From assembly GCA_024336345.1 (NCBI GenBank), contig JANFOG010000003.1, forward strand, positions 3,664,501-3,728,500: DNA of 64,000 nucleotides, in the 5' to 3' direction. Position 1 is the first letter of the stretch. Each line of letters starts with the position of its first letter. A program made the position numbers and the translations under genes. Positions 1 through 64,000 of this stretch are shown one piece after another. Origin of the DNA: Mariannaea sp. PMI_226 (Eukaryota > Ascomycota > Sordariomycetes > Hypocreales > Nectriaceae). The notes below the pieces were generated by a model, which saw nothing but the letters and a program-made list of their open reading frames with translations, made no database searches and was not told the origin of the DNA.

Positions 1-920
1 TTCGTTTTCATCCAACCCAATCCAAGAGGGGAGGGGGGGTTACATGTTATGCATTGCTATATAAGATGTCATCCGGATCCGGGTGCTTCCTTCATCTCAG
101 ACCCGGGGCGGTGCAGAAAGATTATCAATAACATGGCGCACGAATCTTTTTTAACTCCATCGAAAACTCTTACTATCCAATAAAATAATGGCCGACATTT
201 CGCAAGGACCACCGTTTACTCAAATCTACGTTCTCTTGTGAGGAGGCTGATCTACTGATTCCATCTCTCCACCTCCACCTGACTACGCGTCGCTGTGGCT
301 GTGAATGAGAGAGAACATTGTCAGCGTAGGGAAAATGACGACGCCACGGCCGTTTTTCACTGGATCAACGGATCTGATCATTTCCAAAGGCCAATTATAC
401 CGTGCTTACAAGGACCAGTGTCCGCGTACTGACTGCACAGGTTGATTCTGGTGGTTACTAAAATTGGCTGCATGACGCAAGTATTTTTGATCGACTCACC
501 CGCTCCGTTTTTGACATGTTGACTAACTCTCATAATACCATTCGGGCCTCTCGGATAAAACGCAGTGCAATGAAATCAAAAAGATAGTCTACATTATATT
601 ATATTAATAGTCACAGTAGGTCAGTAATCGCTGAGCAGCTAAGTCCATGATGCGACCCTGTCGCCTCTCATCCCGCTTTCTATCCACAACTCCATGGGTG
701 AAGGGTCTCGCTCGATTTTGCGAGCCGTCCCAGCCCAAAAAGACGTTGCTGATTTATTATATCTCATCCGTGTAAAGTTACCTTAGAAAACCCCTAGTCC
801 ATACCGAGGGCTCGGAAGCAGCACTTCTGCCCCGGCTTTCGCGTACCCAAGCGAACCAACTCTCGTCGCAAAACATTACATTCCAACCATTGCTCAGCTT
901 ATCTTTCATCACCCATTAAA
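1..920. other. Non-coding flank downstream of the first kinase
   Basis: No open frame with recognisable protein similarity on either strand. This is the 3' side of the minus-strand kinase at 921-2411. I looked here on the minus strand for a continuation into a HET domain like that of the neighbouring kinase and saw neither a splice ladder nor a HET motif. Confidence 0.6.
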
Positions 921-2411
921 CTAAATCTGTAAGTAATTTGGATTCTTTTCGGCCTTGGATATTATCATTTCCAACCTGCCCACCAATTCGGTGGCTTCTA
1001 CACGCCGGCTTACGTGGACTATGAGGTTCTGGGAAACAAGGTCGACAAGATCACCGAATGCTGTCCCAGGTCGACACCTTGGGTCTTCTCGGAGCGTATT
1101 GAACGCCCTTATAACCTCCAAGTGTAGGAGGTCGTCGCCGTCTTGATCCGGCGCTTGAGTTCGTTTGTAGAAGCTGCCATCTTTGATTTCTGGGTCAACA
1201 GATTTCCGTGATGAACGAAACTCCAGCATGGTGCCGTAGCCATATAGGATCCAGAATGTAAACTCGAGAAACATGCAACCCATTGACCACATGTCATATC
1301 TCCGCGACCGCGGCCCTTCCACATCGGGTTGCGCTTCTGGCGCTTCGTATGCTGGCGTCGTAGCTCTCGTATCGGTTGGGTCATGTCTCAGACCTGTGGC
1401 TTTGTTGTGGAATTTCGAGACACCAACATCCGCGATAACAAGCAATCCGAGGTCATTATCGTTGTCTTTGAAGTGTAGAATATTCTCCGGTTTGAGGTCC
1501 CCGTGGCGACAGTTCTCCTTGTGCAATGCTTGAAGGGCTTCACACAGTCCAAGCATCTGGCTCAGGGCCCATAGAGTTAGACGTCGACCTCGTTTTGCGT
1601 CCTCTCTCTTCCAAAAGTCTCCTAGGTTGCCGCCTTGAGCCCAGGGAAATATAACATAATAGAAACGATCTCTTCTACAGGTGGCAATAATGGTTACAAG
1701 ATGCTTGTGTTTGAGAGACTGAATTCGTTGCAAGTTTTTTCTCTCCTTCTCGAATGACTCCTCAGTTCTGAACTCCTTGAGAGCAACTTCAAGATGTGAA
1801 CCATTGGTCTGGGCGTAGTTAGCCTCAGTTGACACTGAATCGCAAAAGAGAGGGGATTGGGGGCTCACATTGAAGCCCATGTGATGGGCTGGATGGATTG
1901 ATGCCCTGTAAACGAAAGCATGGTGACCTTTGGCTATTTCTTTGCATTCAACAAGTGACAAAGCGCAACTTGTATCCACTTCGACATGTTGACTGGATTT
2001 GCTGAAGACCGGAGCGAGAACCATCCACTGCTTGGCTAGGAAGTCTGTGACCCGTACTTCGTCCCAAGAACCAAAGGATTTAAATTCTTTTTTACCATCC
2101 CTAGACATCAATCTATCGTATGAATTATCGCTGCGAAGTGAGAGTGGAAGGTGTTCATCTGTAAGCCCTTCTTGCATCAAGGCACATATGGCGTCCGTTT
2201 CGCTTATAAGTACGAGGATTGTAAACAGCCTCTGTGCACGTTGCATAACCTTGGCCGGCAGATTCTGACGAAATAGCAATTTCGGAAACGGGATCAGGGT
2301 CTTAATATTCTTTTTGTTGATTAATTCGTCCAAGGCACTCAATGGCACAAAGTATTGCCGTCCAAGAGGGCACTGGACCTTGCGGTCCATGAGTTTCTTG
2401 TAGATGGACAT
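921..2411 (-). CDS. Protein kinase with a long N-terminal domain, single exon
   Basis: A 496-residue serine/threonine-kinase-like protein. Residues 1 to about 150 form an N-terminal region that resembles, in length and layout, the start of the kinase-HET protein encoded divergently at 3562. The kinase domain runs from about 155 to 470. It has a degenerate Gly-rich loop (KGHHAFVY near 161), the ATP-binding Lys in VALKEF (K212), a catalytic loop HGDLKPEN (D305, with HGD instead of HRD), IADVG in place of DFG (Asp kept, Phe replaced by Val, 328-330) and YEAPEA (355-360). These core residues suggest it can bind ATP. The HGD loop means it is unlikely to be controlled by activation-loop phosphorylation in the usual way. 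It ends just after the kinase domain and has no HET domain. Kinases of this type next to HET and NLR genes are plausible self/non-self signalling proteins; that role is inferred from context. Confidence 0.85.
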   Translation of the reverse strand: MSIYKKLMDRKVQCPLGRQYFVPLSALDELINKKNIKTLIPFPKLLFRQNLPAKVMQRAQRLFTILVLISETDAICALMQEGLTDEHLPLSLRSDNSYDRLMSRDGKKEFKSFGSWDEVRVTDFLAKQWMVLAPVFSKSSQHVEVDTSCALSLVECKEIAKGHHAFVYRASIHPAHHMGFNVSPQSPLFCDSVSTEANYAQTNGSHLEVALKEFRTEESFEKERKNLQRIQSLKHKHLVTIIATCRRDRFYYVIFPWAQGGNLGDFWKREDAKRGRRLTLWALSQMLGLCEALQALHKENCRHGDLKPENILHFKDNDNDLGLLVIADVGVSKFHNKATGLRHDPTDTRATTPAYEAPEAQPDVEGPRSRRYDMWSMGCMFLEFTFWILYGYGTMLEFRSSRKSVDPEIKDGSFYKRTQAPDQDGDDLLHLEVIRAFNTLREDPRCRPGTAFGDLVDLVSQNLIVHVSRRVEATELVGRLEMIISKAEKNPNYLQI

Positions 2412-3561
2412 GACGCCGTCGTGACTAGTGGCACTGCCAGATCACAAAGCGTGCATTAAGACTTGTGGAGGAAGCAAGAGCAAAAAAGGCCCGTGAAATA
2501 CGTCGCTGTTCCATGCTTGAGTAACACCTGTGTATTCCCAGAATTGCGCGACTTTTTGTGCATGGGGCGCGGCCTTGCGCTCTCATTATGCGGCTCTCGG
2601 ATGAGATGGGATGGGCTGGGATGGGATGGATGGCCTCTCTGTCCATTTCCAAACCTGAACGACGCTGGAAACTTGCTGCAACCACTTGACACTGATGCAA
2701 GACTTTATTGGGTCGTCTTACCACCTTACAGGGCGCGGAGCTATAGCGTAGCTGATGGATCCTTGCCCGATACTTTGCCTTGAACTGCGCGAGAACGGCC
2801 CCCTGGTTCGAGGCGAAGAGAGCGAATGGCCTCATCGCCAATAGAACCTGCATGGTTCCCACACAGCTTTGCAACTTGGTCAAGTATTGAGCATCCATTG
2901 CATAAAGGCGCAGCCTGAATCCATCAGTTGGTGTACACACCATATGTCCATATGACACCAGCTCGCATCGGCGACAAAGTACCCCGCTCGGGGGACTGGG
3001 AGTCGGGCTGCGTGCGGCTTTGGCTCTCCAGGCTCCAATGCCCAATCACTTGACGGAGCCTCGTTTTCTTCATCTGGTGTAGCCTCGGTTGCCTTCTCAG
3101 CTGCTGCCTGAGTGCCTGGGGCAGAATACATGCTTGGTTCTCACTTATCACACACCGTTATGGGTTTTATCTCACCACCTCTGCCCGGGTGGGAGGCACA
3201 TACTATAGCGCCTCGTCTGCACCATTCAGCGCCAGCATAGGTGCATGAGATATGTAGTCAACACCAATCAAGAAGGCAGACACATATCTAGCTGAGCCAT
3301 AATGACGCTCTTCAATCAACGAATGTGCGAACCACCATCCCACCCGAGCCCAGGGTCGCCTTCAACATTGTTGGTGGCTTGCTGCAAGCTGACAAGCTGC
3401 CGGGGCATCCCGTAGTGTGTTTGAAAAGCAAAGCAGTTCCTTGTTCCTCGGATCTTGTGACTTGTCTCTATCATGAACTTATTCATCTACTAAATGAGTT
3501 ATCTGAACTCATCTGAACTTGTTAACTAGTTGTCACTCAACCTACCTTTGTTCCCATATCT
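2412..3561. promoter_or_regulatory. Divergent intergenic region between the two kinases
   Basis: About 1.15 kb separates the two divergently transcribed kinase starts, so both promoters should lie here. Open frames exist (for example 2425-3045 minus) but their translations have no recognisable domain, and I treat them as chance. Confidence 0.45.
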
Positions 3562-6500
3562 ATGCTGAATGCCCTCAAGAAACTCGTGTGCTTTCGAAGA
3601 ATGGCCAACAACCGCAGATCAAGGCCTGCAGCCTCGCCGGACAAAATATTCCGTGCAGAAATTAACAAATCATTGGTAGAGAGCCGTTTTGAGAATCCCC
3701 GGAAGTTCCTGCCAGAGGACGCAATCCGCCAGTTGACGACTGAGAAAAAAATCCAACCATTGTTACCCAACGCATCCCAGGAACTGATTCACTTTATTCG
3801 AAAAAAGGCGAAGCGGGTCTTCTTGACTGCTGCATTTGATCATCCCGCGGATGTTAACTTGAATGAGTTTGCAGAGCTCCTACAACGTTTCAACTTCACT
3901 GATAGCAACCTACCAATTGATGACATATCATATAATGGGAGTTGCGAGTGGTTCGAGGAGCGTGGTAGGGATTGCTGTGAACACGACCCCGAATTGGAGG
4001 TCTTCCATGACTGGGAAGAAAGCTCTGTGACGCGCTTCTTCGAGAATCAGTTCCAATTCAACTCGCCAGTTTTCAAAAAGACAGGTTCTGCGGAACAGAT
4101 CTCCGAAAACTCTATCATGCCCTTTACTTGGGTGAGCCCGATAACAAAGGATGGCCACTTTAGCTCGGTTCGAGAAGCCAAGCTTCGAACAGACCACCAG
4201 GACCATACAAAGGTAAGAGGATAGAACGAAACGTGTAGAAGCCATCTCCCGAATGTTTGTTTCTTACAAGCCAAAGTGCGATAACAAAATTATCCCCGTT
4301 GCCATCAAACAGCTCAAGTGTCTGGAGGGGCTGGATCTCAAGGCCGCCTTTGAACTCGAAGCAAAGGCTCTAAACAACATTGGTAGCCTACATCACCGAC
4401 ACATAATTAGTCCCATTTCAGCCTTCCAGCGGGGTGATAACTATTATATTCTCTTAGAATTTGCTGATGGCGGCACCCTGCGAGAGAAATGGAGAAAGGA
4501 TGGAGATATTTACAAGAGCCTTAGCAGAGAGCATGTCAAATGCTTCATCAGGCAGATGCTTGGCTTGGTTCAAGCTATAAACCACTTGCACAAGCCAGCG
4601 TCTCGGAAAGGGACGGAACTACAGTCCGAGTCACGAGAAACCAGCGAGCAACCCAATACCACCGGCATCTCCTTCACTATTACGCAGCCCGATGATCTTG
4701 ATGCGCTGATTACGCCTGAAGGAGACAGCCTGGCAAGCCATTGGCGCCATGGTGATTTAAAACCCGATAATATTCTTGTCTTCGAAGACACCACCTGGCT
4801 GGGGACATTGAAGATTGCAGATCTGGGGTTGGCAAAGCAACATGAGAATGCTACATCTGATAGGAACGCTCCTACCAACACAACACACTCCACGCTGCAC
4901 TACGAGGCTCCTGAGGTGATTACCAGGCCTAAGCAACCAAGATCACGACGCTATGATATCTGGTCGATGGGCTGCATCATCTTTGAGTCTCTGATCTGGC
5001 TTTTATATGGCCATGATCGACTCAGCACGTTCCTGAACAAACCCAAAGCCAACAAATCTATTGAAACCGTCTACTTCACTGTCGCTGACAGAATCGATGG
5101 GAAATGGGCCAAGATCAGTTCGCTTGTTAACAACCTTATCGATGAGATGATCACCAAGGACCCGGAATGCAAGCCTAAAGCAACTGCAATCGGAGATCTT
5201 CTCAGCTTGGTCCGAGACAGGCTATTGGTCATTGCCCTGCCAGGTTCGCCCATTGAGCCTGGGTTGCAGCTTCGTGCCGACGCTAGCGAAGTGGAAAGGG
5301 AGATACGTCGAATTTGGACCAAGGCGCAACGTAAGGACGGGTACTTGTTTACTGGCATGAGTCGAGATGATGCCGCAATACCAGAAACTCTCGAGATCTC
5401 GAAGAATCAACCAACAAAGAGACGAGACTCTGGAATTGCATTGAGGAGCCACGAATCCCAAGATAACGTAAGTGAGACCCACAGTATTCTAGATCTTTTG
5501 ACAGTGCTGACGAGTACATGTTCATTATAGGATGTGTGTTAGCTCTTAATCAATCCATAAGGTGCCTCTTAAAAGAGTGATAACTGACTACTGATTGGGG
5601 AGCTGCAGACAGTAAGTGGCAATGCATCCCCCGGACGGCGGAGAGAATCTAATACCGATCACAGTATGTAAGTTGATATAGGGGTGAAGGTGATGCTGCT
5701 ATGTATGGGAAATAGCTAAAAGACATGTCTTGTAATATTCAAGAATGTAAGTAATGCCTATAAGCCAAACGGGGACGTATGTTTACTGACGTCGTGACAT
5801 AGCACGTAAGCAGTACTTTTCAATGCTGAAGGAGCTCTGGACTACAGCTGACTCGGGGACGATGCTTTCTTGATATTAGGTGGTAGGTCTCGCAGAGTTC
5901 GATTATTTGTGAGACTTGAATATGTTGTAACTAATAATAATCCCTTTTCTGAATAGCCGGCAAGTATTTATTTCACTCCATTATTCAATGCTAGTGAGCT
6001 GAGTGTCCCTAGTTTAGTGATGACTGGGAGTTTCTAAACGACAATACCTTTGCCTTGCAATTATATCGCACCAACTGCCTCGACCAATTATCCCGAAAGC
6101 AAAAGAATATATCGACCAAATGCCTTCGATGCCGGAACTTAGACTTTTGGATACCGAATTTCTCTGTCAGATACACTGTTGCGGAACTAAAGATGAGCTC
6201 GATGACATGTGAATTTTGCCATCTTTTACTTACTACCTGTATTACCGAGCCAGACCAGCAAACGAATTCTTCCACTGGCGACCAGGAAGAAGTCAATTTC
6301 TACCGAATTGGATCGCATATTATGATAAACAATAGGGCCACACCCGGTTTGTCGATTTGTACAACCAGAGGTATGTGTCACCAAACAAAGAAAAATGCAT
6401 AACATTTGATTGCAATGTAGACTGATGGTTGTTTTTTTTAGTTGATGAAATTGCAAATGACAGTCTCCTTTCTGAAATTCAGCTTGGTTTTCCGTTACTT

Positions 6501-8087
6501 CCCGAGATCAAGAGTCCAGAATACTACAATGTTCTGCGCCAATGGCTACAAGACTGCGACACCCACCCTGGATGCCGACTGGATAACATAATGACTGAAT
6601 CTCGGACAGTTCCCACGAGGCTGATCGATGTAGAGACAACAAATTCGGCAAAAGTGTATCTCACAGAAACAAAACGTTGGGAGGAGAGTCAGAAAAGTGA
6701 TCTAAGATATATTGCACTTTCTCACCCATGGGGCAACCCACAGCACCACCGTCATTTCTCTACTACCAGAAAGAATATTACCCATCGCTTAGGGGATGGC
6801 ATTCTGTTTGACGATCTTCCAGATACGTTTAAAGATGCGGTCGCGGTTACAAGACAGCTTGGGGTGCGATATCTCTGGATCGATTCACTCTGTATCATTC
6901 AGGGGGACGATGGAGACTTCAAGTATGAAGCCGAGTTTATGGAATCCGTCTTCAGCTTTGCATACTGCGTGATTGCAGCAAGCCGAGCTACGGGGACTTC
7001 AGACGGCTTTCTCAAGCAACGGCCAGACCGGAAGTTTGTTCAGTTTCCGATGCCATCGGGTGGTGGCGGTGACTTATATTTCTGCGAAGCTATCGATGAT
7101 TTTCAAGGTGACGTGATAGATGGAGCATTGAACAAACGAGGATGGGTTTTGCAGGAGAGGGCACTCGCTCGACGAACGATTTATTTTACTGATAAGCAGA
7201 CTTACTGGGAGTGCGGCGACGGCATCCGCTGCGAAACGCTCACCAAAATGCAAAAGTAAGTCCTTGAAACTTCATTATGCAGCTCCCATGTCTCCATATG
7301 CTCCGCTCCATACTACGAACTCATTGCAAGCTGACGCGGAGATAGCAACAAGGCCGCGTTTCTCGGTGACCCAGCCTTCCCCAAAGTGGCGATTAAGTCG
7401 AGCAAAGGCGGCCGAATCCGTCTTTACGAATCGCTCTACCGACAGTACTCTAGTCTCGAATTCACAAAGGCCTCTGACAGGCCAATAGCCATTGCCGGCT
7501 TGGAGCAGAGGCTCATTCGCGCCTTCGGTGAGCACGGCGGATTCGGTATCTTCGACCGTTATTTTGGTAGGAGCCTCCTATGGCACAGAGATGGCGATGC
7601 TCCCATGAAGGCTATAGAGTTTGCAACGCAGCAGTATCGTGTGCCGACATGGTCTTGGATGGCTTACCAAGGCAGGATCACGTTCATGGACGTGAAGTTT
7701 GACACCGTGCAATGGGAAGAGACCCAGATTCGCTCGCCGTGGATCAACCATGACTCATCAAGCTCACGTTGGCACACAGGATACACAGACTCGAACACTT
7801 ACCTGAGAGGCAGAGCCAGAGGACTAAACTTGGCCCTGGCGTCTAAGCATATAATATGCGATAAGGGTAACCCGCCGCCCCAAGGACGAGAAATCAAGTG
7901 CATCATCGTTGGGAAACAGAGGGCAGAGGTTGAGCAGAATGTCGAGGTCCAGGTGCACTATGTTCTGGTCGTGGCAAAATCACTAGATAGCAAGCATGAC
8001 GTGACTTATGAGAGAGTCGGGATTGGGGCTTTGCTGGGTAGCTGGATTGACCTGGACGGGAACGGATTGGCAGTGCGGATTCGCTGA
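3562..8087 (+). CDS. Protein kinase - HET domain fusion protein joined by tandem 3-nt microexons
   Basis: My model has 12 exons: 3562-4212, 4271-5467, seven 3-nt exons (5531-5533, 5609-5611, 5665-5667, 5744-5746, 5803-5805, 5880-5882, 5957-5959), 6013-6370, 6442-7255 and 7346-8087. It encodes about 1,260 aa. Residues 1-200 match the layout of the N-terminus of the kinase at 921-2411. The kinase core has VAIK (K230), HGDLKPDN (D379), IADLG (D401) and YEAPEV. Ladder residues 617-623 follow. Then comes a Cys-rich segment (CLRCRNLDF, CEFCHLL) typical of the start of HET proteins, and the HET domain from about 832 (YIALSHPWG, WIDSLCIIQ, GWVLQER). The last exon continues the usual HET C-terminal region (DRPIAIAGLEQRL). 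HET-domain proteins trigger growth arrest or cell death in fungal incompatibility. Fusion to a kinase suggests phosphorylation-linked control of that output, which is inference. Less likely alternatives are two genes, with the kinase ending at 5540-5542 after one intron, or a single long intron 5468-6012 that skips the ladder. No start codon in the HET frame lies upstream of its Cys-rich region, which argues against two genes. Confidence 0.72.
5468..6012 (+). other. Microexon ladder: eight introns separated by seven 3-nt exons
   Basis: Introns by position and length: 5468-5530 (63), 5534-5608 (75), 5612-5664 (53), 5668-5743 (76), 5747-5802 (56), 5806-5879 (74), 5883-5956 (74) and 5960-6012 (53). 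Donors in order are GTAAGT, GTGTGT, GTAAGT, GTAAGT, GTAAGT, GTAAGC, GTAGGT and GCAAGT. All acceptors are AG. CTGAC, CTAAT or CTAAA-like branch sites are visible in most. Each exon is one complete codon in phase 0: GAT, ACA, TAT, AAT, CAC, GTG, CCG. The kinase exon ends in phase 0, and the frame is open again from 6013 into the HET exon. Retaining the introns soon gives stops or a frameshift. The introns do not look alike by eye, so this is not an obvious recent tandem duplication. Confidence 0.65.
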
Positions 8088-8961
8088 GTTGAGGGGGTTT
8101 GAACTAGGACTGATGAGTGAATTTCCTTCTGTCATGGGCGTTTTCCAGTTTCAATTTCTGAATCACGAGTCCCGGAAGAGTTGCAGACAGTATAGGACAG
8201 CATAGGACAGAAATGGGTACTGCGTAGTTGGCTAGATCGCGAGTTCAAGCAGACGGGGGATCTGTTTCTTGATATTTACATCATTACATCCTTTACAGCT
8301 CTTAATCTATCCCCTACGTACAGTACTAGGTGAGATGCCCAAATCTTGTAGTCAAAGACTAACCCGGAGTGCCTTGACCACTTGCAGCACTGATTTGCCC
8401 TAGACCGATAAGCGAGGTACTAGGCTCGGACCGCTTCATCGACGATTCTAAACTAGCCCGGGAGCCTTTTTAATAGGCTACATATAGGATACGACAAAGA
8501 TCAGATTTGCAAACCATTCCGCAATATCAGCACCTTCGAACGCTCTGGAAATCCAAAAGCGGATAGATCTTTAGACTGATGGGTGATGTTTTCACCAATG
8601 CCGGGCCAAGGGTTCGGCATCTCGTTCAATCAACATCTCTCGATGTCCTGGACTCTTCATTTTCCGGCCAGGACGGAACTCCCATTGGCTATTGAAGTAA
8701 ATGGCTGAAGTGTGCCTCGGCTGGGAGTTAACCAAGTCGGGCATCATTGCATCCAGATGCCCCTGTAAAGCTGAGGTCAGTGTCGCAGCTGACCGAGAAG
8801 AATGCCTCCCGGGGCTGACACTTCACCGCCCTTCCCATCTTCTATTCCTACCAGAACCAACAAGGCTTCAGAACACTCTCAGAGATATTCAAAGACATAC
8901 AATATCGGGAACTGCCATGCGTGCTCGTCTTTTTGAGTTTTTCAGTTACGAGGATTAAGCC
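8088..8961. other. Intergenic region between the kinase-HET gene and the NLR gene
   Basis: No convincing gene. It should hold the kinase-HET terminator and the NLR promoter. The motif ACAGTATAGGACAG lies at 8187-8200 and recurs in part near 21.6 kb and 29.6 kb. An open frame at 8701-8958 ends just before the NLR start but has no recognisable domain. Confidence 0.5.
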
Positions 8962-11900
8962 ATGGTAACCTTCCGCGATCTTGTATCACGAAAACGATCG
9001 CCCGCTCCTGTTAGCGAGCGGGAACCGGATTGCGAACCTGCACTCCTCGACTCTTCACAATCCATCTTAGACCCACCCGAACTATCTTCAACACCCAGTT
9101 TTCCAGATGGCATTGAGGTCTTGCACGACTGCTCCGATGCTATTGTCGATATCTGCTTTGTCCATGGACTGTCAGGGAATCGCGTCGGCACTTGGACCGC
9201 GCGGGGACAGACGGCGCCGTGGCCGCAGACCCTTCTGCCCGACAAAATCAAGGGAGCCCGCATCCTTACGTATGGCTACAACGCGTACGTAGTATCGAAA
9301 TCCGGAGTGAATCGATTGATGGACCACGCCACGAACCTCATCACAGATTTGACATTTGACAGGGCAAGTTGCAATGCGTCATCTCGCCCTCTCATCTTTG
9401 TCGCCCACAGTCTAGGTGGGCTCGTCTGCAAGGCTGCCATTCTACGCTCGCGAAACAACCCAGAGCGTCCTCGTCAGGATATTTTTACAAGCCTCAAAGG
9501 CGTCATATTCATGGGTACTCCTCATGGGGGCTCGTGGATCGCTGACTGGGCCAAGATGCCCGCCCATGTTCTCGGGTTGTTCAGGTCAATCAACAAAACG
9601 CTTTTGCAAATTTTGGAAACTGATAATCAGTTTCTTGAGTCTATTCAGGCTGAATTCTTAGCATTAGTACGAGGACAACGTGAGGCGGGTAGGCAACTCG
9701 AAATCCGATGCTTCTATGAGGAACTGCCTCTGCCCAAAATTGATCGAGTTGTCGTGTCTAAGAAATCGGCTACATTCGATGGTTACGACCCAATCTCCAT
9801 CCATGCAAACCACAAGGATATGGTCAAATTCTATTCTGCCGGAGAGAATGGGTTTAAGAGGCTTGTCGGAGTGCTACTACCCATGGAGTTAGAAATTAGG
9901 GAGATGCGCAAGTCGCTTTCAGAGCGAAACGAACCCGCTACAGAAGTCACAGAGGATGAGATATCAACTACCAGTTAGTCCAATCAATGTGCTGAAATTT
10001 TTGCTGAATCATGGCTAATAATGTGCCAGACCGTAATACACACTATCTTCCATTTCCAAGGAATAAAAATTTTGTTGGACGTGAGGACATCATCAACCAC
10101 CTTCAGCAGCTTCTCTTCGCCAATGAGGATCACCAACGGGTCGCCCTTGTCGGATTGGGCGGGATGGGTAAAACCCAAGTCGCTCTGCGAATATCACACC
10201 TAATCAAGAGCAATGCTCTCGAACAGAAAAATTATTCAGTCCTCTGGATTCCTGCACTGAGTATGGCGAGTTTTGAGCAAGGCTGCATTGACATTCTACA
10301 CGAATTCGGTATTAAATGTACTGGTGATCAAGGTTCCCAAAAAGTCCATGATAGATATCAAAATCCTAAGAAAAAGCTTCGAGAACTTCTCAGCTCGGAT
10401 ATGGCCGGGAAATGGTTTCTCATTGTCGATAACGCTGACGATATGAATGTTCTGTATGGAACACAGCAACAATCGGGTGGGATTGCCAATTTCTTCCCAG
10501 ATAGTGACAATGGGAGGATTTTATTCACAACAAGATCTCAGGAAGTAGCCGTCAGTGTTGCACAAGATAACGTCATTGAACTGCCTGAGATGGCTTTAAA
10601 AGAGGCAAAGGGCTTCTTACAAAAGTCTTTGATCAAAAAGGATCAAGTTCAAGAAGATGATCTTGTCGATGAACTCTTGCAGAAGCTCACTTGTCTACCC
10701 CTAGCTATTGCCCAGGCATCAGCATATATCAACAAGAATAAGACATCTATCAGGGAATATCTTCGAATTTTTCAGAATACAAACCAGGATATGGTGGAAT
10801 TATTAAGCTGCGGCTTTCACGACGGAAGCTATTACCAAAGAACCCAAGGTGCAGTCGCTACTACATGGGTTGTGTCTTTCAACCAGATTTGTGATATAGA
10901 TCAGGACGCCGCAAAACTGCTGTATTTTATAGCTTTCATTGAACCAAAAGCTATACCTCGGACACTGTTACCTGGATTGGGGTCCGAACAAAGAATGACA
11001 AGTGCCATTGGCACACTCTGTGGGTATAGTTTCCTAAGCCGACGAGAAGACAGCGAGACATACGATATGCATAGTCTGGTGCATTTGGGTACACTGCTAT
11101 GGATCACAAGTCAAGGTCTTGGGCGACGAGAGAGACAGGCAGCTGTCACATGTCTCTTAAACGCGTTTCCGATTGTCAAATGGGAGCACCGTCATATTTG
11201 GCGAGAATATCTCCCACATGCCCTGAAACTCCTTCGAGAAGATGTTGATGATACTGAAATGACTTGCCAACTGGAACACATGGTTGGGCAGTGTTTACTT
11301 TTCGATGGTCGGGGGAAAGAGGCCATCAAACTCCTTGAGCATGCGGTTGCAATAAGAGAGAAGACATTAGGCGAAGGGGACCCAAAACGACTGGAACTAC
11401 AAAATGAACTTGGATTCGCATATTTGTTCAACGAGCAAGTGGAGGAGGCAATTGAGCTGCTAAAACATGTGGTTGTTATACATAAGAAAATATTGCCCGA
11501 GGACGATCCTTCTCGACTGCCAGCACTACACGGACTTGCTGACGCATACCTAGCCAAGGGAAACAACAAGGAGGCCGTGGAGTTGCTGGATTTTATGGTG
11601 AACTCCTTCACGAACTTTTTCAAGCACAACCAAGATAAGCTAATAGCACTAATATCTACTTTTGCAACTTTTTCTCAAAGGACTGGACAAGTGAAGGAGG
11701 TACTTGAGCTGATGGAACATGCAGATGCAAGTATTCTGAAAGAAGTGGGTGAGGACCATCCGAATCGACTTAATTTTCGGCAGCAGCTCGCTCAGCTGTA
11801 TCTAGTTGATGGGCAAGTTGAGAAGGCAATCAAATTGCTACAAAATCTGGTTACAATACAGAAAGCAGCATATGGGGAAAATCACCCTTTTCTGCTGATA

Positions 11901-12173
11901 TCTCAGCAAAATCTTGCTCAAGCATACCGACTCAACAAACAAGGGAAGGAGGCCGTTGAGCTGTTGGAGCATGTGGTTGTGGGACTTGAGAAGAAATTTC
12001 CGGAGGGTAATTCGGTCCGACTGAAGTCAAAGATTCAACTCGGAGAAGCATACTTGGCCAACGAACAGTTCATGGAAGCGATGGAGCAACTAGACCGTAT
12101 ACTTGCAGTAGAACTGAAAACACCAGGTGAGGCGATATCAAAGTTCAAGCATATGGAACAGCTGGACAGTTAG
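8962..12173 (+). CDS. NLR-like protein: alpha/beta hydrolase - NB-ARC - TPR
   Basis: Two exons, 8962-9973 and 10030-12173, with an intron at 9974-10029 (GTTAGT donor, GCCAG acceptor, CTGAATC/CTAATA branch region). They encode 1,051 aa. Residues about 55-320 are a DUF676/PGAP1-like hydrolase: VHGLSGN (68-74), nucleophile elbow AHSLGG (S150), MGTPHGG, and a candidate catalytic His in SIHANHKD (about 280-283). NB-ARC follows from about 345: FVGRED, P-loop GLGGMGKT (379-386), WFLIVDNADD (Walker B), ILFTTRS, CLPLAIAQ (GLPL-like) and YDMHSLVH (MHD-like). The rest is a run of about six 42-residue TPRs with the AYL..G...EAIELL pattern. This is a classic fungal NOD-like receptor layout: the TPRs would sense, NB-ARC would switch and oligomerise, and the hydrolase would act as effector on lipid or ester substrates. 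The exact ligand and substrate are unknown. Lying next to the kinase-HET gene supports an immunity/incompatibility island. The C-terminal end may be frameshifted. Confidence 0.9.
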
Positions 12174-13714
12174 AAAGTGCAGAGGAGCTGCTAGAATGTA
12201 GGATTTCAATTGAAGCGCAAAACATACCCAAAAAAATCTCGCAAATCAATTGGCATCACCACAAGACTTGGCAATGATACATTAGGAAAATGGACAAAGG
12301 GAGGAACTTAAGGAGTTGGTAAAGCGGGTCTGGAGGGTTGACATGCGTCATCTCTACGATGAGATTGTCTATGGACATTCAGCTTGAGACTTAGATAGCT
12401 CGGCTTGGAACCTAGCACGGCTGATTGATCTTTGGTGCCTATTTAGTTGAGAAGTGGAAGAGGGAAAAAAGACGTGATTTGAAAGTGACCTACCTATGCT
12501 ACAGTGCCGAGAAGAATACTATCTAGAGTCATGTCTTTGGAGTGAATCACGAACATAATGTGAAATTAAAGGTACTAATAGGGTAATTTAACTAGACAAT
12601 TAACTGCATATGCAGAGGTCGCTTTGCCAACGTAAAATTGGTAGCAACAATTCATGCGTGTCTTTCGTAACATCATGTAGGCGCTAAGTTATTGGTTTAG
12701 AAGCCTTTTTCGGCGGCCTGTGGAGGAATGGATGAATCATTGTCGATAAGGGCAAGCAAGAGCTGTAGGGCGTGTTAAACTCATATCAGTCGGTTTTCTA
12801 CACGCACATAAAGCTCTCTGTCTTTCTTGTTTATTTAGGCTATCAGCTATAAAGACATTGCTTGTAGAAAGTAGCAAAAAGATATACTCTCGAGTCCCGT
12901 GAAGAACAATAAGTTTAAATTTTAGATTGAAAATCAGCCAGATCGAACCAAAAAGTTGAGTCTATGGCGTGCTCAGCTCATCTAATTGCGTTGTATCAGC
13001 TTGTGTGACATACCTAAGGTACTTTGTATGTTTATTTTGCGAGAATCATCTTCTCCTTATACGTCACAAACATGAGTGTCTGTCATGTGTAGCATAGGTA
13101 GAATTGAGGAGAGGGATGTCTGCACAAGGGGAGGGGTTTGGAGCGTAGCGCCTTCAATTGAGCTTCTCTACGTGGGTATTTATAACAGTGCAAAATATCT
13201 CATAAGCCCTTCCTTCGCAGTTCAATCGGATATTAGCATTTGCATCGTGCCCAGAGCAATGCGGCGCAAGCACAAACAGAAGTAAACTACCCTTCAGAAG
13301 GTACCTGGCCTGACATTTAACTTGGGACAGGCGCTGCTATCAGTCGTAACTACCTCCAAGAGGCTACACGGGAAGTTCAGAAGAGATAGCAAAGGTTGGT
13401 GCTTACAATAGAGTAGGTATAGAGTAGGTAGCTTCCTTGCCTCGTAGGTACTTACACCCAGGCCCAGATGTCCTGGGACGGGACCTTTAAAGGAGTCCAT
13501 CAGCCTTTACATCGCCCCCATCATTATGGTTCAATCCTGCGTGCACTCTCAATCCCTACCAACCTCTTTCATTATTTCCCTTCTCCCTTGCTGGTAGCCT
13601 CGTTGGCATCACCGAATTCTATCGTGTGTTGAATTGCCTATCTCTCGGCTGATTCAAGCCCAACAAGCAGCTGAGCGCCTCGATCTTTAGAGTGCCTTTC
13701 CTCTCAGTTCAGTA
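12174..13714. other. Intergenic region between the NLR gene and the transporter
   Basis: The first 100 nt hold a TPR-like reading frame (12170-12277) out of frame with the NLR gene. The remainder shows no recognisable gene. The last 200 nt before 13715 are pyrimidine-rich, as in fungal promoters. Confidence 0.5.
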
Positions 13715-15380
13715 ATGGACTCGGGACCCAAGCAAGACAGTGCATGTCCCGGCGCCGAACAATCAGAACCTCATCGGAAATCTTCCTGGCTACCTTCAGT
13801 ATTCGGAGGAAGGAATGTTGTCGTTGGTCCCCGAATCGAGCCCCTCGCAGATGACCTCATCCCCGACTTTAGTGACATCGACAACGACAACGCTTCGGCC
13901 GCAGATATTATCGGCCAGCAAGTCGCATCGGAAGAAGGGAACGAGATCCAGTATAGGACTTGTTCCTGGAAGAAGACAGCCGGCTTGCTCTTCAGCGAGT
14001 ACATCGTGCTCTCCATCATGAGTTTCCCGTGGTCATATAGCCTTCTCGGCCTCGTTCCCGGTCTGATCCTGACTGTCGTTGTTGCCAGTTTGGTTCTGTA
14101 TACCAGCCTAATTGTGTGGGACTTTTGTCTGCGGCATCCTGAAGTCAGGGACGTCTGTGATATAAGCCAGATGATCTGGTGGAACAAGAAGTGGGCGTGG
14201 TGGTGGACGGCAAGCATGTTTGTGCTGAATAACACCTTCATCCAGGCTCTCCATGTGCTCGTCGGCGCTATCTACCTGAACACTATGACAGAGTCGATAG
14301 CCATACATGCTTGTCGCACCGTCCTATTTGCTGCGGCCATTACTATCGTCAGTTGGCTCGGATCCTTGCCGCGCACCTTTAACATGTTGTCCAAGTTGGG
14401 CTTTGGCTCTGCCTTCTTCACTTTCATCTCCGTCTTGTTGGCCACGGCATTTGCAGGCGCTCAAGGAAAACCAGCAGGGTATCCCTTAAAGGGAGAGCCA
14501 ATAATTTCAGTATGGACACCGAGCACAACTACTCTTGTAACGGGAATGTCGGCCTTCATGAACATGAGTTACACGTTCATTGGGCAGACGACACTGCCCA
14601 GCTTCATCGCTGAAATGCGTGACCCTCGGTTGGTCAAGCAAAAAGGACATGCAATTTACTTTCCCCGTTCAACTAACTATCTACTAGAGATTTTCCCAAG
14701 GCACTTTGGGCTTGCACAATTGCCGAAATCATCACTTTTAGCGTCGTCGGCTCCGTCATTTACGTCTACACCGGTGACCAGTACATGGTTACTCCTGCTT
14801 TTGGTATCTTAAAGGACACATACAAGAAGGTGTCCTACTCATTCATGGTACCAACGATCATCTTTGTGGGATGTCTATATGCGTCCGTTACTGGCCGCTT
14901 CATTTTCTTCCGCATATTCAAGGATTCTAAGCATGTTAAGGAGCATACCCTCAAGGGCTGGTTCTGGTGGAGCGCACTTTTGCTGATTATCTGGATCGCC
15001 TCCTTTCTTATTGCTGAAATCATTCCATTCTTTTCATCCTGTGAGTAACCTCGGGCCCACTACCAATTTGAGGAAGCAGAGCATAAAGAGTATTGACGGA
15101 GTTGGTAGTATTATCTGTCATGTCGTCTCTCTTCAACTGCTGGTTTGGCTTCATATTCTGGGGCGTCGCCTACTTCCGCATGCGCCACTCCGATTTGAAG
15201 ATTGGCAGGGCTCGGCAGCCAATTCTTGATGCCCTCTCTGTTGCCTTGAACATTATCATCATACTTACAGGATTTTTGTACCTCACTTTGGGTACTTACG
15301 TGAGTGTTCAAGGCATCATTGACGAGTTTGAGGCTGGAGCTGTCGGGGGAGTCTTTTCATGCAAAAGCAATGGTCTTTGA
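13715..15380 (+). CDS. Amino-acid transporter, Aa_trans family (neutral amino-acid permease, Mtr-like)
   Basis: Three exons, 13715-14628, 14688-15040 and 15091-15380, encode 518 aa. Introns are 14629-14687 (GTTGGT..CTACTAG) and 15041-15090 (GTGAGT..AAAGAG). The first roughly 85 residues are hydrophilic and acidic, then come about 10-11 hydrophobic segments. Segments such as YTFIGQTTLPSFIAEM, then DFPKALWACTIAEI and YVYTGDQYMVTPAFG, are characteristic of the fungal AAT/SLC32-36-38 group that includes the Neurospora neutral amino-acid permease. It is expected at the plasma membrane as an H+-coupled importer of neutral or aromatic amino acids. Substrate choice cannot be read from sequence. The reading frames of all three exons join cleanly across the introns. 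Confidence 0.88.
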
Positions 15381-15619
15381 ACGGCTGCTGAAGAAGAAAA
15401 TAGAGAAATAAAAGCTACTAATAAGACGTTTAGACTAAGGTATAGGCAATATTAATGTTATTCAATCATGGAGTGCGATTCCAACTCGCCTCCTTACCTC
15501 GGTTTCCAAATGATACATTAATCTTCTTCACTCTTCTCTTATAAAGCAAGAATTATGTCCAGCGCAGCCAAAATTTCTAAATTAAAGTTTCTCAAGGAAG
15601 GAACAAACATAAATGCCAA

Positions 15620-17938
15620 CTATTTGACTGTTGGCTTTGGTACAATGCTTGAGAGATGCTGTCTATCTGGAAGCACGAACGTCGCCTTGGCTTCCGCACT
15701 ATCCCACAGCTCCGGTGAATAGTACAGCAAGGGGAGATCTTCGTATGCGAGCTGAGGGTTCTCGTGTATGAACTTCTCAAAGGTCGATATCGTATCTGAC
15801 TTGGCCATGGCGATTTGTGCCTGCTGTACCCAAAACATGCTCCGAGTTGACCCCAACGCCTGCGATAATTCTATGGCGGTGTGCGCGGCGATGGATCCTA
15901 TTGGGTGTTTATTACCTCTTTGTTGTGCTGGTTGATTGCCGCTGGACAGCTGGCGATGCAGATGTCGAAGCAGACCGGCATGACTTGCAACGCCTAAGCC
16001 GCCTTCTAGATTGGCTTCATCAATCAGAACAGCAGCGGCAAACTCAAGCTCTTCTTTAGGAGGTAGTTCTAGCGGTTTTGCGATCTGTTGCGTAGAAGCC
16101 TTTATCATGCGCAGGCGGGCGAGCTCCATCTTGGCTGAGGACGGCCGGGCAAGCACGTTCGGGAGAGGCTTTCTGTCAGGAGGAACAAAGGCCATTCGTG
16201 CTTGGATGCTGTCCCACACACCGGGACTGTAATAAGTTTTCCATTCATCGCCGGAGAGGTCGAACAGGACTCGGAAAGCGTCGAATGTAAGCTTCGCGCC
16301 GGGAACATCAGCCTCGGTCATGGCTTGGGACGGCGAAGTGGCATTGATTTCCAGAGACTTGAGCAGTGCGTGGACAAGTTGGATCCAGAAGTAGCTTTGT
16401 GTCTCCGAGTAAGGGTTGATCAAGTTGTTAGAAGCCCGCAGCCGAATTGTGGATGCCTGGAGGCTTTCGAGAGCCTGCTTCACAACGCCACCGCGTCGGA
16501 GCTTTGAGGAGAGAGTCTTTTGTACAACGGCGAAGGCGAAACGAGGGAGTCGGTAAGAGTTTTCCATCACCTGTGGCATAATATCCGGTCCTGAATCAGT
16601 AGTCTGCAGTTTGAAGGACGGTAGTGGCTGGAGATCAGGCAAGTGCCAATACTCCCGAGCTCCTGGACTGAAAAGCAGATCCTTTGAGTAGTAGCTCTTC
16701 CATAACCCCGAGTTCATCAACGTTGGTGTCGACAGAAGAATTTCTCCAAAGTCTGCCTGGGAAGGAAACTTGGTGAAGCTTCTCTCAGCTTGGAATGCGA
16801 TTGCAGCCGCTTGGATCTGGTACAGCCAAAAGATCGTCATTGTCCTAGGTAATCCGTTAGTCTAATGTTTTTTTTCTTCTGAGAATGTGTTATGAATGGT
16901 AGATAAATCCAACTGTGAGACACATACTTATGCGCAGTATTACGAAACCTTTCAGGGTTCTTTTGTCGTAATGTGTTGAGTTGTTCGAGGAAGTTAGTGG
17001 CGCACTCCAGTAGCCTTGCTCCCTTCGAGAGGCCCTCGATCAGAACGAAGAAGCCAGCTCTCAGGTGGCTGTAGTGATCCCAGGAATCAAGATCGCCACT
17101 CATAAACGATTTCCAAAACTGGTCGGGCCCGATGCTATTCTGGTTCGCGACTTTGATCCGTTCCACCAATTCCATCTCACTAGGGCCCTGCTCCAACTTG
17201 GCGACTTGATCCTTGGTGCTCTTCTGCGAAGACTTTGACGTGCCCTGAAGCGTATCCCTAATATCATTCATCACCACATCGAGCTGATCCCCCGATACAG
17301 CGCTCAATCCGGGGGTGTCCATTATTTTTACACTGATCTTGTCCTGATACTGCTTCAATTCTGCTTCAAAGCGAGTTCGCAGGCCCCCGACAATAGATTC
17401 TCGCTCAGCCGGTGGGAGGAGGTCTTGCTTATTGAACAGCACCCACATGTAGCGACAGCCAGCATCGATCATCCATTGTGCACCAGCGTGGAGATGCTCC
17501 AGTGAGTAATCCAGCCTTTCAGCATCGTGGCAGTCGTGGATAAAGACTATAAAGCGATCTTTCACAATGTAGTGGCGGATAAGAGGTCTAATCATGTCGC
17601 ATCCTGTAGATGATAACGGGTATGGGTGAGCTCTTGTCCGACCAAAACGAGCAGCCTAGAAAGAGAACAAAAAATTGAAACACTTACCTCCAATATCCCA
17701 CAGCGTAATCTTACTCCTGTCTGGGGATTCAATCGTCTCGACATTGAACCCGATTGTCGGTATCGTTTGAACATGTTCGCCACACTTTAGCTGGTAGAGA
17801 AGCGTTGTCTTTCCTGCAGCATCGTTGCCCATTAAGACACCAACATTTTCGCTGTTGTTCCCCAATAGCCAGCGTGCAATGCCTGGTTCAAAGTCAGCCT
17901 GCCATTCCCACACTCAAGATTGTAGTTCACTTACGCAT
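15620..17938 (-). CDS. Arf-like GTPase with a large repeat-containing C-terminal extension
   Basis: Four exons, 17935-17938 (just ATGC), 17688-17882, 16928-17603 and 15620-16844, encode 699 aa. Introns are 17883-17934, 17604-17687 and 16845-16927, all GT-AG. The N-terminal 180 residues are an Arf fold: [10 protein letters not shown] (P-loop), PTIGFNVE (switch I), WDIGG (G3), RPLIRHY, FNKQDL (G4) and a SAVSG-like G5. Canonical Arfs have Gln right after WDxGG; here that position is Cys, so intrinsic GTP hydrolysis is probably impaired. The N-terminal Gly for myristoylation is missing (it starts MRIARW). The remaining roughly 500 residues contain three diverged copies of a unit. Each has a hydrophobic helix ([34 protein letters not shown]), then FW..Q..A, then a YYS..LWDS-like element. 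I do not recognise that extension. It may be a scaffold controlled by GTP state, which is inference. Confidence 0.8.
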
Positions 17939-18691
17939 TTTGAAAAGTATTTGAATTTTTTTAATAGTCAATTCAATCACTTGTGAAAACTACTTCTTCG
18001 TCAAAATAGGACATCCAGGGCTATATATTAATAGTGCTTAATAGTGCTGCCTCGGAGAAAGCCCGCCAGCGGGGAAGGGAGGCTGAGTTGATAGGCAGTA
18101 ATTGCAAAGAAAAACGTGGCTTGAGCGATTCTGCCTCACCAACCGACAAACAAAGTAAACTACGGTTTTACCCTTGTTCAAAGATCGGCTAATAGCACAC
18201 TAAGAAAGAGCTGAGGACCGAGACAATGTCGAGGAATAAGCTATCAATACCAGGTTTTTTTTTTATCAATTACTGCCTTGTACATACATAGTCTCACGCA
18301 CGCCGTTCCCAGAGCCCCCAGTAAAACCAGCGGGATTCCCCGGCCTCAGCTACTACCACAGGCTATGCAGAGCTGAATTCAGAAAGTATGAAGAAAGGGA
18401 CAACAAAATTTCGAAAAGAAACACAGATGCCAATGAGTAGAGAATTTGGTCGACTCACCCAGTTTGTCAAGCGTTACTTTTAGGCCTACGACCATATGGC
18501 TCCCTGTAATTTGAATGTAAAACTTCTGGGTTTTCTCTATCGATATTTGTGCTCTGTGGTCACCTTCTCGCGACATTTGACGGAAACTTGCATCCCCGAA
18601 ATAAGATCATAAATAGTGCTTTCTCATCAAATGGTGTAGTAGTTCCGAATTATTCTTTCAAGCAATCCCGCCACTGTATGACCTCCGTTTA
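17939..18691. other. Intergenic region between the Arf-like gene and UCH
   Basis: Should contain the promoter of the minus-strand Arf-like gene and the 3' end of the UCH gene. No protein or RNA gene recognised. A short T-run lies near 18255. Confidence 0.5.
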
Positions 18692-19530
18692 TCAGTCCAT
18701 GGACCCAGCCAAAGCGACAGCGCTGAACCTCAAATCCTCCCCTTCTCGCTTGAGGAACTCTAGGGGCCCTAAGCTCAAGGCTTTCTCGCTCAGAACATCC
18801 TCATTCTCCGTCAGATCTCCTCTTCGGATTGGGCCCCTTCGGCGGCCATCTAGCTCCCACAAGGCGCCATCGCTTCCCTTGGTAAAGCAGACATAGTGTA
18901 GGTCAATGTCATCCTCTGCAGCGGGGGCAGGTGTGTCGCCTTCCGAGGCAGCTTCTCTATGAGCGTTCGCAAGTGCGGGGGTCTGCTCGAGGACTAGGGA
19001 ACGGTCGACGGGACCGAGGGGAGTGCTCTTCTTGATAATCTCATCGAGGGTCGAACCGTCCTCTAGTTTAGGGTTTAATAGTCAGTTAAAGAACCAAGGG
19101 AAAAGAAAGTCAAGACAAAAGTTTCAAGGACAGGTGATCGAGGTAAGTACATACGGATGAAGCTCTTTGCTGGGCCGTTGGCCGTGGCATGAAGAAGACC
19201 CATGAGTCCACAAGCATTGCGAATGGTCTGGCGCCACCACAGAACTGGCTCAGCGTCGCCCTTGCCACTGTAGTCTTCAACGAGGGAGTCCTCGGCAATG
19301 CGTGCACTCTCGTAGGTGGCGCTCACGGGAAATACCAAAAGCACGGCCAGAGCTGGGCGAGGGATAAATGCGAGCAAGTCGGGATCGGTCAAGGAGTATA
19401 CGTCGTGGATTTGAAGAGCGTCGCTGACACCAAGCTTGTGGATGAGACTTGTCATGAGCTGAGGGTTCGCCTCGAGGGGGATGAAAGCCGGCCGGTTCTT
19501 GGGCACGTCGGGGTTTGTTAAGGAAGACAT
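18692..19530 (-). CDS. Ubiquitin carboxyl-terminal hydrolase, UCH (peptidase C12) family
   Basis: Two exons, 19155-19530 and 18692-19062, with intron 19063-19154 (GTATGT..ACTAG, phase 1), encode 248 aa, the usual length for YUH1/UCH-L type enzymes. The active-site Cys is in QTIRNACGLMGLLHA, the catalytic His in LHYVCF and the Asp in LWELDGR, in the expected order. The N-terminal IPLEANPQLMTSLIHKLG matches the family start. It cleaves small adducts or peptides from the C-terminus of ubiquitin (or Nedd8/Rub1) in cytosol and nucleus. The catalytic residues are split between exons 1 and 2, so the intron must be removed for activity. Confidence 0.92.
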
Positions 19531-22500
19531 GGCATAAAATGGTCGTATTGATGGTGTTCAAAGGACGAAGTACAATTTCTATATCAATAGATATACCTTT
19601 TCTGAGGAACGAGTGAGTATATGGGAGGAGGTAGCTGTCAAGGAAAATGAATGGGATGACTTGTATGGATACGCCCTTCGGATGGTTGCTTGGCGGGGGT
19701 GATCAAAAGTTATGACGTTGCCCCTCCGCAGCCTAGGTACGCGGCAGAGCTTCGAAAGCTGGAGCGGGCGGGGCGGGGCCTTAGCCGCAGAACGCGCTCT
19801 TCAATTGCCGACACGCGTTAATTGACTAGTTACTTTGGTAAGGTGCCTGATTACTAACTTTAAAGGTTCACAACTCATTTCTAGTCGAGTCGTCCATCTC
19901 AATTCACAAATGGCCTTTACTTTTTAACAATTTTCTTTATATGTTAGTAATTGTAAGGCTCCGTATTTTTAAAATCTACGCATTTACTTCTTAGTTTCTT
20001 ATTTACCAACCAAGGGTATTGCCAATTTCGTCCCTGGCGTGTGTCTCAAGCAACGCTTACTACTCAAAATCCCAAATCCCATGCTGCGGTCGCCATGTAT
20101 TAAACTGATGATGGTAGTTCTCCAATGTATCATTGAAACCCAAAAATAAAAGAAAAATCAACAAGTATGGGTTTAGAAGGCGTAACTGAAGCTCCCCAAA
20201 TCATCTCAGTAAACCCAGGAACTCACCCTGTTACTTTGCAGACTCACAAATGAGCCAAATATGAAATCGCGTATTTGGAGCCTTTGTTGAAGCCAATTCT
20301 TCTTCTATCCATGCCTCCATTCATCCGAATTTTCAACCATCGACATAATAATACCCTGGTTCAACTTTGGTAGCACCGCTTCCCAAGTAAATTGGTCTGT
20401 CGCTTAACAACTACCAACTAGCCGGGCTCCTGTCCAATCTGGCCCTTTTTGAGCATCACATGTACTCCGCATATGCCTGTCGCAAGCGGGTTAACAGAAC
20501 CAGCTAGCCAAACAATCTGACACGATCACAAGTTTTTGGATATCCCGCACGTATAGCCACTTCCAAGTGAAGGTGAGCAATTAGCATAGTTGATCAATGG
20601 TTCAATTGCTAATTTCGGTGTATTATTCACCTTAGCCAGATAATAGTGTAGTGAATTGTAGACTATAGCTTCACTAGAGCTTCGCAATCAAAGCCCATAG
20701 AAAGCTTTTCGAACTTGCTCCGGAAGGAGCTAATGAAATGGACGTACATGGCGGGGGATTTGCGGCCAGTTGAAGAACTATCGGATTGGGGCCATGTTTA
20801 GTTGATCGACCTCTTCCCCATTCCTACTGTGCAATAATCCCTACTTGTGTATTAGAAAAAATAAGTGAGGTAGGTAGGTAGGTAGGTAGGTAGATAGGTA
20901 TGAAGATGCTGCTCTACCTCATGCATGGTCAAGTCGTTGACTTTTGGTGGTTCTCCGAACCAAAGGTCGTGACAGCCAAGTTCCAACTGAAGAAAGCAGA
21001 AAGGAAACAAAGATCGGTCGTCATTAGGTAATTAGGTAATTAGGGCACCTTGCCTTCCCTGAGGTACTTCCAACCTAGGGGTAGGTCAGGTAAAGAAGGG
21101 AAAACCCCGCGATTGAGCTTGCCACCCTGGTAGAAGTCATGAATTCCAGCTGTGCCGCCAGTCCCCTGCTCCAAGCCCAACCGATAAACCATCATCTATG
21201 TTACTGCCTGCCAATCTACCTTACCAGGTATGTCTGGCCAGAGTTGAATTACCAGACTTGATACGTTTCTTCGGTCTGTTGCTCATTCGGATATATGGCG
21301 CCGAATTACAGGACCAAATTCGCCGGCTAAATGAGGTACCTTGTCCCTGTCCTGTTGCCCACATTCCCCCTGGATCGCTGCCTGATCTAGCCAACTACCT
21401 TAGTTAATCGTTCGCACCAAGCCCCAGTCCCCATCGTTCGGTGGACACAGCTTCCCTTCCCCTGAACCATCGCATCGCACCGCGCCTCCCAAAACAACTC
21501 GGCTGCGTCAGAATCAAGATCGAGCACGCACCAATTGCAGAATCAGCGAGCACTGCGGGGTCAAGTATGTCTGACCCTCATCAATCAATCCGGAACTGCA
21601 GTATAGGACAAATTAATATGATGTCAAGATTACTTGGAAACTCCAGTATAGGACAGAGGTCGGCTTGAATGCCGTTTCCTTGCCATTCTCGGCTCCCATT
21701 GTAGGTTCCTAACTTGCGATACGTACGGACTACAGGAGCCTAAGTATATTGCTATCTATTGACGAAGAGATGGTGGCACCCTGTGCCACAATACGCTACA
21801 TCGCATCAACTTTTAGATGCCTACCTACCTCCGTGAAACTCGAGCACGGTGCCACACCGCTTCAGATTGCTGCTCACGTTCCCGTACAAAGCTCAGACGA
21901 ACAACTGCATTTGAGGGCGTGCGCCGTTCTTCAGGAGCATGTCTCGGCAAGCAAAATTCCTCCCGCATTTCTCCTTTTTTTTGCGATCTTGCTCGCTAAA
22001 TTTCTCCTTCTCATTTACTTATCACGGCGCTGCAGTATTAGTGAGAAGTCGCCGATGATGTTCTCGGCACAATCTGCCCTAGTAGGGGTTCTGGATGGAC
22101 ATCATGCCATGGTGACTAGACACACATCGCCGTTCCACCACTCAGCTATTAGCGAGCAGCAGGCACTGTTGGTGAAGTTCATGGCCAAAATCCCAACTTT
22201 GACATTCGTGGGCCATCAGGTCTAACGCTCGGGCATGGGGCTGTCTCCATATCTTCCACGTGGAGCTGAGACATGACTCGTCAACAGACCAGACCTCAGG
22301 GACTATCAACACCGCTGGCGTCCTCCTTAGATACCAAGATACGAAGTACCTTCGGTCGTGTTGCACCTGGTATCAGGCGGCTGGTCAACAAATGCAAGGG
22401 AGAGCGCATTTCAATGTTGCGCTCACAGCATATACCGATGGTAAGTAAGTAAGATGCTCCATACAGAAGTAAACGCAGCGCGGCTGAATGCAAAGTCCAA

Positions 22501-24325
22501 GGTTAAAGTCCGCTTTTTTTTCTTTTTCTTGTGTTTCCATTTTCCCTTTTTCTCCTTCTTGGCTAGCCAGCTGGTAAACCCATGAACGTCCTCGCCTTGA
22601 CCTTTTTTGGGTTATTATTACGGTAACATCGGCCAGGAACGTGCTCCAGAACTCGATTCAACGGCGCGGGCGCGGTCGGATCAGAGACTAAGCAGTCCAG
22701 TCCACGCACATCCTTGTCAACTAGCAACATGCAAAGCATTGGATTGGGTTGAGCCTGACTCCAGGCTCCGTTAGAAGTACTGTACTTCGTTCTAGCGTGT
22801 TCTGTCAGAAAGCATCCAAGCATCCTCTGCCTCTCTACCATGTACGTCAAGTCCCGAGAGTCCTCTACAGCAAGGCCCCCGGCTTTATCTTTACTCGGGT
22901 TGGAAACGCTCCAATCTTGAGGTCCTATGATCTAGGTAATTTACTAACACCTCATACCCAATAAGGCACTGTAAGATATGAATTACTATTTATGTAATCT
23001 GTACAGTACTTCGTAGAGTACAAAGTCTTCCCGAGTCTCCCCTGCGCCCGGTCCTGGAGTCGATCGGCCACTCTCCCGCGTTCCTTACCTAGTATTATCA
23101 CTTCTCGCTGAGAGAGCCCCTTTTTTACTTACGTTACCGATGGGTACAGTGGTTATACACGTCAGTGTCAAGGGAGAACAGAACAAAATTACATCTCCAT
23201 CCAAACGAGACGAGACATTTCGGCTTTGGGCGCACTAGTTGCGTCCGATGGTCTCAAATGCATGGGCAATGCATCCCCTCAGCTGGACCTGAGGCGCCGC
23301 CTCCGTGGCAGAGTGCATGATGTGTTTGCAGTGCCAGTCCAACGAAATGTGACGTGACACCAACGCTGATGCAGATCCAAACACGCATGCTCACAAACAC
23401 CGAGGCTGGCCAGTCGCATATTCAGAAGCCTTCTGAACAAGGCAAATCACCATTCCCGACACTGAATTATCGAACTGACACACGCACACACTCGCACACT
23501 CACACACTTCTGAAGCATTTCCAACCTTGCCCCCAAGCCTCCGCCTCACTCCATATGTTCTCCGTGCTCTTCAGCGCCGTGTGCTCTATTGGCGCTACTG
23601 CACCTCATCCTGGGACTCCTATTCCTCCTTGTGGAGCTGGTGACCTGCTGGAGGTCCCGCTCCCGTCATCCCGGGATCGTACTACGCACTACGTCTATGT
23701 TCTGTACGCCTGTATTACCCACTCACTTCTGCGTAGCCCCTCCACCAACCAACCCCTTGTTCGCGCGTGTGTCTCGTCACTCAGTTGGTTTGTTTTTGAC
23801 GAGTCTCGAGAGACACAAACAGCCCCCTCCACATAATTGCATCTCGTATGTATGTATCTCTGTAACCAGTCGAAAAAAAAAAGCAATCATTCGTAGTACA
23901 TTGTAGATGGCGATCTCCCTCATACCCTGGCTAACCAGTCAACCATTGTGCTCTCGTTTCCACTGACTGCCTGACTAGTGGTCGCTGGCTGCATTTGCCC
24001 CGGTGTACTTGCAATGCAACGGGACCAACTAATTATTCGCGCGTCCCCATCGACAACTCAAACCAGGGCTTAAATATCAACATCTCTTGACGTACTAATA
24101 AAGGTCGGGGCACGCCCTTTTTCTTTTGCATCTCTTATTAGTCGCCTCCATTCGTCGCGTGAGCATTCACGCTCACTTACTCCCAGGCGGGTCTCATGAG
24201 GCCTTCTACTGCGCTGTCGTGAGCCATTCTGCTGGTTCTGCTCGTCTGCATCGAAACACAAAACATCTGGTTGTCCAACGTCGCGCCCCCGGCTGCCTTA
24301 TGGCAGCACAAAAGCTGCCGTCATA
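19531..24325. other. 4.8 kb gene-poor region
   Basis: No recognisable coding gene on either strand. The longest frames (21749-22225 plus, 158 codons; 23354-23836 plus) have no known motif and look like chance frames. It contains a GGTA microsatellite (20869-20900), two copies of CAGTATAGGACA (21599-21610, 21644-21655) and a CA-rich stretch near 23477-23510. The final few hundred bases are probably the promoter and 5' leader of the 24326 gene. It could host long non-coding RNA or degenerate mobile DNA, but I cannot show either. Confidence 0.5.
20869..20900. repeat. GGTA tetranucleotide microsatellite
   Basis: Eight 4-nt units, all GGTA except one GATA (the seventh unit). Located in the gene-poor region. 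Confidence 0.9.
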
Positions 24326-26879
24326 ATGGGTCTTTTCAGCTTCCTGAGCAGGAAGCAATCTAGCAACCAAGTCTCCGGGCTTTCGCTCAAGGGCCAGGCC
24401 TATGAATCAACCGTTGCATCCCAGCCGCCGGTTCGAGGTAATGATGAGGTCCCTGTCTTTTTCTCCTTTCTTTGAGTCTAACTGGGCTCTAGGAACTTAT
24501 CCTGTCGCTGGCAATGGAACTGACATCGCCGCCGACAAATTACAACAAGCAGCAAGGAAACGCAGTTTAGCACAGCTGCCACGCGCCCAGAACGATTACG
24601 CACAGTCAGTCTCGGCTCCATCTCCATCAGTGCCACGATTTCCATCACCATTTGCTGGGCGACCGAGTTCCGCGCCGAATAATCCCAGACCGACCTCCAG
24701 ACGTTTGTCCTGGAGCCGCAGCCTTCGTGGCTCTAGCCCAGCGTCTACGCTTGGCCCCAATCATGAGCTTGGTCTAGACAAGAGTCTTCCACCAGTTCCG
24801 CCTATCCCAGCACAGCACCGCCGCCGCCGCCAGAGCTCCCACGCCTCCGAGCATTCAAATCGCTTTGTAGATGTTCTCGATGCCCAAGGCGAGCTCCGTC
24901 CATCAAATTTTCGGTCCAGGGTCGAAGCTTCTGGTGCCCGAGATTATGGAGAGGATGTTGCAGAGCGCAACCTAGGCGAGAATGGATCCGACTTGCAAAG
25001 TTCAGCTGTCCAGGCATTTTATTCCCATCCGAATCACACCGACCCACGAGCTGTCAACAAGTCACCTAGCGCCAAGACCGCCACCACGACCCATGTTAAT
25101 GGAGATTTGCCCAAGAGGCAGCGCAGTGACAGGAAAGCAGACATGTCGACATCCCTAGCCAAAGTGTCGGATGCATCAGCTTGGAAACCCTTTTCAGAAA
25201 CTAGTGATGGCGAACAGAGAGCATCTGACTATGCACGGGGTCGACGCTCTGAGAGAGGCCGCGCAAAACAACGTGACCTTGCTCACACCAATACTCTCGA
25301 GGCTGCCCAGCACCCACCTGTACCGGATCGGAGGAAGTCGTTTCATAGTCTTTCTTCTCCCCATTCAAAAGAGAAGCGCAGGCCCAGGCGTTTGAGTCTA
25401 CATAGCTCATTCTCAAGCTTCAACACTGGCGAGCTGCTTCCACCGATGCCACGCTCCCAGAAAACTAACGATGAATTAATATCTACTCAGAGAATCGGTA
25501 TACCAGAAGTAGAGAGCGTCGTGGAGGAATCATTCGACGATCCGGCTCCCACACCGAGTATGTGTATTGTCCCATCTCCGGATACCCAGCCTGGTTTGCT
25601 AACACTCCCACCTATAGATATCCCAGGTCGATCTAAATCGATGCGACGCATGTCATCGTCTCATTCCGAGACGCACAGCGAATGGGAAGCTCATTCTAGG
25701 CATGGCCGACCTGAAAAGTCCTACACTTCGAGACCTTCCAGCTCTGGCTCCGTTGGCCCGTCTCGACCTCGAACTCGTTCTATTGGCAAACCGTCTGGTG
25801 ATCAACAGCATCGCCTTGACGATATTACTGAGCACACTCCGGCCAGAACTTTTTCAATGGGAGTTCAGTCTCAAGCCTGTTTCACTCCCACTACTACCAC
25901 GTCAGGCTACTCGAGCAATCCATTTCCCGGACCAGGAAGTCAGCACACGCCCACTACATCGATCGATGCCTCCTTCCCAGCCTCGTCCGAAAAGGTCGGC
26001 CATGATGGAGACCGTATCATTAACAAGTCAAGCAACGGGGGCTTGCATGGTCTGGCTTACGATGCTGCCCCAGAAGACGATTATTCGCTCGACATACCCG
26101 TTAGGCGGAGGGATAAGGATCATCACTCCACCCAACTAGAAAACGACCGGTATATGGCTGGCAATGAGTTCTCTGCCCATACAAATGATTACGTAGGCTT
26201 CACAGACGACTCGGACGTTGATTCATTCGTTGGTGTTGGTGGTGGGCCCGTCAATGTTGGCTCGGGTGCAGGTGCTCGAGCTGGAGCTGGAGCTGGCATT
26301 GGCATTGCTCTTGGTGGGCAAGAGCATCGCCCTCTTGAAGAAGGCCTCTTGTTTGATGAAGGCGTTTATAACGGTACTGGGGGCTCACTTCCGGGCTTGT
26401 TTGACGCAGGGCCGATGCCAAGCGCCCCGGCTTCGTTAGGCCGACCTAAGTCCACAAGAAGTTCCGTGAAGAGCACGAAGTCGGTCCCAAGGCATTACGG
26501 CGATCACCCAAAGTCGCCATCCAGCCATTCGAAACAATACACTCGGTCTCACCGTCGCAATGAATCTCACGGTCTTACATTCAATGAAGCAGATTTTACT
26601 TCATTCATGGCGCTGGACGATGAGCTGCTTCGGAAAGCCGGCTTGATGCGAATACCGAAGTCCGAGAACGAGAATAACAGAAGGTCAAGACGGACCATGT
26701 ATGAATATGAAGATGAGAAGCAAGAAAGAAGGGCGGATTTGCGCACAGCAGCAGCAAGACCAAGACATGATTTTAGGGGCTTCAGCTCCTCGCCCAGTAC
26801 GCGAAGTCGCCAATCCAGGCAGGTATATCGACACAAGGCTAGAGTTGATGATGGAAACGCGGCGGATACAGAAGATTGA
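24326..26879 (+). CDS. Large intrinsically disordered Ser/Arg/Pro-rich protein of unknown function
   Basis: Two exons, 24326-24437 and 24493-26879, with intron 24438-24492 (GTAATG..CTCTAG), encode 832 aa. The start MGLFSFLSRK is chosen because the frame then continues across the intron into TYPVAGNG without a break. The protein is low in hydrophobic residues and has many RRRS/SRRLSW-type basic-Ser patches that look like kinase sites. It also has a Gly/Ala repeat (GAGARAGAGAG, around 620-640) and a more ordered segment near the end (LTFNEADFTSFMALDDELLRKAGL), which may be an interaction helix. Gly2 hints at N-myristoylation, but the residue at position 6 is not the preferred Ser. No family recognised. 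Possibly a cortical or polarity scaffold; that is speculation. Confidence 0.8.
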
Positions 26880-27876
26880 AGCAAAGTGTAAGAGGAGGGA
26901 TTTCGAATGAACTGTGATGATGTTGGATATAAACACGAGTTGATGCAACGATTTCCTATGTATTTTGGGGGAAATTTTTTCCATGTATAGGTATTACGGT
27001 TCATTGATACGAATGAGCTCTTGGTTGGGGGGAAGGGGAGTTTTCTTGGAGGCTTTTTGTTTTAGTGGACGAGTCACGAATCAACGGAGTTGAGTTTAGT
27101 GGTTGGCGGTTTGGCGTACCTTGGCATCTAGGGAGGTATATACACGCCTTGCCTATCAATATAGATACATCTAGCTACATATTGCATATATATCTGTCTT
27201 ATTTGTTGTCATCTTGCCAAGGTTTATGCCCCTTTTATGCCCATCTGGTCTGTGGGTTAGCAAAGTGCGAGTTGGGGAGACTTGGCAGATTTGCCATAGA
27301 GTTCTCCCATAGTAATTCGGTACAAAAACAATCTATTTCTTGGGGTTTGAAAAGTTAAATTAAGGCACCCTATGGAGTGAAAGGCCCTTTTTATAAGGGA
27401 GAGTGAGTATTTACCATTGCGGGTTGGTAACTCGAGTGTCAGCTTGATACTCTACAGAGCAAGACTCTATAGGGGGACCAGAGCAAGATATCCAATATGG
27501 ATTTGCGAAGTGAGGTTTGTCTTGACAATGATATTGCCTAAATTAAGCTAAAATCTCCCAATGTATACTAAAAGGAAATCCTTCATCCTTAACCAGCTTT
27601 TTTGCTCCCGACATGTTAGTGACTGCAATCTGAAGGACTGATGTGTAAGTCAAAAACCACATCAGTTATAGAACACAACACCTCATTACCTTTGTGCTGA
27701 TAAGTGAGAGGATGACGACCTCTATTAAAACAAGTCTCCTAATAAAACCGGTGGTGCTCTTCATCCTACCCCATAAGAGTGAATTAACCCCTGCGGCCAC
27801 AACTCCATCAGCTGCGACAACAACCAAGTAATCATGCTATGCGACCAACACTGTAGTATTATGGACACCGGCCTTT
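26880..27876. other. Intergenic region
   Basis: Convergent 3' ends of the disordered-protein gene and the secreted-protein gene. No gene seen. Confidence 0.5.
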
Positions 27877-28392
27877 TCAAGAGCAAGACCCTGTGAGAGA
27901 AACGAAGGGGCAATTGAAGCCGACAAAGGTCACCTCGTAGGTGAAATCAGTCGGCTCCTGAGACCCTGCTTCGAGCAGCTTCTTCCAGTTGGGGTTTGGA
28001 CAAACGGCATTGGCAGTGAAATCAGCGGCGGACGGGGCGTTCGCCGTGACCGATGGGATCACCAAGCAGCCGTTTTTCGGATTAGATGCTCTTCCCGTGC
28101 CTGAGGCGGTGACGGTCTGTGTCTTGACCTCGACAATTTGGCCGCCCTTGTTCTTGCACTGTACTGTGGCAACGAATCCAGCCTGCAGCAGTATGTTTGC
28201 GTTGGCGTTGCCAATGCCGCAGATTTTGAAGCTGTTGCAGGTAACGGCGGTGCCTTGACAGGTGCACGTTGGACTGCTGCCGCTCCCGAGATGTGCACCG
28301 GACGTCGGGGCGCACTGAGGGTTAAGAGTGGCACCTACGAGGCCGAGGAGGATCGGCATAATTACCTCTATGATGAGCGCGAAGTGCTTCAT
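27877..28392 (-). CDS. Small secreted cysteine-rich protein (effector-like)
   Basis: Single exon, 171 aa. A hydrophobic N-terminal signal peptide ends near residue 22 (LVGATLN). The mature part has ten Cys (CTC, CNSFKIC, VQCKN, NGCLV, AVCPN, FNCPF and others) and is otherwise Gly/Thr/Ala/Asn-rich, with no second hydrophobic segment. This is the profile of an extracellular disulfide-bonded protein of plant- or insect-associated fungi; the host role is unproven. A TATA-like element lies about 155 nt upstream. M12 is an alternative start that would still leave a short hydrophobic leader. Confidence 0.75.
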   Translation of the reverse strand: MKHFALIIEVIMPILLGLVGATLNPQCAPTSGAHLGSGSSPTCTCQGTAVTCNSFKICGIGNANANILLQAGFVATVQCKNKGGQIVEVKTQTVTASGTGRASNPKNGCLVIPSVTANAPSAADFTANAVCPNPNWKKLLEAGSQEPTDFTYEVTFVGFNCPFVSLTGSCS

Positions 28393-28545
28393 TATGGAGG
28401 TAATACTTGAGTTCTTTTTTTAAAGTAGATATAGTAATATCCTGTATGAAAGGGAAGTGTGGTTGGGAGTGTACAGGAATGCTTGAAGTGTCGTCGTCCG
28501 GGGGGCAATAGGGTAAAAGGGAGGAAACCTACATACAGTCCGTTT

Positions 28546-28554
28546 CTTATATAG
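28546..28554 (-). promoter_or_regulatory. TATA-like element of the 171-aa secreted protein gene
   Basis: CTATATAAG on the minus strand, about 155 nt before the start codon at 28392. Confidence 0.5.
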
Positions 28555-29328
28555 TTATTGTACAGTTTTGATCATGTTTCTTTCTTACTGTTTCTTTATT
28601 CCTGATAGAGATTCGGTTCCAAGCACGATGTTGATAGTTTCATCCAGTCAAAGTGGGATAATGACCATCATCGTTCGGGCCAAAATCACAGACTCACCCA
28701 CCGTTCGTCTTGTCTGTCATATTAAGATTCCACCATCCCAGTTAGACACAACAATATGTCATATCAAAAACATCACATCATAAGTGGCTAAAACTAGCTT
28801 GTTCGGTATGTTTTTGGACCAAACCCCAGAATACATAGTCTACCTACCCTACAGGTTTGAATTGTATAGAGTGCATCATCTCGACAATTTGGCACAAAGC
28901 TAGCATACTTGAAGTGAGTTTGGTAAACTAATCTAGCTAATCGTGCTTACATCTGAAGTGAAAATTATAAATAATCTGCAGAAAGGTAGTCCTGATACAG
29001 CGAGCGGTCCTGTGCCAAATTTGTCGAGATGATATGGTACCTGTTGGGACTGTATTGATGGTATAACTCATATTCTCCTCCTCGGAGAATTTAAAGTCGT
29101 ATGTGTTTCTTAACGCGTGGCCACTGGGATACAAACAATGAATAATAGCCAAATCAAGACGCCATTACTCGCTACATGAATTCAGTATGATCGACAGATG
29201 ATTCAATCGCTGTCTCCCCCACCTCCATGTGGCTGGTTGAAGCCATTCAAGGTCTCTCTGCCTGGCATACTCTCCTTCGGTCTAAGCTGTGGCCAGAGTT
29301 AGTCCACTGGTAGTGTACGCAACTTTCT

Positions 29329-29364
29329 CCAATGGGGCCAATGGGGCCAATGGGACCAATGGGA
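29329..29364. repeat. Four tandem 9-nt CCAAT-containing repeats
   Basis: Four exact-length copies of CCAATGGGG/CCAATGGGA, placing four CCAAT boxes 9 nt apart. CCAAT is the binding core of the HAP/CBC complex in fungi. The array lies about 940 nt upstream of the secreted protein gene and 170 nt from the tRNA, so the target is uncertain. Confidence 0.7.
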
Positions 29365-29531
29365 GTGACGTGCAGTTAACGCATTCCCTTCAACGGCCGA
29401 AGGATTGTCTGATATCGAGTTGAGTCTGAAGTAATATGTATCTGTTGGAAAAGAAAGTGGAATTTAAAAAAAAAATAACAACAAAAAGAGTGAGAGGTAA
29501 AAAACTTTCAAAAAGAAAAGATCTCGTGTTT

Positions 29532-29603
29532 TGCCCACTGACGGAATTGAACCATCGATCTTCGCATTACGAGTGCGACGCCTTACCACTGGGCCAAGCG
29601 GGC
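29532..29603 (-). tRNA. tRNA-Thr (anticodon CGU)
   Basis: A 72-nt cloverleaf on the minus strand. The acceptor stem GCCCGCT/AGTGGGC has one T-G wobble. The D arm contains AGTGGTAA. The anticodon stem TCGCA/TGCGA holds loop CTCGTAA, so the anticodon is CGT, reading ACG (Thr). The T arm is GATGG-TTCAATT-CCGTC with one wobble, and the discriminator is A. No intron. Confidence 0.95.
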
Positions 29604-29724
29604 TTACGTTATCTGATTGATGTTTTGCAATGCTTCAGAGCTGTCCTATAAGCTCTGTATGCCTAAACTCCATCTCACTTCTCAAAAACTCCACTCGTAT
29701 GCTTTCATTGACTAGCTAATTAGA

Positions 29725-32700
29725 CTAGGGTAGTCCATTGCAATCACATCCTAGCAACCGCTTCACGCCCACAACGCTGACATCAGCTAACATGGCAAGC
29801 GCCTTTTTAGCTACAGCAACTTTCGCATATCGTCCGCTCTTCGCCGTCGCATGAGTAAATACTTTCCCGTGAACCATGACGGCACACACCACGTCACTCT
29901 CCGTCAAGGCGCGGATGCCCTGGTCCAAGGAGCATGGCACGTTGGAGGTGCAAATACGCCATTGCGAACAGCACACTTCGTTTTGCATCTTGTGCGCTAA
30001 GAACGTGACGGGATGCCTGTTGGCAAAAGTGTCATACAGCTGCATGTCCTCAAAGTAAGGCAGGATGAAGCGTCTAAAGAAGGATTGTACCACGGCATAG
30101 TTGTATTCTGCATCCACAAACATGGCTCCTATAAGAGCTTCCACAATATCCGGGAGTGCCTTGGGTGGCTGGCCGACATCGAGCCAAAAGTTGTTGCGCA
30201 TGGGCACACCTTTCTCTCTGGCTTCTTTTTGGGCTGCCTCTTCTGCCTGCTCCAGCTCGGCCGTGTAATCTGCAATGTTGCCCATAAGCGCGGATGAAGT
30301 AGTCAGCAAGTGCTTTTGCAGATTGAGCCGCACACAAAGTACGCCGAGGAACTGGTTCGAGGCCATGGCCATCTTGTGCTCTGTCAACCACTGGGGGTCG
30401 GCCTCAGGGTACCTCTTGAAAAGGTAATCAACAATGGCCATGTCAAGGAGGGCGTCGCCCAGGAATTCAAGGCGCTGGTAGTGAGGTAGTGTCTCGTAAG
30501 GATACGAAGGGTGCTTGAAAGCACTGCGGAGGAGAGGGGCAGACTTGAACCTATAACCCGTGATGGTGGCAATTTGCTGCACCACAAAGCGTTGAGCTGC
30601 TGTGCCGACTGCAGCTTGCCAAACGGGAACTTTGAAAGCAGCATAGTAGTCTGAAAACTTCTGCATCTTGTGATTCTTGCTCCGGACCATCTCTGTCACC
30701 GCCTTGACGGCCAGATCAACATTCCCCTCTCCCGCCGAAACATAGGCAGCGCCGATCAGAGCCTCACACACATCGGCAATTGACTTGTCCGCCAGTTCAT
30801 GCCTCATTTCTGTCTTCGGTGCTTTTCCTCGTTTCAGTTTCAGACCCGGATACCAAGTACGCCGGTTGAAGGACCTTGAACGGATGAACCCTTGTAGATC
30901 GCGATCAACAGCATGGTTAAAAAGATTCTGGTTGCAAACAAGGAGCATGCGCTCGATGTGGTATTCGCACTCGGTACTCTCGGGCAACAAAGTAAAGAGC
31001 GAGACGGTAGTGGCCATCTTGAGAAATGAATCACCAAGGAACTCCAGGCGCTCGTAGTTGTGTCCCATCCCAGCTTGGAAGTTGATTTGCTCCTTCCCAT
31101 GATCACCTGTATTATCACTGTCTTTTGTAAGCGCCTCCAGGGCAAGGTTGGCCCTAATTTCAAGGCCAAGAAGTGAGCAAGCCTCGAGGGCGATGAGGAC
31201 GGAGTCGATGCGGTGAATAATGGCCGGAAATGTCATGGCCATGGAAACAAACTCTATGGGCAGCTAAGATTGTATCTTTTATTAGTCTTGAAGCGATGAG
31301 GCGGAAACGAAAGCGTGCATCTACTTACTGGGGACACTTCGAGAGGCTCTAGAATAATGAAACACTGATTGTTCATCTCCTCATCGACCTGGTGTTCATC
31401 CAACAGGTTCCTCCGTAAAGAGAGCAGCTCTGCATTTACCACGGGCTGATCATCTCTCCAGACCACCCTCTTGCGTGACTTCAAGAATAGACTGTTGCTG
31501 TAGTCCTTGACCGTTTTCTCTGTTTGCCGATAGGCACGACTTCTCGGCTCCGGCACGCCTTTAGGCGTTGGATCTGATGGTTTTAGTGATTGGTTAATGC
31601 CGTTGATATAAAACCTTCTGCTACCGTCCCAAGGATCTATAACCAATCTATTAGAGAAAAACTCCTCTGGAGCGCTCACCCAGTCAAGTGTGTCGGTTTC
31701 CTTGACCAGGTTGACTGACGCCCAGTCGAGTTCAGCCTGGCCTCCACCAACCACCTGGCTGTGACTCTGGATACAGGGGGCCAAGAAATATGGCAGCTCT
31801 CGGTGGTCCGTCTCAAATTCTTTGCTGAATACATCAAAGAAAGTTCGGAGTGTAAAGTGGGCAAGTGCCGCAAATTCAGCTCCCGTTATCTTGAGTGGAT
31901 TTGCAAGCACGTTGCATCTTGCCAAGGATGATTGGCCATTTCCAAAGTATAACGGAATCTCTGGAACTTGGCTGAGCCTCTGTCGAGAAAGTAACAGGAG
32001 TGGTCTACTCGAATGGCTCAACGCACCGGGGTTCTCTAGAGCAATTGCTGTCACAAACAATTCCGACGGCGTGCCGAGTTTCGACCAGATTTTTGGTCTG
32101 AGCAACATGTCATAGCTGGACCTCTTATTCGAGGTAACAGCCAAACGGGCGTTTCTCATGGCATGAAGCTTTTTGGCAAAAGCAGGCTGAAGATTATCAC
32201 CAATGTGTTTCTTCATAATTAGCGCAACGCAGGTCTCAAATGCTGCCGAGCACCGTGCCAGCATCTTGCTCCGCTGCGGGAAACCCTGCATGGACTTGAT
32301 GGGTGACGAGTCTGGGAGAATGACGTCGGCCTGAAACTTGGAACCATATGTCGTAACAATGTACTCGGGTTTGTAGCTCATCTCTGATGGAGATAGGGAG
32401 GATACAAATTGGGCTAGGACTTCAAGGCTGTGAGGAAACGTGAGGCGGGCTCCAGTTTCTGGGATCTCAAAGACTTTTTGGCCAGCCTCCTCGAATTTTG
32501 CCAACGCATTGACATCGGTTACTTGGTCTTGAAGTTTCCTGTCAGCCGGCAGAGCAGAACAGAACCGTCTCAACGCATGAGCATCTCGAGTGGCTTGAGC
32601 AAGGCTTCGTAGGTGTCTTGTGTTGCCTTCCTCTACCATGCTGATGTACCTCGAGTTTCTTTGTCGCGCCCGACCTTTAGACTGGAGATACTGGATGACT

Positions 32701-34562
32701 GAGTTGAAGAGATCAAATCTTACGACTAGGTCGCATTCGGGAATATCTATCCCTTCTTCTGCAACAGGGGTGGCAAAAAGGCAATTAATCTCACCCTTCT
32801 TGAATCGCTGGAGGGTAATGAATTGATCACGGTAAGACATATTGCCTAGATTTGTCGTTGTAGCTTGAGAGCCAACCTACTGCATATTAGTATAGAAAAC
32901 ACTCATCAGTCAAGCTACTTCCAGGCACATACAACATATCCAACTTTCATATCTTGTATTCTCATGTGCTTTTGTTGGAATAGATCTGTCAAGAGACAAG
33001 CCGTAAATCGTTTCTCTACGAAAACGATACAACGTTTTGTGGAGAATTGTGTAAAGGCATCCTTCAGAATCTCGTACAGACACCTCACTTTTGAGGATAG
33101 CTCCTGTGACCCCGGCTTGATAGTACCTAGGTCATGCCTTTTTATATTACTCTGTACTTGACGGATTGAGTCGACGGCTTGGTCCGCTCCGTTTGACGCA
33201 AAATCTTGCGCGAAGTCACGATCTGTTCTAGCGGACAATTTAACTAACTCGCTGTCGGTAAGAAACAGTTGCCAGCATCGATCAGCACACCACCTGCCGA
33301 GAGTTGACGAGGCTTCTTTTGTGAATTCCAATGATGGGCGGAACTGGGAGTTCGATGCCACCTGTTCATAAATTCTATACCAGAGAGTAGTTGCAGAATT
33401 TTCTGGAAATTCTAGTCTTGCATATGTTTCCTTAGATTCAATCACTTTTTGTTTGTAATTGTCTCTCTCGGTCATGACCTCGTCAGAAACGGTGGCAATC
33501 TCACTGCAAAGCATGCTTTCTAGCTCGGCAGCGGCAATTTTTATATCCCTGGTTTGGCAGTCCACGGGAGAAGCTGTCATGCCCATGACCCGAGGCCGAT
33601 TCTGTTTTTCAAGGCGAATATAGTGATCTTTGATGATGCGTGCATACGGATGGTTCTTCTTGGTGTGATGCGCTTCATCGAAAATCAACAAGTTAATCTG
33701 GCGCATAGTAATAAACGCATTGTGAAGGCAATCTAGTAGGACCTGTGCGGTACACACTATCACCATGTTTTCACTCAACTTTGAGTCCCAAAACTCTTTC
33801 GTTTTCATGACACCCTTCATGTCGCCATAAAACTTAGCGATAGGATGCTCCAAGTTGCAACTGAGCACGGCATGTTGCTGAAAACAGAGGGCGACTTTCT
33901 CAACGAGGAAGAACGCAACTCTCTTCTGCTTTCCACACGCACGCTCTTCCAGTTCTTGATCGAGCGTGTGCCTGAGGAGCAGCGCAGCAATGAGAGTTTT
34001 TCCTGAACCTAGAAGCTGTTAGTAAATCCCTCCAAAACGAGGCATGAAGCGACGTGCCCGTGTCAAGAACAACAATAGTATTCCGCTGTTTCGCCCTTTC
34101 AAACAGCTCAATTTGATACTCTCTTGGTGAAGCAATAATCTTTTTGCTCTCGATATCCCTTGCCAACGTTGCGATAGACTGCCTATCAAGGGTATGAACA
34201 GAGTTGGTCGAACCCTCATTCGATTCAAATTGGTTCTTTGCAATCCAAGTCTGGAACGCAGCAGTATCGAGACGTTTCTTTTCTGAGATGGTGCGAGATC
34301 GCTCAGGATTCAGTTTCAGACGATAGATGTCATCTTCCTCGTCGGAGTCGATGTACTCGGGCTCGTCTTCGGGGTTTGTACTCTTACTCTTGCCGATGTA
34401 GGCAGTTGTGTCAAGTGGACACGGCGACACCGGCATCGAGACGCAATTCACTGGCTCTTTTGCGTGCATGGCTGGCTCAACTGAGACTTTTTGAGGCTTC
34501 CCTGAGGAGGATATTCTTTGCTTCTTGATTGGAGAGAGAAGGAGAAGATCGTCCGGGTCCAT
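29725..34562 (-). CDS. dcl1: Dicer-like ribonuclease (DCL1 type)
   Basis: Four exons, 34058-34562, 32933-34008, 31329-32876 and 29725-31263, encode 1,555 aa. Introns are 34009-34057 (a GC-AG intron, donor GCACGT), 32877-32932 and 31264-31328. An acidic N-terminus is followed by the helicase: GSGKT (about 169-173, rebuilt across intron 1), DEAHH (about 279), and helicase-C motifs including VGSQATTT, FATPVAEEGIDIP and KGRARQR. A Dicer-dimerisation region follows. Two RNase III domains come next, each with ERLEFLGD or QRLEFLGD (about 1114 and 1310) and a DxxEALIGA motif (DVCEALIGAAY, DIVEALIGAMF). A degenerate dsRNA-binding domain ends the protein. I see no clear PAZ domain, as is usual for fungal Dicers. 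It cuts double-stranded RNA into small RNAs for quelling, antiviral or milRNA pathways. The DCL1 rather than DCL2 label rests on length and the ISEKKR N-terminal segment and is less certain. Confidence 0.93.
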
Positions 34563-35361
34563 GGCGAGGCGGTGGCAGAAAACCTGCGTGATGCACCTCT
34601 CAGATTAGTGGGCGAATAAGATCGGCAACCTCAGCACCTTTAAATATACCACACAACAATGTTTGTGGCTGATTTGGAAACTAGTAGGAACACATTATTT
34701 GGTGGGAGGAGATTACAGCGGTCTAAGAACGAGGTTTGAGGGCCTAAAGTCTTCAGGTTTGACATGAAGCGGCGGCCTCAGGTACCTAAGTGGTCGAAGA
34801 TAAGTACCCGATGAAGGCATCTTGCAGTTGGCAGGCAGGAGGTAAGTAGGCAGAGTGATGAGCACGAAGAACGCAAACCACGACGTTTGTTTTTCTTGAT
34901 CTTATTTCGTTAGTTCAAATCGGTCTCTTTTTTTGCTTTTTTTTCTCCGAATGAACCAACCCTTCGTTGAAATTTTTAGGAGAATGGCTGAGGAACTGAA
35001 CTTATCGGCGCTGGGATGGTGCGAGGATGCTGCATTGCGTTACACAAACAATAATCTTTTCTTTCTTGGAGAGTGCACGCAATTATGCTTGTAGATATGA
35101 AATTCCGTTGGTTTCTTGATGTTATGAGATTTCAGTGGCTAGCTGAGCCTGTGAAACAGGCAGACGGCGAGAGAACAAACGAGCTGCAGCCAAATATTTG
35201 GTCTGCATAGGTACCAACTTTCCATCAATAAACAAATAGTCCCCAACTGAATATTAACGTGTAATTCTTGACCTGGACAGAGGCCTAGATTAGGTTTAAC
35301 TACACTGACACGAGCTATAGAAAGATTAGCGACACGTTGGATATAAGTCAGAATAGCTTTC
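34563..35361. other. Intergenic region upstream of the Dicer-like gene
   Basis: Promoter of the minus-strand Dicer-like gene, and 3' flank of the small secreted protein gene. No other gene recognised. Confidence 0.5.
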
Positions 35362-35616
35362 TTACAATGGATCACAATGTCCAGTCGGCCTATGGCATTG
35401 TTTTTGACACTGCAATGATATTAACACAAGTCAGGTATCGTGCACATTGTGAGAGCCTACGCGTTCAATGCATGCCTGCGTTCCTAGAAGGCAAGTCAGT
35501 CCGCCAGTACTCTGTCCGCAAGGTGCGTTGATGGCACCTTGAGGATCAGGCGCAGGAACCGCTTGGGCTACTGTAGCCCATACAAGTGTATACCAGAACG
35601 TGTTGGAGACCAGCAT
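35362..35616 (-). CDS. 67-aa secreted six-cysteine peptide
   Basis: Two exons, 35461-35616 and 35362-35409, with intron 35410-35460 (GTAGGC..TTGCAG, phase 0). The unspliced frame would end shortly after the splice site, whereas splicing adds three of the six Cys. A signal peptide covers about residues 1-20 (ending VAQAVP). The mature part has Cys at 33, 42, 49, 53, 57 and 64, giving spacing C-X8-C-X6-C-X3-C-X3-C-X6-C, which suggests a three-disulfide compact fold. A TATA box lies about 110 nt upstream. It could be an effector, antimicrobial or signalling peptide; no family recognised, and it is too short for similarity by eye. Confidence 0.65.
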
Positions 35617-36880
35617 GGCTGTGTAGTATTGTCGCTTGATATTTTGTTTTGAGTTGACGTAACTGACCTTTTGCTTCTGAGTTCAAGTAATGCATACCGT
35701 AACCTCAAGGGAAACTTTCAATGTTTTATACCCCAACAAAAGGGAGCTGTGCCAGCCGCCTCATAAAGGATGATGCCAAAGACCTACTTGTCTACGACAC
35801 ATCCACAACAAAATTCTGCTAGGACAGTAATCGCTATTCAAGATTTTGTCTCGGATATCTGCCATCCATAGTCAAAAGACCATCATATAGTCACAGATTG
35901 ACTACAAAAACACCAATAGTGTGTACACCAAGTCGGCTGGGTGGACCTTTGTTTGAGACTCCTGTAACCTGCAATGCTGAACACTAGGCACCGGTCAGAC
36001 ATGATACAACCCCTTACATTGTACCAGCCCAATATGGCATTATCTCTGTATTGTAGTCTCCTAATTCAGCACAAGGTTCCTTCTGGTCTTGGTGAGTAGT
36101 TAAATAGCGTATTGCATCGCCAATTGGGTCGCCAATTAGGAGTAATCGGCAGCGAAATGAAGGCATATGGAACCCGGTAGGTGGTGTATAGTACATACTA
36201 TGTACCATCCAGAGCGAAGAAAGGTTCTTCACATAAGACATGTGCTGTATCTGTGATTTTTCCTTTTTAAAAAATTAATTTAAAAAAACCTTCGTCTTAG
36301 ATACTACGATCCCCAATCCTCGGCGTAGCTGTGCGTCCTGGTTCATCATTTGTCATCCTCGTCGATCCTGTGCTACTATAACCACATTGTTTTAGTTCCT
36401 CGGTCACAGTATTTTACTACCTTATGCTTACATTAAGTAAATACAGCCATCTGTAGTATGATCTCTAGTTCCGTGTCGCGAGACCCAGACGACAATTTTC
36501 AGATACCAAGCCAAACCACCATAACTTAGCAATCAAACTATCTTGTTCTGCCAAGCAAACAATTCATAGAGAGGCGTAACACCTTATTAATTAGAATGCC
36601 TTCTGTGTTTGTTGTTTGCTCACACCAATCTCAAAGCCAACGCGTCGTCCTATCGCACCCTAACCTCACCCTAGAATCCAGGAGAGAGCCATCCCGTCTG
36701 GCCAAAACTACCTAATCATTACATACATCCCAAAGTGTCTCTCAAAATATAGAACGTAGTCACTCGGCACTTTCCCCATGCTTGAAATATCGGCAAGAAT
36801 CCCAAAGTTCGATATACCTTGTCCGGAACCGGTGTCGTCTTGGACAGCTCAGGCAAAATGCATCTCTCCTAATCTCACGC
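35617..36880. other. Intergenic region
   Basis: Promoter of the six-Cys peptide gene and 3' flank of the next minus-strand gene. No gene recognised; short frames only. Confidence 0.5.
35724..35730 (-). promoter_or_regulatory. TATA box of the six-Cys peptide gene
   Basis: TATAAAA on the minus strand, about 110 nt before the start codon at 35616, a typical distance once a short leader is allowed for. Confidence 0.55.
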
Positions 36881-39800
36881 TTAATTTGCGTCGTCAGGCA
36901 TATCCGATTGATTCAAAGCAAACATGGCTTCTTCAGCCTGTGCCGCATAGACGGCGTCGTCTGCACAACCGGCAAACTCGGCCTCTCCCGCATCTCTGGC
37001 CACCTGTGCCTTCTGTTCAACCTCTACGGCGACAAACTCATCCCTCAGTTGTCGCAACATGCCAAACTCCTTTGGCAGATCCGAAGATCCAAAGTCACCT
37101 GCAATGATGCGGTCTGCGCTTTCTGCAAACTGAGCACGCACGGCTATAGCGGCGAACCTGGCCTTGCTTGCAGACCAGGCATAAAAGGCCCTGTCGACGT
37201 GGCCGAGGGGAGCGGATAGTGGTGTCTTGCGGTCGATGCCGAAAAGGGGCTCGGTCTTGTTGCTGGAAGGAGTACAAGGAGTAGGAGGGTTTGTCTCTTG
37301 GGAGCTTGACCTGTCATTTCCGCTGGATGACGATGAACCGCTCGTGTTCTTCTCGGCTTGCCTTCGGATGACTACCGTAACGCGAGTTGGCGTTCGTTTG
37401 TTCCCCGGGGTATCAGCACGAAGGGCTGTAGATTTCTGCGGTTTCTCTTGTCAATGTTGTGCCAAAGAACCATATACCCTGGAGCCGCTACTTACTATTG
37501 TTGGTGTGGTGCATTGTGCCTGACCGTCAACTGGTCTGGTAGTTTTCTCGTCAAAGCTTACATTCTTCCTTCTTGTATTCCGGGCCAATCCTGAACCCTT
37601 TTTGACGACCGGCTTTTTCTTTCGTCCGGTATTTGGTTTGTAGTCGGAGTCGTTTTCAGCTTCAGGATAGGGCATATTCGCCATATCGTCAACGTCAAAG
37701 CTTTCCTCCCTATCGCCACTGGCATCAGCCTCAGCCCATCCCTTCTTGCTCTTTTTCTGGGCCACTTTAGTTTGGTTCGAAGTTCCTCGCTCCAACTCGT
37801 TGGTCGTGTTGGAATTGGGGAAATCGCAAAAATCGTTGCAACTAACAGACTTTGAGGGAGCAAAGATGCCTGATGCTGGGACTCCCATATCCAGAACCTT
37901 ACGAGCCCATGGCCGCTCTGGAGAAGAAGAGCCTATTGGCGAATCATCGAACTCAAAGTTCGTGGCAGAAAAGAGACGTTTGCCGGCAACTCGGGGATCG
38001 TGAGCCCGAACGGAAGCCTTGATGGAATTGTACCCAGCCGAAGCCGTTTTTGATATTGTGTTGTCTGTGAGCTTTTGATCCTGTTGGTCAAGTTCTTCAC
38101 CTGACGTTTGCCTCAACAAGGACTGCGGTTGCTCCTCGTGAGCTTCGCATAATGTAGGGAGGCGAACCGTAAGTGCCGCTCTTCTGCCAGTTCGAGGATT
38201 GCTAATCAGTCCGCCGAGGCCCATTGCCTCCATTTTGTTCAGGTTTTGCTTCTTTTTGGGTGCCTGTCTCTTTCCTGGAGTCTTTTTTGGTCGAGAAAGA
38301 GTCGATCGTCTCCCCTTTGATGGGGTTTGATTGGCTAATCGTGGACGATGACCTTGTAGAGTTGTGGACGTGTCTTGGTTCGAACTCGTTGGGGTCCCTC
38401 TCAAGCCATCCCTCCTCCCGGCTTGCTCAAGAGAGATATTTGAACCTTCAGGCTCAGGAATGGGAAAATCGAGTTTCGTCCCAGGCACTCTGTTCTCTTC
38501 CAAGTGAGTGGAAACAATCTCGCCTGAGACATAGTGACATGTCTGTGGGAACTGGCGCTGAATAGCGTTACGCAGTTCATACCTCTCTGATGTATTGGGA
38601 CCCCTGACTATTGGCTCACTGCTTTGGGAATATGTTCTCGAGGATATGTTTGGATGCTTCTCCTGCGTAGAGCTTGACACGGAGCTCTCTGTTCGTACCT
38701 TATCCTTTCCCCGACGCAATGGTAGATTCCTGCTTAGGGTGCCCAGGAATGGGCTTCTAGGTCGCGACGGGAACAACTCGTTGACATTTTGGGTGCAATT
38801 TTTGTGAATAGCATCCAAATCGATCCATCCTTTCTGATGAGCCCTTTTCAAAAGCGTATAATCGCAATAGTCTCGCATAATATCGCCCTCAGTATTCAAG
38901 ACCAAGAAATCGACTAATGTTGCACCTCGCCAACCTTCAAGATTGCTAGCATACTTGTCTAACCCTTTCATTCGTAGAAACGAAACTCCGCGCTCAACGC
39001 TCTTTTCGAAAACGTAATCGGTGCATAAAGGTGGTCGGTGCTCGTAGATGACATAGGCAGGGCTTTTGTTTTGTTCGTGGGCGTATTCGAGGAGATCTTT
39101 CCAGGGAACATTGCAAACATCATTGTCGTAAGCGAGCCACTTCTTCTGCTGTGATGAGTAAACAGACATAAATTCGCGGACCTGCTCGCGAGTGAGACCG
39201 AGTATCAGTGAGGCAACCTTGGCAAAGGCGTTGTTGTCATCGTGGATAATTTTGAGGATGATCCATCGGACACCCCAATCCAAGTCATTCCAGGCGATGG
39301 ACTGAGAATTTTCATCAGTAGCAAAGGGCAGAAAATTAGGAGATGAGCTGGGCGAGTCATTGATGTCTCCCGTTCGAGTGCCGCCAGAGGAGGAGCTCTA
39401 GTCGATCAACTTGGGGTCAAACAGGGCCGTTGCCGTGTTCTTTTCGGCCACTGATAGGGGTTTCTCGGGGCCTTGTTCAGAAGACGCATGGCGATTGAGA
39501 GCGTCGGAGAGTCCGAGCCTGTCGAAAAATTTGTCGAGATCTTGCATTGTATCGTTGCGATCAAGAGAATCTGTCGCAGCTGTCAATGCTAATCAAATCA
39601 CAAAAGGTTGTGTCATTGTTTCCTACCATCAATATCCTTATACAGTGCATCACGGGACTCTATGAGAATATTGAGTAACTCGCAGGCCTCGTTCACTTCC
39701 TCTGGCTCATCACTACCCTCATCGCTAGCCATTACAGGACTCAGTCCTTGAGCTCCATCATTGTAGATCAGCTGCCAGAGTAGACTTGGTTCCGGGCTGA

Positions 39801-39951
39801 TGAAATGTTCTCTTCCGGGAGAAGAATCATGATCGTCCCCTACCGAATGAGTGGGCCGAAACTGGGAACCCGAATATTGATGCCCTTGCCCAGGTCTGCT
39901 AGGCGAGATGCTAACATTTCCCGCTGGATCTTGAGGATGACCTGTAGACAT
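36881..39951 (-). CDS. Uncharacterised basic/disordered protein, interrupted by an in-frame UAG
   Basis: Exons 39627-39951, 37496-39579 and 36881-37435, with introns 39580-39626 and 37436-37495. The frame is continuous for about 988 codons except for a TAG at 39398-39400. After the TAG the same frame stays open, but no in-frame ATG appears until the conserved-looking region (WNDLDWGVRWIILKIIHDDNNAF and beyond) is well under way. One gene is therefore more likely than two. A 54-nt segment 39398-39451 (GTGGCC..GACTAG) could be an in-frame intron that removes the stop, but its donor is poor. The first roughly 170 residues are acidic and disordered, about 180-370 look folded, and the rest is Ser/Lys-rich with KKKP-type nuclear signals. 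An Ala/Glu-rich helical tail ends the protein. Function not recognised; a nuclear role is a guess from composition. Confidence 0.6.
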
Positions 39952-40814
39952 GGTGACATTCACGTTGTCATGCGTGATACAGAAACATGCCACAGAAAGA
40001 GCTGAAAGAGCAACTCTGATTAATCCGAAAAATGAGAGAAAAGGGACTTCTGACAATGATGCACTGGAGAGAGCTTGCGCTGTGTCGTGGTGTGTTGCGC
40101 GGCGTTGCGTTGCGCGAAGTTGCCCTGCGTGCTGAAAACACAGGCAAGATTGAAACGCACGCCGTGGCTGGGACGCGTTTGACAAATAGGAGTCGATTTC
40201 TCCCAACACACGCTAACAAGCGTTTGGTTCGATGAAATCACCATGTGAAAATCGCCAAGTGACGGGCTGTGTATGCCTTCGTCCTGGTGCGCAAAGCCGG
40301 GATGCGAAACGAATATGTGCCACCGACGGCCAACCTGGACTTGAGGGTGGCTGAAGCGGTCATGAACGTGCTAGGCTCTGAAATTATGTACAAACCCAGG
40401 CTCAAAGAGCTCTTCAATTTAATGGCTTATCGAAGCAAACGATTGCTCTGGTTGCCGAGTTGCAACCGTTGAAGATTCGACGAGATTCCATCCCATCTCG
40501 AATCAAAACAACGGCATAACCTGGCGCTGATTGGCCCCAGAAGGCGAAGGAGTCAAATATGCGAACAAAAGAATCATCCTTCATTATTATCATGGCTCGT
40601 AGCGATGTCGCTTCATGATCTGCTGATGCCCAACACCACTGGCATCTAAGTCCCCCAGTCTATATCTTTGGTAACGAGCTATTCATACAGGGTATCTTCC
40701 TAAGCAAAATCCTTGGTAACTCCCGCTTGCCTCTATTATGTAAAGTTCCTCCGAACTGCTGACCATGTTCAATACGATGGTGCTCAATGACCCTGAGAAA
40801 AAGGTACTAAATAA
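39952..40814. other. Intergenic region
   Basis: Promoter of the minus-strand uncharacterised gene and 3' flank of the phosphatase gene. The frame upstream of 39951 is open to 40209 but has no ATG earlier than 39951 that I would trust. Confidence 0.5.
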
Positions 40815-41888
40815 TCACTGATTCACAAAGGGCGCATATGCACCCCGTCCCAAGAAGCGATCCTCGTCGGCCATAGCATCACTCACGTCGCCAACAGCAT
40901 CTCTATCTGCACCCATGACCTCGTTGATATGTCGCTTTACATGTAGCACGTTCCTCTGGGGAACCTGAATCAATTGCTGGGCCGTTCGATTCTGCGCAGC
41001 AACCTGCGATTGGGCATGAAGAATGTCTTCCCACGACTGGAGCTTGCGCTTGATATCTTCGTCAAAGCAGCAGCAGAAACGTTGGACGCTGACAAATTGC
41101 AGGGTCGTGATGACGCTGGTGTTGAACATGGCCATGATGTAGGCGGCAGCAATAGCGGCAGAGCGGTCGTTGCCAGTCTCACAAGCTATCAGGACCTTGC
41201 CCCGACGAAAAGAGGAGGATTCTACGATTAGCTCTCCATTTTCAGTCTTGGCATGAGCTTGACTGTGGTAGATGGCGAGCAGGTGGTCGTTGATAGCACG
41301 GATGGCACTAGGGAACACGCGAATCATCTGAGGAGTTCCCTCAATATCAAGATAGTGCGATTGGATGTTGAGAGCTTGAGCCGCCTTCTCGATACTATTG
41401 AGTCGGGTGCCTGCCATCCGGGCGTCGCGACAGACGAGAATCATTGTGATGCCTTCTTTCAGAAGAAAGGCATGATCGCGAGCGACGGTATTGGGGCCGA
41501 GATAAAGAAAGTCAAGCAACTGCTGGGCCTCGCGACGCTGTCCGTAAGACCAGTCGGCCGAGCGATCAACTGCGATCTGAGATGCGTTCTGGGTGATGAT
41601 TTCGAGATCACGGCGGGTTAACTGGGTCGAATCCACATTTTCGTACGAGGGCATGAGGCCAGGCATGGGTTCGCCGATGAGCTGCTTGGCATGTGGAGGA
41701 ATGTGAATAAAAGGCGGGCTGGGCGGGCGAAGGGAGTAGGGGCCGGACGGGGTGGCACCGTTGGCGATGGAGGGCTGAAAGATGGCATCTGCCTCCATTT
41801 TCAGATGACGGTGGAGGTCCGACAGGTGTCTGCGACTGTGTATTTGCTTGGCGGTGGAACTGATTGGTGGTTCACGAGAGGAAGGCAA
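40815..41888 (-). CDS. Dual-specificity-phosphatase-like protein
   Basis: Single exon, 357 aa. A disordered, Pro-rich N-terminus of about 85 residues is followed by a DSP-like domain (about 100-290): LLDFLYLGPNTVARD, then SHYLDIEGTP, then the CX5R active-site loop in IACETGNDRSAAIAAAYIM (C236, R242). Unlike STYX pseudophosphatases the Cys is present. However, the usual His just before it is Ala, which should lower nucleophilicity. It probably dephosphorylates phosphoproteins or binds them as a weak enzyme. The substrate is unknown. M31 is an alternative start. Confidence 0.82.
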   Translation of the reverse strand: MPSSREPPISSTAKQIHSRRHLSDLHRHLKMEADAIFQPSIANGATPSGPYSLRPPSPPFIHIPPHAKQLIGEPMPGLMPSYENVDSTQLTRRDLEIITQNASQIAVDRSADWSYGQRREAQQLLDFLYLGPNTVARDHAFLLKEGITMILVCRDARMAGTRLNSIEKAAQALNIQSHYLDIEGTPQMIRVFPSAIRAINDHLLAIYHSQAHAKTENGELIVESSSFRRGKVLIACETGNDRSAAIAAAYIMAMFNTSVITTLQFVSVQRFCCCFDEDIKRKLQSWEDILHAQSQVAAQNRTAQQLIQVPQRNVLHVKRHINEVMGADRDAVGDVSDAMADEDRFLGRGAYAPFVNQ

Positions 41889-43564
41889 GGGATTATGCGC
41901 TCTGGAGAGAAGCTAAAGGGCAGATTTGCAGTTGAAAAAAAAAAGAAGAGGATTGGGATAAAGACGAGTCATATACAATGCGAGTCTCTGTGGTGAATAT
42001 GTAGTTGAATGGGGGTTGAGAAAGTGAGATGAAGAGTGGAGCTGCGGCTGCCTGAGATCTTATGTTTAGTGTGCCTTATGTCTGCAGAACAGAACGGGAG
42101 GTTCCAGGTTTGTTCCAGGACCACCCCTGCCTTTCCGCTTACTATGTTACAGGTATCCTCCCTAGCTACCTAGGTAGGTTGGTAGGGTACCTCTAGCAAT
42201 ACGAGCAGCAAGCCCAGGGCAGTTTCGCACGTGGCCGTTTTGAGGCTGAGGCGTGCGATGCAAGGTCCCCTAAAACGGGAATTTTTAGGTACAACATTCA
42301 GTGTAGGTAGTGTGGACCAGGAACCTGAAAGTCTTCCAGGTTCCATTGGTTGGGTACACCAAGGGAGCTTAGTCGCTTAGGTACCTCAGGTACCTAGGTA
42401 TCGACCAGGATGGATGCTTTTTGTTCTCAGCCACCTCGGTCATCGGCTGCTTTTACGTGAGAGTGATGGAACTGAAGTCGCCAGTGAATTTTTGTTTTGG
42501 CAATAAGCTGAATATTTGTAGGGGCTAATTTTTCTGGCAGTTTTGAATGGCGTGTTTGAAATGATCAAGGAATCAAAAAAACTTCGAAAAATAAAAACAC
42601 AAATAAAACAATAATAATAAATTAAAATAAAATTCTTGGCACGGCGATGATGCAATGGTTTGGAAGCTTTCGAGGTTCTACTACGTAGGATGAACTGGAG
42701 GCTGCACGATCCCTGATTAAGCCGGGCACATGGCCCATCAGCTGTGACCAAGGAACCAAGAAGGGAAACACTAATAACGCACTAGAAGAAAACTTTCTCT
42801 ACTAATGATGCACTGTCAAACTAACTGAACAATAACAATACAAGTAATAGTATCGTCTTGACTTGTGACGAGAACATTTCTTTTGACTGGGTACTCAATA
42901 CATGGATTCATGATATTCAATACTCTCATCGCATAGGTTATATCGGATATCCTACACTATCACAAGATACCCGTTTTTCACATAACATTACCCAGTCTTG
43001 CTCAAATTGTTGCTCAAGAACAGTGTCTGACCAAATACCGAGTTTCTTACCTTATTCTCAAGCGAGTAAGTAGCGCAAATAATGACCAAGCTAGAAAAGA
43101 AGCCATTGCAAAGCTTCTGCCTGTCTAACTGTCACCATGAATGTTGTTACTCAACTTGGAAGAGAATAGGTTTTCAAGAAAGCAAACGATTGACGTCTGC
43201 TGGGAAAGTATTTTTCGAGGTCAATAATATTTGCATACATTCGTTCGTCCAAATCTTAATAGTAGCGGTAGGTTTATATTGTACATTGCTTGGTAATATG
43301 ATGTACAGTGAAATGGTGTAGTCTACGTTTCAACGTTAGGCTGCGGACATCCAACAGTTCGCTCTTCTATCTATATGAGTACCCCAGTGTTCATACACTG
43401 CATCCAAAGTTGATGCCTTCCCAAACGCCATGTCCTTGCATACATTTTCCGTCTGTCTGTCGGTGGTCATATTTTAATCATACAAACTCTCATCAACCAG
43501 CCACCACGGTGGTGGCAGCGCTTTGCTAGCCAGTAGCACCCTGGTTGATATGTACTTCTGTCCT
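41889..43564. other. Intergenic region between the phosphatase and SUV3
   Basis: Contains palindromic CCTAGGTAGG/GGTACCTAGG-type sequence around 42165-42195 and 42380-42402, frequent in Hypocreales intergenic DNA, and an AT-rich stretch near 42590-42640. No gene recognised. Confidence 0.5.
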
Positions 43565-45907
43565 TCATCCGTTACCCAAAGGTAAATATTCACCCTCTGG
43601 GCTAGCTGGTGGCTTGTGGGTCACCATTTCTTCTTCTGTCTGTGCCGCCCTGAGGCCTTCGTCTCCAACAGCGCCTCGTGTCTTCATTCGCGACTGAAGC
43701 TGTCGGCGCTTGTACGTTCGTTTATGCTGTAACTCTTCGTCGGTAAAGTCCATCTTCTCGAGGGACTCAACCAGCCGCTCTTCCACCAGGGATCGAACGT
43801 GGAATGCCAGTGCCTGACTGCGGAACATGCCTTGGAAACGATAGGATAGCCATAGATACATATTGATAGCACTATGGAGAGACTCGAGTTTCCACAAATA
43901 GTCTTGTGGGGTGCCATCATATTCCCTGGGGTTAATATCTAGAAACTCCAAGGGAATTTCTTTGATATCAAGTAAGTCGCCGTTATCATTATTAGCAATG
44001 ATACGAGCAAGGGCACGAATAGCGGGGATCGAGCCCTCAGCGCGAAGGGAAACAGGCAGATGGACAAGCGTGAGCCTGTCGTAAATAGCCAAAGGGATGT
44101 CCTGGATGATGTCGGCCAGCTCCAAGGCGTCCGACGTCACATTGAGGTGGTAGCGGCTTCCCACGGACGCCAACTCTCGGATACGCATAAGAATGAAGGA
44201 CAGGGGCGTATCACGAGGAAAGTAGGTGGAAAATCGCTCGACTGCGGCAGCAGGAGGCGCTATGTAGGCGAACTGGATGTCATCGACAGGACAGTTAAAG
44301 GCTCGATGGACATATTTCAAGTCAGCCTGGTCCATAGCAGTGACGTATCCGATTTTATCCTCAGTCTCGGTGTCTACTGCGGACTCCGTAGCATCCCGAG
44401 CTGTTCGATATCGTCCGGCCCGGCCACCAATCTGTTTTAATTCTGGGAAGGTGAGAAGCCGGTTTTGACTTCCGTCGAATTTCATAACAGACTCGATGAT
44501 AACTCGTCGGATCTCGAGGTTCAATCCCATTCCAATAGCATCACTCGCTACCACAAAGTCGTAATCGTTATTCGGATCATTGAACAGTGCGGCCTGTTGG
44601 ACGCGGACTTCTGGAGGCAAATTGCCATATATGATCGCACAACGCCGCCCAGTCGCCTTTTCAACTGATCGCTTCATGGCGTGAAGGTTGAGTCGACTGA
44701 AGGCAACAATAGCATCACCCTTTCGAAGTTCATTGTAGTCGCCGTTGATAGCATGATCCATGGTCTCGAGTGGGCTGAGTCGCTCATACCTATGAACAAT
44801 GCACTTGTCTCCGATTGTTGCGCAGAGAGACTGAATAAGATTCACAGTCCGCTCTTCGCCGCAGAGATGAACCTCCTTGGCTTGGACACCAAGAAGAGCG
44901 GACGTCCAAGCGTTCCCTCGATCGGCATCACCTAGCATCTGGATCTCGTCAATTACGGCGACATCGAATTCCTCATTAAGCGGCGTCATTTCGACCGTAC
45001 AACTCTTGAAGTACGTATCAGTATTTTCCGGGATTCGAATTTCCTCCCCCGTGATAAGTGCGCAAGGGAGACCTTTCGCTGTGAGCCGTTGATATACTTC
45101 GTTGGCTAGCAATCGAAGGGGCCCGGCATACACTCCTCGTTTGGAGTTTTCCAACGCCTTGAGGGCACGATATGTCTTGCCAGAGTTGGTGGGGCCGACA
45201 TGGACATGAATAGTACGCTGCATGGCACGAGTTGCGGGGAACCATTCGTGAGGAAAACGAAAGTCGAGAAGTCGTTTGTGACTCTCCTCGAGGCCTTTTG
45301 AGAACTTTTGCCGAATCAAGAAGGACTGGAAAGAATACTGTAGTTCGTTGGTGAGACCCTTGAGATCTTTGAGGATAAAAGCATCACGAAGATTCCAAAA
45401 CAAAGGATTCTTTTCCCGTCTTGTGATGTTTTGTTCAGCCATGGAAAAGGCCTGGTCCAGAATGTCCATGAAGAGGGAAGCCTGTCGGTTGAGCTCATCT
45501 TCACCGACCCCACCAAGAGACACATTTGAAGCATTGAGAGACTTCAACACGTGCTGAAATCGCATCAAAACAGTAGACCGGAAGATTGCATGACGGCCTG
45601 AGTATTTGCCCTTATCCAAACGAAGACGGGATTTAGGGTCATGACCTTGCTTGACCTACAGACCTGAATAAGCAAAACACACTCTCGATAAGTCACTCAA
45701 TTAATGGCTACTTACAGAGCTAGCTCTGGAGCGGCTGCCAAGTGTCACACCTTTTGAAGATTTTGCCGCAGAACCGTCTCCGGGTGTCGCCTTGGCGTCA
45801 TCTTGGAGTCGTTTATACAGCAATGTTGTCGATGAGAAGGCTCGTTGAGATGAGAGGTTGACAATGGTGCGGGCAGCCCCGGATCGGAGCAAGGATCTCA
45901 TAACCAA
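43565..45907 (-). CDS. suv3: Mitochondrial ATP-dependent RNA helicase SUV3
   Basis: Two exons, 45716-45907 and 43565-45655, with intron 45656-45715 (GTAAGT..CTGTAG, phase 0), encode 760 aa. The N-terminus (MVMRSLLRSGAARTIVN, then SSQRAFSSTTLLYKR) is a typical cleavable mitochondrial targeting sequence. The helicase core has GPTNSGKT (Walker A), VIDEIQMLGD (DEIQ-type box II, characteristic of SUV3), SDAIGMGLNL and QIGGRAGRY. The C-terminal region matches the SUV3 winged-helix/C-domain. It unwinds RNA for the mitochondrial degradosome together with the Dss1 exonuclease. It shares an upstream region with a divergent SNARE gene. Confidence 0.95.
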
Positions 45908-46342
45908 GGCCGTTGTATATGATGCAACATGCTCTCAGGCAATGACACACCACAAAGAAAGTTATTGGCTAAAAAAGAGACCAATTTTATGTCTATTCTC
46001 ACCAAGCGCGAATGCTTGAGTCCCATGTTGAATGTGGCACTCTGAAATCCCAGATCATCGGATTATTAAAAGCCCGAGAAATTCGGTAGTGGGGTCAGGC
46101 AATGACGCTGAGACGTCCGTCATCGTACCTCCCAAAGGACCCCAACGAATAGCTTAGTGAGATCGCGCTGCATGTTCTGTGCTCCATCCACTGACGCAAG
46201 CTCCTTCATTATTTCGATTTCCCCTTTGACATCTGTTGCCTCACTTCTACTGCTTTTGATCGCCCCTCAACCTCTATCAATCTATAGCGACGCGATCCTT
46301 TTCTGATCTGTAGACCCTGCCGCCAAGTTACAGCCGCCAACC
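45908..46342. promoter_or_regulatory. Shared divergent promoter region of SUV3 and the R-SNARE gene
   Basis: 435 nt between two divergent start codons. A CCAAT box (reverse ATTGG) lies near 45963, and a pyrimidine-rich tract runs toward the SNARE start at 46200-46290. Confidence 0.55.
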
Positions 46343-47137
46343 ATGGCGTCGTCATCAACTCCTGCTACACCTCTGCTCTAGTTCGTAACTTTCTGCCTGG
46401 CTATCAATCCAGCTGAGCCATCATGAAACAAATCCGATGGAGGACGTCAACTAACTTGACGCGATAACAGTGCTTGCATCGCCCACAACACTACAATCCT
46501 CTCAGAATGCACCACCTCCGCGTCCTCCCAAACCTCGTCGCTCGCATCGATCATCCTTCCTAAGATTGAGCATCACTCACCACAAAAGCTCACCTACACC
46601 CACGGCCAACATCAAATCCACTATGTCGCTGAATCACCTTCGGAGCATCCTGGATCACCCTCCGCTGGAGGCCTTACCTTCCTCGTCATCGCGGACTCGT
46701 CTCTCGGCCGCCGGGTGCCTTTCGGTTTCCTCTTTGAGATCCGGACGCGATTCTTCTCCCAGTTCCCTGAGAGCAGCGACTTTAATGACATGCCCAACTA
46801 CGGTGCTGGTTCCTTCAACTCGGAGCTCAAGAACCTTATGATTGAGTACGGCACGACGACTGGAGGCCGTGACGACGCCATCGGCAACGCCAAACGCGAG
46901 ATTGACGACGTTCGAGGGATCATGACCAAGAATATTGAGAGCTTGCTTGAGCGCGGCGAGCGTCTGGACCTGCTGGTCGACAAAACGGACCGGCTAGGCG
47001 GCAGCGCTCGCGAGTTTCGGGTGCGAAGCAGGGGACTGAAGCGCAAGATGTGGTGGAAGAATATCAAGCTGATGGCGCTCCTTGCATTAGTTCTGTTCCT
47101 GATCATCATGGCAATTGTTATCGCGATTAAGAACTGA
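46343..47137 (+). CDS. Longin R-SNARE (VAMP7/Nyv1-like synaptobrevin)
   Basis: Two exons, 46343-46380 and 46471-47137, with intron 46381-46470, encode 234 aa. The intron splits a Tyr codon and restores PLLYACIAH, the conserved longin start. The donor GTTCGT is non-consensus. Residues 1 to about 125 are the longin domain, about 140-200 the SNARE coiled coil with the central Arg (SLLERGERLDLL), and the last roughly 25 are a single C-terminal transmembrane anchor (LMALLALVLFLIIMAIVIAI). It drives membrane fusion at the vacuole/late endosome if it is the Nyv1/VAMP7 orthologue, which the longin-plus-TM layout supports (Snc-type lack longin, Ykt6 lacks TM). Confidence 0.92.
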
Positions 47138-49243
47138 AGTGGGGCGAAGGATGAAAGAAGAGACCATGGAACAAAGCGATGCAGACGGTTTTGCGCACAC
47201 TTGATTAAGGCATTCTTTTGACGACTTTCCTTTTTTTTTTTTTTTTCTCTCCTTTTTCTTGTATACCTATTATGGCGGGACTTGGACGGAAAGTTGCGAA
47301 CCGAAAGCAAACAGTGTATCAAAGCAGTTAAGATGCTTCTTATTCAATTTTTACAATACCCAGAAACAAAAACTCGCGATGAATTATGTGCAAAATACAA
47401 CGCTGCTCGCTCATGGTATTTCCTCCCAATCTAGCCAGTTTCAATTCGTCTTCCTTTTCGTCAAATCGGGGGCCACCCAAGTATTAGGCTGTAAGCACTG
47501 GGGTCGATTGTGGGTAGAACATTGGGCGGCCCCCCGTCCACCCCCGAGGTTGTATTTTTGGTGTGTGCCCTGTGCATGTGAGAGCTGAAGCAATGCTCTG
47601 TAAGGCTTGCGGAGGTTGCAGCGGCGCAAGCTTGTGTACGTCATTCGAACATTGAGCCTGTTCCGATTCCGATCCCAACATGCCCCCCTCTTTATGATAC
47701 CCATAGTCCAGCAAGGGAGCTCATTAAGGTAGTGCTCGTGAGCATTGCTCACTCATTCTCCTCACCGACTCATTTGTGGAAGTTGACGTAGCCGGGTACA
47801 AGTCCGATCGGTGAAAAAAAAAAAGAGGCGTCATAGCTTCATCCCTCTTTTCTGAGCGTCCTGATAAACGTATCCCTGAGTTACGGGATTGTCGGAGGAA
47901 GTGAACCCCATGGCAGCCGGCGCTCTTCGCAATCTGTCAGTGAAGAAAGCTGGATGAAGTGTGGAAGCGTTGTGTTGGACGGTTGTTGTGCGCAAAAGAT
48001 TGGGGATGGTTTGGCTTGTCGAAGCGTTCTCCGCGCTTGGGGCAGGGCAAGCTGTACCCATTGCTGATGAAAGGACGATATAAAGCAACAAGACGAACAA
48101 TTAGGGACGGAATTACATTCTCTTTCTACCAGAGCTGCACAGCAAGAAAACAGGAAATAATAGAGGTTGTGTTTTTTTTTTTTCTGCAAGAAGGATTGCG
48201 TCTTCACTTAATTCTTTCTGTCGGCAATGGTTGCCGTGCTTTCCACGTGCTCGGCCTCGGGACATTCGCCGATGGTTAGAAGTGAGGGATGACGGCAGAT
48301 TCCCCGCATGACTAATCAGACGTAACGGTCCCAGATGCTGAACGGGATCTGCTGGGAATATGTTCCGGCAAATCCTCATCTACCAGGGACGTGGGGAAGA
48401 AGGGGGCGGAGGGAAGAAGAAATGATGAAATTATGGAGAAAGACGAGACGGGCAATGCACCGAGTACGGAGTTAGTGGAGGGACCAAACCAGTGGAATTG
48501 ACGAGGGGCCGGGTTTTAAGCGGGTGAACAATCAATGCTTTTTAAATACCGCTTCATTAGCAATAGAATACCTACGAATGATGGCTAGGGGACCTTTTTT
48601 TTTTTTTTTTTTTGTTCTTGATGCGTTGGGAATCTCTTTGCTATCAGCCACAACAGCCCTATCAAGCTCTAACCTTGCATAGGATTGAATTACTAAATCG
48701 TCCAGCTTTTGAAGTGCTTGATAAAAATGAAGATGAAAAAAATAACTATATATATGGATGTCATTGAATCTAACCACATCCTTTGTTGTCCTATTATACT
48801 CTCTTAAAAGATATAATACTAGCGGAAGTAAAATGGCCGCTACGTAAGATAGGTCCAGCACCTACAGAGCTAAGTGTCATTGGGTGTTTTGGTTTGCTGG
48901 GCAGCGGAGTTTGAGAGGAGCGCTTGATAGCGCTTGATACATGCTAACGAAGTCAAGTCCACCTTGAGACGCACGGGCGCGCCGCTACTGTAAAACGCAA
49001 GTGATCGACTTCCCATTGTTGGGCGGACAGAAACAAAGACGTTGCTTTAACTATTTCATCCCATCCCCTTCGAGCTTCCTCGAAAGTCACGTGCCCTGCT
49101 TGATACATCATCCTCATCAAACAGCGGCGTAATGACCTTAGATGTTCTGGCCCTTCTCCCATTCGCGCATTAGAACCGGCATCTCAGTTCCCGCTATTCA
49201 TCTATCTGTGTAGTCGCCGGCTGGAGCTCTCTCACCAGACGCC
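47138..49243. other. Intergenic region with one weak candidate gene
   Basis: Holds T-runs at 47230-47247, near 48171-48182 and near 48595-48613, and a possible small secreted peptide gene on the minus strand (47831-48100). A 109-codon minus frame at 48532-48861 owes its Lys run to a poly-T stretch and is not convincing. The last few hundred bases are the promoter of the Zn2Cys6 gene. Confidence 0.5.
47831..48100 (-). CDS. Possible small secreted peptide (89 aa)
   Basis: A single short frame whose N-terminus (MFVLLLYIVLSSAMGTACPAP) looks like a signal peptide, followed by a hydrophilic Thr/Ser/Asn tail with a single potential N-glycosylation cluster (NAS). No homologue recognised. It could equally be a chance frame. 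Confidence 0.35.
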   Translation of the reverse strand: MFVLLLYIVLSSAMGTACPAPSAENASTSQTIPNLLRTTTVQHNASTLHPAFFTDRLRRAPAAMGFTSSDNPVTQGYVYQDAQKRGMKL

Positions 49244-51498
49244 ATGTCCGAAGCATCGGTGCCATTGCTCAAGACGTGCCAGACGTGTTTCCACGCCAAG
49301 ATACGATGTGAAAAGACGCAGGACAGCGGCATGTGCGACAGGTGCTTGCGCCTTAAGAAGCCCTGTGTGTTTGCTCCGTCTCGCCGTCGGAAGGCGAATC
49401 GCACCGTGCCCGTTCCCGTTTCCAAAGCTGGTGAAGGTGCCGCCACTGCATCTAATAGGTAGGTGAGGCGCTCGATCGTGCAGCCTGCAGAAAGTAGTTT
49501 TACATGGTCCGGATCGAGCTGACGCAACCAACCACCAGACTCCCCAGTAGACAACTCAAGCCAGCTTCTTCCGTCACACCTAATACACCCTCCTCGAGGG
49601 CATCGGGGAGCAGCAGTCAGACCCATGCTGACGATGCTTCCTCAGCAGCTCCGTCTGGCCCTGAGATCGCAACCGTCTCAGCACTCAGCACTGACCCATC
49701 TTATTATAACCCTTTCACCCATGGCCTCTTAACTCGCTACAAGGGTCAGGAATACTTGAATTACTTTAGGACCAAGATGGTCCCCCACTTTCCCTTTGTT
49801 GTCATCCCAAGTACCATGTCAATAGAAGATCTGGAACGAGATAAGCCTTGCCTACTCATTGCCATCCTCTGTGTATCGTCCACTCCGGACCCAGCTCTTC
49901 AGAAACAAATCGGGAAGCTCTTCAACCAACTCGTGTCTATGCGTCTGTTAGCGACAAAAGGATGGTTCACCACTATAGATCTATTGCAGAGTCTCCTAGT
50001 TGGACTCGCCTGGTATGATCAAACTAAGCCGCTCTACTTGCCGTCTCGTGCCGACCGCTAACTTACCTGCCACTCAGGGCCCATTTTCAGCCACGGCCAT
50101 TGAGATACTCTCAACATTTAGCTCTCGCATCCAGCATTGTCGCTGACCTGCGGTATGATAGGCCACGAATAGCCCTATTATGGAGTCTCAATGAGGACCT
50201 GATAAAGAGCGGCGGCCCAAAGTTAACACCGGATGAGATGCGGGCTCTGGCAGGGACTTACTATCTATCCTCCTGGTATGACAAAACTTTGTAGCCTATA
50301 AACCTCCATGAAGCTGACTTTGTTCTTGCAGCGCATCCGTACTTATGCAAAAAGCCCCCTCATTTAAATATACTCCCTACATCCTTGACTGCTGCCGCAA
50401 ACTGACGGTTCACGGTGGCGCTCCTCATGACAAATACCTTTCCTATATCATATACCTCCAGAAGCTCACAGAGGAGGTTGACGAAGTCGTCTCCTCCTCG
50501 CAATCCTCACTCCAACTCGCTGCTGAGCTTCAGCGAATAAAAGTCATGTACTTACAGACAAAGGCGACGCTGCCCTTTGTCCTGAGCGAAAATCGTAAGT
50601 CCATTCTAGAGAAAGAGATATATAGGGAGAACTTAGTACTAATGAACAAACTACAGCGACAATTCAACTGCAGATTCATATTCTAGAGCTGCTAATCTGC
50701 CAGCCCTCGCCAGACAGCCTTTCAATCGGCCCCAATAGTTTCCGGAATGTCCAGGGAGCTGCAAACTCGACAGGACTTCTCGACTGGTTGTCACAAAGCA
50801 TTTCCGCCGCCAAAAATCTCATCAATGTCCTCCTTCTCGTGCCATACGGCGAAGAAGGTGTCATGCCCAACCTGAGCTGGGTCTGTTTATACAGCACTGC
50901 GTCTCTCTGTGTGAGGCTAGACCTTCTGGCTATGAATTACGATATCGGACACCTACGTCGGATTCTCGACCTAAAAGACACGCTGCGACAAATTGTTTTA
51001 CGCCTGGAATCTTTATCCGGTGTCGAATCATCACCGGAAGCCCCCAGAAATGCCTTTTTCCATCTTAGTGTTCGAGCTCGGCATGTCGAGCGTAAATACC
51101 TCAGTTATACATCACAACCAATAGCAACTAGTTCTCCCGATATAGGGGGACGGCTATCTTCATCAACATCCTCACCAAGCAGCCTTCCAGCCAGAGGCGA
51201 AGCTCCCACACCAGTTTCATTCATCCCGGGCCCAAACCTGGTCCCCAACATGCAAATAACAAGTCAACCTGACAACTCATGGACAGTTGCCAAGGCAATG
51301 GAATTTGATTCAGACATATCCATGGGCAATATGCTCTTTGTAGGGCAGTTTGACTTTCTTTCAGACCCAGGAGGCGGCGGCGGCTATGGCGGTGGCTACG
51401 GTACGCAGCCAGAACCTGTATATTTTCAACCTCCACCAGATGAACACTCGGGCGCAAACTTTGATTCAGGAAATATAGACGGATACAATCAGCCATGA
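49244..51498 (+). CDS. Zn(II)2Cys6 transcription factor
   Basis: Five exons, 49244-49458, 49539-50012, 50078-50275, 50332-50594 and 50657-51498, encode 663 aa. All four introns are GT-AG (GTAGGT, GTATGA, GTATGA, GTAAGT) and frame-consistent; intron 1 has CTGAC 15 nt before its acceptor. The DNA-binding motif at residues 12-41 is C-X2-C-X6-C-X8-C-X2-C-X6-C (starting CQTCFHAKIRC), followed by basic RRRKANR. The middle region (GLLTRYKGQEYLNYFR, HFPFVVIP) is typical of fungal regulators with a fungal_trans-like body. A Gly/Gln-rich tail may activate transcription. Target genes are unknown; the adjacent SDR gene is a candidate only by position. Confidence 0.9.
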
Positions 51499-51659
51499 CA
51501 TACACGGATAGATGGCTTTAGATATGATATGATATACAACAGCGAAGCGATTCACAATGCATCCGGCGTTTACCCTCAATTCCTTGTCTATGATTTCTAT
51601 AATTTAGGTAGATATACTAATACATGTCGTAATATGTTCATGGCACATGGCGAAGGGGC

Positions 51660-52928
51660 TCATTTACCTTTGCCCTTCTTCTTATTCTTCTTATCCTTGG
51701 TCCCGGCGTTTAGCTTTTCGTTCTCTTTGCCCTTCTTGATGGCGTCCACAAGACTCTGAATCTCCTCGGCTTGTTCCTTTTCTTTCGTCTCTTTTGCCTT
51801 GACGTCTTCCTGCGCCTTTTGTGCCCCCCTCTTTTTAGCCTGGGCTTTTTCTACTTTCTCAATCAAGGCGTCGCTCTCTTCCCATAGTTTCTTGGCCACT
51901 TCTTCGTCCTTAATCTCGCCTCGGGCAAAGTCAACTTCCATGCACTCCTTGATCAACTTTCCGCCCTGTCCACGACCCAAATTGTTCTCCATAGCGGCAT
52001 ACAGTATGGACTGCGCAGCCATGAAAGGAGATTTCAAAAGGAACCAGGGAACCAGGTATCCAACAAGGTATAGCGCCAACCCCCACAGAGAGCCCCTCGT
52101 CAGCCAGCGACGAGTGCCCGGTGTGCGCGCCAGACCAGGATCGACGAAGATGACGCGAGTGTTCATGGGAGCTCCGTCGGGGCGCTTGTATGCATCGAGG
52201 TGTTTCTGGAAAGCTTGTCCGAAGACGTTAAGGGCAAGCTTGCTTCGGGCGTACGCAGTGCCTGGTGACCAGTTAGACTTCGAGATAGCCTCTTTGAGAG
52301 ACGGAGAACCAATGTATGAGGAGCATGTGGTGATGATGACTCGGACGTCTCGGTCGATAGGTTGAGCTCGAAGTGCAGGACTGAGAATGCCCAGGAGGTG
52401 GAAGTTTGCAAGAAAGTTGACCATCCATGTCTCTTCTACTCCTTCTTCAGACTCTCTTCTCTTCCCACCAGGGGGAGTCAACGTCGATGCGCATAGAATA
52501 ACCATGTCCAGCCTCCGGGGCGGGGCATTGTCGATCCATTTCGTAGCAAACTTGCGGATACTATGAAGGCTTGTCAGGTCGACCTGCTCTGTGTAAATGA
52601 GCTGGTTGTTTGTCTTGCTGCGCAGATCCTGGATGTATTCGACAAGGAATGGGTCGGAGGGCGGGTTCTGTGTTAGCAATACCAGCTGCGCGCCCCGAGA
52701 GGCGAGTTGCTGTGCTGCTTGGGCGCCTATGCCTGACGTTCCGCCCGTGAGGATGACGACCTTCCCATGAAGGTTGCGCTCTGAAGGATTCGTACGGCCG
52801 GAAGCATAGAGCTTGAGAAGTGTGAGGAAGGTTAGAGTAAGGATAGTGTAGGCAATGGACTTGAGGTTGTCGCGGACGATGGCAGGGAGTCCATTGTACA
52901 GCACGCCCATAACAAGGACGACAGGCAT
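51660..52928 (-). CDS. Short-chain dehydrogenase/reductase, membrane-anchored (Env9/retinol-dehydrogenase-like)
   Basis: Single exon, 422 aa. A hydrophobic N-terminal segment (about residues 20-42) should anchor it in the ER or lipid-droplet membrane. The Rossmann domain has TGGTSGIG (cofactor binding), LCAST in place of the usual NNAG, the catalytic Ser in TTCSSYIG and the active-site YARSK (Y-x3-K). The last 60-70 residues are Lys/Glu-rich, ending in KKNKKKGKGK, and form a probable charged helix. It is an NAD(P)-dependent oxidoreductase of unknown substrate, resembling yeast Env9. Confidence 0.88.
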   Translation of the reverse strand: MPVVLVMGVLYNGLPAIVRDNLKSIAYTILTLTFLTLLKLYASGRTNPSERNLHGKVVILTGGTSGIGAQAAQQLASRGAQLVLLTQNPPSDPFLVEYIQDLRSKTNNQLIYTEQVDLTSLHSIRKFATKWIDNAPPRRLDMVILCASTLTPPGGKRRESEEGVEETWMVNFLANFHLLGILSPALRAQPIDRDVRVIITTCSSYIGSPSLKEAISKSNWSPGTAYARSKLALNVFGQAFQKHLDAYKRPDGAPMNTRVIFVDPGLARTPGTRRWLTRGSLWGLALYLVGYLVPWFLLKSPFMAAQSILYAAMENNLGRGQGGKLIKECMEVDFARGEIKDEEVAKKLWEESDALIEKVEKAQAKKRGAQKAQEDVKAKETKEKEQAEEIQSLVDAIKKGKENEKLNAGTKDKKNKKKGKGK

Positions 52929-53336
52929 CGTGTAGTCGGGGCCGAGTCACTCGGCGTAAATGTAATAATAAGCAAATTTAAATGTTCAAGATCATTTCGT
53001 AATTGCAGCTTAGCGATTTCCTGGGAGCTCGTTGTTTCAAAGGCTTTGCAAGTGAAGGAATGCGAAGATGCGGATATCGTGTCCTAGCTGTCGTCATGCG
53101 GCTGCACGTGATCTCGAGGAGCCCTCTTTAGCTGCCTCCTGGTAGGTTCTGTCTGAAGGGAGAGTGACAGCGTCCAATTTATGACTTATACAATCAATCT
53201 TTGACCAATTCTACCGTCAAATAGGAATAAATTAAAATCAATTAGTTTCTGACATGAATTTTTTTTTCAATTATAAAAACCAGGCATACATCATATATCA
53301 TTATCAGCCCTACTATAAATATCATGGCTCCTTCTA
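52929..53336. other. Intergenic region
   Basis: Promoter of the SDR gene and 3' flank of the DUF2235 gene; no gene seen. Confidence 0.5.
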
Positions 53337-55322
53337 CTACCGTTTCTTCGGATCCAAAGGCTTGTGTGTACTCTTCTGCTTTCTCACCCAAATCTCCTTT
53401 ACCGGATCACCGTGGTGTTCAACACAAACCCAATCACCAATCCCATACTCTGCAGGGGCTCTTCTAACACCTCGTCCTCCTCCACCAACAATGAGATTAC
53501 CAGGACGATAGGTCTCATCCACGTTCATGCGGCGAATGACGCTACCATGGACACGCACGGCATCAGGAATGTCTCGCACCTCACCACATGGTAGAGGCCA
53601 TCTGATAGGCTTCCAGGAGCCATCAGGTTGCAGATCCATTCGTCGAAAAGGGAGGTACTCCATAAACTTCCAGGCTGTAACGGCAATGTTGCCAAGACCC
53701 TGGCCATACTCGAGTGAGTCGTGGACCTTTGCGCTACAGGCTCGATGCATCAGGTCGTGAAAGCTTCCCGGGGGGTGTCCAGACACGGTCTTTTCATCAG
53801 AACCGAAGCTTGGCATCGTAGGCGTTCTGCTTGGGCCATCTGGACCATTGGCGATACGAATATCAGGGATTTTGTCCTCGTCAATGTGATTATTATGTGT
53901 GATCTCGTTAAACTCTTCGGCAGCCATGCAGCCCATTTCCACGAGCTTGTCTTTATCAAAGGGGAGGCCAGCGCGGATAGCTTCACCAACCATCCATGCG
54001 AGAGGAATATGACTGGCACTTTTCGAGTCTTGAGACATCTCCCAACCTCCACCAACATCAGCATGACCACCAGAAAACCACACTTCATCAATATCCTGGC
54101 TATCGTCGTCAGGATCGACATCAGAAATGGGAATGGCAGAGACATTGGACATGGTCTCAGCGTCACATCCGCGTCTGGAACGTGCGCTCTGTGCTGACTT
54201 GGATCTAGCACGATATGGTGCGTATTCATGGTCTTGGTGCTGGTCAGATAGCCCATTCTGGTTGCTCATCTCGCCCGGCTTCAAATGGCTAGGCCTCCGT
54301 CCTCTCTCCTGGTGACTTATGTGCTCATGCTCATCGGGATCTTTTCCCATCATGCCATCATGTAAGTCGCCAATGAACTCTCTGAAATGGCGATGTCTAG
54401 TATGTGATGGCTTTCCCTGGTACATGAGGTCTTGACGAAACTTGGCACGGCGTTCATCAATGCTAACTGCGTGTCGGATTACTTTGGCGCTGCTTCGAGC
54501 AGTGTAAGGGAACTTGCTCCGCTGCATCCAAGCGGCCTCGAATCTTGGTACCGAATTCACCGTATCAAAAAGGCCAAGGAATCGAATCCGGCCAACCGGC
54601 CTGGAGAAAGTTTCTCGAAATCCCTTCATGAAGCGGAACATTTCATCCGTCTTCTTGCGCTTCTCTTGGGCCTCCTTGTCGGAGCCAGTAGGAGTCTCAC
54701 GAGCCTGCCACTCTGCAAAGGCTTTCCAGGCAAATTTGACCATTTCTTCGTTCCCGTGGGAGAGGAGGCCGATGTAATCAAGCATCTCGGCCAGGAAACG
54801 TGCAACATAGGCACCCCTGGAAAATCCAAAAAAGTATAGTTCATCACCAACTTCGTAGTAGCGTTGAAGGAATTTGTAGCCACCGACAACATGCTGATCG
54901 AAGGAGGTGCCAACAGCTGAGTCTTTACATTTGAGATACCATGACTTTAGCCTTTCCCTATGGCCGGTATGTGACAACGAACCGGAAACGACGTACGTCC
55001 CGATGCCAGGCTGATAATAGTGAAATTGATCCCTATCACTTCGATCAAGTAATCTGAAGATTTTAAGGATATTACTGTCGGAATCGTCGCCATGGAATTT
55101 GTTTCCAGTACCGTCGAAACACAAAACGAGTTTCTTCGGCTTTCGGCCGGGCTCCGGAGCTGGATTCACGGGCACCATGACTGGTGTCGACGGTCTGCTA
55201 GAGAAATCATGAGAGTAGGCAGGGTAGTCCTTTTGATTATTGTAATGATGATCCCTGGTGGGCGGCGCAGTTTCTGCGGAAATCGGGGCGAGATGGGACG
55301 CGTCCATAGTCTTGATGGACAC
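53337..55322 (-). CDS. DUF2235 alpha/beta hydrolase
   Basis: Single exon, 661 aa. A disordered N-terminus of about 60 residues is followed by the DUF2235 domain: KLVLCFDGTGNKF, YYQPGIGTYV, YFFGFSRGAYVARFLAEML (nucleophile elbow G-x-S-x-G with the Ser in GFSRGA), LGLFDTVNSV (candidate Asp) and VWFSGGHADVGGGW (candidate His). This fold is shared with the Tle1-type phospholipase effectors of type VI secretion, which is a known family relation. The fungal members are cytosolic and of unknown role. A Ser/Arg insertion (about 330-400) breaks the domain before the catalytic His. Confidence 0.9.
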   Translation of the reverse strand: MSIKTMDASHLAPISAETAPPTRDHHYNNQKDYPAYSHDFSSRPSTPVMVPVNPAPEPGRKPKKLVLCFDGTGNKFHGDDSDSNILKIFRLLDRSDRDQFHYYQPGIGTYVVSGSLSHTGHRERLKSWYLKCKDSAVGTSFDQHVVGGYKFLQRYYEVGDELYFFGFSRGAYVARFLAEMLDYIGLLSHGNEEMVKFAWKAFAEWQARETPTGSDKEAQEKRKKTDEMFRFMKGFRETFSRPVGRIRFLGLFDTVNSVPRFEAAWMQRSKFPYTARSSAKVIRHAVSIDERRAKFRQDLMYQGKPSHTRHRHFREFIGDLHDGMMGKDPDEHEHISHQERGRRPSHLKPGEMSNQNGLSDQHQDHEYAPYRARSKSAQSARSRRGCDAETMSNVSAIPISDVDPDDDSQDIDEVWFSGGHADVGGGWEMSQDSKSASHIPLAWMVGEAIRAGLPFDKDKLVEMGCMAAEEFNEITHNNHIDEDKIPDIRIANGPDGPSRTPTMPSFGSDEKTVSGHPPGSFHDLMHRACSAKVHDSLEYGQGLGNIAVTAWKFMEYLPFRRMDLQPDGSWKPIRWPLPCGEVRDIPDAVRVHGSVIRRMNVDETYRPGNLIVGGGGRGVRRAPAEYGIGDWVCVEHHGDPVKEIWVRKQKSTHKPLDPKKR

Positions 55323-57507
55323 GGCAGCAACGACGCCGTGATCAACTTTGTGCTACGAAGCGATTCGTCTGTATGCACTCTAGAATTGGTAATAGCTGCA
55401 GAATTTGCGTTGTCCTGCAGATTCAAAGACAGAATCGCTCACTGACTTACTGGCATTGAACTGCGTCCGTGTACGTGGTGGTATGTATGTGGTGTTTGGT
55501 TGAATGTAGAGGAGTCATCAACCAAGCGGGTCGTTGAGGCAGGAACAATCCGAACAGCACTTTCCGGCACCACAGCTCTCAAAACTTCAACTACAAAGAA
55601 GAGATTAAATCCATGACGCACGTAATAGCTACGGGCATGCCCTGCTTTTGAAGCTCAGCAGTCGAGCCTAACCACCTAGGTCAAATGTCTCATCAAAAAG
55701 CCACGAGAGAGCGACAGAGTGAGAGGGGGGGGACGGCAAGCTCCACCATGCGGTGTGAGGAGCGTCTCTCTGTCATTCCCATCATTGGGTAATCCGAGTT
55801 GCACAGAGTGGTGTATGTATTTCACACTCCGGAGGAGTACGGGCTACGAGACGCGGAGCCAGTGGCTTTCTGGCGAGCCTTTGATTCATCAATATCCCGT
55901 ACATCCATAGGAGGAAAACTGCATGTCTCACAACATAGGCCAGCTAACAAGAGAATAGATGTGGGTGCGAGTTGTCAGCTAGGTCCAATAAAGTGTCGAC
56001 CCTCTGCGGGCTGGGGTCTATCAGCTGCAATGCGCAATGGCAGATCCGGTGATCTTTTGCCCCATTCGAAGAGCTGTGCCGGGATTGATTCTTCTTGATG
56101 GGGGCATGGAAGATGATCAAATGTTGATAAATCTCCAGTTGAGTCTCTTTGATCATCTCTTCTCGACCGAAACTTGACTTCCCTTGGGATCTGAGACAAC
56201 CACAGCCTACTGCACTGCACCGATGAGAGACGGACAGTAATAGCATGGAAAGGCGATGTTCTGTGGCCTTTCTACGTTCTTTGATTCTTCCATGCCACTA
56301 TGTACTACCTACATAGTAACTTATCGCCAACCAACTTCGTAGGCAACTACAGGGAGGGTCACCTCAAAGATTGCTTTTCCCGGCTCTTTCTGCAGTCAAG
56401 TGGCTTTTACCAGGCCATCGAAGGAGCCAAGGCGGAGCTGAGAAGCTGATGACCAGGGGGTTATTCATCCAGAATGGCTAGCGCGCCAGGCTCGGGATGG
56501 GGACGCTCTATGGCCTCATTCGCTGCCAGTGAGTCCCCAGCTCACAGAAGAGAAAGTTGGTGCAAGGCAGACTGGTAAAGTATTGGATCGAGTCACCAGA
56601 GAGGGAAGGGAATTGGCCCGAGACGATGCAAGAGATCCTTGAATTTGTCCACTTTTTAATTATACGCCTCCAGTTTTCTAACAAATCGATAATGACCCTT
56701 TGTGATCCAGCTTTTTGGGCCAGGGCGAATTAGGATGAAGCCGACCCCCTCCAAATCGCGGACGCTATCTAAGGGCCCGTCTCTACCGTCCACAATAGCG
56801 CGGTCTTATTTGAGACCATCTCAAAAGGCGGGACAACACCAACACGGCACCCACTTTTAGGACACGCGGAAGGGGTCCTACGAACCTGATCATCCGTGAC
56901 TGATTACTTGTAGAATACATAAATCGACGATGCCTTTGATCATATTATGACGGGAACTAGTTCCAAGTTGATCCGTCCCGGTTCTCAGCCCGTCTACGAC
57001 GTCATATGCATGCATTAGGAGGAATGCAGAACGACACAGGTCAGACCGGATCATCTCAGGATGACTGAGAGAAAATCAACCAGGCTCGTGCGTGCAGCGC
57101 AGGGCAACGGTACTGTAGGGCGCAAACCGGTGGAGAAAATCTTTTCTGTTCAGAGGCAAGGGAAGCATAGCTTCAGCTCCGTAACTTATAAGCAGGTGAG
57201 CCATTTCGGAAATGTGTGTGATACTTGGGTGATGGTGAGCGTATGCATATAGGCACGAAGAACTAATCACTTTCCAGCTTTGGGTACATATCCTCAAAAT
57301 GCAGGATGATGTATTCTATCAACGCGGCCTCATTCGGAATTTCGTTTCATCATGTAGGTAACTCGATTGCTTACGCATAGAATGCGAAATATGAATTCGG
57401 AAAATCCAAAGCCAAAAAGAATGCAATCACCGTGACTTGATAGGATCTCATCTGTTCTCATCTTGTCTCTCTACTGGAGAGATAGCATGGCCTATAGCTA
57501 GTCAATT
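55323..57507. other. Intergenic region
   Basis: About 2.2 kb with no recognisable gene; several frames of 60-100 codons on both strands lack motifs. It should contain the DUF2235 promoter at its left end. Confidence 0.5.
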
Positions 57508-58410
57508 TCACAACTTACTATTCCTCCAGACCGCCTTTCTCTTCTCAACGAAACTTAGCAATCCCTCCTTCATGTTGTCCCCGCCATCTATTTCACGGAA
57601 GATGCCCCAATCCACCTTCTTGGTGCTCTTCTGAGGATCTTCACTATCCCAGCCACCCATCAAACCGGCCCTAGAGACAATGACAGCATCGGGTGAGTTG
57701 TCCGCCATCTCGGACGCCCACTTCAACGCCTCCTTCACGACAGCGTCGTTAATTTCCTCCTGCGCAGCTTTGTCCTTGACAGGGACGACGGCATTGACGA
57801 TACCCCATGCTTCCATCTGGTGTGCCGTGTACATGCGCCCGAGCAACGCCATCTCAGATGCTCGTTGACGACCTAGAGTACGCATAACGCGCGGCAGAAC
57901 ACCCGCGATGGGAACGACACCCCGCTTGACTTCTGGAAGACCGAACTTGGCCGCCGAGCTGGCAATGACCATGTCGAGGTTGGCAGCAATTTCCAGGCCA
58001 CCACCAAGGCACAGCCCGTTGACGGCAGCGATGATGGGCTTCTTACCCCGGCGGTTGCTCAGGCCGCCAAAGCCGTCTTCTGCCCACTTGTCTGGGTTGG
58101 CGACTTGGGTGAACTGTTCGCCACCGCTCCCTGTGCTGCTTTGTTTCTTGTCCTTGTCGGTTCTCTCATTCCACTCCTTCAAGTCAGCGCCGGCGCAGAA
58201 CGCCCTGCCCTTGCCTGTGAGGACTGCACAACGAAGGGTCGGCTCCGCATCGTACCAGGCCCAGAGCTCCGAGAGGGCAAAGTGCATGTGTCGCCGGAGA
58301 GCATTGAGCTGCGAGGGCCGGTTGAGCGTCACGAGGAGCACGTGAGGGGCTGGGGAGGAAAGGATAACATCCGGGACGGAAGGCGGGGGTCGAGAGAAAT
58401 TGGGCGACAT
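57508..58410 (-). CDS. Peroxisomal enoyl-CoA hydratase/isomerase family protein
   Basis: Single exon, 300 aa. It is a crotonase fold with LNRPSQLNAL, oxyanion-hole segments CAGADLKEW and NGLCLGGGLEIA, and the catalytic-Glu region KFGLPEVKRGVVP. The final residues are Ser-Lys-Leu, a perfect PTS1 signal, so it should be imported into peroxisomes and act on acyl-CoA during fatty-acid or branched-chain catabolism. Both Glu residues used by hydratases (in GGGLEIA and LPEV) are present, which supports hydratase rather than pure isomerase activity. Confidence 0.92.
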   Translation of the reverse strand: MSPNFSRPPPSVPDVILSSPAPHVLLVTLNRPSQLNALRRHMHFALSELWAWYDAEPTLRCAVLTGKGRAFCAGADLKEWNERTDKDKKQSSTGSGGEQFTQVANPDKWAEDGFGGLSNRRGKKPIIAAVNGLCLGGGLEIAANLDMVIASSAAKFGLPEVKRGVVPIAGVLPRVMRTLGRQRASEMALLGRMYTAHQMEAWGIVNAVVPVKDKAAQEEINDAVVKEALKWASEMADNSPDAVIVSRAGLMGGWDSEDPQKSTKKVDWGIFREIDGGDNMKEGLLSFVEKRKAVWRNSKL

Positions 58411-59604
58411 GGTGATGGAGGTGGTGTTTTATTTTACGTTTATTTTTAATGACCCAGGTGAGAAGCGAGCTTGCAAGGGCTAGACAGAGTGAAGAGTTGG
58501 TGGGCTGAGGTGTCTTTGATGGCTATGTGTTGATGATAGTGACGGTGGGACGATCAAGGAGAAGGCGACGGTATAGTTGAAGCGCAAGTATTCCCAGCTG
58601 CTTGTGAGGCGGAGGGGATTGTGTGTGCGTATTCCTTGCTCCTCTTTCATATACTGACAAAGATCCAATGTCTCACCAACGAAGAAAAGGAATTGTGAAA
58701 TGGGATTGGGCTTTTTATGTATAGGTATGCAAAACCAACAATCAGGGGAATGATGAGGTAGACAGCAATATCTATCCACCAAAACCACTTACGGTACTCC
58801 CCCAGAATCCCCGGATTTGACGGCGGCGCGGCGACAGCGACAGGGGAGACATGGGGGGAGAGGGGGAGAGGTGTTGGACCTTGGTTGATAGTCAGATGTG
58901 GGGAACCTCGGCAACTCGGTAAGGTGTAGGTACTACGTGTAGTTACTATATTCTATGTTCGGGTAGCTTGGGTGCTCGTCAACGATACCGAAGCTATCCC
59001 AAGTGAAGTACCATACAGATAACCGTAATTACAGTAAGTAAACTAATTGATTACATAGCATCTTCGTGTCGCTGATTGCCAAACCGGCAATCCTTCCAAC
59101 GAAGGTTCGTACACTCTTGTTCGACGATTGGTTCTACTCTCACATGCTGGATTACTCTATCAGATTTCCCCGAATTGAAATATGGCAAATACATTGTTGT
59201 CAACGAATAGTCATTTGAGCTTTGAATGGCAATATCCAAATACATCCGTACTGGGTTATTGAGGACTGTGGCAAGCAGGTTGCATGCATCCGAGTTAGGG
59301 TATCTAACCTACCCTTTCCAAAGACACACGCCATTACCTCTTGTCAACATTATCAAAATCAATCAACATATAGGATTAGTTTTCTCCTTCTTTATTTTTT
59401 CGTCTTTTGCATAAACTCCATAAGTCCGTGTCAAAAAAGATAAATCCCCTCCCCCCTTGTTTTATTCCTCCTCAGGTCGAGACTTGTCTCCTTCATTAAC
59501 CCCTATAATGATACATGTAGGCGGGATTTCCTTCAAAAACATTAATCCTTCTGCTTCTGCTGGCTCTGCTTCTTTTCACCATTGTCTTCCTCTTCTTCTA
59601 TCTA
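58411..59604. other. Intergenic region
   Basis: Promoter of the peroxisomal enzyme and 3' flank of the RBM25-like gene. No gene recognised. Confidence 0.5.
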
Positions 59605-62118
59605 TCAAGCTGGCAGACCTCTCTTCTCACTTTCCGTAAAGAAGATGACCATACGCCATAGCTTCTTAACCAAATCCTCGGCTTCATCGTCAAGTGCCTA
59701 ACATAAACCAGTTAGCTCAATGTCTCTCTCCAAGGATTGTCAAGTATAAATGAATAAAAAAGGGGGGGAGGGGGGATAAGAAGGCTTCAAAGGGATAAAA
59801 ACTCACCCCTTCCAATTCATCCACCAACGCGGCAGCGGTGCCATGTCCTCGAAGATGCTCCTCCACAGCTTCCACCAACATCTCTTCCTGCACACCAAGA
59901 TACTCGACAATCTTCTTCTCCACAAACGGTCGCAGCTTGTCCTTGATGACAGCCTCGTCCATGAAATCCCACTTGACCTCCCATGCCCAAAGTCCCGCCT
60001 TGTCCGACGGAATCTCGTGCGCCAGCGCCCTCACGGCCTGGTTGATCTCCTCGTCCGTCATCGATGCGGACGCTGACGTGGGTTCGAACTGGATCGGGAT
60101 GAGTTGTCGCTTGGTGGAGGCGTCTGCTTCCTCGTCGTCTAGCAGACCCTCCACTTCAGCAATGGTGCGTCTCTGAGGAGCCGCCCTTGAAGCCTGGGCT
60201 TTCTGTGCTGCTGCGCCGAGAGACAGCTTGAAAGGCTGAGGTGCCGACACTGAAGGCGCCTGTCGCTGCTCCATCTCTTCGGCCTGCTTGTCCAGGAATG
60301 AATCGGCCATTCCTCTGGCCCGTTCCATATCTGCTTGCTCACGACGTTCTTCGTCGCGCTCTGCCCTCCTATCACTCTCATCCCTCGCTTCCTCGTCCGC
60401 TCGATCAATCGCTCTCTTTCGCGCCCAGTCGCCGTGATCGCGGTAATAAGGGTGTGATTTTCGGCTCAACTCCTTTTCATCATCCCAGGATTTTTCCCTC
60501 TCCAGTTGATCCCGTTTTCTCCGCTCAAAAGACTCAGCATCTTGTCGCTCACGTTCCCGTTCTCGCTCAAGGGCCGCCTGTCTTGATCGCTCTCGGTTGC
60601 TCCATTTGCGCTCAGCTTCAAGATACATCTTCTCAGAGTCCCCCTTTTGCTTCGCCAGTTGACGCTGGTGAAGCTCTTCGTCCTCGGCATCTGTACCTTC
60701 ATCTTCTCTGTTTACGGATAGCTCTGCATTGGATACACCTCCATTCACAAAGGAAATACGACCATTCTGGCCCTTTGGTCCTGATGGTGCGTTCGGCACG
60801 CTTCCTCTGGGTCCTAAGGGAATGTTGTTGGCTCCAGGTGGAGGAGACTCAAGGCGAGACGACCGGGGCGCACCGTTTCGTTGGCGTTCCATTTCCTCCA
60901 TTTCCTCTTCTCTCTTTAATCGCTCCATGTCCCGTCGGTTACTTCGTTCACGGAAAGCTGCAATCTCGCCAGCGACCACTTCGCGCATCTCAGCCGGGAT
61001 ATCTGCGAGCTCGTCATCCTGAGCAAGAGGGATATTGACCACTTCCACGTTCTCTCCAGATTCCGTGTTGCCCATGGCCGTGTCTCCGGAGCTATCTGTG
61101 GTTGTAGTGGTTGTGGGGTAGAATAGTTCTCGTAAGGCATCCTTTAAAGCGGCTCTAGCAGCTGCTAGCCTCTCTACAGTATCGGCATCATCTTCGTCTC
61201 GGCCCTCCTCGCGTGACTCGATATATTTAATCGAACTGGGATCGACGGTGACCTGAAGCTTCGTCTTCTCGATTCCTTCGAACTCGTCACTCTTGGGAGC
61301 ATCTCCAACCGCCTGCTGCCGTTTCGTAGGGACTTCGACGTCCTCCTCGTGGAAAAGTTTAATCGCCACAGACAGAGAATCCATATCGTCAAACTGGGCG
61401 AACCCAAACCTGGCGCCTTTGTTCTCCTCCGTCACACTCGCAGCAGAATCCCACTTCCTCACCTTGCCAGCTGCCGAAAGGAGTCTCTGAATGCCCTCAT
61501 CGCCACCCGCGCCCTCGGGAATCTGGTGTATGAAAATGGTTCGCAGCTTCTCTTCGTTGGTCGGAGGTATCAGGATTTGCGCATCCCTCGCCGCAGCTCT
61601 ACCCTGATCTGCACCCCTCTCCATGCCGAGCCCCGGTCGTCCTCCACCGCCTGAGCCCCTAGGTCCATCGCCTCCACCTCCCATCGCGGTCGGACCAGAC
61701 TTTCCAGCTGCTGTTCCGAGGCGGATTACGGGGGCGTTGAAGTTGATGTTGGGCATGTTCGCAGGTGCTTGGAAGTTGGCAGGGAGACCGCTTGGACGAT
61801 TAGCTTGCGTAGCGCTAGATTGCTGGACACCCGGAGGCGCCATTCCCGGGGCAGAGGACATGCCTGGAGGAGGTCCTATTCAAAGTCTGTTAGTCTACCG
61901 CATAGCTTTGAAGGTGTTTGTTTTTTCATGGGAGAAGACTGGCGCGTACCTAGACCAGGTGGAGGGGCCATGCCTGGAGGAGCATTGCTTGATCCGGGAT
62001 ACCTTCCATAGGCGGGAGGAGCGCCATAAGGGTTATCTTGATACACTAGGAGTCAGTTCTTACTTGCTTTCTTCAATTAATGTAGTGTCAACTTACTTCC
62101 ATAAGGGTTGTACGCCAT
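59605..62118 (-). CDS. RBM25-like splicing factor (RRM, RE/RD-rich, PWI domain)
   Basis: Four exons, 62097-62118, 61950-62045, 59807-61875 and 59605-59697, encode 759 aa. Introns are 62046-62096, 61876-61949 and 59698-59806, all GT-AG. The start MAYNPYG is rebuilt across two small 5' exons that encode a Pro/Gly-rich segment with repeated PPGM. An RRM-like domain (about 145-230: TIFIHQIP, ARFGFAQF) follows. A long Arg/Glu-rich coiled region (about 345-610) is next. The PWI domain (about 655-730) has GLWAWEVKWDFMDE and KLRPFVEKKIVEYLGV. The last exon supplies the closing helix (LVKKLWRMVIFF). Human RBM25 and yeast Snu71 share the RRM/RE-rich/PWI design and act with U1 snRNP in splice-site choice. 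The gene is divergent to bS21m. Confidence 0.9.
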
Positions 62119-62572
62119 GGTCGCGCTCGGCGCAAACGCCGTTCAGTCGCAGTCGTTAAAGTTGCACAAGCTACAAACTCGCCTCCGAATGTTGGTCTTT
62201 CGCCGCGCGGTCGAGATCGAGATCGTCACCTACTCCTCGAAACACTTCCAGGGCCGCAATAAGAAGAATAAAAAGGAAATCCTCGACTTTAGAAGAACGA
62301 GCGGGTGAAGGGGTTTGTAACTGTCGGGAGGAGCCCTTGGTTAGAAATTCCTAGGTTGACAAGGCTGAGACAGTTGGTCTTGGTGGGCCAGCGCGCGTGA
62401 TTGGCTCCAATAAAAATTCCGAGTGACGGGACCTCATCGCGCACCAATATTTATCCGAGCTGTTCCGTCCGACTTTTGCAACCAGAGCTTCACTCATTCG
62501 GCAAGCCGCCCGGACGACGATAGCTTCAAACTCACCCAATTGGGCGTCTCTGGCTAAATCTCGCCCGATAAC
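62119..62572. promoter_or_regulatory. Shared divergent promoter region of RBM25-like and bS21m genes
   Basis: About 450 nt between the two start codons; contains CCAAT in both orientations near 62398-62412 (ATTGG at 62400, CCAAT at 62406). Confidence 0.5.
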
Positions 62573-63335
62573 ATGTAAGGCACTCCTCAATTGCATGTCG
62601 CTCTATCAACCACTAACATCTTCAAGGGCTACCACCCCCAGATTTGGCAGCATGATGCTGTCAAGATTATCCGTTCCCTCAACATCAAGGGCATTTTCTA
62701 CTTCGATTGCCCTCCGTGCTGGCTCCAGTCAAAGCGGTGCTTCCACACCTGCTCGAACGAACCCTCTTGTCGGAAACCGCACCTTCAACCGAGAGCCTCA
62801 ACAGAAGCCAGCCAGTGATGCTCAGTCCACAGTCCCTCAGCCCACATCTCAACCTAGAACAGTCTCCAAGACCCCTCCTCCTCCGCCACCATCATCCTAC
62901 CTGCTCTCAGGCATTGCACCCAACTCCGAAACCGACAATAAGCCTCAACATCCCTATACGGCCACCGCTAGCCCCAGCAAAACCATTGACCTTGCCTCAA
63001 TCATTGCCAACAAGTCCATGAATTTCTCCCAAGGTCTTGATGCCGCAAAGGCGGCCCGCCCTCAAATCCGCGCAAAGGCCGTTGCCGGTCGTACTGTTTT
63101 CATCAAGGACCGCATCTCGCCTACCTCGGCGCCTACCCCTACTGTTGCTCTCCGTGTCCTGAACAAGATGGTGCGTGAGCAGCAGGTCAAGACCAAGTTC
63201 CACAGCCAAAGATTCCACGAGCGAAAGGGTCTGAAGCGCAAGAGATTGGCCAGCCAGCGGTGGCGATCACGCTTCAAGTCTGGTTTCAAGGCTACGGTGA
63301 ACAGAGTCTTGGAGCTGAAGAGACAAGGATGGTAA
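62573..63335 (+). CDS. mrp21: Mitochondrial small-subunit ribosomal protein bS21m (MRP21)
   Basis: Two exons, 62573-62574 (AT) and 62627-63335, with intron 62575-62626 (GTAAGG donor, CTAAC branch site at 62613-62617, CAAG acceptor). The initiation codon AT|G is itself split, giving MATTPRFG, and 236 aa in total. Using the ATG at 62595 inside the intron would give a slightly longer, unspliced protein; the good branch site and donor favour the split start. The N-terminus (SRLSVPSTSRAFSTSIALR) is a mitochondrial presequence. A Pro/Ser-rich linker follows. The last 75 residues are the bS21 domain (VALRVLNKMVREQQV, ERKGLKRKRLASQRWR). It belongs to the mitoribosomal small subunit, near the mRNA exit side. 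Confidence 0.88.
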
Positions 63336-63567
63336 ATGACGGACAAGAACGTCATGTGGGTGGACTTGACGTGTACATTGTATTATAGGGCGCCTTCTAA
63401 GAAAAAGAAACATCTTTGTACAACATGTAGATGAAAGCATGTATCGAACTCGATATCCAAGAAAGAAAAAAAGAAGCAATACATTTTATTCATACTATGC
63501 TGGTAACCGCTGCGTTTTACTTCATTCTATTGTCTATCGTTAAATTCACGTCGGGCATTGTCGCATT

Positions 63568-64000
63568 TCACATGTACTCATCAGCATCCCATTCCCGAGT
63601 CGGACTCGGAAGAGGACTCGCTTTGATCTTGGGTCTCGATCTGAAAACAGCCTCCATGTCCTCCTCGCCCATCAACTCTTCAGCAAGCAAAGTTCTGTCT
63701 TCCTCCTCGGCCACCTTAGGAAAATAACTACCCTCCCGTCGAGGCAGCACCTTGGACTTTCTCAATGATCTCCTTCTTTCCAGTTGGGCTTTTTGTTTGG
63801 CTTTTTCGAAGCCGGCCATACTCTTGCGAGTCCGAGAAATCAGGTCCTGGTACTCTTCTGAAGCAGGCGTCTCACGGCTTTCCTCTGTACTGACTGGAAC
63901 GGGGTGAAGAGGCAGATCCGGCTCTTCATGTTCAGGGAATGTAAATGGTCCGCGGGCCATGGAGAGCCGGGTGCGGTCAGCCAAAGACAGCGTGTGACGC
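63568..64000 (-). CDS. C-terminal part of an uncharacterised protein, truncated by the window edge
   Basis: The frame is open from 63568 to the window edge, so the N-terminus is missing. The visible 143 residues are charged (LADRTRLSMARGPF, EYQDLISRTRKSMAGFEKAKQKAQLERRRSLRKSK) and probably helical in the middle, with a Ser-Pro-rich end. I do not recognise the family. It converges with bS21m. Confidence 0.65.
   Translation of the reverse strand, partial: RHTLSLADRTRLSMARGPFTFPEHEEPDLPLHPVPVSTEESRETPASEEYQDLISRTRKSMAGFEKAKQKAQLERRRSLRKSKVLPRREGSYFPKVAEEEDRTLLAEELMGEEDMEAVFRSRPKIKASPLPSPTREWDADEYM

Follow-up and report, generated by a model that had tools for sequence, protein, structure and literature searches.

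The window, a 64,000-nt stretch of the Mariannaea sp. PMI_226 genome, contains a plus-strand gene in which a protein kinase domain is followed by a HET domain. The kinase-HET fusion is real, and we read it as one gene. Between its two halves, at 5468-6012, eight introns alternate with seven exons of 3 nt each, all in phase 0. A previous sequence-only reading had proposed this ladder, and every coordinate of it checked. We consider it fairly likely (probability about 0.6) that the linker codons are split by eight ordinary short introns and that the gene yields mostly one all-inclusive mRNA. Codon-sized microexons have already been reported. The ladder itself is real and extreme in sequence, and its splicing and function are predicted from that sequence.

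Gene structure and splice signals

Exon 1 (3562-4212), delimited by its open reading frame and splice sites, encodes the N-terminal region and had a sub-threshold Pfam match only. Exon 2 (4271-5467) carries the protein kinase domain PF00069 (E 3.9e-31; 108.8 bits, cut-off 31.7). Downstream of the ladder, an exon starting with FSDDWEF (6013-6370) lies ahead of the exon with the HET domain PF06985 (6442-7255; E 5.9e-27, above the cut-off), and the last coding exon ends on the stop codon (7346-8087). With all eight ladder introns and the three ordinary introns removed, the gene has a frame of 1260 aa, with the HET domain C-terminal and in the same frame as the kinase. The continuous frame from kinase to HET proposed earlier was thus recovered. 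Pfam found kinase and HET domains only in this protein, and the NACHT-ANK architecture was absent from it.

In the ladder, intron 1 (5468-5530, 63 nt, GTAAGT..TAG) is followed by microexon 1, GAT (Asp, 5531-5533), and intron 2 (5534-5608, 75 nt, GTGTGT..CAG) by microexon 2, ACA (Thr, 5609-5611). Intron 3 (5612-5664, 53 nt, GTAAGT..CAG) precedes microexon 3, TAT (Tyr, 5665-5667), intron 4 (5668-5743, 76 nt, GTAAGT..AAG) precedes microexon 4, AAT (Asn, 5744-5746), and intron 5 (5747-5802, 56 nt, GTAAGT..TAG) precedes microexon 5, CAC (His, 5803-5805). After intron 6 (5806-5879, 74 nt, GTAAGC..TAG) comes microexon 6, GTG (Val, 5880-5882), and after intron 7 (5883-5956, 74 nt, GTAGGT..TAG) microexon 7, CCG (Pro, 5957-5959). 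Intron 8 (5960-6012, 53 nt, GCAAGT..TAG) is of the GC-AG type. Read in order, the microexons spell DTYNHVP.

The intron sizes, 53-76 nt, are fungal-type. The donors were GTAAGT (four introns), GTGTGT, GTAAGC, GTAGGT and GCAAGT, and the acceptors TAG (five), CAG (two) and AAG (one). A CTRAY branch-like site was present 15-31 nt from the 3' end in six of the eight introns, with CTAAA and CTGAG in its place in introns 4 and 8. Over all eight introns, this agrees with the earlier description of GTAAG-like, GTAGGT or GCAAGT donors save for one GTGTGT, of AG at every acceptor, and of a branch site in most introns. The kinase open reading frame ends on a stop inside intron 1, at 5530. Introns 1 and 2 have lengths divisible by three, yet have in-frame stops, and the other six shift the frame if retained, so that any retained intron gives a stop or a frameshift, as had been claimed. 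The frame alone is no proof of the ladder, because it likewise survives the excision of all 545 nt as a single intron.

Rarity of the ladder in the genome

Two donor filters, neither requiring a branch site, were each applied to 5,000 dinucleotide shuffles of the 545 nt; the longest chain was 4, seen once per filter. Elsewhere in the window, chains did not exceed 3 on either strand, for exon sizes of 0-12 nt and four filter settings. Outside the ladder, a sample of the window and 57 non-overlapping loci of the same genome (261,344 nt) contained 1,916 strict donors, and 11 of them had a step over a 3-nt exon to another strict donor. For the whole genome (42.2 Mb, 25 contigs), the expected number of eight-intron chains was 6.4e-11, assuming independent steps. 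A chance origin of the ladder is excluded.

Further ladders were searched for in 69 sources, namely the window and 68 loci (L001-L068), together 300,802 nt with overlaps. The loci comprised a part of the HET loci (8 + 12), 15 kinase loci, 30 of 46 NACHT matches and three single loci. No other ladder was found in the 69 sources, and only the five containing this place showed one. Outside it, the longest chain had 2 introns for exons of exactly 3 nt and 3 for exons of 1-9 nt, both with strict donors and a branch-like site. Under looser settings, L025 gave one chain of 3 with 1-nt exons and L029 one with 5-nt exons. The 545 nt had no match in the genome except themselves, and no orthologous DNA of the ladder was found among viral contigs. 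Since the exon at 6013-6370 had no other protein-level match in the genome, no paralogue with a comparable junction was found. Rfam, at gathering cut-offs, detected no known RNA element over 5300-6200.

Homologues, linker and neighbouring genes

Both domains were present in all 120 homologues listed (the best 120 of 363). The search was limited to proteins of 0.55-1.75 times the query length, and separate kinase and HET genes are therefore under-represented among them. The closest of the matches listed was a Thelonectria olida protein (55% identity). Linker length, measured in 98 homologues, varied from 3 to 101 residues, and the linker was poorly conserved. In a weak structure model of homologue P0005 (23 rows; mean pLDDT 68.9, pTM 0.47), it formed a coil, with pLDDT below 50 at 536-542, followed by a short strand.

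In 19 of the 120 homologue models listed, under 70% of the 60 residues past the junction could be aligned, so that the ladder, if spliced as drawn, would be a warning for gene annotation. Six Fusarium models (P0041, P0042, P0045, P0047, P0057, P0061) were in strong disagreement over the kinase-HET junction and frequently lacked the exon after it. Their disagreement suggests that gene finders failed to resolve introns there too, though it may have other causes.

Short motifs resembling the microexon-encoded peptide, D-[ST]-Y-x-H or D-Y-[TS]-L-P-P, occurred in some homologues just before the Trp of ..DDWEF. Examples are P0107 (DSYSHDFDDTW), P0073 (KDTYTHAFRDAW), P0248 (VDSYNHHIKNIW), P0007 (DSYPHAMLDIHW) and P0066 (TDYSHPPMDGIW); the closest homologue listed, P0001, has NYSHKFDDTW. 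The motif Y.[HL], whose Tyr corresponds to microexon 3 and whose last position corresponds to microexon 5, was counted with its Tyr 7 to 10 residues before the Trp. It was present in 23 of 97 homologues, compared with 2.1 expected after shuffling; this count and the position profile below used 97 of the 120 homologues, the linker Trp not being alignable in the rest. The motif expressions were picked after this first set had been seen, and only a second set counts as replication. It consisted of 27 of 51 new homologues, again those with an alignable linker Trp, and had the motif in 7 (0.46 expected). Among the 124 homologues tested, Y.[HL] was missing in 94, and D[ST]Y.H was found in only 4 (0.034 expected).

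Window similarity was scored on 99 representatives, drawn from the 124 of 171 homologues whose linker Trp could be aligned. By the mean of the ten best windows, 3 of 10,000 random heptapeptides and 101 of 5,040 permutations matched DTYNHVP or did better. By the single best window, 81 of 10,000 and 332 of 5,040 were as good. The mean over all representatives was not significant (1,507 of 10,000 random heptapeptides and 686 of 5,040 permutations as good). SHESQDN, the residues present when all microexons are skipped, was unremarkable on the top-ten score, being equalled or beaten by 3,340 of 10,000 random heptapeptides. Among the 128 possible subsets of microexons, full inclusion ranked 11th when scored on the top ten and 58th on the mean.

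Two other scores gave weaker results. In the position profile, full inclusion scored 4.86 and skipping of all microexons -2.05, with full inclusion 40th of the 128 subsets; 13.9% of random heptapeptides did as well, and so did 39.6% of permutations. With an HMM of homologue tails, the corresponding scores were 30.4 and 27.3 bits, full inclusion ranked 33rd of 128, and 142 of 4,000 random heptapeptides and 83 of 1,000 permutations were as good. The Val codon (GTG) was the worst fit to homologue linkers. DTYNHVP partly resembles the corresponding stretch of a minority of homologues. By this likeness, the seven codons are probably translated, and their translation in the order DTYNHVP has moderate support.

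In homologues P0263, P0264, P0277, P0279 and P0280, from other fungi, the kinase module was joined to PF01048 or PF01734 (patatin-like) domains. We take PF01048 to be PNP_UDP. The association of one kinase module with varied effectors recalls the effector swapping of NLRs, and the ladder accordingly lies at a domain-swap boundary.

A kinase paralogue on the minus strand, at 921-2441, was the best in-genome match (42% identity over 201 residues), and its frame terminates at the point that corresponds to the start of the kinase-HET family's linker. On the other side, an NLR-like pair of plus-strand frames (8959-9978 and 10008-12173, together 8959-12173) adjoins the gene. Its NACHT match (E 2.1e-4) was below the family cut-off; we read the first frame as hydrolase-like and the second as NB/TPR-like. 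Just upstream of the window lies a Mad1-like gene, 80% identical to a Fusarium protein (85% for the top match among the 120 listed). According to one study, HET domains are TIR-like, and their overexpression suffices to induce cell death (PMC12881547). The kinase-HET gene resembles a component of a cell-death defence system.

Splicing, origin and comparison with known microexons

In the reading that we prefer, the linker D-T-Y-N-H-V-P would stand just before the HET half, its codons parted by eight short fungal introns. Each intron would be recognised across itself, by intron definition, and the introns would be removed serially, one by one. Serial removal is proposed because a 3-nt exon is too small for two splicing complexes at once, and sites only three bases apart make simultaneous recognition of neighbours implausible. 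The product would be mostly one mRNA with all seven codons, and full inclusion would rebuild the linker between the kinase and a TIR-like cell-death domain. Skipping a single microexon needs an intron of 130-151 nt, about twice the length of the ladder's own, so that constitutive inclusion by intron definition would be the simpler expectation. Sequential splicing by intron definition seems to us the best model; it follows the proposal made for the 1-nt exon of Arabidopsis APC11 (PMC4674806) and agrees with the 1-nt exon of Fusarium CYP621A (PMC12940212). From all this we infer the actual splicing, the order of removal, the dominance of full inclusion and a role in regulated cell death.

Other ways of parsing the region were compared by a beam search that allowed introns of 42-400 nt and internal exons of at most 150 nt, retained 60 partial parses for each donor, and scored them with rough rather than measured splice-site frequencies. 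The ladder came out on top of the 264 in-frame parses found, with 133.5 bits. Its introns scored 11.6-22.3 bits each, compared with 7.8, 17.9 and 20.8 for the other three introns of the gene, and its splice sites look used. The runner-up, with two longer exons, reached 132.6 bits; owing to this near-tie of rough scores, the choices between acceptors 5716 and 5744 and between donors 5883 and 5909 are not decided by sequence alone. Sites combined differently, for example with acceptor 5716 or donor 5909, would give two exons of about 30 nt and fewer microexons. We consider such internal exons improbable: they give up the regular 3-nt spacing, which is itself improbable, and microexons 1-3 were common to all 12 best parses printed. 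A single 545-nt intron, in which the ladder would consist of decoy or relic splice sites, likewise keeps the frame, and is very improbable. Eight good donor-acceptor pairs would hardly persist unused, and the residues left after skipping everything fit the homologues no better than chance. Scored outside the beam search, this intron received 5.7, lowered mostly by its length, a value that is not like for like with 133.5, the sum over eight introns. Least credible among the gene models are two separate genes, kinase and HET, or a chance run of sites. The kinase paralogue at 921-2441, without a nearby HET match among the 46 listed, speaks for separate genes; the two domains shared by all 120 homologues listed, albeit in a length-limited search, and the chance expectation of 6e-11 speak against.

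Given one gene and this ladder, the transcript could still be processed in other ways. Skipping of subsets of microexons would produce up to 128 in-frame linker variants, which could tune the link between kinase and HET, as the sequence-only reading suggested with its tunable hinge, or diversify recognition. Each of the seven microexons is symmetric, being 3 nt long and in phase 0, and the junction is a swap point where the kinase module is also found with PNPLA and PNP_UDP effectors. Alternative splicing is also reported for the 3-bp, codon-sized microexons of Tuber NLR genes (PMC10197012, PMC4986451, PMC3689799). Each skip, however, requires the longer intron described above, and linker length varies widely with no evident constraint; we regard such skipping as unlikely. 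Somewhat more open, though tentative, is a linker that repeated intron gain diced into single codons, and that is rebuilt serially and skippable codon by codon. At the resolution of single codons, splicing would then act as a rheostat on the link from kinase to death effector, in a gene other than the NLR genes for which 3-nt exons are reported. The sequence-only reading had also raised a record of nested or recursive, stwintron-like splicing, which the adjacency of the introns and the stwintrons described in ascomycetes (PMC5639578 and relatives) would favour. It found no support and is highly improbable, because taking out an intron never leaves a usable donor, branch or acceptor across the joint. 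The best donor formed at a junction had 2.0 bits, and even that required the upstream intron to be still in place; neither a branch nor an acceptor was recreated across the junctions. Zero-length recursive exons (AG directly before GT) were absent, as three bases lie between.

Regarding the origin of the ladder introns, all 28 pairs were compared, with 300 shuffles each. The lowest local p was 0.007 (introns 6 and 8), followed by 0.01 (5 and 6) and 0.033 (2 and 6), all uncorrected, and the dissimilarity noted in the earlier reading stands. Repeats in 5400-6100 were limited to an 11-nt palindrome and one 11-nt direct pair, which consists of splice consensus. We rejected a tandem duplication of intron-codon units, as no intron similarity remained past the few low p-values. 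An introner or other repeated origin was rejected as well, the introns being unlike each other and the 545 nt matching only themselves in the genome. If the motif lies in a single exon of homologues, introns would have been gained between successive codons. Two Xylaria models (P0022, P0023) contain additional residues, V-S first, where the ladder has intron 8. These look like translated intron, which suggests that the position of intron 8 is old.

If spliced as drawn, seven 3-base exons in a row would be a natural test of exon smallness and crowding, and a clean system for studying intron definition and the order of removal. They might also exemplify the gain of introns between neighbouring codons, and would extend codon-sized microexons to a second class of genes for fungal cell death.

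Among the titles and abstract beginnings listed in searches of the open-access literature, none mentioned microexons in a kinase-HET gene. The codon-sized microexons of Tuber nank genes were reportedly first described by Iotti et al. 2012. The sequence-only reading knew of no comparable run, a claim that has to give way to these 3-bp microexons in the NACHT-ANK (nank) genes of Tuber melanosporum, as reported (PMC10197012, PMC4986451, PMC3689799). Both cases have several 3-nt exons in a gene of the fungal nonself-recognition type, and in the ladder these are consecutive in sequence. In contrast to the NACHT-ANK receptors, for which alternative splicing is reported, the gene described here is a kinase-HET gene of a hypocrealean fungus, with seven predicted exons at the domain boundary.

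The lipS genes of Dactylellina haptotyla share 3-nt exons in an intron-rich ascomycete gene, but have two of them, consecutive or not being unstated, compared with seven in the ladder (PMC5639578). Fusarium CYP621A has a 1-nt exon supported by RNA-seq (PMC12940212), and for the 1-nt exon of Arabidopsis APC11 a model of intron definition with sequential removal was proposed (PMC4674806). Like the ladder, both place an ultra-small exon amid short introns, but it is a single exon and not a run of seven (PMC12940212, PMC4674806). Trichoderma Xlr2 also has a microexon in a filamentous ascomycete, and a functional one; unlike the ladder, it is one regulated microexon in a transcription factor (PMC11121469). 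Stwintrons resemble the ladder as complex adjacent introns of ascomycetes (PMC5639578 and relatives), whereas their internal intron splits a splice element, which no ladder intron does. The micro-exon genes of Schistosoma have very short exons in series as well, but these exons span 3-81 bp, their introns are up to 5 kb long, and they encode secreted proteins (PMC10526429).
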